Source: Talaromyces rugulosus (lineage: Eukaryota > Ascomycota > Eurotiomycetes > Eurotiales > Trichocomaceae). Taken from it: a DNA stretch of 64,000 nt. Positions 1 through 64,000 of this stretch are shown here, piece by piece (position 1 is the stretch's first letter; each line of letters opens with the position of its first letter). The DNA is taken from assembly GCF_013368755.1 (NCBI RefSeq), contig NC_049561.1, positions 620,001 through 684,000 of the forward strand, read 5' to 3'. A program made the translations under genes and the position numbers. The notes below the pieces were generated by a model, which was not told where the DNA came from, ran no database searches, and saw only the letters and a list, made by a program, of their open reading frames with translations.

Positions 1-30
1 CGGATGCACCCCAGCGGTGCGCATGCACCA

Positions 31-353
31 TGTCAGTGGAAGTGCACCATGGCACGTGACTATGCAGGTAACATAGCCAAACATAGCCAGACTATGTTTG
101 GATATGTCAACAACATAGCCAACAGAGCATCGACTATGCTCGCTATGTTTAGGATCAGCTATATAAGGACACTCATTTACCATCATGTATCTAGCTCATT
201 GTGTTTTATTCTCTCAAGCAAATAGCATATTACTATTACTCTTCAACATACTTTGCAGCCTATCATTGCGATAGTACTCTACTTATCCTAGGATTGCCTT
301 ACACAACGTTCTCATCTTGCCTTCTGTTAGCAGAATACCCACCCCGATTCACA
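31..353 (+). repeat. LTR of an LTR retrotransposon (element A)
   Basis: The segment starts TGTCAG and ends ACA, the usual TG...CA form of an LTR. It carries a TATA-like CTATATAAGGAC at about 160-172 and repeated ACATAGCC/CTATG blocks. It is followed at once by TCTTGGTGACGAG, which resembles a fungal primer-binding site. No second copy of this LTR is present in the window, so it is a solo or truncated element. Boundaries are inferred from the termini only; no target-site duplication was verified because the left side runs off the window. Confidence 0.45.
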
Positions 354-1165
354 TCTTGGTGACGAGTTGTTGAACCGATTGACAATATAATAGCAACTTT
401 ACCTTAAGAGTCAATTAGACTGTCACCATTTATGGTTAAGAGAAGATACTAGCCATATATCTTATTTAATTAGAAGTTACTTAAACTACTAAAGAAACTA
501 ATCTTAAATAAAGAGAATATTAAGTCATAACTAGGTTGAATACATAGTGTCTAGAAAGTAGTGAGGATAAATCTCTAGAAGAGTTAGGAGTGATAGTAAT
601 TAATAGTCAATAGAAAGCGCTGACTACTTAACTTTGATGTAGATAATTATATCATAGTTACTACAAAGTACTGAGAAATAGAGTGGCTTAGTAGGAAGCT
701 AGACATCTAGGTAAATAGTCTATACTGAATTAAGAAGTGAATTGGCAACTCTTTTGAATTAGAATTACTAGATAGAATCAATATGTATTCTATATTTTTA
801 CTAGAGAAACTGAGGCGAGCAATAATCATAGAATTATTACTAGGACAGCTGGAAGAGCTAATAGAATCTATTGAGATGAATAGACAGGATGAGTAGATAG
901 TTAAAAAAGTATTAGATGTCTGGGTATACTAGAAAAAGCTTTATTATTAAATAAAATAGTTAGATTATAATATTGATATAGAGTGATACTTAGCTGGAAA
1001 TTTTAAGAATACTTCTATTATATTAAAAAAGTACTATAACTGCTATTTAGAAAAGTCAGGACCACTGAAATACCTCTAGGAATGGTTGAAGGTAGTAAAG
1101 AAAAATAGATTTATGCTAGATAGGGGAGATAATAGTATATTTAAGGATAAGTATGGCCTAGAAGG
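354..1165 (+). pseudogene. Degenerate Ty3/gypsy internal region ending in an integrase chromodomain
   Basis: This is AT-rich sequence with many in-frame stops. From about 890 to 1165, one frame read through its stops resembles the chromodomain and C-terminal tail of fungal gypsy integrases: a WY-x-A-G-NFKN-type block (about 987-1012), then a K-S-G-P-x-x-L block, then an acidic tail. Several stops lie where the family has Trp (TGG to TAG or TGA), the pattern expected from C-to-T/G-to-A decay such as repeat-induced point mutation. The region is far too short for a whole polyprotein, so most of the element is deleted. The part before about 850 is unrecognisable and could belong to element A or B. 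Confidence 0.5.
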
Positions 1166-1171
1166 GGGAGT

Positions 1172-1720
1172 AATATGATGGTCCTGACCCAGGCCTTGGG
1201 AACTAGTAGTGGCGGCCTGAGGTATTACCAAAGAAAAGGAACTGAGAGCGGTACTGAGATAGGAATAATCTTATACGGAACTATAAAAGGAATAGATTAA
1301 TGTACACAAAGGAATATTTCTTATGTAACTAGTGGGAGAGGTTCTTTCTCTTCCTTTTTCTCTTCTTATGTTTGGTTTTCTCGTTGCAGAGTACTCTTAG
1401 AGGATAGGAATCGACTCGTCGTCACACCGATACGGAAATAGGGGAATAAGGATTCCCATGTTGTACAAGAACTCAGATTATTGACGAGGCAGACTAATTG
1501 CCACACCTTCTCGAGACCCCGAGATGGAGCCTTATAAGCTTGAGGCCTTACCCGGGTTTCCGGAGGCCTCAAGCGGTGTATTCTGTACAAGAATATCATC
1601 TACTTTTACTGCATAATTATATAGTACCTCGACACCTAGTCGTCACCTAGTAGGTTCTATGTAACTCGATTAGTCATTCCAGACAACCACTGGAGCAGGC
1701 TACTTGCCTGCTTTACAACA
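1172..1720 (+). repeat. 3' LTR of a second gypsy-type element (element B)
   Basis: A purine-rich tract (GAAGGGGGAG, 1161-1170) sits directly after the integrase tail, as a polypurine tract should. It is followed by ATGATGGTCCTGACC, a start common in fungal gypsy LTRs, and the segment ends near CTTTACAACA. The sequence shows no similarity to the LTR at 31-353, so two elements are juxtaposed or nested here. The exact end is uncertain by some tens of bases. Confidence 0.45.
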
Positions 1721-2283
1721 ATTTATTAAAAACTAAGGTTCAAATCTTAGTATATTGATTCATAGGAATAAAAGCATATAGATTGGTGCCGGACTCCGGA
1801 CTTCATACATGGCCTGAAGCATCAACCGGTAGCGAGGTGCCGGATCTGGGGATAACCTCATGCAGAGATGGAAAGGGGATAGCTCCACCCACTGAGCTCG
1901 GTTATTTATTGTGTAACTAACCTCCAGAGTTTCCTTCTTCTCTTTTCTCCCCATGTTGGTTTCTTTGAGATTCACTGCCTCTAGAGAGAATGACAGTTAT
2001 CACTATGGATACAGATGTAATTTTCATTAATATTATCTTTTACAGTTTAATATAGTAAGAATCAATTAATTATACCAGACTTTATATTATATTAAATATA
2101 TATATATACGGTTATGTAATAAATTTTTGAGAAATTATTGGACCAAAAAAGGCCATTTTATATGGAATTACGCCTGTCCCGGCTGGGGTGTGGAATACGT
2201 TGTAATCTTTCTATTTTCTTTTTTCTAATAATCCGATACATGAAACTTCAGGTTTCTCAATTTTGTTTGTTAACGAATACTCA
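1721..2283. other. Non-coding stretch beside the retroelement remnants
   Basis: No supported gene. The part from 2030 to 2130 is AT-rich with a short TATATATATA run. Probably further decayed repeat or the 3' flank of the neighbouring pseudogene. Confidence 0.5.
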
Positions 2284-3476
2284 TCAAAGATGTCGTTTTA
2301 TTTTTTTGGTTGCCCTAGAATTTCCGTGCTCGTGTTTGGCTGCCTCCTTGAGCATCTCGAATCTCTTCTCAAACAATGCCTTGGCATATATAATTTCTGG
2401 AAACCTAGGGAATTCGGCAAGGTTGCAACCGACATCCTTGAACCCGTTGACCGTTGACCGTAGAGTGCTCTCCCCCACCGAAGGGGTGGCTTTATCGGCT
2501 GGACGCCAGTAGCTACCTTTCTTGCCACAACCATCGCATTTTAAGCGAGACTCAAGATACCTCGTCGGGTTGTGAATGGTCCAAAGGAACTTGGTCGGTC
2601 TGATAAAATCGAGGATTGATTTTATGACAGACAAATTTAGCAGCCACATCTAGTGACATGTCCTGTAATTTTTCGTGTTTTTTCTGGCCTGCGGGCGCAA
2701 GTCGAGACGATCGACTAACCCTGCACAAATATTGTGGGTGATAAACGTGAAATAGGAATCGTTTAAGAGACCTTCCATCCACTTCGAGTTCAAGGTAAAG
2801 CTTGACGTCCTTGAAAGTTCCCCATAGAGGAAAGCGTATGACCTTAGCAGACTTTTTCACCTCGTTCCATACATTCACACCAAAGCAGATCTCCACGATT
2901 GTAGACATATTTTTACGAATCTCGCACATAAAGTCACGATGTGGCCTTAGAATATTTTCGGAATAAAACCAAAGAACATCTTTCTTCTTATCACGTCGGC
3001 ACACCTGATCAAAGATGAAGCTATTGTTTGATGAGAACCCACTGCCATGTAGTAGATAGATTGTTGGGCTCGTTTTGTCGTCGGTTATCTGGCATTCTGG
3101 GTCTCGGACATAGTACGTTGGATTGTATAGATGGTAGGCAAGTGAGGAGTGGATAGAACCACTTGGAAGTAGAAGATGCTGTGAAGATCTCTCCACGCCT
3201 AGCTTCTTTTATGTAGTAGTCTCGTGTTTCACAAACTTGGCGAAGGTAGAGTTAAGATTTTAACCGGACTGTGGACCTATTTGTGAATCTCTTAGCTTGA
3301 TAGCACCAAGTGGAATAAACCTTTTGACTTACGTTTCTTCTAACGGCGCTCCAGATCTTGGATTATGGGGAGATACTGGTCGATCTCTGATAATTTAGCG
3401 TTATTCAAAAAGTAGCTAGGATCTTCGAGAGTGAAATCACCGAATAGGTGAAAAGTGAGGTCTTTGTTGCTCATCG
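2284..3476 (-). pseudogene. Broken, internally deleted paralogue of the 58-60 kb CxxC gene
   Basis: Read on the minus strand, an exon-1-like segment (3476 down to about 3344) begins ATGAGCAACAAAGACC and encodes a HLFGDFTLEDP block matching YHFFGNLRLENP of the gene at 58060. It then hits an in-frame TAG just before a GTAAGT donor. The second part has a TAA (about 3207) where the intact-looking copy has Trp, then a long open stretch (3196-2552) sharing Q-HLL-PSG, NPT-YV, GFSS-N-FIFD--CRRD and LW-F-DV with the other copy. It then jumps, after a deletion of roughly 240 codons and a frame change near 2600, to the C-terminal CxxC-containing part (to 2284). With several stops, a frameshift and a large deletion it is a pseudogene. 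The family function is unknown to me. Confidence 0.75.
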
Positions 3477-4748
3477 TTCTCTCATGTTTTGTTAGATTAG
3501 ATGAGTATTAGAAATCAACTTTCTGAGCGTTGAGTAAGGATGTATATACCCTACTAGCAAGACATTTAGTTGTTTCCAAGTGTCGGAGATATCCAACAAC
3601 AATGTTTGTGTGCGCAGATATTTTGGTGACAGAAATCGACAGGCGGTGTAGGATATTAGCGTTTCATCTCATCTAACAGTCACCCTTTCCAGATTGTAGC
3701 AATAACGAGATAGAAACGAGTTCATAGATAAGTGATAACTAAATTGGTTGACTAGACGCTATCAATTGATGAATACTGAAAAATATATGTCTAATAGTTT
3801 TGTATTCTAGAAGATAGTGTTTACATTTATGACTGCTTTTAACCTGATATATGCCGACAACTCGGCCTCTGGCAACCTGCGGTCACGTGGAAGCAAACAA
3901 AGAAAACAGTTTTTATTAGCGAACCACACACAAATCCTGTACTTATCCTTACACAGTCAATTCAGTCATTTCCCACCAAGCAAAGCCGTCTCATGCGTTC
4001 TAGAGCCCCAAGATCTAAACTGCTTCGTCCAGTTCGACACTATATTGTATATTTATTGGTCTCCTTTATTAAATAGGTTGTATGGATATGTATGTGCTCT
4101 TTGTGAAGAGTAAAGAGTTGGTTGCTACTAATATCTTACCCAAGTTACTCTAGTAAAACGTATATGATTCTGTGTACTATCTGAACCTGACACCGACGCG
4201 TTCTTATAACCCCCATTCCAAACGAGATCACGTGATTCCTCGCGCGGCCTGTAGCCGGCGCGTTAGAGCGCATAATCTCGGTTGCTTTAATGATTGCTTC
4301 AATAAACCAACAGATATACTAGTAATATAATGATAATTAATGTCCGCAAAGATGAGTCGGCCCCGCCGGGCTATGATTACCCCGAGACGACTTCGGTGTG
4401 AATAAACCCGAGTATTTGACGACTTGGCGTGTTTCGTACCGAGTTTCGTTTTGGCGAGAGCACTCGAAATAATAACGCAGTTATTAATATTATTAATAAT
4501 TGTCAGCCACATGCAGTATGTAGGACTAATGGTTGCGATATTTTTGGTCTGGTGGTCAAAAGTCTGTCGAATGCTTACTAAATTATGCAACTAGTTACTA
4601 GTTACAGGCTTAGAGTGAAATACTAATTCAGCTTAATTAGAATAACAGTCATCTCATCGTATTCATGCCTATCAACATGGGTATGGAAGATGAGTCATTA
4701 TACATCGAATAGAAACATGATTTTTTTTGGAAAACACAATTTCATCGT
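3477..4748. other. Gene-free region between pseudogene and aldehyde dehydrogenase
   Basis: No convincing coding region on either strand. It contains an ATCAATTGAT motif at 3761-3770 upstream of the pseudogene; a very similar motif sits at a similar distance upstream of the other paralogue. An AT-palindromic TTAATATTATTAATAA lies at about 4483-4498. The last part is the 3' flank of the dehydrogenase gene. Confidence 0.5.
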
Positions 4749-6319
4749 TCAACTGAAAAGAGCATCGCCAAGGTAGACACGAATGCTCTTGACTTGGGTG
4801 TAGTTCTCCAAAGCATACGAGCCAAGTTCTCGGCCCAGACCAGACTCCTTGTAGCCACCAAATGGCATCTGGTAGTGCAACATGTTGTAGTTGTTGACCC
4901 AAACGGTACCGGCGCGTAGAGCACCAGAGACACGGAGGGCGGTGTTCAGGTTGGTCGTGTGCACGGCCGAGGCGAGACCGTATGTACCGGTGTTGGAAAG
5001 CTTAATGGCTTCTTCCTCATCCTTGAACTTCTGGACGGTGCAGACGGGTCCGAAAATCTCCTCCTGAACAATCTTCATGTCGCTGGTGACGTCGGAGAAG
5101 ATCGTGGGTGCGATGTAGTAACCCTTGTCGCCGACACGCTCGCCGCCAGTGACGACGGTGGCTCCAGCCTTCTTTCCTTCTTCGATGTAGCCCATGATGC
5201 GGTCGTACTGGATCTGGGAAATCTGAGGACCCTGGAAGGTGTCCTTACCGAAGGGGTCGCCGACCTTGTTGGCCTGAGTACGCTTCTTGAAGGCTTCGAT
5301 AAATTTGTCGTAGATGGCTTCGTGGACAAGCACTCGGGAACCGGCGCAGCAGCATTGACCGTGGTTGTAGTAGATACCAAAGTTCACCCAGGAGATGGCA
5401 TTATCCAAGTCGGCATCGGCGAAGACGATGTTGGGCGACTTGCCACCGAGTTCGAGAGTGACCTTCTTGAGGTTGCTCTTGGCGGCGGCCTGCAGAATCT
5501 GGCGACCAACGAGGGTGGATCCGGTGAAGGCAACCTTGTCGATGTCCATGTGGTTAGAAATGGCGGCACCGGCGGTTTTACCGAAACCAGAGACGATGTT
5601 GACAACACCGGGAGGGAAACCGGCCTTCTTTACAAGGGTGGCGGCGAATAAAGCAGACAGAGGGGTCTGTTCAGCGGTCTTGAGGACGATGGTGTTACCG
5701 GTAGCCAGGGCAGGGCCGATCTTCCATGACCACATCAACATGGGGAAGTTCCAGGGGATGATCTGGCCGCAGACACCAACGGGCTCGTGGCGAGTAAAAG
5801 TAAAGTTCTTCTCATCGGTGTCGATGGTCTGACCGACGATCTTGTCGGCCCAGCCACCATAGTAACGAATGCAGCCTGCGGCGTTGTTGATGTCAACCTT
5901 GGACCAGAAGACGGTCTTGCCGTTGTCCAGCGACTCGATGGCAGCCAGGGTTTCAATGTTCTCCTCGAGGAGGTCGGCCAGCTTGGTCAGCAGGCGGCCA
6001 CGCTGAGAGGGGGTAACGTGCTTCCATTCACCCTCGAGGGCGGTGCGGGCGGCCTTGACGGCGATGTCGACATCCTTCTCGGTACCCTCGTGGACGGCAG
6101 TGATGACCTTTTCGTCGTGGGGATTGATGGTCTCGAAGGTCTTGCCGTCGGCACCTTTAACAAACTCATTGTTAATGAACCTAACAGAAGCTGGGTTAGC
6201 CACGAGGAACTATAGGAGCTATTCCCCGCACAAGGAGAGGAGAGAGAGAAGACATACAAGCCAAGGGGCTGCTCGTACGAGACCCCATTGGGAAGAGTGA
6301 TCTGTTGCGAAAGAGACAT
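4749..6319 (-). CDS. aldA: Aldehyde dehydrogenase (NAD(P)+), AldA-like
   Basis: Oxidises aldehydes (acetaldehyde from ethanol or threonine breakdown) to acids; expected cytosolic. The model has two exons: 6319-6258 encoding MSLSQQITLPNGVSYEQPLG, a 77-nt intron (6257-6181, GTATGT...GTTAG), and 6180-4749. Total 497 residues, the normal class-1/2 ALDH length. The splice restores the conserved LFINNEFVKG block, which a start inside exon 2 would lose. Visible family motifs are VTLELGGKSPN (general-base Glu), YNHGQCCCAGSR (nucleophile Cys), the IIPWNFP cofactor loop and the C-terminal MPFGGYKESGLGRE. The sequence closely follows Aspergillus AldA as I remember it; the symbol is by homology. Antisense open frames across it are codon-bias shadows. 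Confidence 0.95.
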
Positions 6320-7946
6320 GATTGTGGCGAACTGTCAGAGAAAGACGTCTGGGGGAGAGAAGAAGACGAGAAACAGGGACGAGAGAGGAGCGAGCGACGC
6401 CCTTAAATGATAGATCATAGAGGGCGCGCGGGGTCGCACCTTCCACAAGAGCCAGAGCGGGCCCCACCGGGGGCGTCATAATTACCTTTTCGGTCAACCT
6501 GCTGCCCGAAAAGGGAAGGCCTAGCGGGACCGCTTCTTGGCGCGGTTCGGAGCGATGGAGAGCTCCTGCCTTTCCTTTCACCCATGCTATAAGACTTAGG
6601 TACTTGCTTATGGGATCGCCCCAAGGTACCCTGGTCTCGTTCCGTACCGTATCGTGTCCCCAGATACCATACGGTATTCAATTCGCTGTCCCTCGATTCT
6701 CCGTTGCCAGCCGATGGGCTTTCCCCCGCATTGGTAGAGCGGGGTCTTGCTCGTCCTACGCTGACCCGACTGCGTCTCTCCTTCTCGGCCGACATGGTTT
6801 TTTTTTTAAATTGTGGGTGGGTATTATTTTTGGTGGTACATAGTATTATTTTCGCTCCACGATTATTATTAATACACAGGGAGAGGACTGTTATCTGTTT
6901 ACCATCAAACTAATACTCTCAAGCCGCAGTTGCGTCGGGAAATGCTTCCTATCTCTGTATCGGGAAATACTTCCTAACTGGATCTGCCCGTTGACATGGG
7001 CGAGCGGAAGCTTAAATTGAAGTCTCACGGATCAAAGGTACGGAGTCCATGAGATTGCTGTACAAACTACTAGTAGAAACCCCACCCGGCCGGGTTGGAA
7101 AATAAGCATGCATCTCGGCTTTCAGATTGGTTGAGTTGGTCGGGACCGGAATGAATTGATTTTCTTTGCCCGGGCATCTGGAGATCCGGTCCATCCACGC
7201 GCGCTTCAATGTTGTATCGACACTACTGGAGCTCCCGAACGTTCAAATCAATTGATGTCAGGGAGCACTATTAGTCGAGATACATATATGTATGAGTAGT
7301 ATTATTATTATCTTAGCTTTTATGTAATGTTTATATAGAAGATTGTTACCCCACTTGCCACACATAAATTTTCTCCTGGGAGATCTTTATGTGTACCATA
7401 GCTGATGCAGCTATGCATCTCGTACTGCCTTTTTACGACACAATTCCTCGTGACTTGACTCGGTAGCTGTGTACATACATTGTACATATATTTCATTCTT
7501 TGAGTGCAGAATCCAATATGTACAGATTAGGACTAGCTCTTTCCATAATAGGATTAACGCGGCAAGATCTTAGCACAATCCAGCTATCTTGAGGCGATGA
7601 TTGGCCACTACCACCTCAAAGTGCCCCACAGAGACAGCATCAGAAACTAGACGACGACGAGACCACCACCATCATCAATATCACCGCCCACGACAACTAA
7701 TGTTCATTTATTTCGAGATCGAACAACTCTGCATCGTATAATCCACACTTCCAATCCCTCGTACTCATAAATATCCACGCTGTGCTCTGTTCGGCAGCTC
7801 GCGCTCCATTGTGGGGCTGATCCCACGTGTCTGAGTGGGCGCGCCAAATTTTTTTCAACGCGGCACTTCACCGACTTCCATCTCAAATCGCGAATTTTTT
7901 TTGTTAGAACTCGACGTGATCGTACCTCAACGCCTGGACATTCAAG
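6320..7946. other. Divergent promoter region, aldA / CTP synthase
   Basis: 1.6 kb between two divergently transcribed genes. The aldA side is C/G-rich with purine runs. The middle (6800-7500) is AT-rich with no conserved frame. The CTP-synthase side has a pyrimidine-rich leader. No additional gene was supported. Confidence 0.55.
6428..6472 (-). promoter_or_regulatory. Cluster of CreA-type carbon-repression sites upstream of aldA
   Basis: Three matches to the SYGGRG consensus lie within 45 bases: GCGGGG at 6428-6433, its complement CCCCAC at 6462-6467, and CCGGGG at 6467-6472. They are 110-155 bp upstream of the aldA start. Glucose repression of acetaldehyde dehydrogenase is established in Aspergillus; binding here is inferred from consensus only. 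Confidence 0.35.
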
Positions 7947-10775
7947 ATGCGTGTGGTACTAGTAAGCGGCGGTGTTATCTCCGGTGTTGGAAAAGGTCAG
8001 TTTTATCCCTTGCCCATGTCGCGTCAGACTTTGAACGCGTTCCGTGGGGAGGTGGTTTTTGACTGATGTGCTTTATCGATAGGAATTATCGGTATGATAC
8101 TGGCCTGTATGGATTGGCGATTCTTTGGTAGACTGATAGAACACGCTTCCAGCCTCTTCGGCTGGACTCTTGCTTAAGACAACTGGGTTGAGAGTGACGG
8201 TATAAAATCTTCATTTCGCTGACTAGCCGGATTTTTACTAACGTTATAATTCTAGGCAATTAAGGTATTCACCTAATGTAAAGTCAAATTTTTATCATGC
8301 TGATAGAATAGATTGATCCATATCTGAACATCGATGCTGGAAGTAAGAAAACCCCTTCCCTAGTATCTTGTTATGGCGTAATACTGACTAAAGTACTCAG
8401 CACTGGGGCCTCTTGAGTGAGCTCGCCGCTAGAAAACATGATGATATACACTACTGACGCTATTCAGACATGGCGAGTGCTTTGTTCTTGCTGACGGGGG
8501 AGGTATGTGCACTCTATATTTCCATTCAGCATCGATATTTGCTCACCTTGTTATCTCAGAATGTGACCTTGACCTTGGAAACTACGAACGGTACATAAGA
8601 CTCGTCCTTAGTATTACCGAACTTGACTTAATTATGTACCGCTAGTTACCTCGGCATCAACCTAACTCGTGACAACAATATCACGACCGGAAAGATCTAC
8701 CAAGAAGTCATTTCCCGCGAGAGAAAAGGGACGTATCTCGGCCGCACAGTCCAGGTCGTTCCTCACATCACGGACATGATCCAGGAATGGATAATGAGGG
8801 TCGCCAAGGTTCCAGTCGATAACTCCGGTGAAACTCCGGATGTCTGTATTAGTATGTATTCAACCTTCGTCGCTAGACGCATGCTGACTTATTCCTCTAG
8901 TCGAACTAGTATGTCTCTTTTACCTGGTCTATCTATAGACGAATTTGGGGTTAACCGCTGCCTTTTTAGGGTGGAACGATCGGGTATGTCCTCTTATGTC
9001 TACAGGAAGTCGAAGTTAACCAGCTAACCCAAAAATTAGTGACATCGAGTCGGCACCTTTTGTCGAGGCATTAGTTCAGCTGAGACACAAGCTGACGAAA
9101 GATCCCGATTCGTCATTTTTCAATATCCAGGTCAGCTTCGTTCCGTCGTAAGTACTATTTCTCCTTGAAAAAAAGTCCTATTGAGACACATAACTAATGA
9201 AGATTCAGGATACACGGAGAAGAAAAGACCAAGCCTACTCAGCACGCCATCAAACAAATGCGGAGCGCTGGATTGATCCCAGATTTGGTAGGTCTTTTCA
9301 CGTCCAAGACAGTCTAGCATTGACTGATAAACCTGGTTGTAGATTGCTTGCCGCTGCGATAATTCGCTCGAGAATGCCACCATCCGGAAGATTGCCACGA
9401 GTTGCCAAGTCGATTACGAACAGGTGATTGGTGTCCACGATATGGAGACTGTCTACGAAGTTCCGCTGCTTCTTCATGAACAAGAGTTGCTCCAACGCCT
9501 ACGATCGGGCTTGAGTCTTGATAAGCTAACCCTGACGCCTGCTATCGCTGCCCAGGGCGCGTCTCTGTGGGAGCTGTGGAAAAAGACCATTATTATTCCC
9601 AAAGAGTCCGCCTCGGTACAGATTGCCTTGGTTGGAAAATATACGCAGCTCATGGATTCTTATCTCAGTGTGGTGAGTTTTCTCTCCCTCTCCCTCTCTT
9701 TTTCTTCTGTCACTGGTCCTACTTGAGAGTTTTCACAGCTAACAGACCTAGGTCAAAGCACTGGAACACGCGGCGATGCATTGTCGCCGCAAGCTAAAGC
9801 TTATCCCGGTAGACTCCGAACACCTGGAACCAGCAACTCAAAAGAAAGAGCCCGGCAAATATCACAAAGCATGGCAGGCTGTTTGTGAAGCCGATGGTGT
9901 GGTTGTTCCAGGTAGCGTCTCCCCCAACCAAGTTAGAGAAGTCGGTTTTTATCGAAATGTACTAAGTCGTGTATAGGTGGGTTTGGTCACCGAGGTACCG
10001 AAGGCATGATCGCCTGTGCCAAATGGGCACGAGAAAACAACAAAAACTTCTTAGGCATTTGCTTGGGAATGCAGGTCGCCACCATTGAAGTTTCGCGGTC
10101 TCTCTGCGGCCACCCTGAAGCTACATCGGAGGAATGGGGAAGCGAATCCCAACATGGGGAGAACTGGGCTATTGTGTTTATGCCCGAGTCTTCCAAGGAG
10201 TATGTTTTCTTTTTCACTATCATTGTCGCCTTTTATACTAAAATAGATTGAACCAACAGACACCTGGGAGGCACAATGAGACTGGGCCTACGCGCAAGTA
10301 ACTTCCAACCTGACAGCGAATGGAGCAAACTCCGGGCTCTCTATGGGGGCGGCGCGTCCTTCACCGAGCGCCACCGACACCGCTACGAGGTGAACCCGGA
10401 CCTAGTTGAGGAACTCGAAAAGGCCGGGCTTCACTTCATTGCCAAGGACGAATCAGGCAAGCGTATGGAGGCTTTTGAGCTCAAGGACCATCCATTCTAC
10501 GTTGGGTGAGTGAAGACAAGTATTGATTTGGTTGATGGATTGCTAATTTTTTTTTCTCTTTCCAGTCTGCAAGCGCATCCCGAGCTGACTAGTAAAGTCA
10601 CACAATGCAGTCCGCCATTCCTGGGGTAAGCATCTATCATTTTACCACCATTATTTTTGAGAGTTGTTTGCTAACTCATAGCAGTCTGGTGGCCGCCAGC
10701 GCTGGAATGCTGGACAAAATCATCGACGAGGCGAAAAACCAAAAGAAGGTGGTGACTGGCGCGGGTCATTTCTAG
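7947..10775 (+). CDS. URA7: CTP synthase (glutamine-hydrolysing), 19 exons
   Basis: Makes CTP from UTP with ATP and glutamine, the last step of pyrimidine nucleotide synthesis; cytosolic. Exons: 7947-7995, 8083-8091, 8153-8199, 8256-8264, 8312-8342, 8401-8416, 8468-8502, 8560-8590, 8646-8851, 8901-8908, 8970-8983, 9040-9147, 9209-9287, 9343-9672, 9752-9911, 9977-10199, 10260-10505, 10566-10625, 10685-10775. All phases join and give 583 residues, the usual length. Motifs: [15 protein letters not shown]-loop, [25 protein letters not shown], then the class-I glutamine amidotransferase with nucleophile Cys in [11 protein letters not shown] and His/Glu in QAHPEL. Five exons are 16 nt or shorter (9, 9, 16, 8, 14). 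The segment after the last long exon is diverged from the usual QYHPEY but keeps His and Glu. The symbol is the yeast orthologue name. Confidence 0.96.
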
Positions 10776-11199
10776 ACGCGCCCATGTGTTTTTCTGCTGG
10801 CAAAAATCAACATTATCGGGTCGTGCTGGGGCAGTGTGTGTTGTTATAGACATGATTATAGACAGCAATCATATCCGACAGTCCACGAGGAACCCTAAAA
10901 AGTCTGGTATTAGGGTCTCGGAGTCAGGGTCTAATTATATATTCAAAATTGCACATTTGATGAACTTGAGATGAAAAAATTGAACATTGAAGCTATAATA
11001 AGAATGACAAACCAAGTAATTTTAAGAGAGGGCTAATAATAATCCCGGCTCAGCCGCACGCCGGCCCAAGTCCAGACCGCACGTGCAGCTAGCTAACCTT
11101 GCAAGCGCGAATCCTGCAGAAAAAATAAATAAACACTAACAGCACCCTCCCTACCTTTGCTTCTGTTGTCAAATACTTGAGTCTACAAAGAATGCCGGC
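10776..11199. other. Short intergenic region
   Basis: 3' flank of CTP synthase and 5' flank of the next gene. An ATG at 11191, nine bases before the chosen start, opens a frame that closes after three codons and could act as a minimal upstream ORF. Confidence 0.5.
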
Positions 11200-12630
11200 A
11201 TGACGCTGTCGCCGTACCTGGTGGGGATCGCGCTCAACGTGGGCGCGGTCCGGGCCGCGCTGCCCGATCATCCGTCTGCGATCGCGACGCTGAAGGACGA
11301 TAACGAGGTCACCTTTGACCCCCTAGGCGTCGCGGCGGTGCTGCATAATCCGCGCGCCAGCCTGAGCGCTGCGCGACTGTACACGCAGTATGACCACAGC
11401 ATCTTCACCTGGCCGCACACGATGATGATGGGCGCGGCGCTGATCCCCGTCAAGGTGCTGGTCGAGCATCTAACGGCCACCTTCCAGTCGATCCATCCGG
11501 CCATCAGCCTGTGCACGCGCGACACCCAGACTCTGGCTGTCGTGTCCAATATGGTCTTCAAGGAGTTTCCGCTCGACTTTAGCAAGATGTGGGTGGGTGA
11601 TGTGATCGCGTACAAGTCGTCCACCAAACCCGTCAACGACTTTATGATTGTCTGCATGGATGAGGAGCTGGCCCAAGACCGGCAACATCAAGGTCCGTCC
11701 AAGGCTACCAGGTGGCTGGGCCGCCGTGTTCTCGACGCCATCATGATTATGAATGGCATGATTTTGGCAGTCGGCGCCATACTGGGCTCCCTGTACATCG
11801 ATATTTGGGCTATCACCCTCTTTTGCTTCTATCTGATTCACTGTGTTGCCGGATTTGCCATCTCGCACACCCCACTCGTGGTTCCGCAAAAAATGACCAT
11901 CAAGGATGATAGCACAGTTCGCTACGCTATCTACCAACGTCCTGCGGGTGGTACGGTCGTTTTCAAGGGCCGGCAAGACACAATGGAAAGGTGGGCGCGA
12001 ATCACCTGGGAGTTTAAGCGTTCTTTTTACAACGACTGTCTGCATTGGTTTTGGATGATTAGTGGCACACTTTCTGCCATTGCCTCCGTGGCCTGCATGG
12101 TCAACATGCAGGGTTTCATTCAGCTAATCTTTCTCGGCCAGCTAGTCTACGCCTCTCTCGCCGAGATTGTCGCTACGCGCGTGGCTCGCATCCTGGGTGG
12201 CCAGGCCAACGCATCCAATCGTACGTATCTGGTGTCTGGCAACACGTTTCGTACCAACGGAATCATCCGCGCTACTATCGAAGCGGATGCGCAATTCCGG
12301 CTGGTTGGGCTCGACTGGGTTGGTCTGAAGCGTATGCCCGCCGACCGGATTTTCATCGATATGCAGGACCTGCTCCTCAAGCAAATCAACGAGGTTCAAG
12401 AACGCATCGAAGCGGGGAATGACGTGGACAGTGTGCCAGAAAGCGATCCCGCGAGCCATCCGGATGTGATGGCTGCTTTTGAGGCGTTTCGGGCCAATCG
12501 CACAGACGACGAGGATCCTGTCTTGGTGCAGCGTATCCAGGACGAGACCCGCACGGCTTTGCAAACGTGGTGGGAGAAACGGAGAAAGACGGCGGATGGA
12601 GGTGCGAGGAATGGAAGGCCTCCGGTTTGA
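11200..12630 (+). CDS. Uncharacterised fungal multi-pass membrane protein
   Basis: One uninterrupted 476-codon frame with the strong GC3 codon bias of the conserved genes here. I do not recognise a named family. There are four likely membrane segments, in two pairs: about residues 178-200 and 203-225, and 280-301 and 303-325. Before them is an approximately 175-residue soluble part, and after them an acidic, helix-prone tail that ends in a basic stretch (WWEKRRK). No signal peptide or catalytic motif is evident. It sits alone, convergent with the GH72 gene 5.4 kb away. The start at 11200 is the first usable ATG, since the ATG at 11191 is out of frame. Confidence 0.8.
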   Translation: MTLSPYLVGIALNVGAVRAALPDHPSAIATLKDDNEVTFDPLGVAAVLHNPRASLSAARLYTQYDHSIFTWPHTMMMGAALIPVKVLVEHLTATFQSIHPAISLCTRDTQTLAVVSNMVFKEFPLDFSKMWVGDVIAYKSSTKPVNDFMIVCMDEELAQDRQHQGPSKATRWLGRRVLDAIMIMNGMILAVGAILGSLYIDIWAITLFCFYLIHCVAGFAISHTPLVVPQKMTIKDDSTVRYAIYQRPAGGTVVFKGRQDTMERWARITWEFKRSFYNDCLHWFWMISGTLSAIASVACMVNMQGFIQLIFLGQLVYASLAEIVATRVARILGGQANASNRTYLVSGNTFRTNGIIRATIEADAQFRLVGLDWVGLKRMPADRIFIDMQDLLLKQINEVQERIEAGNDVDSVPESDPASHPDVMAAFEAFRANRTDDEDPVLVQRIQDETRTALQTWWEKRRKTADGGARNGRPPV

Positions 12631-14041
12631 CATGTTGTGAATATGTATGGATATACGTATATGATATCAATGACGACGATACCACTGTTTTTGAGCGTAT
12701 GCATGTCTTGGCTTTTTTTTAATTTTTTTTCAATATTTCAAATTTTGGCACATTCAATCTATCTGCTGCTGCAGCAGCTAACAAGGATGGTCATTTATTG
12801 AATCACCTACATGTGCTCATGTGATGCATCTTAAACTCGTCCGTTTGTTGCGAGAATTACATTCTAGACTAGCATCTGCAAGGCAGCGGGGTGTCTGGCA
12901 GACTGAATACGAGTAATTGATTATTTTATGTGATATCTTCCCTGTTTATGCTCCGATGACATGTCATTCGGAACTGCTTCCCCGCTCGCTCTCAGACAAT
13001 CTCAAAATCAGGACTGTCAGTGATGTCGATACCGGGGTCTGCAAACGGAGAAAACAAGTCAATGCTCTTTCCTAATCAAGAGAGCGCCTCTCGCAATGAC
13101 TATTGATCCGGCCCTGAAATCTCAGTTATTAAACGAGCTGTCGGTCGCTCTCACTTTTGATTCTTCCCTCGTACTTCAAACTTCGATTTACTTCCTGTCT
13201 TTTTTCTCCCCAGAAATGTGGTACCAGCAACATACTATAATCTGGTAGTGCGAATAAAAGTCTCTTTCCAAAAACAATCAATATTGAAACTATATTCGGA
13301 TTTCTCTCAACTCTTATACGTCCAGCCAGTGTTTATCACTGGATTTCTTCCTCTGGGAACAGCAGGAACCCTGAACCCTACCTGTTGAATTCGGAAACGG
13401 CATTCAACCTTCCAGGGCCCTCTGGTGAGTACTTTCTTGGATCCAGGTGATAACACGCTGACTTATGCCCAGATGGATCAAAAGGGGGATCGGTCCTTAT
13501 ACCTATGAGAAAGTCTCCCATAAAACGATGCTACATCGTTTTCTCTACCCCAAGATTTCTCGTCTGTCACGCTGCCTCTAAGGGCAACGTGGTTAACGAC
13601 GATACCATATCCTGGCAGAAGATGGCACACCTTGAGAAAGCGAGCAACTACACTGCTCGTCTGTTTTGCTGGGCTTTGCACGAGGTTGCGGCAACCCCAA
13701 AAAGGCACATACGATCCATACAACGGGCTCAAAGGAAAGAAGCACGATAGATGATCTCTGATCATCGGAAGAGCGAAAGGAGAAGCTATCGGCACTTCTG
13801 CCCAGACAGCAGAGCTACCCAGAGGGACCACACTGACCGGATGAACAAGACCACAAGTTCGCGCTCAGCAAGAATACTAGGTTCTGTCCGACATTTACGG
13901 ACCGACTACACCCTTCTGAAGAGGCACAAGAGCCAATTCAGAGAAGCAACCGCAGGGGAATCCACATTGAGGGTTCATGGATGCTAGATTCAAACGCCCA
14001 CACGTGTCAGTTCACACCAAGGCCAAACACATGGAAAGGGG

Positions 14042-14110
14042 AAATGCACTGGCTTTCTCTTAAGGCGTCACGCTTCTCCGATGTTATTTCTTCTTACCTG
14101 GAGGAATTGA
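14042..14110 (+). repeat. 69-bp direct repeat, copy 1
   Basis: Matches 14512-14580 over 69 bases with about 8 mismatches and no gaps. It starts AAATGCACTGGCTTTCT and contains CCGATGTTATTTC and TCTTACCT. Most differences are transitions. Function unknown; it could be the remnant of a duplicated element. Confidence 0.7.
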
Positions 14111-14511
14111 GATAAATCAGTCGAGGGAACAGTAGCCGCGCACTTCGCTGTCAATTTAGTATGAAAGCCCCAAATTTTGCCTAACATGCAGAGGTTAATT
14201 CATCTTGGGATGTAGGGAATGCCTTACAAGATTGTTGTGTCAGTTGATTCGAAAGCTTTCAGTGAAGCACCATCCGAAGTCAAGTATGCTCTTGGCCGTC
14301 TTACTCTAACAACTTAATAAGTTGTTAGATTAGAAACACAAGCATCCAGCAAACTGCTGATGCTTAGGTATTTTGAGAAAATGGCCATAGGGGTATGTAG
14401 ATGAAATTCCAGTTTCTCGTTCCGGCACTGACAAAAATGCTAGTATCATGACGACGGAGAATCGTCTCTTGGACCAACCATTTCGACGCTATCGCTGGGC
14501 GAAAAGTCGAC

Positions 14512-14580
14512 AAATGCACTGGCTTTCTATTAAGGCATCGCGTTTCCCCGATGTTATTTCGTCTTACCTCGAGAAATTGA
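14512..14580 (+). repeat. 69-bp direct repeat, copy 2
   Basis: Second copy of the repeat at 14042-14110, 470 bp downstream in the same orientation. Flanks on both sides differ from those of copy 1. Confidence 0.7.
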
Positions 14581-15531
14581 AAATCCAAGTGTGACAGCAG
14601 ATATGACACAATCAACGACGACATCGACGAGATGTCAATACAAAGCAATGTCTTTGCAGACATGTACACACGGTGTTTCACGAGTTCCGAGCACGTCAGC
14701 ATAGACTCATTACGAAGCCGGGGAGACTTTTTGATTTCTGGAGGCTTTTCCATCACCGAGTTTATTCCTGAACGGCATAACAAGAGCGCATTCGGTTGTC
14801 ACAACAGCATTGGCGGAATCAGCCCAGGGCACTACACAGACCGTCATCATCAAAGGAGCATGCTGCCTGAGTACGAGAGTGCCATTATCTTCCTTGGCCA
14901 TGAAAATAGGAAAAACGATGGTGATACCCTTCAGAATAATACCATAGCTGCGTGCAAGATAGGATGGTGAAGACGAATTCTATTTGCTGCGCTGACCAGA
15001 GCTATGGCCGAATCTCGAAAAGAACCACAACAAATGAGCTGCCGTTTACGGCCGTCGGCTATACAGTGGAACCAGTTTCTTTGATGGGTGGCTCTGAGCC
15101 ATTGAACGGAAGTCAAGACGATATTACACTTGCGTATTACTCATATTTACTACGAACGTTTATACCTACTAGCCTGAAATCTGGCAGTTCCCACTGCTAC
15201 ACAGTTGGGAGCTGCTAGGAATGATGCCGTTCTCCAATTGCTTCAAAGGTACACAGCGATTCCGAAAAATGTTGTGTACTCGATCGGACCTTGTGAGAAT
15301 GGAGCTTTCGATACTACGGCAATACTCCGCCATGTATACGTCACGGCCTGCTTTGTCAGTTTTGTTCCTCTCTTGTCGAGTCTCCCTTTCGATGACAAGC
15401 TTCTGAACATGGGCTGTCTTTTGGTTTTTTCCGACTGAACCAAATTGCTGTCCGTATCTACTATCGGCGACATACAACCTAAAATACCAGTCTGCTATAG
15501 ATGGAAGGTGGTAGCTGGGACACGGGTATGT

Positions 15532-15557
15532 CAAGGCCGGGTGCAAATCCGGCCTTG
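15532..15557. other. Perfect 9-bp hairpin in the gene-free region
   Basis: CAAGGCCGG and CCGGCCTTG are separated by an 8-base loop GTGCAAAT and followed by TTTAAGG. It is GC-rich in an otherwise ordinary context. It could form a stable RNA stem or be a chance palindrome. Confidence 0.5.
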
Positions 15558-18010
15558 TTTAAGGAATTTCCAACGGAGTTGCCGTTCATGGTTTTGTTTT
15601 AACGTTTAAGGATTCCTATAAACGGTCGGGACGTCTAGGAGCTTGGCATACAGTGTATTGATTTAAAGGGTGCTTGCATGGCGGCAACCCAACAACACAT
15701 TCAGACACGCAACAGCTAGCAAATCGTCGAGCATTCTCCAGAAATCACAGCTCTGAAAAACCTTACGGACCTAAAAATGTACTGGGCAAAAAAGGGGGAT
15801 GGGATGTACAACAAACTGCAAAATAACTGCTGCTGTATCTGATCGAGAAAGGGGCATTTTACAAACCTGGAGGAAAGGCCGTCTTTCCACTTTCTATTCT
15901 ATCTCCCACCGATTGTTTCTTGCTGGCGGCTTTTTGAGAAGAACACAGTTGGCTGGCACGGCGGGGTATTTGGAGGCCGACATAGCCTTGGTCGACACCA
16001 TCAACACTCACCAGCTAGGGTGGTTCCCGGCGGCATCGGAAAACATGCACCATTACGGTGAACAACGGCAGCACCTTTCTGAAACCCACGGCTGATACCT
16101 TCGAACGAGTACTCGGAATGGATTCTGAAGCATCTGGTGTGAACGTATTGACAAGAGGATATGATTTTTTTTTTAAGTACAGTCGTTGGCATCCGATATC
16201 AATCGATGGGTGCACAGAGCAAGATAGACACATACATAGACAGTTGCTATTCTGGATGTCGATTACATGTGTCGACAACATCGCACAGCATCTTCATCTT
16301 TGATAACAGTGATCCCAGCCAGCAACATCTAGCGAAAATTCTACATCGGGTGACTGAGACACCCAACAACGGTGCAAGTGACTGTCGATCAAAAAACAGC
16401 ATACCATGGACCTAATTGCTGTGCCACTAATCAGTCGCAACACTGGGGAAATACATAATTTCCGCCGCACATCTTGACGAAGTAAAAGTCAGTTGGATGC
16501 TAGATCAATTGAAGTAAAACTTTGCTTGGCTGGCTGCTTTTTTAGCGTTCCTCTGGATCGTCTGCCCAATTTCTTCCTGAGGACAAAATCAAATCGAAAC
16601 CAAACCAAACCAAACCGACAGAACCTCAAACACCACCAAGATCGACATAGCTAAATAATCAGAACTTTTTGAAACAAGACTCGGAATATATTATTGACGA
16701 TCTTGATGGAGCTGGGTGAAGGCTTCGTGCCTGCGTAATCAGTGACAGTGACGTGTAACGCTGCCACGTTGCCCAGCGACGATATTTCTTTTTGGGTTTT
16801 ATACATGAAATGGATCCCTCTCAGACTGACGACACGAATGGACCATTTCCCTTGCATTCACTTATAAAGTCCCAAGTCATTTATATGTGCTGGATTCAAA
16901 CGGTATTGTCCAACTGCATATTCACACCGCGATACACGAGATCCAAGCAGCCTTGCACGAATGACGCGGACATTCTATTTTTCTACCGCTGTGGGGAGAA
17001 TTTGATGGCTCAGAATGTAGATAACTCAGGCATACGAGCTTCTGGGCAACGAGATCATCCAACGAAGACAATTCTATTCACATTGTCCCAACATCTCCAC
17101 CTTACGGGGGGGTTCTTGCTCCATTTTGCGGGGGTATTTGTTGTCGTGTTGGGGAAAGCAGCTCGTTTCCGACGAATGAAAGAGGTCATTTGGCTGTTGT
17201 ATCCTCCCTATATTGATACATAAGCCTGGCGAAAGGAACAACAGGAGATGTTCACAACCCATCGACGTTTGCCGCGATAGCACACACTTGAGGCTCACAA
17301 CCTCCAGACCCGGTTTAATCAAGAACTCACTGCATTCCAAAAAAAAAAGACACCGAATCACACCGAATTTTCTTGAGCAGCAATGTCTGTTTGGATTCCA
17401 TTACACGAGCAGCACTGGTGCCGCTGGATACCGGCAGGGAATATGTGGAGGGAGGAGATAATTGTTGGATAATAAGGACTGAATAAAACAGCCAAAGGCT
17501 TTCAAAGCAGCTCACATGCTGAGAATGATGACATGATGATTTATTTATTCGACGTCAATCAATGCACTCGATATCCAATCATGACTTGGTTCTTTATCCT
17601 AAGTCCCTACTATGAATATGTACATATTGCTACATGTATCAATCAATATCAATTGGTCCACATTCCTGCGTTTCTGGCATGCAGTGACGTCAACCGGTAC
17701 TGTACAATCAAGTATATTTCATATGGAATGACGGAGAACAAATATTATTACAACAGCGTAATGTTTGTGCAGTGCAATGCTACATGTAGACAAGTAGACT
17801 ACAGTGCACATAAACGTAATATACGGTAGCCCTTGAGCTGAACGCTAAGATAGGTACACATAACGAAGTAATTACTCCTACAATCGTCTCCGCTCTAATC
17901 CTCCGACGCGGCTTAAGGATTCACTGTCAAAAGGAGCCAAACATGTACAGGAATTCTCATCGACAAAAGGTATCAAAGCTTGCAAAAACCAACAAGAAAC
18001 AGCCAACTGT

Positions 18011-19709
18011 TTAGAGAGCCATCAAGGCAAGAGCAACGAGACCGCCGAAGCCAGTCACCGAGCCAGCAGTCAAAGAGCTGGCAGCTCCGCTCGAGGTAGC
18101 AGCAGCGGTACCCGAGCTTGTACCGGATGGGGAGGTAGAGCTGGAGTCAGAGGAGGTGGAGCTGGAGCTGGATTTGGAGGGGGTGTTGACAGCGTCTTCG
18201 GAGAGAATGTTCAACTTGATGTCGCTGATGAGGTTACCATTGGAGTCGAAGACATCCTGGGAAAGCTTGGTCGAGGTCACATCAACCAGCTCGCCGACGT
18301 GGATGTTCTTGGTGTAGCCGTCCTCAACCATCTTGTCAATTCCATCCACACGTTCGGGAATGTCAAAGCTCTTGGTGATGTTGGAGGTGATCTCGTCAGG
18401 GTTGCAGGTGGGGGCATCCATAGAGGTCTGAGTCGAGTTGGCCTTGGTGATGGCGTCCAGGTCGAGGTTGTTGTATTGCTTCTGGAGGTTGTCAAAATCA
18501 ACAAGCAGGGAGACGGAGCCGTTGCTGTTGATCTGGACGAGACCGTAGTCGTTCTTTTCCTGGCTGTATTCGTAGACGAGAGCACCGGACAGAGACTGGG
18601 ACATGTCGGGACCGTAGATAGCTTCAATCTCGGAGAAGACGCGGGGCCTGACGTTGTTGCAGCCAGTCTCGGAGAAGAAGACGGGCATAGAAATGTCCTT
18701 GAAGTCCTGGGTGAGGACATTGTAACCGCTGGACTTGTAGGTGGCATCACCGCACCACGAGTACGAGTTAAGGCCGAAGAAGTCGGAGCGAGAGCTGGTT
18801 GAGTTTGAGAGGTCGCAAGACAGGTAGTAAGCAGTGTCGACGAGCAGAGGGCGAACATCAGCGGCGGAGTAACCGACGGGAATGCTGCGGTTGGCGTGCT
18901 TCTCAATGTAGTCGTGCATGTCACGCTGGACAGCCTGTGTTGTGATTGTTAGAAAAGGCAGCAGAGAGAAAGAAAAGAAAGAAAAGGAATAGGAGGTAAA
19001 CGTACTCGGATGTAGTTTCCAGCCTGCTCGACACTGGCCTCGTTGATCACCTCGTTGGCAGAGAAGAAGGCGGCAGTGTTGGGGTAGTTCTTGAAAGACT
19101 CAATGACACCAAAGACCTGCTGCAGATAGAAGTGGTTGTAGGTGGTCCATGGGGCAGTCTGGTCAAGAGCACCGTTGGTCAAGGGCGAGTTGACGTCCAA
19201 GAACATGTAGATACCGGCGGCGTTGAAGATGGAAGCACAGTCATCGTGGTTAAGGCCGGGGGCCAAGTTGTAGACACGGATGGCGTTCACCTGGACAGTC
19301 ATTTGTTAAGCGCGCTCATAACAACAAAAAAGACATAGGACGACTTACACCCAAGCGTTGCAAGATGGCGGCATCACGCAGGCAAGCATCCTTGTCGGCC
19401 AGAGGGTCTGCGGTCTTCTTGAAAGCAGAGGAACCGCCGGGTTGGTAGCTATTTCACCGTGTTAGATTAGGTAGGCCGGATAGCGGACGAAGTGGTTAGA
19501 CTCACTCAACACCAATGATTTGGAAGCGGTCTTTGGTGACGCTGTTGACAAAGTCCTTGCCCTCAACAATGAGTGGGTGGACAGCTTGGGCAGTGGAAGC
19601 CAGACCGCAGGCGGCGGCGAAAAGTTTGGCGTAAGACTATGCAGGTGCGAAGAAGATCAGCATGTGGGTTGTGATAGATGACCAAGGCGGGTAGGCTTAC
19701 CAGAGTCAT
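18011..19709 (-). CDS. GPI-anchored 1,3-beta-glucanosyltransferase, GH72 (Gel/Gas family)
   Basis: Elongates and branches beta-1,3-glucan at the cell surface. Five exons: 19709-19701 (9 nt, encoding only MTL), 19637-19507, 19448-19349, 19290-19006 and 18934-18011, giving 482 residues in continuous phase. An N-terminal secretion signal (SYAKLFAAACGLASTAQA) follows. The GH72 domain shows VNAIRVYNLAP, FFSANEVINEAS (acid/base Glu) and FFSETGCN (nucleophile Glu). The tail is Ser/Thr-rich and ends in a hydrophobic GPI-attachment segment (GFGGLVALALMAL). There is no Cys-rich X8/CBM43 module, so it belongs with the Gel1/Gel2-type members. The tiny first exon depends on the splice signals GTAAGC and CATAG and is the least certain part. 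Confidence 0.93.
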
Positions 19710-20673
19710 TGTGTTGGATGATATATTCAGGTATTAGACTGAAATTAAGCGTAGTAGCAAGTAGTGAAAATAGAAGTTAGAGAGCGGCGGCGCAGAAGCG
19801 CAAAAGGTCACGAATGACAGAACGAACGAGTGACTGGAAGGCAGGAGCTCCCGAAAGAAAGTGGGCAGGAAGAATGAAGTTGAAGTAATAAAGAATGAGG
19901 AAGGAAGGACGGATGCTCGAGGGGGGAGGTTATACGCACAGGGGGCCGCTTGGCGAGGAAGGCAGGCTGAGACACCCAAGACGGCCAAGACAGGCGGTTT
20001 TCATTACTTTTTAGGGGTCGCGAATCGGCCGCCGCCGCCCATTGGCCTGCCCAGGCGCCAGGGCCTTGGGCCGGCACTGGTGGGGCCGAGATTCTGGCCA
20101 GTGAGGGGGCGTATTTTTGCCTGTGTGACTCCACTACCCCCATATTACTGTTGTTCATTGGCCAGAATATTATAAGTAGCCGCTTCTATTAGCGGCTCAG
20201 CGTGGGGCCCCCGCGCCCCACCCGTTTTTAAAGGCTCCTATTCGCTCGCCGCCCTCCCCTTCGTCAAAGCGATCAATCTGACAATCTCTAATCGTCTCAG
20301 TCTTTCAGGTTGTGCGTTGTAGGTTGGTACAAACACTGTAAATCGCCATCTTGCATGCATGTGTTGCGCTTTCGTGTTGTCCACGGCAGGTTGGCTGCTG
20401 CTAGTTGATGACTTGATGACCTTGCAAATGCTGCTGTTGTGATTCTAGTGATCTGCTACTAACTAATAGTCGCTCAATGTGACATGCAACATGACTAAAT
20501 AGTAAGGGCTAACGAACTGCCCCACCTTCTGTTTCGGGTTAGGTCAGGAACACCACGGCACGTCTCTCTGATTCGTTGGTCTGAGGATCACGTGCAAATG
20601 ATCTTAGTATTCAACGATGTATTTAGAATAAATTCATAGTTCTTGCTTCACTTGACTACGTATAATCTCTCTC
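19710..20673. other. Promoter region of the GH72 gene and 3' flank of mre11
   Basis: No gene supported. The first 450 bases are purine-rich (GGAAGG, GAAAG runs), typical of a strong fungal 5' leader on the minus strand. A GC-rich block with GGGGCC/GGCCCC lies near 20030-20230. Confidence 0.5.
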
Positions 20674-23071
20674 TCACCGCCGCCGCCGCCGAGTGCTGGA
20701 AGACACCGGCTCAAAAGCATCGTCGTCGTCATCTTCAATATCGCTCATTTCAGCAAACCCTCCTCGTGCCGGCCGCGGCGCATTGCGTTTTCCGGCACCA
20801 GTAGAGTTGTCCTGCGATGCAAAGCTCAGTGTCGTCTGCTGGGTGGACTTTGCCCCTGCGCGGCCACTGCGTCGTGTCGATGAGGCTGCTGCCGTGACCG
20901 ATGATGGTGCCGGCGATGCAGCTGTTCTGCCGCCTCGTCTCGAGCTGGTCGTTGTACTAGCAGCCAGTTGACGCGCGCGAGAAGGACGCTTTTGTTGCAC
21001 AAAAAGGGCCTGGGAATCTTCGTCATCTGACGCAATTGCTTGGGGCTCTTCTACAGAGTCATCGTCATCCAGCATGATTGCGTCTTCCTCCTCTTCTTCT
21101 TCATCTGAAATGGCCTGCTTGCGCCTGCCCCCTCTAGCCGCTGGGGTGGCCTTTTTCGTAGTCTTCGTAGTGGTTGTAGCAGCTGTCTTGCGTGTGGTGG
21201 TTGACGATGCGGCACCACGACCGCCTCGCCCTCGTCCTCGTCCGTGAGTGGCCGCAGTTGGCCTTTCAGTCCCGTCTTCTCCAGCTTCTTCTTCGTTAGG
21301 GTCGCCGCCCTCGTTGTCAGAATGGATCAAGGCACCAGGCTGGTCTTCCCATGGCCCGTCAAACTCGGAATCCCAGCCGTCTGGCTTGGGCTTGAATCGT
21401 TTCTTGCCTCGCGTTCGCCGGACGGCGCCTTTGGAAAATAGATCCTCCATTTGTGTGCGGTATTTTTCCATCGCGTTCTGTAGAGACTGGTGCATCTCGT
21501 CTTCATCATCGAGGTCGGCATCCCGCTCCAACCCCATCAGATATTTGACCTGGTTGTCGAGCGACTCGTTGACAAACATTTCCATTGCATGCTTGTCGTC
21601 CTTGTCAACAAACTGGGACACCGCATCGCCGAATGAATTTTGAGGAAGGATACTTAGAGACTGCGCCGTGAGAAGCTCTCGCACCAACTGTTCAACCTTG
21701 ACCGTGTCGAGCGTGGCTAGATGAGACATGTCTGCCTCAGCCGCAGCATCGTCGGCCTTTCGGCTCGTCGTCGCTGTCTTCTTCTTTCGGTGAAACTGCA
21801 CGACATCATTGACATTCGCTACTTTGCCCACAAACCGATTAGAAAACCGCTGCGGGTTCTCGCAATCAAAGCTTCCACCGTCAGGTGTTGACGTTTCGAC
21901 GCGCAGTCGAATGAGCGGAAGAGGAATCTCGGGTTCTTCGTCGCCGTCTATATCGTCCTGATGCGACTCTATCCACTCTGATTTGGCTTGTTCAATCAGA
22001 TCTTCGACGTACGTCATCAGTAGACGGGTGACCTCGGTCCTATTGTTCTCCTTTCGCGCAACCTTCTTGGCTTCTTTGTCTTCTGATAACACAATCTCCT
22101 TCATCACAAAAGGACGGACGCTTTTTAGTGGGATTGGCTCGCTTTTGAACTCCCGGCCGGTGATGCTGAGGAGAGAAACCTGCTTTTGGACGGCTTCTCC
22201 TGGAACAAGAGAGGTAGCAACCGATGAACCCGGCTGCATAACATGAAATTTGGTTTCGGGATTGAGCCTGGGATTGATGAGACACTCGTGTTCGTGACCC
22301 CAGATAACAAGGTCTAGAAATTCGGGCAAGAAATGTTCTGGTAAATAGCTTGTCTCGGTGTGTGCGTGATGGTTTTGGTGCACACAGATCAAGTTAAACC
22401 AATCTTCTTTTTGAACCGAAGGTTGGAAAAATTTGACTTTGCCATCGCGAAAAGTACGATAGAGACGCTCATCGCGAACATTGCTGAGCCCGTATAGGGC
22501 TAGCTTGGTGCGCCCTTTCTGGAGCAAGACAGGCTTGACCTGTATATTATCAGACTCTGGGGTTCGTCCGTAATAATTAATCAGTCCCGATACTTGTAAG
22601 ATATCCAGCGCAGCCAGATGGCCCTCTCCAGAGGGATCGTCATGGTTTCCGTGAATGGAAAACACTGGCATAGCAACATTCATGTCCAAGTCCTCATAGT
22701 TGACATGATTAAACGCGCCTTGGAAATTCTCGCTTGCATCGCTCAGGAATTCCAGCTCGCAGGGTCTGTCGCCGAGACAGTTCATGCGTAGGGATCTCAT
22801 CACCTGATACATTGATTTCCGAGACGGCTTGTTTTCGTGGAACAAGTCTCCAGCCAGCAAAACCATGTCGACATCTTGTTCTTTTGCCAGACACATGATC
22901 TCGTGGAAGCTCTTCCAGCTATCGTCGCCCCGCACGGGGTCGCGCTCGTTGTAGCCGACATGGTTGTCGGTGGACACGAGGATGCGGATTGTATCGGCGT
23001 CTGCGATTCGGTTAGGAAATTTATCTTGTCTTGCAGATGTTAGATTTCAACTTACCTCCTAGAGGCGGCAT
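20674..23071 (-). CDS. mre11: Mre11 double-strand-break repair nuclease
   Basis: Catalytic subunit of the Mre11-Rad50-Nbs1 complex, which senses and trims DNA double-strand breaks in the nucleus. Two exons: 23071-23056 (encoding MPPLG plus one base) and 23000-20674, with a 55-nt intron, total 780 residues. Calcineurin-like phosphoesterase motifs in order: STDNHVGY (metal-binding Asp and His), LLAGDLFHENKPS, FSIHGNHDDPSG, NHHAH and IWGHEHE. The C-terminal third is a disordered acidic and basic tail with a GRGRGRGGRG (GAR-like) stretch, poly-Thr/Lys and a final DDDDDAF...RRRRR, as in fungal Mre11. The downstream ATG of MSTDNH would drop the first metal-site strand, so the spliced start is preferred. 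Confidence 0.96.
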
Positions 23072-23810
23072 CTTGATAGACTGGTTGGTTTCTTTCCGAG
23101 TCTTTGCGAAACAGCGCGGTTGAGAGAGTTTATGATCGACTAGGCGGATGCTGCCTGGATAGCTGCCTAGGACCACACAGATGGCTGCAACCTACTCCGT
23201 GCATGCACCAGTTGCACCGAGATTCTCAGAAATCCATCAATAGAACCAGCTCATTAACGGAACCTTGCAAAAGTGGCTGGCTCGAGAGATACAAGTTGCC
23301 GAGACGCGTGAAGAAAAGGCAAAGTTGACTGCGGTTGCTCGAGGAAGGCGGGCGTTGGTGCCTGAGGCCGCCGCTGCCGTGATGCCTTCATACATCAGTC
23401 CCCTTTTGCTCGATAGGCAATAATACATATACAAGTTAGAACCAATTTCGATTGCTTTGAGATAGAATTTGTAAAGACTTTAATACTGCTATTCATTGCC
23501 TTTGATTCTAATCTCGCCACTCAGTAGCTCAGAGCTGCCTGCCCTGGTTAAATATTAACAACTTCGTCAGCGGGGCCATGTGGCTGTTAGTCAGCAGTTT
23601 TGACTCATTCTCTCGCATTTCCGTCGGCGCGTCCGAACTCTGAACCTCCCTTTCGCTTCATCCCCTCCTCACCCTCGTCCCAGCAGACTCCGCTGTTGCC
23701 TTTAGACAAAGCTCTCTTTCGCACTATTCTTCCCACTGTTGCCATAGACTGATCCAGCTGCTTTCTGGTCAGTCGCACTTGCTTTCCCCATTTACCGCGC
23801 CGAAACGTTT
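23072..23810. other. Divergent promoter region, mre11 / F-box gene
   Basis: 739 bp between two divergent genes. A pyrimidine-rich leader runs from 23640 to 23780 before the F-box start. No further gene seen. Confidence 0.5.
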
Positions 23811-26800
23811 ATGCAACCAGAGCCTCTTGTCGTCTCCCAAAATTCTTCCGCAGACGCCAACCCCGCCAACCCTTCTCTTTCTTTCCAGCATGGAAATGAC
23901 CGTCGTTGTGATGAGCCGGTCTTCGACACCCTCCCGCCTGGAGATGTCGGAGACCGCCGCGTTGTCGACGACGTCGATAGCGCCATCGCTTCGTCCAATT
24001 CGACCGGGGACGGTTCCCATGCGTTGTTATTACGACGACTGAACAGCGCTGACTCTGTTGGTTCTGTGCCGATATCTCCTGTCCATTACGGCAGCGAATT
24101 TGGTAGTCCGCCGCAGGTCATGCAGTCTGGCTCGGCAGACTCGAAATCAAAGATCTACACTTTCCGCATGAAGCCGCGCCAGTCTCTGGCCGGTCTTCCA
24201 AATGGTAAGCGGTGACATGCTCTATAGTTGTTTATTTTCTGGTATTAATGAACCTGTATCACAGAGGTCTTGACGCATATCTTGTCGCATTTGCCTCCAA
24301 ACTCGCTCAGTGCCATCTCACTCGTGTCTCGCCGATTCCATACCCTAGTGACAACCCCTCATGCCTGGAGAGTTGCGTTCGCGCGGTACTTTCCGGGCTC
24401 AGGAAGCATCCAAGAGGACTGTGAGATCGACGCACTGGTATTGGATAAACGGTCTTTTACGCGGCTGACGGCACTGGCATCATGGAGAAGTGAATACATC
24501 CTGCGAACACGTCTGCTGCGCTCTCTTGGCAGAGGTAAACCAGCCACACCTTCGTCTCCTGGAAAACACCATCCTCGTGCTGGTGGTGTCCAGTCTGGCT
24601 CGCCTGTGGTTACCTACCCATCTAAGCTGCTCTACCCTGTCAGTCACATTGACGCAGTTTTCACCCCCACATCTACAAAGAAACCACCACTGTTTATCCA
24701 TGGGGCAGCTGAACAAGGCGCCGCCACGTCTAGTGACCCTTCAGCCGGCAAGTCAGGCTCTTGGGGCCTTGCTGCTCACCAACTCTTCCAACACTTTGCC
24801 GATTTGTATACTGGTGAGACTGAGTATGGCCTAGGGGCGGGTGACATGGTTGGACTCCCCAATCCCATGGATGTCAGCCAGCTATACGGCATGATTTATG
24901 GCGAAGGATGTCCTCAAGGAAGAAGCTATTTTCTTTCTTCTGGCGAACAGCGTGGTCGTTTCCTCACTTTCTCTGAACTTGATTCGGAGCCTGACCGTGG
25001 AATTCCTGCCCTCAATATGATTACAACCGCCGTCAGCTCCGTGTGGATTGCCAAATCACCAAATGTGCTAAAAATGACGAATGGCATGATTGGTGTGCTA
25101 TCTGGCACCTCTTCTGGTATATTGACCGCCTATTCTCTGGGAACGAGCGTTGTCCATGATCATCGGTTTGATCGCGGTCAAATCACGGCCAGATGGGTTC
25201 TATGCCCTGGAGTGCCCATTATTTCTATCGCGATTGATGAGAATTTCTCTGTCAAACGCCACTCCAACGGCCGTGCCTGGGCGATAGTGTTGAATGCTCT
25301 GGGTGAAGTTTACTACTTGACGGATATCCCAGCCCTGCCCGAGACAACTACACGACGCACCCCTGAAGAGTGTGAAAAGCTTGCCTGGAAAAGTGGCCGT
25401 AGTGTTCGCTGGGAAATGATCGAGGCCACTCGCCGCATTGCTCAACCCGATCCATACAACCGAGAGTTAGTCGATGGCAGCTATAGTCCGCGTTCCTCCA
25501 CCGACTCGATGGGTTTGAGCAAGGATCAAATTGCTGCTGAGACTAAGGAAATTGAAAAGTTTCTTGCCTTTAAGCCAAAGCACTTTCGAAAAGTTTGCGA
25601 AGGCTGGGACATGCGACGACAGCTTCAAGTCGACTTTGCAGGCGACGATTTACACGGCGCAGGCGAGCTGCTCGTTGTCGTAAACTGTGGTCTCAACGAT
25701 GGTCAAACCGCGTCCATCCGACGATACGTTCGCCAACGGGTATCGAATGACCGCCACGTTGCTGTAGAGCATTTTTCAAGATTATCCAGTCCCAAACCAG
25801 TGAACTCTTTGTTTGGCGGGCCAAGTACGCCTATGGGCGAAGACTCCAGCACGTCGCGATCCAGAGCTTCGAGCTATGTTGAGAATGATATTTCTACTAT
25901 ATCCAACACTACGTGGAAGATGACAGATTTTGTATTCGACAACCCGAGGTCCCTGCAGGTAACATCAACTACAATTGATGTGTCCACGCTGGCCCAACTG
26001 ACCGCTGCGGAGGATCCTCTTCTTGGCATGTCTGGGACATCTACTTCGTCGTCTCCCCTTTCTTCTCCTTTGCCTCATATGAGTTCGACTGGCTCTGGGT
26101 CTGAAATTCCTGGACAGCGAGCTCGTCTAATGGCCGTCGGAACAAATACGGGCTCTGTATATATGTGGAATATGCGAGCCCCGCTTTCGCGAACTTCAGA
26201 TGAGATTAACTCGGTTGCTCCTGTGAGAATAATTCGCACCGAGTCTCCTCAGGTCTCATGCCTAGCCCTGACGTCTCTCTATCTCGTACATGGCGGGAAT
26301 GATGGTCTTGTTCAGGCGTGGGATCCCCTAGCATCTACCACACGACCAATCCGTACTCTCCACTCTAGATTTTCGTCGCGTGCTCGTCGTCGTTTGATCC
26401 AGGCGGAAGCGTCCATGCTTGGAATTGGCAACAACTTTTTCGCTGCAGGGGCAATTTGCCTAGATCCCGATCCAACAGTCCTACGTGGCGTGGTTTCTCT
26501 CGGGTCCCATGTGCGATTTTGGTCGTACAGCTCGTCTGCAGCTGACGAGTACAAGAGTAATAAGCGCCGCTTGCGACGATCTCACCGGGGAAGTCTCGCA
26601 TCTGGCGATGGACAACGCTTTAGCAACACTGGTCGCGGCGCTTTGAACGACTTCATTGCAGACGAGCAGCAGGAGATGAAGCGTCAGACTGTCGAGGACC
26701 AGAAGCAGAAAGAGCTCCTCAGCCATCGATTCGGGATAGATTTGCTTGGGCCAGACGCGACAGAAGACGAGCTCATGGCATACGCCCGGATGCTGAGCGA

Positions 26801-27302
26801 GGAGAGTTTGAATAGCGACACGGTCAAACAGCAGAAAGAAGGCGAGACCAGCCTTGTGGCCAGCAGCGTATCTAGCGACACTATTGCAGCTCAAGACAGT
26901 TCCTTTCCATCGCGAGAGTTTTCTTCGTCCTCATCTCCAGCACTCGACACCGTTGAAGAGGAGCTCGCACCGGATATTGCCGAGGCAATACGATTAAGCT
27001 TGCTTGACGAGGCGTCGAGCGGGGGCGATTATTATCCTTCTCCAAGTAGTTCGATTCCGATCAAATATGCCAAGGGCGCGAGAAGCGGCAGCCGCCGTCT
27101 CCATTCGCCAGTCTCGTCCTCACCCGAGGTCGAGGGCAGCAACCGACAGGAGATGGATGACCTCGAGTTTGCCATTCAGCTGAGCTTGGCCGAGGAGCAG
27201 AGCCGTGGACAGGCTGCCGCAGAGCAAGAAGAATTTCCGGCACTAATGACTTCGTCGTACGATGGTGCTGACAAGGGGAAAGGCAAGGCGAGGGCTTGGT
27301 AG
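23811..27302 (+). CDS. F-box / WD40-like protein with C-terminal ubiquitin-interacting motifs (Ufo1-like)
   Basis: Probable substrate receptor of an SCF ubiquitin ligase. Two exons, 23811-24204 and 24265-27302 (60-nt intron, AATG|GTAAGC...CACAG), giving 1143 residues. The splice creates the F-box LPNEVLTHILSHLPPNSLSA followed by LVSRRFHTL at about residues 129-160. The middle has WD40-like units (VWIAKSPNVLKM, NTGSVYMWNMRAPL, LVHGGNDGLVQAWDPL, GVVSLGSHVRFWSYS). Two ubiquitin-interacting motifs sit near the end: DIAEAIRLSLLDE (about 1034) and DLEFAIQLSLAEE (about 1097). F-box plus WD40 plus UIMs is the architecture of yeast Ufo1, which uses UIMs to promote its own turnover; orthology is inferred from architecture only. 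Confidence 0.9.
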
Positions 27303-27442
27303 GAGGTTGCACTTTTAATTGCATCCCGATATTGTTTGTGTTCATTGAGCTATACAAGCTTTATAATATTTCGCGTTAGTGACAGTTTAGACAATTGATA
27401 TTTACATTCCATGATAACACATCCTCTTCTGAATTATTTTTT

Positions 27443-28917
27443 TCAGGATAATTCTGTTTCTTGCACTGCCCAAGCAATGCAGTCATGCCACTCAACCGGC
27501 AACGCTTCACGCACCGCCTCGACCGTCTCCCTGCCCCATCCCTGTAACCAAATGGTCTGTCTCAACCAATACAAAATCACAGCAAAATTCGCTAGAATCG
27601 CCAACGCTAGCGGCTCTCCAATACACACCATAGACCAAAACTCATCCGGCGTCGCCACTGCCAGAAAGGACACCCTCACCTGCGCGCGGTCGTACTCCAC
27701 CGCCAGAGCGAGATTGATCCGCAGCGCCTCGATACAGCACATGTACATTTCCTGCTGCGTGCTGGTCGTGATGGTCTTGGACGTATACTGGCCTAGCTTT
27801 ATGAGCATATCTTCCATCGCTTGGGGCAGTTTGTAGTGGCTGTCTGGCAGCGGTACGAGCATTCCAGACCAGCGCCCGCGTCGCAGCGCTTCAAAGTCCT
27901 TCTTGGCGATGTGCGAGGAGCTTCGGAGTAGGCTGAGTGCTTGGTGGAGTCTAGCGATGCTATTACTATTGCTGGTCAAAAATGGAGGCACACGTTGGAT
28001 TCCGAACGAGTACAGCGCAACGATGACTGAAAACCCAAAGAGCGAATCTTGGCTTGCGCTGTCGAGGTCGTTGAGATAGGGCCGGAACAGGGCTATTCCG
28101 CGGTCGTAGTGCTGGATGGCGAGAATGGTGTAGTGCTGCTTCTGTATACTATCGTTGCTGTCGCATTGTAAGGCTAGATGCAGGGCACTGAGGCCTAGCA
28201 GGCCATACAGCAGAAAGTCATATTCAAAAGCAAGCTCCACCACCCAGTCTCGCCAGAGAGAGGCATCTCCGGTCTGCACGCCAAAATCCGTGATGCTCTG
28301 GGCTGTATGCTGAGTATAGTGCGTCATCAACTTCAGGCGTTCTCGCTCAATGTCTGTGACGACCGGCGCCAAGGATGTCGCTGATAGGCCGTCCGGATTG
28401 GAGTTCGGAGAATCGTTCGGAGTAGTATTGTTATTATTATTGATAGCCGTGGTGGAAGAAGAACTATCGGATTTTAGAACCGCGTTTGTCGTGGTCAACC
28501 CGAAGCTATTGTTTTGCAGCGAGTGTGGAGAAAGACTAGTAAAAGTATTTGCCGCACGTACAACGCTGCTTCGGGGAACTGGCGAAAGGCCACGATTCCC
28601 CGAGCTGTGATGATTACCACGACTGCTACTAGTCGTGGCAATAGTAGTATTACTGCTGTTTTCCGGCTCTGCAGGATTGGCTGGGATGAAGATCAGGCCG
28701 GAGGACTGACTGGCCAGCGAGCAGACGAGTCCGATTCTCTCGCAGCGCCCACAGGTTGGGCTATTCTCATCGCACTGCGGATGTTATTGGGTATTCTCGA
28801 CAAGACGGGGGAAAAAAAAAAAAAAACCAGGGCAAGCCCTCTCTATACCTTTGTCCGGTTATGCTTGCACTGGGAGCAGCCATGGCGACTTTTCTTGTGG
28901 AAGCGTCGCTGAGCCAT
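27443..28917 (-). CDS. Zn2Cys6 transcription factor, Upc2-like
   Basis: Nuclear regulator. Exon 1 is 28917-28849 (23 codons) and exon 2 is 28774-27443; the 74-nt intron lies exactly between the third and second halves of the zinc cluster. Joined, this gives Cys-x2-Cys-x6-Cys-x6-Cys-x2-Cys-x6-Cys (HGCSQCKHNRTKCDE...CGRC...C), 466 residues. A Ser/Asn-rich linker is followed by the regulatory domain typical of Upc2/sterol-uptake-type fungal factors, with LLYGLLGLSALHLAL at the usual place. The intron contains a long homopolymer (poly-A on the plus strand near 28812). It is divergent from the short-chain dehydrogenase at 29407, which makes that gene a natural candidate target. Confidence 0.9.
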
Positions 28918-29406
28918 GGTGTATGCTCTCTCTCGACCAGTCCGTATGGATCGACGAAGACGGCCAATGGCGGGGCCAGACTTTAATCACGGCCAATCGG
29001 GCCGATAATAATGACGCGACTCTGGCCAGACGATCGATAGGTCCGAAGCCTCATCGCAGATCACTATCATTAGCACGTATCGTTTACTATGTTGTTGAGT
29101 GCTGGTGGTGAGTGGTTGAGTTGCGGCCGGAGGAATGGCGTTCGGGGAATGCCAATAGATGTCCGCGCTAACCCCGTCAGGTTGTGTGCACCGGACGTAG
29201 ATGCTGGAATGTGCTGTTCTTTGTCCAGTCACAATGGGGCTGCTTTTTGTTGAGCTGCAGCTGTTGCTGTCAGGAGCGTGATTCTCCGAAGCATATAAAG
29301 ATACAAGCCCTTCCGGCGAGCCCGGTCTGGGTAAGATACCCTGTTACTGTCATTTCTCACGCGTGTTTTTGATACCCTTGGTTCTCTCGTACCTCTATAT
29401 CTTAAA
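28918..29406. promoter_or_regulatory. Shared 489-bp promoter between Zn2Cys6 factor and short-chain dehydrogenase
   Basis: Divergent intergenic region. CGG triplets (for example TTGCGGCCGGAGG at 29121) and CCAAT-like elements (GGCCAATCGGG at 28991) occur, compatible with Zn2Cys6 and CCAAT-complex binding. No site was proven. Confidence 0.35.
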
Positions 29407-30538
29407 ATGGTCAAGCTAGACGTGGTCCGCAGTGCCAACTCGGCTTTGGTCCAGAGCCAACCCCTGGTCGCCGTCTTTTTCGGAGGCACCGGTGGCATTG
29501 GCAGTTACACCCTGCGCGCCCTGGCCACTGCCGAGGCACAGAATGGAGGCAAAGGTGTGCGTGCCTACGTCGTGGGCAGAAAAGCCGAAAGCGCCGAAAG
29601 AATCCTGTCCGAATGTCGCGATATCTGCCCTGAGGGCCAGTTCAAGTTCGTCCAGGCCGGGGATCTGTCTCTGATCCAGGTGGTTGACCAAGTCTGTGCC
29701 GAGATTCTGGAGTTGGAAGAGAAGGAAGGCCAGGATGCACGCATTGACTATCTGATGCTGTCGCAGGGAGGGTCGATTTTCCTTCCCCGAAAAGGTATTT
29801 TTACTTGAACCGTTTGCTTCGGGTTTTTGAATGGATCATCCGTTGACAGGACATTGATGTACAGAAACGAAAGAAGGAATCGACGTTACAATGTCGCTAA
29901 TGTACTACTCGCGCATGAGAATCATCATGCGTCTGCTGCCCCTGCTGCTCAAATCCAACCTCCCACCGCGAGTGGTCTCGGTCTACGCTGCCGGAATGGA
30001 AGCCAAGCTCTTCCCCGAGGATCTCTCGCTGCGCGACCTCAAACACTTCAGCTACAGCCAAGCCCGGTCACACATGGTATACATGCACACTTTGTTTATG
30101 GAAGCTCTGGCCGAGCAAAACGCCAGCAAAGTCGGTCTAGTGCACATTTTCCCGGGTCTCGTGCTAGGTCCGGCTTTTAGTAGCCCTGAGCTACCGGCCT
30201 GGTTCAGATTTATGTGGCGGTTCGTGTTCGTGCCCCTGTTTGGACGCTTCGTCACTGTCCCGACAGAGGAAAGCGGCGCGAGGATGCTGAGTCTCGCCTC
30301 GCCGCGCTATGCACCGCAAGCAGCTACTGATGGCGACATCAAAAAGAGCGAGGAGTTGGCCACGGGCACAAACGGGACACCAGGAAGCGGCGTGTATGCG
30401 CTTGACTCGCAGTGCGAATCGTCGATCAAAACCAAGGCGTATGAAAAATTCAACAAGGACGAAATGCGCAAGAAGGTCTATGACCATACAATAAGCGCGT
30501 TTGAGGTTGCGGCGCAAGGAGGGGTGTTTACCGAGTAG
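29407..30538 (+). CDS. Short-chain dehydrogenase/reductase-like protein
   Basis: NAD(P)-binding Rossmann protein of the large fungal SDR group often linked to secondary metabolism. Exons 29407-29794 and 29865-30538 (70-nt intron) give 353 residues. The cofactor motif is FFGGTGGIGSYTLRAL, followed by RAYVVGRK and YLMLSQGG. At the catalytic position the sequence reads FSYSQARSH, that is Tyr-x-x-x-Arg instead of Tyr-x-x-x-Lys, so catalysis may be altered or the alignment is atypical. A C-terminal YALDSQCES block follows. Substrate unknown. Divergent from a Zn2Cys6 regulator. Confidence 0.85.
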
Positions 30539-31622
30539 GCATACTGCATACTACGGAGACATCGATTGATCTGGAGGGTTGCGTTTCAAAGTATTTTCTT
30601 TAATGTGTACAACTATACCATTCTTGCATTCCAGAGTCATTGCCTCGGACCTCGATATCCAGTTACTCAATACATTTCTTTCTCAGCATTTGCTCAATTG
30701 GGTTCTACTCAGCCACAACGACAGACCGTAAAATTATCCATAAAATTAACTAGTTAGCAGACAACTAAATTTTACTCGACCCACCACAATTACACACAAC
30801 GAATCACGTTAGAGTACTGAAAGCTTGAAAAAAAAACAAAGCCCCACTATATACAGTCAAATCCCGGGCCCGAGAGTAAGCGCGACGACTTTCGCCACAT
30901 CTCTTAGCGTACTTAAGTAAATGCCACAATCTCGGCAAATATCCCCGGAAACACCACCCTTCTTAGATTTCTACTGCCTCTAGGGAGAGTATCACAGGAC
31001 TCGGTCTCCTATTCAGGAAGAAACTTCCACAAGCCTTCCATCCTGTGGGGGCCGTCATCTCGGATTATTGCCGCTGATTGGGCAGAGATTGGACAGATAA
31101 GCCCAGCAAGTCATGGCGTGCACAGGTGGGGCTGTTGTGGACCACTCATGGGGCAGTATTAGCGCGATGGATCCCAAAACTGTTATGTCATTGGCCAACG
31201 GACCCCAAAACACGCGATTTAAGCTTCTCTCCGACACGCTAAACCTAGTTCAGACGGCAAAGTGGGACATCACAAGCCGGAGCCGCTGCAACACCACGCG
31301 CCCGCCTGCCTATCATGCTCTTCCATACCTCACGCTAAAGGCGCAAATTCCTTTTCGCGGGCGTCGAGCCCATGAGCCAGCTGGCTGGGGCAGCTGTCGC
31401 GCGGGCCAGAGATCCACTCGCTGCAGCAGGGTTTAGTTTTCCCTTTCTTTTTTCTTGTTTCCTGCGTCTTGCTTCTTTCCTTCTTTCTTCTCTCATCGCC
31501 TCGCCACTCTACGAGCCGTCTAATGGACCACGAGACACTCATTGATCTGTTGTCCCAGCGCAAGAGGATTATTCGGTACTTCAAGTGGAGGTGATTTGCC
31601 CAACTTCTCCCCAATTCCAATC
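30539..31622. other. Intergenic region before the permease
   Basis: No gene supported. The part from 31438 to 31500 is strongly pyrimidine-rich, typical of the 5' leader of the following gene. Confidence 0.5.
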
Positions 31623-33395
31623 ATGTCGTCCACCACCGAAAACGCCTCGGTCGATAAGACTGCCAAGGCCAAGGGAGCCAATGCCATTGAGCTCCCCGAC
31701 AAGCGTGTTGTCCAGCTCGACGAGCTCTCTGCGAATGATCGCGCCTTGGCCGAGCAGTTTGGCTACCAGCCGGTAAGCCCCCGTGGTTTACGCCTTTGTT
31801 TTGTGCAGGATTCATTTGGATTTCTAGGTGTTTAAACGCGAGTTTGGTTATCTATCGACCTTTTCCTTTGCATTCAGTATTTCCGGTCTGTTTGCAACAA
31901 TCTCAACTACTTTCTCATATCCCTTGATCGCCGGCGGCTCTGCATCGGTCATTTGGTGCTGGCTCGTCTCCGGTCTAGGCTGTATGTGCATTGCAGCATC
32001 CGTGGCCGAACTCGTGTCTGCATACCCAACGAGCGGTGGTCTCTACTTTACAGTTTCACGCCTGGCTCCTGCGCGATGGGTCCCTTCAATTAGCTGGCTG
32101 ACCGGCTGGATCAACCTGCTGGGCCAAATCGCCGGAGTCGCCTCATCCGAATACGGTTCGGCGCAGATGTTGCTGGCAGCCGTCTCGATGGGCCGTGATT
32201 TCAAGTGGACACCAACCACCGGTATGACTGTCGGCGTCATGGCCGCGCTGACCGTCTTCTGCGGAATTCTCAACTCGCTGCCCACTGGCTGGATGGAGAA
32301 GATGACTCGCTCATATGTTCTCTTCCATTTGGCTGTCTTGGTGACTTGCTGCATCGCGCTGCTCGCCAAGACCGACAAGAGTATGAGGCACGATGCCTCG
32401 TATGTCTTTACACATGTTGAGACTACCTCTGGTTGGACCCCGATTGGCTTTTCCTTTTTGTTCGGCTTCTTGTCCGTGTCGTGGACTATGACCGATTACG
32501 ATGCGACTGCTCACATTGCCGAGGAGTAACCTAACCCTATCATATTAGTTTTTGACTGCGTGTTAACATAAATTTCAGAATTCAAGACCCCGAAATCAAG
32601 GCCCCATGGGCCATCTTCCTTGCCATGGCCGCCGTGTACGTGCTTGGTTGGCTGTTCAACATCGTGCTGTGCTTCACCATGGGGGATCCAAACGCGATCC
32701 TCAACTCACCAATGGAACAGCCCGTGGCCCAGATTTTCTACAACAGTCTCGGCAAGTCTGGTGGCATTTTCTACACGGTCTGCGCCTGCATTCTCCTGCA
32801 GTTCATCTGCTTGACCGCCACCCAGGCTCTTGCTCGCACTGTCTTTGCGTTTTCCCGTGACCGATTGCTCCCTCTGTCCCACGTGTGGACCAAAATTAGC
32901 CCTATCACGGGCACTCCTCTGTACGCCGTCTGGTTCTCTGTCTTTTGGTGCATTGCCATCAACCTGATCGCCCTGGGTAACTATGTCGCTATCGAGGGAG
33001 TCTTCAACATCACCGCCATCGCACTCGACTGGTCATACGTCATACCCATCGTATGCAAGCTATGGTTCGGCCAATTCGAGCCGGGCCCCTGGCACATGGG
33101 CAAGTTTTCAACGGCCGTCAACTACTGGGCTATCATCTGGACCGCGTTTGTCTCAGTCATCTTCTTCTTCCCAACATCAAGACCGGTGGGCGGGGACACC
33201 ATGAACTACGCGATTGCCTTTATGGGCCTGATTTTGCTGTGCGCGCTTGTCTACTGGTATATCCGCGGACGCAAGTTCTACGTTGGGCCTCTCAAGGAAA
33301 CGGTTGTTCAGGGGCAGGGGCTTAATGGAGGGATTCTGGAGTCGACCCCGGTAGAGAGTATTGACAGGGAGCAAGCTGAGAAGATGACCATTTAA
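31623..33395 (+). CDS. APC-family amino acid / GABA-type permease
   Basis: Plasma-membrane proton-coupled transporter of amino acids, GABA, choline or related amines. Three exons: 31623-31772, 31828-32525 and 32579-33395, giving 554 residues in phase. The hydrophilic N-terminus is followed by the fungal permease signature EFGYLSTFSFAFSISGLFA, then about 12 membrane segments. SWTMTDYDATAHIAEE, RTVFAFSRDRLLP and GTPLYAVWFS are conserved in the amino-acid/choline transporter subgroup. The second splice (GA|GTAACC...TTTCAG|A) is needed to read EEIQDPEIKAPWAI. The exact substrate cannot be told from sequence. Confidence 0.93.
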
Positions 33396-33876
33396 TTGCG
33401 AATCTGATAGATGTACTGTTGTGAGATGTAAAGCTTGTTCAAGTCGGAGTCAATATTTTGGTGAGATAGAAGTATATATGAAGTAGATAGTTGTATGTAG
33501 GTCGATCAATGTACATGTAAGTAACCAGCACAATTGCGCCATCGCCTAGTGTCATGGACATAGCCTATGGATTATAGTCTCATAGTACATGCGGTGTACG
33601 TGTAGTCCCTGTCAATAAATATGTAGTAAGAGCATAGAGAAATCACGTGACAAATACGGAGTTAGGACAGTCAAAAACCGACAAGTCCGGGGGCTCGGCG
33701 CAACTTTGTCCCAGTGATCTGCGACTAGCCTCAATACTGGAAGCTTGATTGATGCAGCTGCTCAACTAGAAAACTGCTACTATATAAGACGGTGCAGCCT
33801 TTGTTCTTGTTCTCTTTCTTGCAAGGACATCTGAAATATCTGGACTTTATCAAAACAACACACCCCCGAATTCAAA
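33396..33876. promoter_or_regulatory. Promoter region of the PEBP gene with TATA box
   Basis: A clear TATATAAG lies at 33781-33788, 96 bp upstream of the PEBP start codon. Nothing else recognisable in the 480-bp interval. Confidence 0.45.
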
Positions 33877-34481
33877 ATGCCGTCGTACAAAAACATCGAC
33901 CAGTATCTCGCCGAGATCAAGGACGATAGCTCCAAGCTACTAGGCCTGTCTATCGGGTCCCACCAGAATGTGTCGCCAGGAACCAAGATTCCGAAAGCTG
34001 GTATATCTCTCATTCTCCCAACACAGACACTAAACTACTAGCTAATAATTCTTACCCAAAAGACGCCCAAAAGCCTCCTACCCTGAAGCTCCCCGCGTCT
34101 CTCGCCTCGTCTGAGCAGACCTACATTCTCATCGCCATCGACATCGACGCCCCATTCCCTTCATGGCGCGGTCTGGGCCCTATCCTTCACTGGGTTCAGC
34201 CCGGATACAAGCACGACGCCGCCTCTGGTAACCTGACCACCTCGGAGCCCTTTATCACAAACTACATCGGACCTGCTCCTCCTCCCCCCAGCTCGCCCCA
34301 CCGCTACTGCTTCTTCCTGTACGAGCAACCTGCCTCTCTGGCTGTCAAGGACCTCGCGCCCAAGGACGGCAAGACAGTCGGGAATGTGGCGCGCATGTGG
34401 TTTGACTTGGAAAAGTATGAGACCCAGCTCGGCCTCAAGGGCGGTAGTATTGTTGCCGGCAACTTTTTCGTGAGCAATTAA
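33877..34481 (+). CDS. Phosphatidylethanolamine-binding protein (PEBP, Tfs1-like)
   Basis: Small cytosolic PEBP-fold protein; yeast Tfs1 inhibits carboxypeptidase Y and affects Ras signalling. Exons 33877-34000 and 34063-34481 (62-nt intron) give 180 residues. Both PEBP signatures are visible: DIDAPFPSWRGLGPILHW (the family DPDxP-type loop) and GPAPPPPSSPHRYCFFLYEQ (GPxPPxxxHRY). No signal peptide. Fungal PEBPs also include metabolite-tailoring enzymes, so the role is open. Confidence 0.93.
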
Positions 34482-34830
34482 ACCGTCGTTGGTATAAATT
34501 GATTGGCTGTGTGGGCATGATTGAGTTCTGCAACGAGACATTCCGTGTCTCAGGGAAACCCCCTTGCGTTGATCCTGTCGCGTTTATGATAATGATAGCA
34601 ACTAATACCTATTTGACTGGCATTTCAATAGAATTTTGCCATGGAATGCGAATGCAACCTGTACCTGAACTGAATATTAAACTTCGTAGTGTCATCTGAT
34701 TATTGTGTGGGTATATATGCGGACCGGGGGCAAGTACATTGATACACTAAGGACAGCTCCTAAAACTACTCCTCGCACTGTGTCGCGTCAGAGGCCATAT
34801 GATAACTCCATCAGATCAGGTGCTACAGAG
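34482..34830. other. Short intergenic region
   Basis: No gene seen. Contains the 3' flank of the PEBP gene and the short leader of the small secreted protein. Confidence 0.45.
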
Positions 34831-35157
34831 ATGATTGCACTACGGACTCCTCTCGCCTCGCTCCTTTTTCTTGCTGTCGCTCTCGCAGCCCCGATAAACA
34901 CTTCGCAACATGAACCCACGGACATGGTAGGTCAATTCTTTACACAATTACAATACTGGCTTTGTCATTATATTGATTGGCCTTTCAACTAACAAAATAT
35001 TAAAAAATTCAAGACCGCTGCGAGAACTTCGCTGAACCACCACAGTGAACCCATGCACGCCGCGACCGCAGAGATATACAAGCGCCCCGATGCCGCTTAT
35101 TCCATTAATGAAACCCCCGAAGCCAGAATAGAAGAATCATCCTCTAGCAAGCTGTGA
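34831..35157 (+). CDS. Small secreted protein with Kex2-like site; frame continues past its TGA
   Basis: Exon 1 is 34831-34926 and exon 2 is 35014-35157 (87-nt intron, ATG|GTAGGT...TTCAAG). Product 79 residues: signal peptide MIALRTPLASLLFLAVALAA, a His/Glu-rich spacer, a dibasic YKR site, and the end SSSSKL. After the TGA at 35155-35157 the same frame stays open for 34 more codons to a TAA at 35260-35262 (ending EYVADTM), with composition like the preceding part. Either the stop is a recent point mutation or the long form arises by readthrough. The terminal SKL resembles a peroxisomal signal but conflicts with the signal peptide. I do not recognise the family. Confidence 0.5.
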
Positions 35158-35726
35158 AACAAGTTTCCTCGAGACGAAAATGAAGTCCAGGGCCTGGGGA
35201 TTGTGCCCAAGGCTTTGGAGACGATTGCGCCGGTAGTGGAGTATGTAGCGGATACGATGTAATTCGCCGAATACAATTTATAAGTGAAAGGGACTTGGGA
35301 TTTTCTGCTGCCTTCTTTGTTACCTCATTTTTTTAATACATTTACTATACCCTGCTGTTTAGCTGAAGTGAGTGAAAGGAAATAAGATTGACTGTAGTCA
35401 GGTGACGTTCCTACCCTAAATGCCGACGCGAAATTTCTGAAAGCGGTATTTTAGCTAACCTCGTTTACAGTTTTCAAATGGGTATTTATATGAGAAATAT
35501 TTACATATTTGTAAAATACGCCAATTAGTAATTTAATTCAAGTAGTGAGTGAATAAAAGCTTGTTATAATGACCATATCCCCAAGTCCGACAAAAACTAT
35601 CCTGAAAGCTTAGACTTTCCTTGAAATAGCTTTCCAAAAATATGAGATGAATTTTAACCTCTTTCTGTGATCGTGCTTTGAAAAATAAAAGTTAGGTATA
35701 TTTCGGATAAAAGGTTCACTTAGTAT
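35158..35726. other. Intergenic region including the in-frame extension after TGA
   Basis: 35158-35262 is the open extension of the small secreted protein frame. The rest (35263-35726) is AT-rich with no gene seen. Confidence 0.45.
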
Positions 35727-36119
35727 TTACCTGTTGTGCGAGCCCCAGCAGTTTGACAGTTGACTCGAAGTCTGGTTTCTCGAAATAGCAGACATCAAAC
35801 AAGGCTCTTGCGTAGCAAATGATGAGATAGAAACATTTTGAGTGGAGATAGTACCTCCCTCACAATATGACCTTAGCATACTACCAAGAACTGCGGTGGA
35901 TTGGTTTCTTCCCCCAAGTGCTTCGCTCAATTGACATCCGTTGCTTTCGAGAACGTCAAGAGCGCATGAGACACCCTGGTTTATTTGTTCTTGAGAGGCT
36001 CCGGCTGTTCTAGAGCAGGCTGTTTGAAGCGCGTTTTGCGTGTTGCCAGCTCTCAGACTGTGACATCCTGCGCTGACCACTGCAGGCAGTGCTAACAGGG
36101 CAATAGAAAAACTGACCAT
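35727..36119 (-). CDS. Small secreted cysteine-containing protein
   Basis: Starting at the ATG at 36119 the frame encodes 130 residues: signal peptide MVSFSIALLALPAVVSAG, then a mature part with seven cysteines spread over it (GCH, ACSR, SCAL, GCQL, YCEG, PCLM, NCWG) and several Asn glycosylation sequons. An upstream in-frame ATG (36176) would bury the signal peptide and is less likely. The reading frame ends at AACAG|GTAAAT, which is also a perfect splice donor, so a short extra 3' exon is possible. Looks like an effector-type or surface protein; no family recognised. Confidence 0.6.
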   Translation of the reverse strand: MVSFSIALLALPAVVSAGCHSLRAGNTQNALQTACSRTAGASQEQINQGVSCALDVLESNGCQLSEALGGRNQSTAVLGSMLRSYCEGGTISTQNVSISSFATQEPCLMSAISRNQTSSQLSNCWGSHNR

Positions 36120-36893
36120 TGTGACAAAGTATGAGTTTGGTAAATTATAGATCAAGTATTTCGGTTGTGATTTCAATTTTGAAGATGATATTGATGGTTT
36201 GAAAGAAGCACGGGATAAGGGCGGACTTATAACGGCCTTGTCTTAACTATATTTCAAGGGAAAGAATCATGTGATGTTTTATTTAAACTAGATATCATTT
36301 CATTTAGGCTATAGTAAATAGAAAAAAATCAAACCATTTAGCAACCAAATTTGCTAGTATTGATTGAAGTATTTACTTGGCAATTGATTTTTCGGGGATC
36401 TGCAAAACGTGATATTGGCATCATTCTTGGATATCAATGAAAGTACGAGATCAACTCCTCCCAGACAGATAAATTATTAAGGGCGGATCCTAAATCACTT
36501 AGTAAGATAGCATTAATATGGAATAGCTTTATTAAAAAGAATTAAGTACTATATTATTCTCCAATGGACTATCTCAAAATACCTGCTGCTCAAAAATGGC
36601 CTAAGCAACTGAATACCGAAAAGATACTCCGGAAGCGCCGATCAGACTTAAAACGGTACATCAACAGTCATGTAAAAATCAATAATAATCAATATGGACA
36701 GAAAGTAGAAACGGCCAAGTGATATTTCAGTTCCATGGTCGTAAATTGTGGATTTCCTAGATTGGAACTATATTTATTTACTTATTTAGAGGCCATATTT
36801 TGTTTTTTGTTTTTTGTCTCTGATGGTGCTTTAAATAAAACATAATACAAAAAATCAATATCAGCAAACTGACGGCGAGGAGGCACCAAAACC
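36120..36893. other. AT-rich intergenic region
   Basis: No gene found. AT-rich with several A and T runs. Separates divergent genes (secreted protein on minus, acyltransferase on plus). Confidence 0.5.
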
Positions 36894-38069
36894 ATGACGT
36901 TTGGTGTTGCATTGTTTTGGCTCGGGGCCAGCCACACAGCTGGATCAGTATCATTATGTCTTGCCCCCGGTTCGACTACTCGACAGTATCTAGGGTACTG
37001 TGCCGAAGCTATCATCATCTATTCTTTGTTAAACCAGACTTATTATACTCATGTTGAATGGATCAACAGCTACATGGGCTGGTACCAAGCGGGCCTTCTA
37101 TTCCATTTCAATTTCTTATTGAATATTGCAAAATATCAGCCATATTCCGAACAGAGTCGTTGGGATCGCGTCAAGCAGGCATTGTACCAAATGTGGAATC
37201 CCAGGGGAATCAACACAGATTGGCCACATCGCAACAAGTCGAGGGAAGGGAAGCAAACCCCTAGTCACAAAAAACTATTCGTCCTCCAGAGACTGCTTGG
37301 TGCAGTATTTTCGCTATTGATCCTGTATGCGTGGAATGAGGGGGCCAATGCGCCGAAATTCTTCGTGTTAGAAGATTTGAGTCCAGAGAAACAACACCTT
37401 CTTCCACGGCTACGAGAAGTCACCTGGAAAGAATTACAAGCTAGGATTGTCTTGACTGCCATATGTCAAGCTCATGACTACTCATTTGTTACCTGGCTGC
37501 ATTCGGTTTTTTCTGTGTTCGGAGTCATGGTTTTTGGACACGATCCAGAAACTTGGCCACCTCTTTTTGGGGACATAAAAGAAGCCTATACCGTCAAAAG
37601 AGCCTGGACGTGAGTAATGTGAATTGAACAAAGAGATATGTGTGAACTGCTGTTCTTGCAGCTGACGAGTGTATTACAATACAGGTGCTTTTGGCATGAC
37701 CTTTTTTATAACTCTATTCGGTCACATGCCTCAATGGTTGTTCACTCGTTTTTTCAAATACACAAAACTTCGAATCTTGGTCAACTTCTCCAGACGGCAA
37801 TAGCATTCCAAATCTCTGCATTGATACATATCCTTGCGGCCCCATACCCCTATCTTGCTACTCCCGTGTTTATTAAGTGGGCCGCTAAGTTTTCGGCTTT
37901 CCTTTTATTTGAGAAAATGGTATATTCTGCGGCAAAGAATATAATAACCCAATTTAATAAGCTAAATAGTGGTCTGACTAGGTGCACTGGATACCTCTGG
38001 GTCATCTTTGCGTTTACCTGGTTAATACCGGGAGAAATATATCAGATAATGTGGATGTATTGGATATAA
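36894..38069 (+). CDS. Wax-synthase-like membrane-bound O-acyltransferase
   Basis: Multi-pass ER-type enzyme of the fungal wax synthase domain group, in which several members acetylate terpenoids and other metabolites. Exons 36894-37609 and 37685-38069 (75-nt intron) give 366 residues. The splice rebuilds the family hallmark WPPLFGDIKEAYTVKRAWTC followed by FWHDLFYNSIRSHA, and a later AFQISALIHILA carries the expected membrane His. About seven or eight membrane segments. The first in-frame ATG after a stop is used, but an upstream exon is possible. No terpene cyclase, UbiA prenyltransferase or PKS lies in the window, so the substrate is unknown. Confidence 0.82.
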
Positions 38070-39057
38070 TTAGAAATAATGTACAGTGAACAAGGATCGA
38101 CCAAAAAATGATGCCTATATTACATGTAGCTACATGTATAGACAAAAAGAACAATCAAAACGAATGGCCCAGGGGATAGTCGGTTTAATACAGGCCCGAC
38201 CTATTTTTAGCCGATCTAACATTTAGAAAATATTTGGTTACATCGGCTCATATGTGGAAAGTATAAGCTTCAGGGCCAATAAACTTTGATCCAAATATTT
38301 TACCACAGTAATAATATAACACTGCGTGTGAAATATAAGCAATATAAAAAACAGTTTAACCTGGTAATTATCAAGAGCAAACATGCCGAGAATGACTGCC
38401 GAAGCGATCATTAATATATCCAGGATCATCAGACTCCCAAATTCTGGTCTAGAATCAAGTTTCTATATGATTTCCCCGTGGGGTAATTCGTTAGAGCCCA
38501 AAAATTGTCCACTACTCTTAATAATACATGAACTTAAGGTATTCGAGATTACCTCGTGACTTGTTGCATACTGAAGCGACAAATAGGGAAAGCATATGTT
38601 CTTTTCAATTTCCCGCCTTTCAAATGTTATATGCGGGGAAGCATGCAGATCAATACCGATCATGGCCCGCCCCGATATTGTTTCTTATGACATTAGGCGG
38701 TAAACAGGGCCATGCTCGCCAATAATAATAAAAACAATAATGAAGTAATGTAGGTCCCTGCCTCTGCCTGTTCTTGGTTTGTTGCTTCTGTACCTGTACC
38801 GGTTGTCAACCAGGGGCGAAATTTAATAATGGTCTGCCAAGATCATGATGACAACTTCTTTGGCTACGTTACCTCCGCATTTTCGGGAGATATACAACCG
38901 AGTGCTAAACTGAAGCTATTATGTGAACTAGTGAACGCAACATGCAGTTCTCGTATTTAGCTAGAGTACATAAATAGCCTATATTTCCTCTGAGCTGATC
39001 GGCATTTCTATTCCTAACTACAGTGATATAGTTTTTTTTTTCGGCCGTGAACACAGA
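38070..39057. other. AT-rich intergenic region
   Basis: Nothing recognisable; a few short hydrophobic frames without conserved motifs. The last 60 bases form the leader of the GH3 gene, with a T9 run. Confidence 0.5.
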
Positions 39058-41719
39058 ATGTGGGTGACCGGAAGCAAGTCAGCCTTGTTGCTGGGGCTTG
39101 CTTGTAGCAGCGCTGTAGCTCAAGACGTCATCACCACTGATTCCTATTTCTATGGAGATTCCCCCCCAGTTTATCCCTCCCGTACGTTGTCACATTCGGG
39201 TTTCAGATCATTCTGTTAAAATTCCAATCACTAATATATTGTACAGCTAGTGGAAATGGGGCCGGGGACTGGTCTTCAGCATACCAAAAAGCGGAAGATT
39301 TTGTATCGCAATTAACACAAGAAGAAAAAGTCAGTCTCACGACTGGAGTGACCGCGAACAATGGGTGTTCCGGACATATCCAGGCAATTTCACGCCTTGA
39401 CTTCCCAGGCATGTGTCTTGCCGATGCTGGAAATGGAGTGGTAAATGATTTTCTCTTTATGGCTGAGTCTATCTGGCTAATCGCATCAAACTATAGAGAG
39501 GCACGGACTACGTAAATAGTTGGGCTAGTGGTGTTCATGTGGGTGCAAGGTAGGCCTTTCGCGTTCCAATCTTTTATGGTGCCCAATATCCAGTATCTTA
39601 CATTACATAGCTGGAACCGGGACCTCGCTCTCCAACGAGGAAAGTACCTAGGCACTGAGTTTCGTGCCAAAGGAGTCAATGCTATGTTAGGACCTGTTGT
39701 CGGCCCCACCGGTCGTGTAGCTACCAGTGGTCGTAATTGGGAAGGATTCTCCTCTGACCCATATTTAACTGGTGCCTTGGCTTTCCAGACCGTCCAAGGC
39801 GTTCAATCAGAGGGTGTCGTGGCTTGCACGAAGGTAAGCTTATATACATACCTTTCCTACCAGTAGTATGGCTGATATATTATTTTTACATATAGCACTA
39901 CATCGGAAACGAACAGGAAACAAATCGTAACCCCAAAGCCAATGATCAGGGACAAACCGTGGAATCTGTTTCATCTAATATTGACGACAAGACGCTTCAC
40001 GAGCAGTATTTGTGGCCTTTTCAGGATGCAGTACTTGCCGGGTCTGCATCTATCATGTGCGCTTACAATCGAGTCAATAACTCCTACAGCTGCCAGAATA
40101 GCAAATTGCTCAACGGCCTACTAAAAACCGAACTTGGATTCCAGGGTAAAGTACACCTTCGCCTGAAACGCCGTATCTAAAGTGTCTAATACGGATAATA
40201 GGTTATGTAGTGACCGACTGGGGTGCCCAGCATGGTGGAATCGCTGCTGCAAACGCTGGGTTGGATGTTGTCATGCCTGATTCGAGCTTATGGGGCTCTA
40301 ATCTCACTGATGCGATCGCAAATGGGACCATGGAAGCATCACGACTTGATGACATGATTACGAGGTAAGTGGGACTTGTTATTGGATATTTTTGTGCCGT
40401 TTTGGAATACTAACCTGTTAATTAGACTCATGGCATCTTGGTATTACCTTGATCAAGCTTCTACAATTCCATCACCGGGAGTTGGTATGCCTGTCGATAG
40501 CAGAGCGCCACATCAAACAGTTGTTGCCAGAAATTCCTCCGAAAATCTAATTCTTTTGCAAGCGGCAATTGAAGGACATGTTCTGGTAAAGAATGAGAAC
40601 AATACACTTCCCCTGAAGGCTCCCAAATTGCTATCCATTTTCGGATACGATGCGAACGGTGATGGCCAATCATCTGAGCAGCTCATATTCGATGCATCTA
40701 CAGTTGCATATCTCAACGAAACGTTGTATGTAGGCGGTGGATCTGGCGCTAATTCCCCAGCCTATCTCGACACTCCCTTTGCTGCCATGCAGCGACAAGC
40801 TTACAAAGATGGAACTTCGCTTCTATGGGATTTCTCCTCACAGAATCCTACAATAAACGCCAACAGTGATGCATGCCTAGTCTTTGTCAATGCTTATGCC
40901 AGTGAAGGCTGGGATCGCCCAGGCCTTTCGGACGACTACAGTGACACGTTAATCACTAATGTCGCCAATACCTGCAAGAACACAATTGTCGTCATACACA
41001 ATGCGGGTATTCGTTTAGTGGGCAACTGGATTGACAATGATAATATCAAAGCTGTCATATTTGCCCACCTACCTGGCCAGGATGTAGGCGGCCCTCTGGT
41101 TGACATTCTTTATGGCAAGGTAAACCCGTCTGGAAAACTACCATATACCGTGGCAAAGAACGAGAGCGACTACGGTTCTCTTCTCTCGCCATCTCAGCCC
41201 GAAGGACAATTTGCGATCTTCCCACAATCGGACTTCACCGAGGGTGTCTATGTTGATTACAAGTACTTTGATAACAACACCATAACCCCGCAGTATCCTT
41301 TCGGGTATGGCCTATCGTACACCACTTTCAACTATTCTGATCTGAGTGTGTCAACATCAAATGAAAGTTACTCCGCATATCCAGCAAATGCTACCATCGT
41401 TCCAGGAGGAAACCCACACTTATTCGATAATTTGGCTACGGTTTCTGTCACTGTACAAAACACTGGAAGTGTGTATGGCCAAGAAGTTGCTCAGCTTTAC
41501 CTCGGAATTCCAAATGGGCCAGTTCGTCAGCTACGTGGGTTTGAAAAGGTATCCATTGACCCAAGTCAGACAAAAACTGCTCAGTTCAACTTGACGAGAC
41601 GCGATCTGAGTGTATGGGACACGACGGCGCAGCAGTGGCTCTTGCAAGAAGGCACTTATAATGTGTATGTTGGAAGCTCGAGCCGAGATCTTCCACTGAC
41701 TTCTACATTGAGCTTCTAA
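39058..41719 (+). CDS. Secreted beta-glucosidase, GH3
   Basis: Releases glucose from beta-glucosides outside the cell. Seven exons: 39058-39181, 39247-39440, 39497-39549, 39611-39833, 39896-40145, 40202-40364 and 40426-41719, total 766 residues, all phases consistent. Signal peptide [23 protein letters not shown]3 motifs: [55 protein letters not shown] and the nucleophile segment [13 protein letters not shown] (Asp). The C-terminal half has [11 protein letters not shown] and a fibronectin-III-like domain (QLRGFEKV). About a hundred residues shorter than the longest fungal GH3 enzymes, as in the shorter Bgl group. It is next to a tannase, which fits breakdown of glycosylated plant phenolics. 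Confidence 0.94.
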
Positions 41720-43492
41720 GACCTGCTCATGCTATATGCTCAGCACAGTGTTGCTTCACTTATTGTTTGTAAATGTTAAACTGTAACTTAGGTGTGAGGT
41801 CTCTTGGATAACCAAGATGAACTGAAACGAATCTGATATTCCAAATTAAAATTATTAATTCTCTCTTTTATGCTTTTGGTATGAATCAATAATGGCCATG
41901 TGCAGTACACACACAGAGAGAGAGGGAACCGGCTGGGAAATGATATCTTTTCCGCCGCGGCCTCGTCTCTTATCCATCCAATTATTATGGCATAGACTCT
42001 TCGCTCGAAGACTTCTTTCGCCTTCCTTCGAGCATCTTCACTCCTCTAATATTTCTTATGCCTAAGCCCCATGCAAATACAAATGATGGTATCGCAAGAG
42101 CAATTCTAAGATACATAACCTTATTGATCGCATAGGATAAGATAGCAAAAACAATTGCCCGAGAATGACTGGGAGGGTATGCACCCAATCCATCATTAAT
42201 AATACATAGTACAATATTGTTACAGTAAGGCGTGTAGATTTCTTTTGTAACAATATCGCTGGCGTCCCAAACAAAGTTTTTATGAAAAGCCAAAAGATCA
42301 ATGCAACTTTAAGGTCCGAATAAAATCCATGTAGAGTTTAGTTACAATTTATCGACTGCCATAACATTGTTTTGGTTTACATGCTTAGTGTTTTTCTGAA
42401 CTTAAATAGCTGTTCGGCGTTCAACGTCAGTTTTTCATTCTTATGACTTGTTTGAAACCAAAATACCCTGTAGATACTCTCCAAGAATCCATTTAAGGAA
42501 GGCCTTTTCGGAGAGTCCTTGTTTTCAATGCAAATAAAACTAATAATGGAAGTTTACCTGGGGATAATACCTTTTCCGCCGCCTGTGTTCACACGTGTAC
42601 AATTTCTTGGCACCCCCTTTCAAGGCGCGAACCAAATCGCCAGGGGGATGGTCTCCACCAAATAATGAAGAATATTTATCCCTGCGCCTCAAATTAGAAT
42701 AAGGTCCTGATGACTCTGATCACTAAGGTGGACCCCTGGCGTCTTTTGTTTTTGAGGCCTGGGTGATGCCGAAGACAGATGAAACTTTCGCTGTGTTTCA
42801 ATTAGGACTATTCGTGTTATTGGGTATACTCTAAGTATGATTATCAATCTCTGCGCTTCAAATTCCTTATTGATGGCTAACAAAAAGTCTTGGTTGTTCG
42901 GCGTATTAGGGTTATTTAGGATTAAACCTGTGCGTCAACTGATCGACAGAAAAATGCTAAGAACTACGTAACACTACTCAGTAGAATGGCAAATTATTAA
43001 AGTACTGAGCTTATAAAAAAAGCGGAGAATTCATGAACACGCAATCATAGGCACGATTTAATTTAATTCTGCAATTATCGTTTTATGGGCCTCGGTGATC
43101 AGTTACCAGGCGCTGGGTGGCCAATGAAAACAGCTTGTTGATTTCCATTTTTAGTTATCTCCTCCGTTGGCACTGCAGCTCTTCCTGGTTCAACTACCCA
43201 GTCCCTTTTTCAGTTTGTAGCTATCCAAACGGTTACGTACTACTGATATTAAAACTTTGATGGCCGCGCAAAGATGTGAAAATGTGGAGATTTTAGTCCC
43301 GTTGTCCTGTTTCAAGAAAAGGACGTCAACGTCAGCTACATATGTACCACTCGGGGATTATCGACATGATAGTCTAAACTCAGTGGTCGACTGGTGATGG
43401 TATTTATATAAATAAATCGGCCTTTCTTTCAAATTTTGTTTCGAACTCAATCAGATCAATACACTCGTTAACGCTCATTTTACTGAAGAAAA
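41720..43492. other. Intergenic region before tannase
   Basis: 1.77 kb, AT-rich. A 102-codon minus-strand frame (42293-41985) with a hydrophobic end lacks an ATG start and any recognised motif. A GAGAGAGAG tract lies near 41914. A TATATAAATA box at 43406-43415 sits about 80 bp upstream of the tannase start. Confidence 0.5.
43406..43415 (+). promoter_or_regulatory. TATA box of the tannase gene
   Basis: TATATAAATA, 78 bp before the start codon at 43493; its position and sequence are typical of a highly inducible fungal promoter. Confidence 0.4.
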
Positions 43493-45247
43493 ATGCATAC
43501 TTATAAAATTGCAACTGTGGCTGCATTGGGTGCTGCCGCAGTCACCACGGCATCTTCTCTTGCTGATTTATGCACAGTATCCAATGTTCAATCTGCTCTG
43601 CCCTCAAATGGCACCCTGCTCGGTATCAACCTGCTCCCATCTACCGTTACGGCGAGTGCCCTCTATAATCAAAGCTCCGGCACGGGCAGCTCCGGAACAT
43701 ATAACTATTGCAATGTAACAGTTTCTTACACTCACACTGGCAAGGGTGATGCAGTTGTTCTCAAATATGCTTTCCCTAGCCCATCAGACTTTGAGAACCG
43801 TTTTTACGTCGCTGGTGGGGGAGGGTTCTCACTCTCCACAGATGCTACTGGCGGTCTTGAATACGGCGCTGCAGGAGGTGCCACAGATGCAGGCTATGAT
43901 GCCTTTGAGACTAGCTACGACGACGTGGTTCTCTACGGAAACGGCTCTTTGAACTGGGACGCCACCTACATGTTTTCATATCAAGCACTGGGTGAGATGA
44001 CCAAGGTTGGCAAGGAGATTTCAAAAGGGTTCTACGGCCTTTCGAGTGATGAAAAAATCTATACATATTTTGAAGGTTGCTCTGATGGTGGTCGTGAAGG
44101 GATGAGCCAGGTGCAGCGCTGGGGTGAGGAATACGATGGTGTGATTGCAGGTGCCCCGGCGTTTCGTTTTGCGCAGCAGCAAGTGACCCATGTCTTCCCT
44201 GCTACTGTTGAGAAAACTCAAGGATATTATCCTCCGCCGTGCGAGTTGCAAAAGATTGTAAATGCGACAATTGCTGCGTGTGATCCGTTGGATGGAAGAA
44301 CAGACGGAGTTGTCTCTCGTAGCGATCTATGCAAGCTCAACTTCAATCTGAGCTCAATTATCGGAGAGCACTACTACTGTGCAGCCGAGACTAGCTCGTC
44401 TCTCGGTTTTGGCTTCAGCAAACGTCAAGCAGCAGGAAGCACAACTAGCTACCAACCCGCCCAGAACGGAACCGTCACTGCCCAGGGGGTTGCTATCGCC
44501 CAAGCCGTCTATGATGGCCTTCACAACTCTGCTGGGGAGCGCGCATATCTATCCTGGCAGATTGCAGCTTCATTGGATGATGCAGACACAGAGTATAACA
44601 ATGATACCGAATCCTGGGGGCTCGAAATCCCTTCTACCGGAGGAGAATACGTTACAAAATTTGTGGAGTTGCTCGATCTCGATAATTTATCTAACCTTGA
44701 CAATGTCACATATGACACGCTAGTTGACTGGATGAACACCGCAATAGTCAGGTATCTGGACAGTCTCCAAACCACATTGCCCGACCTGACTCCGTTCCAA
44801 TCAACCGGTGGGAAACTATTACACTATCACGGAGAATCTGATCCGAGTATCCCCACGGCATCATCGGTGCACTACTGGCAATCGGTGCGATCGATCATGT
44901 ACAACGACCTTACGGATGAAGAAAGCCTAGCTGCGCTCGAGGATTGGTATCAGTTCTATCTCATTCCCGGCGCAGCCCACTGTGGAACAAACACTCTTCA
45001 GCCTGGACCGTACCCGGAAAACAATATGAACATAATGATCGACTGGGTTGAGAACGGAGTAAAGCCAACTCGTCTAAATACGACAGTTTCGTCCGGCCAG
45101 TATGAGGGGGAGACGCAGATGCTGTGCCAATGGCCGACTCGTCCACTTTGGCATGGGAACAGCTCGAATTTCGAATGTGTGAATGATCAGAAGTCTTACG
45201 ACAGCTGGATGTATACTTTCCCAGCTTTCAAGCTCCCTGTTTACTAA
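43493..45247 (+). CDS. Secreted tannase (tannin acyl hydrolase), tannase/feruloyl esterase family
   Basis: Hydrolyses galloyl esters of tannic acid and related phenolic esters. Intronless, 584 residues, close to the length of the Aspergillus oryzae enzyme. Signal peptide MHTYKIATVAALGAAAVTTA. Catalytic elements: Ser in EGCSDGGREGMSQ, Asp in YHGESDPSIP and His in PGAAHCG; the Cys next to Ser and the Cys next to His form the family CS-D-HC disulfide pairing. A Kex2-type FSKRQAAG site near residue 305 lies where known tannases are cut into two disulfide-linked subunits. Many N-glycosylation sequons. Feruloyl esterases share the fold, but the Kex2 site and the length favour tannase. Confidence 0.9.
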   Translation: MHTYKIATVAALGAAAVTTASSLADLCTVSNVQSALPSNGTLLGINLLPSTVTASALYNQSSGTGSSGTYNYCNVTVSYTHTGKGDAVVLKYAFPSPSDFENRFYVAGGGGFSLSTDATGGLEYGAAGGATDAGYDAFETSYDDVVLYGNGSLNWDATYMFSYQALGEMTKVGKEISKGFYGLSSDEKIYTYFEGCSDGGREGMSQVQRWGEEYDGVIAGAPAFRFAQQQVTHVFPATVEKTQGYYPPPCELQKIVNATIAACDPLDGRTDGVVSRSDLCKLNFNLSSIIGEHYYCAAETSSSLGFGFSKRQAAGSTTSYQPAQNGTVTAQGVAIAQAVYDGLHNSAGERAYLSWQIAASLDDADTEYNNDTESWGLEIPSTGGEYVTKFVELLDLDNLSNLDNVTYDTLVDWMNTAIVRYLDSLQTTLPDLTPFQSTGGKLLHYHGESDPSIPTASSVHYWQSVRSIMYNDLTDEESLAALEDWYQFYLIPGAAHCGTNTLQPGPYPENNMNIMIDWVENGVKPTRLNTTVSSGQYEGETQMLCQWPTRPLWHGNSSNFECVNDQKSYDSWMYTFPAFKLPVY

Positions 45248-45409
45248 GTTGAATCTTCGGTTTTCTTGTTTGTGCTTTCATTATATTTCTTCTTAACTTG
45301 AAACATGAGAAATCCTTTAGACACTTTTTCACGCGTACATTCTTGGAAATCCAAATAAATTGCTTACATATGTACATGTAGTGCTGAAATTAGAAATATA
45401 GAAAAATCA

Positions 45410-46501
45410 CTATGGAATTAAAACAAGTCTCTTCGTCTGTGTTTTCTCTGAATCCCATGCAGCTTTCACATCAGCCAAGGGAGCTGTTACAACATCAGAA
45501 AACTTGTCCATCTTCGTAAGTGCCGTCACGAGCCCATTTATCTCACGGTTTAGGTCTTGTCGGCTCCAACTACCGAACCCAGAAGCCATAATCTGGATGG
45601 GTCTAGTGTTGATCAGCCGAATCGGAAGGTCTACTTTCTCGTAGCCTGAAAGACCACCGACGTAGACATACTGCAAATTTTCACCCTCTGGAATTTGAGC
45701 GGATTTCATCACGCCGATAGACGCTGGTCCTCCCACATAGTCAATCACAATGTGGACGGGCCCGAGGCTAGAAGGGAGAGAGAACGCCTCAGGGGTCTCG
45801 TCTTTGCTCATAACAATACGCTCATCGAGGCCCTGAACTGTTGCAAGTGTCTGCTCACTTCGCGATATTCCGATGACACGTGCGGCACCGAGTGAGCGAG
45901 CAATAAACGCCGCAGCGCGACCGCTCGCACTTGTCGCACCGACGATGACCACAGTACGGCCTTCGCATCCCCCGATAGCACGGCATTTCAACGCCATCCA
46001 GCTACTCGCAGCAGGATTAGCCACGGCAGCGATGGTCACCGGGTTGACACCATTATCGAGTTTGACGAGGTTTTTCCGTTCGACATTAGCTCGCTCGGCA
46101 AAGAGAGATGTATCGAGACTGTTGACAAAGTATAGATCTCCCGTGGCCTCGTCGAGACCAACGCCGTCAGTGCTAGGGTCAAAAGGAAGCGGCTCATTTA
46201 AAGCACTGGGGTGTTTTCCTGCTGCTCGACCTCGAACAACTCGCGAAACTCCCACAGCAACCACTTTGATTTGTAGTTGGGTCGGGGTTGGGGTTGGAAG
46301 ATCTGGGACTGAGATGTATTCTGGCGGCGAACCCCACGAAGTAACGCAAGCTGCTTTCATGTTGAGTGTAGTTGAAGTGTGAAACCTGGCTATTCTTTGG
46401 TTCCTAATTTGAGAGGCTGGGGATTTTGACGATTTTTCGAAGATATCTCTAGGGCTTGGTTTGGAAAGAAAGTTTCTCAAGTAGCGAAGACGAAGCGCCA
46501 T
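45410..46501 (-). CDS. Zinc-independent quinone oxidoreductase-like MDR protein
   Basis: NADPH-dependent medium-chain reductase. Single exon, 363 residues. The first 47 residues are Arg/Ser-rich without acids at the start (MALRLRYLRNFLSKPSPRD) and look like a mitochondrial targeting sequence. A downstream Met (MKAACVTSWGSPPEY) would give a cytosolic form. The catalytic-domain region lacks zinc ligands. The nucleotide-binding segment reads GRTVVIVGATSASGRAAAFIA, a diverged AxGxxG-type loop with Ser-rich substitutions. Likely substrates are quinones or enones; it lies among phenolic-degradation genes, which suggests quinone detoxification (inference). Confidence 0.85.
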   Translation of the reverse strand: MALRLRYLRNFLSKPSPRDIFEKSSKSPASQIRNQRIARFHTSTTLNMKAACVTSWGSPPEYISVPDLPTPTPTQLQIKVVAVGVSRVVRGRAAGKHPSALNEPLPFDPSTDGVGLDEATGDLYFVNSLDTSLFAERANVERKNLVKLDNGVNPVTIAAVANPAASSWMALKCRAIGGCEGRTVVIVGATSASGRAAAFIARSLGAARVIGISRSEQTLATVQGLDERIVMSKDETPEAFSLPSSLGPVHIVIDYVGGPASIGVMKSAQIPEGENLQYVYVGGLSGYEKVDLPIRLINTRPIQIMASGFGSWSRQDLNREINGLVTALTKMDKFSDVVTAPLADVKAAWDSEKTQTKRLVLIP

Positions 46502-47038
46502 GGTGAAGTACGACTCTGATGTGATTGCGATGATGTCTTTATATAAGATATTAAAATACTTCTGCCTATGAACACACTTCTTTTTATATCAATGCTACTT
46601 GATAACTCGGGGGTCTTCGGTCCCCCACTGTCCGACGCCTCGGACAAGCCGTAATTTATTGTCCGAGGTGTGGTAATATTACTTGTCAATACCAGTTAAC
46701 CACCAAGATGCCACGATTTATGCCTAAAATAATTCAAACTTTCTTTGCTCCTTTAATATAAAATCCGTCTTTTTCTGTTTTAAAATGAGACGAGGAAAGG
46801 AAGCGCGACCCCTTAATAATTTATAACCAGTGAGCTACCTGAAAATCAACCAATGTGGCTTTTTAGAACAAAAAGTAATAACACGGTTCGAATTTCAAGA
46901 GCGAGAATTCAACAACAGGACAAAAAGCATGCAATATCAGGCAAGAAAGTGTACAGGCAACGGGTTTCAGTAGAGATATAATATAATATCATCAATTGGT
47001 GCTTTGATGAATATGTGACCTTCACAAACAATGAAGAA
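46502..47038. other. Region between MDR start and the peroxidase 3' end
   Basis: Contains a TATATAAA-like element about 45 bp upstream of the MDR start (46538-46545), the operator-like repeat at 46630-46668, and otherwise AT-rich sequence with no gene. Confidence 0.5.
46630..46668. promoter_or_regulatory. Inverted and direct CCGA half-sites upstream of the MDR gene
   Basis: CCTCGGACAA (46638-46647) and TTGTCCGAGG (46659-46668) form a perfect 10-bp inverted repeat with an 11-bp spacer. A third TGTCCGA half-site lies at 46630-46636. TCGG/CCGA inverted repeats with fixed spacing are typical Zn2Cys6 operators. It is about 130-165 bp upstream of the MDR start. Confidence 0.5.
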
Positions 47039-47916
47039 TTAGGTGCTTTCGGATGATACATTTACTGCCATAACTCTTTTAGTCATGTCACCAATGTCCT
47101 GACTAGTCTTTTGATTCTTTGACAGTTTGTATCCCTCGATCCATGGAATGCGCTCGTCCTCTGTTTTACAATTAGCACGTTGAATCACAGCAGCCAGCAC
47201 CAATTTCAAAACTTACCAAAGAAGGCTTTGATCCAAGGCTTTGGCACAGCGCCTGCCTTTTCATCCCACAAGGTAAGCAAGTAGAGCGCTGTTGTCCCAG
47301 GGCTGCCGACCATTTGGTTGGCAGAGGCATTAAAGGTTGGGTTGACTCTCTTCGCGTCCGCCACGCGTGCAGCGCGGGCCTTGGCCGCTGTCTCGACAGT
47401 AACGTACTGCTCCACCCCAATCTCCCCAAAATCATAAAGACCTAGTCTCTCAGCCACGGTCATCCAGATAGCGTGGTCGAAATGCAGGTCGTCTCCGAAG
47501 TAGAAGTCGTTTCTGGACAGCGAACCATCGATTTCGATCTCGTCGTGCGCTGCCAGGTCAGAAAGATCAAAAGTCGAGCTGTTTCCGGTGGTCGTGAGTT
47601 TGAAGTCCACTGCTTGTTGGAAAGCCGTATCAAAAGACGTGCGTTCGAAGTTGTAGGCGGCGCTGATGCCGTATCGGACTGCTTCTAGATCGATGTTCTT
47701 CCCTGTACGAGGGAGATAGCCGTGGTTCGCCAGGACATTGAGGCCCGGGCACGGGGATCGACCTGTAAACCTAGTTAATTGTTTCCTTGCAAGACAGTCG
47801 AGATGCTAAGACTGACTATCTTCTGGCAGTGGTGGGTGCCAGTCATGGCCTTCCGGACGCCAGGCCCTTGCGGCAAGGCCGAAGAGAGATATTTCGGCGA
47901 ACAAAGTAGACTTCAT
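47039..47916 (-). CDS. Secreted heme-thiolate peroxidase (chloroperoxidase / peroxygenase family)
   Basis: Peroxide-dependent heme enzyme that oxygenates or halogenates aromatic and aliphatic substrates. Exons 47916-47817, 47762-47217 and 47160-47039 give 255 residues in phase. Signal peptide MKSTLFAEISLFGLAARA. The spliced exon-2 start gives SPCPGLNVLANHGYLPR, the family motif in which Cys is the proximal heme ligand. SLSRND follows an E-I-D triplet where chloroperoxidase has E-H-D, a substitution worth noting at the heme/metal site. It belongs to the short heme-thiolate peroxidases. The C-terminal part (FFEDERIPWIEGY) requires the third exon. It lies between the quinone reductase and lipase genes. 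Confidence 0.9.
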
Positions 47917-48578
47917 GGTTTTTTCGGCTTCGTAATTGTGGTATTTGTTTTGAGTGATGAGTTGAATATTCGATTTAGGTACTCCAGGACCAGGGGTATT
48001 TATACATCCAAGGGCGTGACGGTCAAAGTAGACTAAGAGCGTATTCTCCCCGTAACTAAGCCCCAGAGCGTAATCGGCTCCCGGCAACCCACCAAAGCGT
48101 ATTCAGCCCTATAGAAATAAGAACGACACGGTGGACTCTATACGCCATTTATGCAACGCATTAAATTAGCACATTGGGCTACAGTTTAAAATTTGTGACC
48201 GCATGGCTGAGGCGCAGCACTAGGTCTGTCACTTTGTGGAAATTTCTACTTGGGCCCTTGAAAAGAATTCCAAATCGTTGTAGGTGATTTGCTTACTTTC
48301 AATTACTTGGTTTGGATTTCAAAGCAACGTATTCCCTCCTTTTGAGTATACGCGACTCTTCATAATTTGCGTGTCGTATAATGTGCCGATAGCGTAACCA
48401 CCGTAACGATGCCCATTTCAATCAATGACACGGAAAATATTGTAGTAAGCATCAAACCAAAAGGTCTGGAAGATAAGGTAAGAAAATGCTTAAAAACCGA
48501 ATCTTCCCCTCGAGATATCATATGGAAAATCCTCAGTCTGCTTGATTCCTACAGTCAACCATATCAAATTTTTATAGC
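47917..48578. other. Divergent promoter region, peroxidase / lipase
   Basis: 662 bp shared by two divergent secreted-enzyme genes; no further gene seen. Confidence 0.5.
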
Positions 48579-50021
48579 ATGCATTCCCATTTCGGCGTCT
48601 TTTTGCCCATAGCCCTCCTCGGGGCCGGGGCGTCCATTGTTGCTGGCATCTCATCCAGTTCGACATGCGGAGCCTTGTGTCTGGAGAATGTGCACAAAGG
48701 TTCTTCATGGGAGATGGACCAACACGCCTCGCGCGACTTCTCGTTTTACGAACCACCTTCCAACTTTTCTTCCAAGCTCCCTCCTGGGAGTCTCCTCACC
48801 GTTGAGCCCGTCACTGATCTGTCGGAGTACAGCATTCCTAGTGGCCTTTCCATGTCTCGCATAATATACACCACGAATGACTTGAATGGTACTACTCTTC
48901 CGGCTTCAGCGTATATCCTCTGGCCGTACGCACCGCTTGAGACTCCCGAGCAACAAAAACAAGGATATCCAATGGTAGCATGGGCTCATGGCACTTCTGG
49001 TGTGCTGAGAGGGTGCGCGCCAAGTAACTATCGCAACCTGCAGTACCACTTCATGGCTCCGTTCCTTCTCGCTCTACAGGGAATGGCTGTTGTGGCGCCC
49101 GACTACGCCGGACTCGGTATCAGAACTTTGCCCAATGGACAGGAAATTGGTCACCCATGGCTTACCGGACCGGCACAAGCCAACGATCTCTCCAACGCCA
49201 TCATTGCTGCTCGCAAAGCTTTCCCCAGTCTTTTGACCGCGAATGGCCCATTTGTCGCCATGGGCCACTCCCAAGGTGGTGGAGCAGCTTGGTCATTTGC
49301 GGAAAAGCAAGTCAAGGAGCCAATCTCTGGATACAAAGGCGCCGTTGCCATTGCACCTCCCACACGGACCATTGACCATCTGAAAGACGCCTTTGGCAAC
49401 GTCACACAAACCTGGGCTCAACTTATTATCGCTGGACAGCCAAAGCTTATAGCTGCAGTAACTGCCGTTTTCCCCTCGTATAACTATACGGGGTTGACGT
49501 CTGTATCCTATGATAGATGGTTTAATGTCCTGGAGCCTTTGGACGGGTGCCTACCGACAGACAGTCTCGCCTTCACGAATGTAACCACTGACGAGCTAGC
49601 GGTTGCTAACTGGTACGATGCTCCTGAAGTCCAGGAATATGCGAGATTGTCAGAAAGCGGGCGGAAGAAGTTTAAGGGTCCACTACTGGTCATCTCTGGG
49701 GAGGCAGACATTGTGGTTCCCCACGACACAGTTGAGCCTGCGGTCGACGATACTTGCAGCATGCTGACTCATGAGCACTGGGACGAGTCACTGGAGTTTG
49801 TCAGCTACTCGGCTATGGACCACTTTCCTTCCATTCAAGCGAGTCAGATTAAGTGGCTAGCATGGATTAAAGACCGGTTATCCGGCGTTCCGGCGTCGAA
49901 ATCCGGATGCGTCAAGAGCTTGGTGAATGGATTTCGCACGGACGACACTTTCCAGAGTGCGGAACCCAACTTCCTTGAGGGTTGGGCTAGTACTGACGAG
50001 AGCTGGAAATACTCGCTCTAA
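48579..50021 (+). CDS. Secretory lipase (LIP family, alpha/beta hydrolase)
   Basis: Extracellular lipase or esterase of the fungal secretory lipase family (Candida LIP / CAL-A type). Intronless, 480 residues. Signal peptide MHSHFGVFLPIALLGAGASIVAG. The nucleophile elbow is AMGHSQGGGAAW; the oxyanion region is VAWAHGTSG; VAPDYAGLG is typical. A candidate Asp is in ISGEADIVVP and the His is in MDHFPSI. Several N-glycosylation sequons. The family also includes plant-polyester-acting and acyltransferase-like members, so the substrate is not fixed by sequence. Confidence 0.9.
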   Translation: MHSHFGVFLPIALLGAGASIVAGISSSSTCGALCLENVHKGSSWEMDQHASRDFSFYEPPSNFSSKLPPGSLLTVEPVTDLSEYSIPSGLSMSRIIYTTNDLNGTTLPASAYILWPYAPLETPEQQKQGYPMVAWAHGTSGVLRGCAPSNYRNLQYHFMAPFLLALQGMAVVAPDYAGLGIRTLPNGQEIGHPWLTGPAQANDLSNAIIAARKAFPSLLTANGPFVAMGHSQGGGAAWSFAEKQVKEPISGYKGAVAIAPPTRTIDHLKDAFGNVTQTWAQLIIAGQPKLIAAVTAVFPSYNYTGLTSVSYDRWFNVLEPLDGCLPTDSLAFTNVTTDELAVANWYDAPEVQEYARLSESGRKKFKGPLLVISGEADIVVPHDTVEPAVDDTCSMLTHEHWDESLEFVSYSAMDHFPSIQASQIKWLAWIKDRLSGVPASKSGCVKSLVNGFRTDDTFQSAEPNFLEGWASTDESWKYSL

Positions 50022-51509
50022 TGATGGGGATGCGGCCAGGAAGTGAGCAAGATAGGTATGCTGTGAAGAGACAAGCAACAAGGAAACGAGCGATACCTGC
50101 GATGTCTATACGTGGACCTTAGAATAAATTACTGGCTACAGATGATAGAGAATAAGATGAATTTCATAGCGTTTTGAGGATGAATCTTGGACAATATTTT
50201 TAATTGGTCCTGGCTCAGCAGCGTCATTACCACCTCTTAGAGGCTTTTTTGTCGATACTGAGAGAAGATACTCGTCTCTTCACCGCCTGTTTCCAAAATC
50301 TAGATGTTCCCTAAGCTCTAAATCTCACCTGCAGGTTTATGTGAGAGAAACGCGGCTTCTAGAACAAACTAGTTTTGCCTCCAGGTACCAACAAATAAAT
50401 GATCCCTACCATATACGGGGTACGGAGAACGGAGAATGGACTGTGTGGAGTACACCTGAATGAAAGCTGAACTATATAAGGTCGTGTGTTCGTTCGCTGC
50501 CGAATACGCACCTGCATTACAACTAATTAGGCTCAGCTGACAGCTGAACGTAGTCAAGTCAGCGCTAAGCCTGGTCTCGAAAATTTGTCACAAGGTTATA
50601 GCTATTTAAGTATTCACTAAAAGCCAGGCATGTTGGGTAAAAAAAATCTCCTAGCCACAATAGGTGACATTTATCATCTCGTTTTGCGCTGGTCCAACCA
50701 TGTCCATCTTCATTCAGTTGATTGTTATAGTAAGCCGGAGATAGGTGGCAGCTGAGCGGGTGTCCCGGATAGCTAAATTTTTAGTGGCTTAGCACCCAAA
50801 ACAGTAGGGAAAAAATCCTTAATTTTCCGGGGATTTGTCATTGGGGCGTGGTTAGCTAGCAAAATCTAACCATGCACGGTTAAACTATTCAGTTGGCCCC
50901 TAATTGCACTGCCCGCCGGCAGCCCCAGACGCCGCTTTAAAGTTAGGGTTTCGCACGCTACTCTGTAAGCGGACGCCGCCTACCGAGATTTTGTTATACG
51001 AGTTCGGCCGAGAGTCCGGAGACACAGTTTAACAAAAAGGGGATTACTCGTAGATCATATTAACATATCGATGTAGAAAAAAATCACAGAGGAGAGAAAA
51101 ATAATTAAATAACAGTAATCATCTCAATCGCTAATGATACCTATCCGCTTAGTCCCGCCTATTCAAACGCGATCTCCACAGTTCAAATATTCCTCTGTTT
51201 GAAGCGAATGTGCTTATACATTATTATCACAAGGCCAGTTTCATTATGATGACAAACATCAAAATTTCAGCTCTCATCATGTCAGACTAAGATCGTTCTT
51301 AGAATGGACAAGATGAATTCCAAACATCAATTCCAAATACATAGGGCTGTGTTTTCCCGCTAGCCTGGGAGAAGAAGCTGACTAAAAAAGACTTGGCCTC
51401 GAGTATATGTATCAATGCAGATCCCATTGTTGAATACAAGCCCCTTGAAGATATTGTGGAAGGAACGTGCTCGGCATTTCAGTCTTTAGAAAGAAGTTTT
51501 ATTCTACTT
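50022..51509. other. Intergenic region before the Zn2Cys6 factor
   Basis: 1.49 kb without a supported gene. Contains a TATATAAGG on the plus strand near 50474 not followed by a recognisable frame, and a GC-rich block at 50910-51010. An in-frame non-ATG extension of the following gene reaches back to 51393. Confidence 0.5.
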
Positions 51510-53355
51510 ATGTTTCTTCGCATGCCTCTCAAATCCCTTGACATGAACGAAACCGCTGGCCTTGGAAGCGTCTTCAAGACGCGCAGATCACACAAAAAGT
51601 CGAGGAATGGCTGTTCAAAATGCAAACAGCGCAGGATCAAGGTAGGCATGGCGTGCAGATAAGAAGTGGTATTAGTTCACCTCTAATAGCGGTATACAGT
51701 GCGATGAGCTCACGCCAAAGTGTTCAAGATGTAAAAAGATGAACCTAAATTGTCAATATCCCCAAAAAAGTCCCAGCAGCCTGGCCTCGGAAGACTTTTG
51801 GATAGACCCATTACTTCTGCAGTTCGAAGACTTCCGAACAGACTGTGCGACGGCCAGCTCTGAAAATTCTGACCATTCGTCTGCAATTGGTGGAAGTCCA
51901 TTGTCATCCTCATCTAGCACCCCACCATCTCAATCTCTACTTGCTGTACCGAAACATATCAAGAGATCGGATTCGCCCTTGCGATCGCAGGTAGCACAAA
52001 CGCTTGCACCCATTGAATTTGAGCTGCTTAAACACTATCTTGAGCACACTTGTAGAGATATGACCGTCGACGATGACGACCAGTATACTCTACAGACCGG
52101 CATTCCAAACTTGGCCTGCCAAAGCAAGCCTCTTATGAAATCCGTACTAGCAATAGCCGCCGTATGTAAGTGTTGTGATATTATTAAACAGCCATCAACA
52201 TCCCGCGAAGACCGTGACAAGGTCCTAGAGCTTCTATCGCTCGCACACGGATATCACATGGAGTCCCTGCGGGGCATTCAAGCTACGCTCTCCGAGACCA
52301 AGCACTATGACCATGTTCTCGCTAATGCGGCCTTGATGGGGATGTATGGCTCTGGGAGCCACTGTGCGCGTATATGGTTAGCAAAGACGGCGACGTCGAG
52401 CGACCAACCGCTAGGCGATTTTATGCCCAAACACTCCCAGTGGATAAGTCTCTTTCGCGCTGTCCATCTTGCTTATGGCGGGCTTCTCAACGACACGCAA
52501 GGGATGGACGACAATGTGGTCCAACTTAGCCCTGGCCGTCCGCTTGTTGACCCGATAGCAAGCAGCGGTTCTCAGATACAATACGAATACAAGATTTCAT
52601 CTCGGGTCGAGCAGCAGAGAACACCGCCAAATCACGCCCTGTTTTCGATCCTGGCTGCTACTGTGGGGTCAGCACTAGACACTCTACGTCAGAAGGTCAG
52701 GGATATAGCTATGGTTCAAGCGAGCAACGAAATAAACAGTCACCATACTTCAACCCCACCAGCCTCCTACGGAAACCCTGATCTCCAATCTTGTTATACA
52801 GCGTTAACTCTCCTCGGTAATATTGTCAGCGAAACTTTTCCTACTGGAGACTCATTACCAAGTACACCAGGCCGTGGCCATCTCGCTTTTGAGGTCGATA
52901 TTGATCCTGTAGGACGGCTATCAGAAGTTTCACCGTGGTTGCGGAAGTACACGGCCAGCATAACCTCCATGATACCATCGAGGCTCCCTCGCAGATTCAT
53001 CATGGCTTTTATTCACAAAGCTCCCACCAAGTTTCTGAACTTGGTTGAAGAAATTCTTAGCTTTATGCAAGCAAATACAGATAATGGCGAAGAAACTTGG
53101 ACTCCTTCGACGCTGGAGCCTAGTATAGCGCATCAGCTAGCCGTAGAAATTTTCGCCCATTGGCTTGTTCTCGTCATTCTACTGGACAACGTGTGGTGGA
53201 TTGGTGGCATCGGAGCCTGGGAACTTGGGCGGGTTGTCTCCCTCAGAAAAGATGCGCGGTGGCGCATGTGTATGTGGAATCGAGACGAGGATTGGTGGCC
53301 AGAAAGCATGTTCGAAGTCAATCGGCATTTTGACAAGCATCGAACAAAGAACTGA
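51510..53355 (+). CDS. Zn2Cys6 transcription factor of the accessory block
   Basis: Exons 51510-51641 and 51700-53355, separated by a 58-nt intron inside the zinc cluster, give about 595 residues. The joined cluster is NGCSKCKQRRIKCDELTPKC followed by SRCKKMNLNC, that is Cys-x2-Cys-x6-Cys-x6-Cys-x2-Cys-x6-Cys. The DNA-binding domain is preceded by KTRRSHKKSR. The C-terminal two thirds resemble the Upc2-like regulatory domain (IEFELLKHYLEHTC). ATGs at 51522 and 51543 are alternative starts. The intron position within the cluster matches the other Zn2Cys6 gene in this window. It is convergent with the FAD monooxygenase and may control the surrounding enzymes (inference). Confidence 0.88.
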
Positions 53356-53594
53356 CACTGGAGGGCTGGTTGTATACATGGTACATGTAAAGTGATGTTT
53401 TATGACTTGTAAATAATATTTATATATTGTACTTTTACTATCACATGGAGCAAGCGGCACGAATTTAGATATGAGAATTTTCTAATGCAGTATATTTACA
53501 TAATTTCAATCCTAATCAATTCAATGCTGAACAGACAATAACAAAAAGAGAACAAAATAAAACGAATATTTAAACAGGTGATAACTTGATTAAC

Positions 53595-54884
53595 CTATGA
53601 CCCTAGATTCAATTCAGGGTACGCTGGAAGACGCTCCACGTGATTCTTCTCTGATTTCGGTTTAGGAAATATATCAGCGAGTTTAGACACCGACCACACG
53701 AGGTTGTGCATGAACCAGACCCCAAACCGCGAAGACGGAAAGAAAATGCCAAGAATCGCTGAAGAAAACTGTTGACACTCGCCGATCACAGGCTGCATTT
53801 TTTGCTCGTATGACTTGAATGCTCCGGGGATGTCTGGACTCTGCCGTGCTAATTCCCCTGCCAGAATGTATGCACCCATAAGGCTGAGGTTGGTTCCCAG
53901 ACCGGTAAACGGGCTTGGGCAATATCCTGCATCTCCAAGAAGTACAACCCGGCCGGTGGACAGTTGTTTCATCTTAATTTGTCCGACTTCGTGAGCGTAA
54001 AAGTCTAGGCTGGCTCTCAATCCGCTGGTGAATCGCTCCGTCTGCCAGTCAACGTTTTGGAACACTTTGGCAAAGGCTTCTTTTTGCTTGTCTAGCGATT
54101 GCTTGTAAGACGCTTTTAGCTCCGGGGGAGGTCTTGTAGTGAATGCTAACACTCCCGTTACAGGGCGACCACTCGGTCTGGTCACGACCATTGTGCTCTT
54201 CGGAGATAAGTGGCCCTTTGCAAGAGTTCCCTCGCCGTCGATCTGCGGCATGTCAAAGTATGCACCATGAATTCCGAGAGATTTAAAAGCTGCATCACTA
54301 ACTTCGCGACCAAAGGCCAGGCGTCTCGTATGCGAAGCCTGTCCATCAGCAGCGACAATGAGATCGTAGTGCCTTCTTTGTCCATCCGAGAAGGTAACAT
54401 CGACACCATCGGGTTTTTGGTCGAATTCGGTAATGGTCTGGTCGAATTCATAGGTGAGTCCCCCGTCATTCGCGGACTTGTCTCGTAAATTCAAGTCCTG
54501 TTTGATACTAGCATTATAGATAACGTTCACCATATCCCCACGCATTATCTCGTGTTCGCTCGTCAGCCCAGGACGACGTTCGTCAGCCGGGCTTACACCA
54601 AATACAGCGATTTGCTTTCCCTTGGAATTTACCATTTCGAGACCAGTTTCGTCGACACAGTGTGACTTGATCTCATCTAGGAGACCCATCTTTGACAGGA
54701 TGATGGGGGCCTGGGTCTTGAGGTCAATCTGTTGTCCTGTAGACCGCAGATTTGGAAAACGCTCGATGATCGTGATTTTGTGTTGGGGATTGGATCTTTG
54801 GAGGAGCATTGCGAAGGCCGGGCCGCAGATGCCCGCGCCGACGACAAGGACGTTGAGAGGCATTTTTGATAATTGGAGGACCAT
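53595..54884 (-). CDS. FAD-dependent aromatic-type monooxygenase
   Basis: Flavoprotein hydroxylase of the PHBH/salicylate hydroxylase/UbiH fold. Single exon, 429 residues (or 422 from the second Met at 54863). The dinucleotide-binding GAGICGPAFAMLL starts at about residue 16; DLIVAADGQASHTRR and GDAGYCPSPFTGLGTNLSL are the two other FAD motifs. A hydrophobic segment near the C-terminus (ILGIFFPSSRFGVWFMHNLVW) may associate with membrane. Next to an MFS transporter and a Zn2Cys6 regulator. A role in hydroxylating a phenolic or a secondary metabolite is likely; the substrate is unknown. Confidence 0.9.
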   Translation of the reverse strand: MVLQLSKMPLNVLVVGAGICGPAFAMLLQRSNPQHKITIIERFPNLRSTGQQIDLKTQAPIILSKMGLLDEIKSHCVDETGLEMVNSKGKQIAVFGVSPADERRPGLTSEHEIMRGDMVNVIYNASIKQDLNLRDKSANDGGLTYEFDQTITEFDQKPDGVDVTFSDGQRRHYDLIVAADGQASHTRRLAFGREVSDAAFKSLGIHGAYFDMPQIDGEGTLAKGHLSPKSTMVVTRPSGRPVTGVLAFTTRPPPELKASYKQSLDKQKEAFAKVFQNVDWQTERFTSGLRASLDFYAHEVGQIKMKQLSTGRVVLLGDAGYCPSPFTGLGTNLSLMGAYILAGELARQSPDIPGAFKSYEQKMQPVIGECQQFSSAILGIFFPSSRFGVWFMHNLVWSVSKLADIFPKPKSEKNHVERLPAYPELNLGS

Positions 54885-55467
54885 ATGGTATGAAATTATT
54901 GTTAGTGGCAGAGTGAAAATGTGGAATTGCCTTTAAATTTACACAAATTTAAGCCAGGGGCACATGGTGGAACCGAATTTGGAAATTTCCTATTTCGGTA
55001 GTAAGCAAAAACCCGCGGAGCCCGAACCCGAGAAGGCTTGGGACCTTCGCTTTTCTAGCCATATTTTGAAATCCCGCCCGGGTTTATATTATGGGCTATT
55101 ATAATGATTTTATTAGGAAACCAGACTAATTTTTACTTCCGAGCCAAAATTACAAGCTTTACCTACATAAAAGCGATGTGCCTAAGGTGAGCGCGGCGCC
55201 TGTTGCTCAGTGAGCGATCCCTGAGCATTCTCAGTCTAGGATGGTCACCCCTGGAGTTGCTATTCTTGTTTTCATTGGAAACCATATTGTGGCTCTAACT
55301 ACATACATGTTCGGCTTCCATCGCTCTATCGGTCTATTGATTCTTGTCTGCTCGAATATCCTCCTAGCGCGTAGGACAAGTCTCCAAGCCTCTCTCCGTG
55401 CTGCTGAGAGGAATGAGAGAATTTCAAATAGTACCATCTTGCAAAAGAATTCCATTGATCCACAACT
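54885..55467. other. Region between FAD monooxygenase and MFS gene
   Basis: No gene supported. Open frames of about 75 codons on both strands at 55231-55471 overlap each other and lack motifs. A GCTCAG...CTGAGC inverted pair lies at 55205-55226. Confidence 0.45.
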
Positions 55468-57193
55468 CTAGTCCTTCTTTAAGCCCACCTTTCCAGTTCG
55501 CCGCAGTCCCACAATAGCTATAAGAACACAACACACCATGGAGGCGAACATCGTCCAAAAGCCTGCCCGATACCCTCTCAGCATGTCACTAGCACCCTCC
55601 AAAGTTGCACTGTTCGAGTCGCCACTCGAATTTACGTCCGATCCCATCACCCCTAGAGCGGCCACCTGGCATACTCCAACACTCAAGCTGGTTCCAAATT
55701 GGGCTACTGTGCTGAACACAGCGCCTGCGAGAGCCTGAGTTCTCGCAGGAAAGTTGTCACTCACAATGATAAGGCCCACTGTGTAGAGTACGTCAGCACT
55801 TAAAGGAGCGAGCATCTGCGCCCAGAGCTCGATATAATAGTACTTCCAATTTGGGTTAACCAGTGCCATCATGAGCGGTGCAAGAGCGCACAGCAACGAG
55901 GATCCCACTACGAGCCAGCCTGCAGGGAGCCGATCGACGAATATACCCACACTCAAATTGATACACACGCCGACCATGAGATTGGGAAGGAGGTATAGAG
56001 ATGCAGTGAGTGTGGAATGATTCTGGACTTCTTGAAAACTAGGAATTGGTGAGCGGGTTTCATCTGCATCTCTGCACACAATGCTTACTACAAGCTGGAG
56101 AATATTTCCATCGAATTCATCGCACCATATGACAATGCAACAAGCGCACAAATGCTTGCAAATGGCACATTCTTCCACAGCGCATTAGGAATAAGAGCGG
56201 ATTGTCCTTTGCGTTCACGATATCGCATCCAAAGAGGAAATGCGATGAGCAGGACGAGGCTAACAGCAAGTAGTGAAACCGTTGTTGCAGATCGGATTAT
56301 GGATAGGTCGGCGCTTACCATCCTTTCGTAGGTTAGTCTTGTACGTAGGTAGACCAACAGCTTCAATTTACTCACGCTAAGACGTAGGACAATAACGCCA
56401 GTCCGCTGCTGGCAATGGTTCCTCCAACCCAATCTATTTCTTTCCATAGCCTCTTCAGTAAGTTTCCTATTGTCAAACCTCCAGCCTCGGCCTTCACCTT
56501 AGGTAGCGTCAGCCAAGAGGCGACAGCAGCAACTAAAATTGCAGCTCCCGACATGTAAAACCCAGATCGCCATCCAATCCTCTCAATCATGATTCCACTG
56601 GCTACCATGCCAAATGAGAACCCTAGCGGCTGGCTCAGACCCAAGCAACCGAAGCCGATATTCCGTGCCCTTCCTGCGGGCACTGCCCCCGCGATAATTG
56701 AGACCGACGCTGGAATATGCATGGCCAAAGCTATGCCCTGCAGGGCGCGAAACACGACAAGCTGGATGCCGGTTTGGGAGAAGCCACATGCTAGGACAAA
56801 GATACCTGTGAGGAATATGCCGCAGACCTCGACATGTCGCGCGCCAATGATATCGGCAACGGAACCGGCGATCAAAAGAGCAGCACCGGACGTGAGATTG
56901 TAGACGGAGGATGGCCAAAGATATAGAGAACGATGGAGGGATATGGATGATGCGATGACCGGAAGGCCAACGGTGATGATGCCTGTTGTAAAGCTGCCAA
57001 AGAAATTGATGAGGGATGGCTGGAGGATCGTCATCGCCAGTTGGAGTTTGGATAGAGGTCGCCCCTCCGATGAGATATCTTCGGAAACATTGGCTTCGGG
57101 ACTGTTGTAGTGTTTAGACTCTGAGGGATCTAGGAAGGCGATGACTGGTAACGGCTGGAGCTCCATTACATCGGCTGTCAAAGTAGAAGTCAT
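55468..57193 (-). CDS. MFS multidrug/efflux-type transporter
   Basis: Proton-driven membrane exporter. Exons 57193-56376, 56322-56089 and 56038-55468 (introns 53 and 50 nt) give 540 residues in phase. A hydrophilic N-terminus of about 50 residues precedes multiple membrane helices. The motif-A-like loop is GSVADIIGARHVEV and motif C is GFGCLGLSQPLGFSFGM. The third exon begins after FSSLYFQEVQNHS, where the donor GTAAGC rather than the earlier GT keeps the frame open. It resembles drug:H+ antiporter-type fungal transporters; substrate unknown. Tandem on the minus strand with the FAD monooxygenase, so the pair may hydroxylate and export one compound (inference). Confidence 0.9.
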
Positions 57194-58059
57194 CTTGACA
57201 AATTTTACTCTTCCGACCGTCCAGTCTGAAATGGATGGAGTTGAGTGCAAATGCCGCGGCGTTTAAGGCTCTACAGCTCTCTGGCGCTAGCACTTAGACC
57301 TGGGGTCTGGAGACATCTGGAGGTTCTCGGGGCGGCCGACTTAATAATTAGACCGCAAGGCTGTTGTGGGGGTCGAGATATCCCCTCAGGATACAGTTTG
57401 GCATGACGGCTCACGGTTCAGGTGCCGTAGCGCGGCCTCGGAGGGACTTTTCTCCAGTTGTTGCTGGTCGCGGCACCCGAACCGTGCACTGTAGGTGCAA
57501 ACTATACGCTCATATCCCCTTGCCAAGTCTTTGCACGGCCATATGTCGTAATATGCCTCCAGTGCTAACTAACAGATGACAAGTTGCCAGTGTTGACGCT
57601 AGCGATCATTGTTTGAGCCGTGCGATTTGTTTCGCACTAAGAAAGGGAAACTTTGATCAGAAAGTAAATAAAATAGTGAACATTTACTATTATTTAGACT
57701 CACTCAACGAACACTTATGAAATGTGCTAAACCCTTAATATAGATCTATGAACAATGTCTAATGTTATATATATATAACATAATGTAATATAAAAATAGC
57801 AAGAAGCAATGCTTACTCAATCAATTGATAGATACCAGTTGACAGTTTCATATTTGGCTTATATCAATATATGCTACTGTAGGGCATCGCCGCTTCGGCT
57901 CGTCTGAATTAACAAAAAAAAAAAAAACAAACGAACGAACAAACAGACAGACAGGAGATAAATAAAAAAGTTTCGCGTTTCCAACCCCCCACAAAACCCA
58001 AAAAACCTTGACCTACATTCAAGGCCTTGTTGTTTTCTCAAGAGTCGATCTCAAGCGAC
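57194..58059. other. Intergenic region, MFS gene to CxxC gene
   Basis: 866 bp. Holds an ATATATATAT tract near 57766, an ATCAATTGATA motif at 57820-57830, and A/C-rich simple sequence (A13, then AACGAACGAAC and ACAGACAGACAG) at 57915-57955. No gene seen. Confidence 0.5.
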
Positions 58060-60276
58060 ATGTCTCCAGATGGTTCGTATCCTTATCACTTCTTTGGGAA
58101 CCTACGGTTAGAGAATCCTCACAAGCATCTCAACGATGAGGAATTGGATAAGCTGAGGTCTTTGGAACCTCTTATTCATCAGCTGAGTCACAAATCGAAA
58201 GGTAAAAATCTAAAGCCTCTCCTCCTTAACAACCTTGTACTAATCCTTTGACGCATTCAGATTCTTGTTTCAACATAGAGAAAGAATTCAAGGCGTTCAC
58301 CGAGAAAGAAGTTGGGGCTTGGCTAGCATTGGGTGTGAAGAGGCCACCACAACATCTACTCCATCCCAGTGGCGAGATCGATTCCCCTGTTGCATGCCAT
58401 TTGCATAATCCTACTTTCTATGTCAAAACCCCAGAATCACAAGAAACGGACAATATTTCAAACCCTTGTATTCGACAGCTCCATCAAGCGGGGTTTTCGT
58501 CAAAGAATTGCTTTATTTTTGATGATATTTGTCGAAGGGATCGCACTGAAGATGTTTTGCTCTTCTACACCAGCGAAATTCTCCAGATACACCAAGAATT
58601 CATGCTTTCAATTCGAAAGGCGATGGGTGCCAAAGTTGAAATATTCTTCGGAAAAAATGTTCGTGAAAAGATGGAAAAACAGTTGGAACTTGTTCCCCTC
58701 AGGCTATGGGGAGAATTCCGGGACGTGGAAATCTTTCTAGAAATGCAAGACCAGACTCTACTGAGATTTGTCCTGTTTGTTTGCCATCCGCAATTTTTTT
58801 TCTATCACGGAGCAACATCAGAATCCGGTCTCAAATTCAGGAAAACACAAGGAAGAAAGCAAGTTAGGTGGTATCGAGGCAGTATCGAACTTTTACGAGC
58901 ACGTTCATATCCCACACAGATACGGTCAATTTGATAATTCTAGTAGGGAGATTGTGCGACAACTAGAGAAAAACGCGACCGAGCAATTGAAAATGGCCTT
59001 TCCCGTGAGATATGAGGAGCTCGAGTTATCTGTCAAGGCACTTGTTGATAAAGTGGAGTTCAGAAACGAGGGTCAGCCACTAAAACTCCTGGTAATTTGT
59101 CCTTATACAATTTATTATTGGGTGAAGGGGGGCTCGAAGAGGTAAATCAGATCACCCAAACATTTTATACCACAGGCTTTTCGGCTTTTTAAGTCCTAAT
59201 GCCAGTTTAGTATTCGAACCGTGTGGCACTGATGACACAAAGCTTTTTGGAAGCGACTAGGAAAAGCTTCGGTGAGAATGTGTCTTATCATGCTATAACT
59301 CAAGGAGAGTGCCTTTCAGATTCAATCGATGGGTGGGAATGGCTTGGTGAGCTCGATCAAATACCCGAACCACTTCTGTCCTGGATCAAGAGTCAGGATG
59401 GGTTACGAATTGACCGGAAACTTATCTCTTCCAAAGAAGAGCTAGTACTTGCCTATCAGTTCCTGTCGCCCCTTGATGAGGATATGCTTGACACAAATTG
59501 CACTCAAAGTGGCCACAATGTACATCTCAAAAGTGAAAAAGGAGAGGCGGTTAAGTGTGCAGGATCTCATGTTCCCGGCCACTGAGCCATACAACATCAT
59601 CCAACGAAAATGCTCAAAATGTGATAGGCGAGTTTTGGATGATGCATTCGCTTGTTTTGCGGTAGCAGACGCAAAGAAATATGTTGTGTGGTATCGCATG
59701 AATAGCTGTGGACGTCCAGACTGCCGCGTCGATGGACAGGCAATCCTTGTCCCGCTCAGCCCGCACCAGGAATATCGCATGGCCAGACATAAAGATCTGC
59801 TGTGTTTAAGAACGGCTGCATGGGAACGACATCTAGTACGTTGTTTACCTCAAGAACTAAGCGGCCTCCCAAAGCAAGTAGCTACAACTTGCGAAGCTTG
59901 CAAGAAGCAGGACTGCTTTGACACCCGGCCTCGTTGGACATCCGAAAACTCTAGTCGGTATGTAGTACGAGTACAAAGTTGCTCGAACTGCAAAAAGCAA
60001 TTCAGTTCTTTTATTCCAACTGACTCTAGCATTCCCACAATTTTGAAGTGTGCTTTGTCAAAGAAATGGGACAATCTGGTTGCCGCCGGCATCAATGCAG
60101 ATGAGTATCCCCGATGTCCAAATATCTTATGGTCACACAAACAACACAAAACCAAGCTTCGAGAGCTTATTGCTGCAAAAAAAAGAGCGATAGCAGATGA
60201 TAACGATGAGCAGCCAACACAGTCAGTTAAACTCAGGAGAGTATTCACCTCGAAAGGGAAGTTTGGAAAACTATGA
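58060..60276 (+). CDS. Unknown CxxC-rich protein, reading frame broken by a one-base shift in a T8 run
   Basis: Model: 58060-58201, 58261-59091, 59211-59519, 59563-60276. Splices AAAG|GTAAAA, CTG|GTAATT...TTTAG and AAT|GTACAT...GCAG keep phase. The frame is continuous (about 664 residues) only if one T is removed from the T8 at 58794-58801; as written, the first frame ends at 58934. The pseudogene at 2.3-3.5 kb reads straight through the matching position, aligning with the post-shift frame, so the shift is secondary, or an assembly error. Visible features: an N-terminal YHFFGNLRLENP block, GFSSKNCFIFDDICRRDR, and a C-terminal part with CSKC, CEACKKQDC and CSNC pairs suggesting zinc ribbons, ending in a Lys-rich tail. 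I do not recognise the family. Confidence 0.65.
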
Positions 60277-60601
60277 TCTAGTTAGATGTGATTGCATCCG
60301 CATTGCTTTTTTCGCCACCACAGGCCCTTATTAGGAAATATTAGGATTTCAGTGACCGGCAATTGGACCTTTCAAGTTGTTTGATACGCTAAAAAGGTTA
60401 CTACCTTTGTTTAGCAATCTATATTCCTCACTAATTCTTCATCCCGGTTCATCCAAAGAAAGATGCACTAGCTACCTTCACACCACTTACTCTTCCGATG
60501 TTTAACTTCGATATCGAACATTGGACAATGTCTTTTTTTTTTGTTTTTTGAGATAAAAAAATAACAATGCATGTAAGGATTCTGTGTACGAAAAAAAGAA
60601 A
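60277..60601. other. Spacer with Pol III terminator of the first tRNA gene
   Basis: No gene seen. The A7 run at 60592-60598 is the T7 terminator of the minus-strand tRNA at 60602-60750. A second longer T-rich tract lies near 60531-60548. Confidence 0.5.
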
Positions 60602-60750
60602 TGACTTGTGCCAGGCTCGATCTGGCGACCTCTTGTGGTCTGACATTACAATATTGCAAGTGTTAGACAAGCGTGATAACCTGATATTTGTTAGATGAAA
60701 GCTTATGATTCGTTTGAAGGAAGGAGACTAACCAACTACACCAACAAGCC
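60602..60750 (-). tRNA. tRNA-Val(AAC) with canonical intron and a D-loop insertion, copy 1
   Basis: Read on the minus strand, the acceptor 5' arm GGCTTGT pairs with 3' ACAAGTC, with discriminator A73. Anticodon stem CTTGT/ACAAG and T stem GCCAG/CTGGC are perfect. The D stem has G10-C25, U11-A24 and G12-C23. The anticodon loop is CUAACAC, giving anticodon AAC. A 23-nt intron follows A37, with G at intron position -3 able to pair with C32 (the A-I pair used by the tRNA splicing endonuclease). A second, 52-nt segment interrupts the D-loop between G18 and G19: it starts GTTAGT, has CTAAC near the end, and ends CAG. T7 terminator follows. 74 nt remain after removing both inserts. Confidence 0.8.
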
Positions 60751-61036
60751 ACGATGATTGGAGGAAACAATTATAATTTGAATCTTATTTCATCTCTAAA
60801 TCACCTTGCAACGATGTTAAAAAACCGGGGTGGCCCTAGAAAATAGAATAGGAATAAATATTGCAGGTAAAAAAATGAGTTCGATTCACTACGTATATTT
60901 AAGGTTTCTTTGCCAGTATTAGGATCATCTACTAGCCAATATTTTTATGATAACAAGATTCAAGTAAAGGACCCTCAGGACGAACACGCCAAAAAAGATA
61001 CTGGAAGGACGAATGGAACATCGAAGCAAAAAAAGA

Positions 61037-61187
61037 TGACTTGTGCCAGGCTCGATCTGGCGACCTCTTGTGGTCTGACATTACAATAAGTTGCAAGTGT
61101 TAGACAAGCGTGATAACCTGATTTCTGTGAGACAAAGTTTGTGGGACAACGTTGAGAGATGCTACTAACCAACTACACCAACAAGCC
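61037..61187 (-). tRNA. tRNA-Val(AAC) with canonical intron and a D-loop insertion, copy 2
   Basis: Same cloverleaf as the gene at 60602-60750; the 74 mature positions appear identical. The D-loop insertion is again 52 nt, GTTAGT...AATCAG, with CTCAC in place of CTAAC near its end. The intron after A37 is 25 nt and keeps G at -3 opposite C32. A T7 terminator follows (AAAAAAA at 61029-61035 on the plus strand). The sequence upstream of the gene is unrelated to that of copy 1, so this is not simply a long recent tandem duplication. Confidence 0.8.
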
Positions 61188-61349
61188 GTGTTGGCTGCCA
61201 AAGAGATTTATCTCTTATAAGGTAAAGTCTACATTTCGACGGAAAAATAGACCAATGACACATGGCGGCAGCGGTGGGGCCATGTTAAAAAAATATATAT
61301 ATGGAGAAAAGGTTTTGGTCGAATCGGTAAATGATTTTACCAAAAATAA

Positions 61350-61502
61350 TGACTTGTGCCAGGCTCGATCTGGCGACCTCTTGTGCTCTGAACTTTGCAA
61401 TATTGCAAGTGTTAGACAAGCGTGATAACCTTTTGTTGTCGTTAGATAAGAGTTTGTTGAACACTGGGATCAGAAAGAACTAACCAACTACACCAACAAG
61501 CC
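61350..61502 (-). tRNA. tRNA-Val(AAC) with canonical intron and a D-loop insertion, copy 3
   Basis: Third member with the same mature 74 bases. The D-loop insertion is 55 nt, starts GTTAGT, contains CTAAC and ends AAAAG. The intron after A37 is 24 nt, differs at several bases from the other two, and still has G at -3 opposite C32. A T5 terminator follows (AAAAA at 61343-61347 on the plus strand). All three genes are transcribed leftward, with 286- and 162-bp spacers. Confidence 0.8.
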
Positions 61503-61990
61503 ATGTTGTTGACGGAACTGCCGAGATAATGCTAATTATTCGTGTACTCACCGTGGCAGACAACCGTCCGTCGCCGTTTTTGAAAACAGGAACCTAGGAC
61601 TTTATGAATCTAAATTTAGCTTTAGCTTGTGAAATATCTTATATATATACTAGGTTTAATAATAGTGCGATAGGCCAGCATATACATATGTGATTGAATT
61701 GGTGCTAGATACCTAAGGCATTATCAATTAATACTCAAATACCAATCATCCAAAATATATCAATTGATATTGTCCCATCAATCCCAGGACATACATGTAT
61801 CAATTGATAGATTTGACAACATTGTTGGAAATTATCAAAATTTATAGGCCTGGAGAATACCCAAGTTTTACATTGACTTGTGGCCATATGAATTTTCCGA
61901 CATCTGGAATAGACACCAGTCTATCTAGATCGCCATCTAGATACATGTAGCCTTACATCGCCCAGTACATGTAAATCTCCATTTCGTAAA
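61503..61990. other. AT-rich spacer between tRNA genes and ABC transporter
   Basis: No gene. Two ATCAATTGATA motifs at 61759-61769 and 61799-61809, and several ACATGTA palindromes (61790, 61940, 61966). Confidence 0.5.
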
Positions 61991-64000
61991 CTAATATCCG
62001 CCACTATTAAGAAGCGTGCTAAAGATGCTATCTTTCCGACTAGCCAGAACTCCAGGTCTATCCATCTCCACTACCTTTCCCCGATCTAGACCGAAAACTA
62101 GATCATGGCTCAAAAGAGTGTGGACACGATGTGCAACCGTAAGGACAGTACATGCACGAAAGGGATCCTGCTGTAGAAGGTCCTGCACACCGGCGTCGGT
62201 TTTCATGTCGACGCTACTCGTACCTTCATCAATCAATAAGATCCTGGCGTTACTTGCTTTTATTTTAAGCATCGCACGTGCAATTTGTAGCAGTTGTTGC
62301 TCTCCGCGAGAGAGCGATAGAGTGTCGTTTATCTCGGCATCTAGCCCGCCTCTTTCGAGTAGCACACCATCCCATATTCCAGCTCGGTCGAGAGCTGCAA
62401 TGATGTCTACGTCGGGTAGGGTTTCGGTAGGATCTAGATTGAATCTGATTGTACAGCCAACCATGATGAATGGTGCCTGGGAGATGGTGACAAGCCTTTC
62501 GCGGACTGTGTCCGGGGAGAGAGTAGCGAGGTCAATATCGTCGATAACAATTGACCCGTGGGTCACAGTGAGCATGCCTAACAACGTAGATAGTAAAGAA
62601 CTCTTTCCACTAATTTATTACACGGTTGAAGTTAGCTGAGACTAGTAATCCTAACACTCAGTAGGACTCTTAAGGTAATGATGGACTCTTAAGGTAATGA
62701 TCCTTACCTCCCAGTACGTCCGTAGATACCGATTTTCTGACCTGGCAAACATTTCAGTGAAACATTGCTTAGTATCGCTGCTTCGGAACTTTCGTGGTTC
62801 ATTAATAATGCGAACAAAATTTAGTCATGGCTTACTGCGAAATACATACTTGTATTGTGCAGTAATTTCCGAGATATTAATAGCCCCCTGACTTGGCCAG
62901 TCGATGGGAACTTCTTCTCCCTGCTCAGTTGAACTTTCACGTGGTACTGTACGTTCAAAATCTTTGACTCGAAAAATGGAACCAAGGGATATCTCCAGTT
63001 GTGTCCAACCCAATATGAGAGACGAAAGGCTACCATTGAAGGCTTCGTAAAGACAAGTTAGCTGGGTAAGTATATAGTGGCCATGACCCTTTAATGGGCA
63101 CTATCATCAAAGTTACGTTCCACCAATAAGACATACCGAGAATGCTATTAAGCGATACTCCAAGCAATCCGACACTCGTTGTATGTCTTAAAGACACAGC
63201 TAAACTGACGACAATGACCGCTTCGGCAGCGACGATGAGATTCAAGACCAAAGTGAGCCAGCGCTGAATGCAATTAAGCATATAATACGTGCGCTGGGTA
63301 GCATCCAGAAATTTTGAATTGGCGACTCGAAAATCTGCTTCCCAGCCAAATGCCTGGATTGTAGCGAGACCCTCGATAGTGTCAAGAATATGGGAGTACA
63401 ATGGACTTCGGCTTTCTAGATCCAGTAAACGGAGTTGTCGCGATGTTTTCAGATAGAAATGCTGTAAAACAAAGAGGGAGATAAGCAGGAAAGGCACAGA
63501 TATTGCCATGTACTTTGATCCGGTTGCAATTAATGCAGCATTCGCAATTGAAGAAAAGAGATCTGGATTTATTAGCAATAAGATCGATAATGGCGAGGAA
63601 GTATTTCCAGAGTTCGGGTGGAATGGTGGAATGGTAGGGGTCTTACTTGAGACTGTTATTAAGATGCCAACGGGCAAATCGCTTTCTATAAGGGTCATAT
63701 CCTGGCTAAACCGATTTAGTATTGATCCGATGTTGGTGGTGACTAGGAATTGAGGCGTTGCCCTTAAGATGTCAGTAGTTGATTGAGACGTGAGAGCAAA
63801 TATTGAACGTACATCATGACAGTCTTTAGTACGACATAATGGAGACGGCGCGCTGTAGAGGGCGAGATCAGAACAAGTATAGCCCTGTCGCTTTGTTAGG
63901 AAATGTAAAAAGATATTTTTTGTTGGACATAACGGTTCACCAAACATAGCCACCATTTCCGACTGTGTTGCCTATGGCGAGGAGGAAATAAACCGTGACA
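61991..64000 (-). CDS. ABCC-type (MRP-like) ABC transporter, C-terminal half, cut by the window end
   Basis: ATP-driven membrane exporter. Exons on the minus strand: >64000-63941, 63884-63813, 63762-63647, 63562-63137, 63042-62850, 62788-62708 and 62609-61991. All phases agree through to the stop at 61991. The first part is the end of the second transmembrane domain (ATPQFLVTTNIGSILNRFSQ, ESRSPLYSHILDTIEGLATI). The second nucleotide-binding domain has Walker A GRTGSGKSSLLSTLLG (split by an intron), signature LSLSRGEQQLLQIARAML, Walker B ARILLIDEGTSSVD and an H-loop AHRVHTL. The YNSEAAILSNVSLKCLPGQ strand before Walker A is typical of ABCC proteins. The start lies beyond 64000. Confidence 0.9.

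Follow-up and report, generated by a model that had tools for sequence, protein, structure and literature searches.

D-loop inserts with mRNA-type splice signals in three tRNA-Val(AAC) genes of Talaromyces rugulosus

Three genes for tRNA-Val(AAC), here called copies A, B and C, lie on the minus strand of a 64,000-nucleotide stretch of the Talaromyces rugulosus genome (the window; positions 620001-684000 of contig C1). Each of them is interrupted twice, once in the D-loop, between G18 and G19, and once between positions 37 and 38 of the anticodon loop. The D-loop inserts bear the splice signals of the host's own mRNA introns. The three copies are quite probably functional tRNA-Val(AAC) genes, each combining a 37/38 tRNA intron with a minimal GT-AG intron of the spliceosomal type in its D-loop. 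The completion of a tRNA may therefore depend on the mRNA splicing machinery.

A sequence-only reading of this DNA had placed two inserts in each of three minus-strand tRNA-Val(AAC) genes, with lengths of 52, 52 and 55 nt in the D-loop and of 23-25 nt at 37/38. The genes and both of their inserts are indeed there, and exon comparison among the copies returns the same lengths. The anatomy, which is observed directly, is as follows.

61350-61502, minus strand: tRNA-Val(AAC) copy A, the 5'-most on the minus strand (exon match, and a Val(aac) call after insert removal)
61485-61502, minus strand: copy A exon 1 (positions 1-18)
61430-61484, minus strand: copy A D-loop insert, 55 nt, GTTAGT...CTAAC...AAG (alignment and splice-signal score)
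61410-61429, minus strand: copy A exon 2 (G19 to A37), with the anticodon AAC
61386-61409, minus strand: copy A 37/38 intron, 24 nt (exon match and ARAGORN)
61350-61385, minus strand: copy A exon 3 (38 to 73)
61342-61346, minus strand: copy A T5 run, presumed Pol III terminator
61037-61187, minus strand: tRNA-Val(AAC) copy B (exon match, and an ARAGORN call after insert removal)
61170-61187, minus strand: copy B exon 1
61118-61169, minus strand: copy B D-loop insert, 52 nt, GTTAGT...CTCAC...CAG (alignment and splice-signal score)
61098-61117, minus strand: copy B exon 2
61073-61097, minus strand: copy B 37/38 intron, 25 nt (exon match and ARAGORN)
61037-61072, minus strand: copy B exon 3
61028-61034, minus strand: copy B T7 run, presumed Pol III terminator
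60602-60750, minus strand: tRNA-Val(AAC) copy C (exon match, and an ARAGORN call after insert removal)
60733-60750, minus strand: copy C exon 1
60681-60732, minus strand: copy C D-loop insert, 52 nt, GTTAGT...CTAAC...CAG (alignment and splice-signal score)
60661-60680, minus strand: copy C exon 2
60638-60660, minus strand: copy C 37/38 intron, 23 nt (exon match and ARAGORN)
60602-60637, minus strand: copy C exon 3
60591-60597, minus strand: copy C T7 run, presumed Pol III terminator

The exons of each copy add up to 18+20+36 = 74 nt, and all 74 bases are identical across the three. The D-loop insert does not sit at the canonical site, which is occupied by the separate intron of 23-25 nt.

Standard finders can overlook essential tRNA genes, and here ARAGORN and Rfam missed all three of those for Val(AAC). 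Over the whole window, ARAGORN reported no tRNA gene, and Rfam gave no match at its gathering thresholds. Between positions 60550 and 61560, Rfam gave no match up to E = 10, with the catalytic-intron (group I and group II) families included. Introns of groups I and II are, of course, far larger than 52-55 nt.

The cloverleaf had been said to require removal of the D-loop insert, and the ARAGORN calls agree. Offered the full genes, the program called Val(aac) in none of the three; offered genes from which only the 37/38 intron had been deleted, it again called none. With only the D-loop insert deleted, all three copies were called as Val(aac) with an intron of 23-25 nt, and Val(aac) was also called with both deleted. 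The spliced D-loop predicted for copies A, B and C is AGTTGGTTA, the same as the D-loop of tRNA-Val(TAC) in this genome. The D-loop of tRNA-Val(CAC) of the same genome is also uninterrupted. The tRNA-Val(TAC) gene lies on contig C6 (about 1963143-1963236, minus strand) and its A37 is followed by an intron of about 20 nt; ARAGORN mislabelled it Cys(aca).

The D-loop inserts were described as starting with GTTAGT, ending with AG and carrying CTAAC or CTCAC near the end, and this description holds. The donor GTTAGT and the terminal AG are present in all three. The branch-like motif is CTAAC in A and C and CTCAC in B, and its A lies 12, 10 and 10 nt from the end of inserts A, B and C, respectively. 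Donor, branch-like motif and acceptor are the features that the three inserts have in common at matching places. Because GGTTA is repeated at both ends of the insert, it can be excised in six registers that give the same product, and exactly one of these reads GT...AG.

These signals can be compared with those in mRNA introns of the same genome, which were rebuilt by spliced alignment to yeast small GTPases (30 loci, of 51 matched places). The 72 distinct introns so obtained were filtered by flank and total score to leave 43; one of the 29 that were dropped has a GTTAGT donor. The alignment allowed only GT..AG stretches of 40-139 nt, so GT, AG and these length limits are built into the reference set, whereas its other features are not. 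Its members are 50-126 nt long (median 61), a span that includes the 52, 52 and 55 nt of the inserts. Their donors are GTGAGT (6), GTATGT (4), GTACGT (4), GTTAGT (2) and others, and a CTNAY, placed so that its A precedes the acceptor by 7-23 nt, stands near the 3' end of 38 of the 43. CAG or TAG closes 42 of the reference introns, and just one has an A at that place; inserts B and C end in CAG, insert A in AAG. A survey of the window and the loci by composition only had given 19 candidate introns; their donors were inconsistent, and these candidates were set aside.

Scored with matrices built from these 43 introns, inserts A, B and C reach 12.2, 14.5 and 17.8. The reference introns, scored by leave-one-out, run from 7.3 to 24.5 (median 19.7). 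The inserts are thus low within the range of real introns, with 2, 3 and 13 of the 43 scoring below A, B and C. Of 20,000 mononucleotide shuffles per whole insert, 2, 1 and 0 attain the score observed for A, B and C; when GTTA is kept fixed, the corresponding counts are 80, 34 and 0. The fixed-GTTA counts for A and B mean that part of the donor may serve the A box, or may be a duplication. The window itself holds 3,203 GT..AG stretches with a length of 50-56 nt; 110 of them equal or exceed the score of A, 42 that of B and 12 that of C. Thus, a single insert is not decisive, and the strength of the case lies in the agreement of three diverged copies. The sequence TTTT is absent from all three inserts, which might be taken as avoidance of T runs under Pol III; this is not telling, since TTTT is also absent from 14 of the 20 mRNA introns of 60 nt or less.

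The ordinary tRNA introns of the same fungus offer a negative control. ARAGORN called an intron in 26 of the 40 distinct tRNA sequences examined (a few of the 26 are near-identical), and with the borders taken as ARAGORN gives them, none of the 26 reads GT...AG in any equivalent register. The Val(AAC) genes resemble these others in that they also carry an intron at 37/38; their D-loop inserts differ from all 26 in reading GT...AG.

This difference bears on the proposal that the tRNA splicing endonuclease removes the D-loop insert, as is supposed for the ectopic introns of a red alga, and that the GT, the branch motif and the AG are coincidence. Certain eukaryotic endonucleases do accept introns at non-canonical positions (PMC4090602, in excerpt). 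Further, in the GTTAGT register each copy can form three of the four central pairs of a bulge-helix-bulge, one of them G-U. In that register, however, none of the three outer-helix pairs forms in any copy, and all four central pairs form in 0 of the 18 registers (six per copy), by a simple pairing count that had no positive control. The insert interiors, moreover, show no relationship to one another that could be detected, and thus give no sign of a shared structure. Endonuclease removal of the D-loop insert is, on this evidence, unlikely.

The divergence of those interiors can be stated in numbers. Copies A and B match at 26 interior positions (shuffles average 24.4, and 148 of 500 do at least as well), A and C at 25 (average 25.1; 303 of 500) and B and C at 26 (average 23.7; 92 of 500). 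For the 60-nt flanks, three comparisons give no more than chance similarity: upstream B-C (matched by 271 of 500 shuffles), downstream A-C (372) and downstream B-C (136). The other three show a weak similarity: upstream A-C (8 of 500), upstream A-B (25) and downstream A-B (40). The 37/38 introns are alike between copies, with 20/23, 20/23 and 23/23 aligned positions identical in the three pairs. Exon 1 is 18 nt long, or 24 with the GTTAGT, and has diverged stretches on both sides, yet it is identical in the three copies. Because such short exons remain identical between diverged stretches, purifying selection would be the simpler explanation; gene conversion with tracts so short is possible, but strained.

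In eukaryotes, the valine codons GTT and GTC are decoded by the tRNA with the anticodon AAC (inosine), which means that a working Val(AAC) gene is needed. Of the 496 valine codons counted in the window, over 16 long open stretches that are not each proved genes, these two account for 319. An uninterrupted tRNA-Val(AAC) gene elsewhere, which had been named beforehand as the genomic part of what would count against the sequence-only reading, was not found by DNA and pattern searches that covered six contigs (35.76 Mb) non-exhaustively. With the full copy C gene (149 nt) as query, only copies A, B and C were found in the genome; with the 74-nt spliced sequence, only pieces of them. A pattern joining the D arm to the AAC anticodon occurs at three places in the genome, which are A, B and C. 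A related D-arm/anticodon pattern, with up to three mismatches, occurs at five, and the two beyond A, B and C have no intact TAACA. The eight places that match a T-arm pattern, again with up to three mismatches, are A, B and C, two Asn genes, Val(TAC) and two without an intact TCGA. A fourth exact match to the anticodon-arm pattern, on contig C6, was rejected, no D or T arm being visible nearby by eye.

The interrupted D-loop was itself made into a pattern, AGTTGG/GT...AG/GTT, with four matches genome-wide: A, B and C, and one on contig C3. Its reversed control gave nine matches, so chance matches are to be expected for this pattern. Viral contigs gave no match to the interrupted-tRNA structure, and the 149-nt copy C gene, as query, revealed no second genomic location from which insert C could have come. 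The Rfam tRNA search of the genome scored 63 of 941 candidates, and gave at least 44 tRNAs at E <= 0.001 and at least 46 at E <= 10. It missed Val(TAC), and the searches for further Val(AAC) genes are accordingly not exhaustive.

This last point is one of two that favor taking copies A, B and C as tRNA pseudogenes, with the valine codons GTT and GTC being read by something else. The other comes from the literature. In eukaryotes, an insertion in the D or T arm is mostly seen in a single tRNA gene out of many synonymous ones, and is taken as the sign of a pseudogene (review PMC4090602, in excerpt). Here, however, the insert is present in all three copies found. Their exons are identical at 74 of 74 positions beside diverged inserts and mostly diverged flanks, each copy has kept a terminator-like T run, and neither DNA nor pattern searches gave a further Val(AAC) gene. 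These features make the pseudogene explanation improbable, more so than removal by the endonuclease. Of the two outcomes left by the sequence-only reading, a second processing step or RNAs that are never matured, the first is favored by the identical exons beside diverged inserts, by the lack of any uninterrupted Val(AAC) gene among those found and by splice signals of the host type.

The copies are presumably transcribed by Pol III. Poly-T terminators had been claimed for them, and a T run of 5-7 does lie downstream of all three, starting 3-5 nt past each gene, with no TTTT inside the genes. The A and B boxes are 108-112 nt apart in copies A, B and C, versus 53 in Val(TAC). The A box spans tRNA positions 8-19 (PMC3978253, in excerpt). 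The first bases of the insert, GTTA, are the same letters as those of the exon from G19. The A box therefore reads undisturbed into the insert. The presence of one and the same uncommon donor in all three copies could be due to a GTTAGT that doubles as donor and as the end of the A box. The insert would thus sit where a donor can double as the end of an A box, and this may have a bearing on how introns are gained.

The path to a mature tRNA would then be the following. Starting from the A and B boxes, Pol III would produce a precursor of about 150 nt. The spliceosome would remove the D-loop insert, branching at CTMAC and joining G18 to G19, which would leave the D-loop as AGTTGGTTA. The tRNA splicing endonuclease would presumably remove the 37/38 intron, as it does with other introns of this family. 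It is likely, if a little less so than the intron assignment itself, that these two machineries both act on one precursor, and that the decoding of GTT and GTC depends on the spliceosome. Spliceosomal removal, the lariat it would produce, the order of the two steps and the origin of the inserts are what we infer from the sequences.

A tRNA might also function with the insert retained, as a giant D-loop. The integrity of the exons would, taken alone, be compatible with this. G18 and G19 normally touch the T-loop, however, and a retained insert would separate G18 from G19. Moreover, the inserts share their ends and a branch-like motif, and do not share an interior. A tRNA with a giant D-loop is hardly credible here, and removal by splicing is the reading retained below.

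Most eukaryotic tRNA introns are at the canonical site, and real ectopic introns are those of algal nucleomorphs and of Cyanidioschyzon merolae (PMC4090602, in excerpt). These resemble the present case in having D-arm introns in eukaryotic tRNA genes, and in Guillardia theta some tRNA genes have two or three introns. They also differ from it. The ectopic introns of C. merolae are tied to the bulge-helix-bulge and the tRNA endonuclease, and those of G. theta are 3-24 nt long, with a removal mechanism stated as unknown; the excerpted text of PMC4090602 contains no GT-AG description for either. According to a 2026 review, tRNA splicing is independent of the spliceosome and has no GT-AG signals (PMC13149111, in excerpt). 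Every detected Val(AAC) copy having a GT-AG intron would, if true, break this rule. It would make a tRNA precursor a substrate of the spliceosome, and would tie the translation of two valine codons to the mRNA splicing machinery. No title or abstract opening among the literature matches listed reports introns of the GT-AG type in tRNA genes, in a search whose scope took in only a minority of subscription papers.

Further parallels are found among other small RNAs. The U6 intron of fission yeast is about 50 nt long. This U6 is a Pol III transcript with a spliced intron of the mRNA type, so that U6, in fission yeast and other fungi, offers a spliceosomal intron in a short, structured Pol III transcript (PMC10484740, in excerpt). 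U6 differs, of course, in being a component of the spliceosome; the origin proposed for its intron is reverse splicing close to the U6 catalytic bases. A tRNA has no such place in the spliceosome. The host tRNA-Val(AAC) additionally has the tRNA-type intron at 37/38. Fungal U3 snoRNA is alike in having a short GT-AG intron with a branch motif in a structured non-coding RNA, and differs in not being a tRNA. According to a 2017 paper, frequent interruption by an intron was known, among small structured RNAs, for U3 and U6 alone (PMC5832005, in excerpt). If the present reading is true, tRNA would be a third kind of small structured RNA colonised by such introns.

Neither of the two U6 genes found in this genome has an intron, and this, like the AAG end of insert A, counts against the present reading. 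One of them (contig C4, 2469452-2469551) has a B-box-like match, GGTTCGAACCC, at 2469571-2469581, about 20 nt downstream; this nearly palindromic match was reported on the strand opposite to the gene. Some other tRNA genes also deserve mention. Two adjacent tRNA-Asn(GTT) genes on contig C2 (673681-673998, minus strand) have very similar exons, and introns of 35 and 41 nt that are different by eye. A tRNA-like gene at 602940-603015 of contig C1, perhaps Thr(TGT), was given an odd anticodon by ARAGORN and may hold a tiny intron. Within the window, a perfect 19-nt tandem duplication, GGACTCTTAAGGTAATGAT, occupies positions 62664-62701, and an MRE11 reading frame has 97% identity to one other protein and 88% to the MRE11 of Talaromyces proteolyticus.
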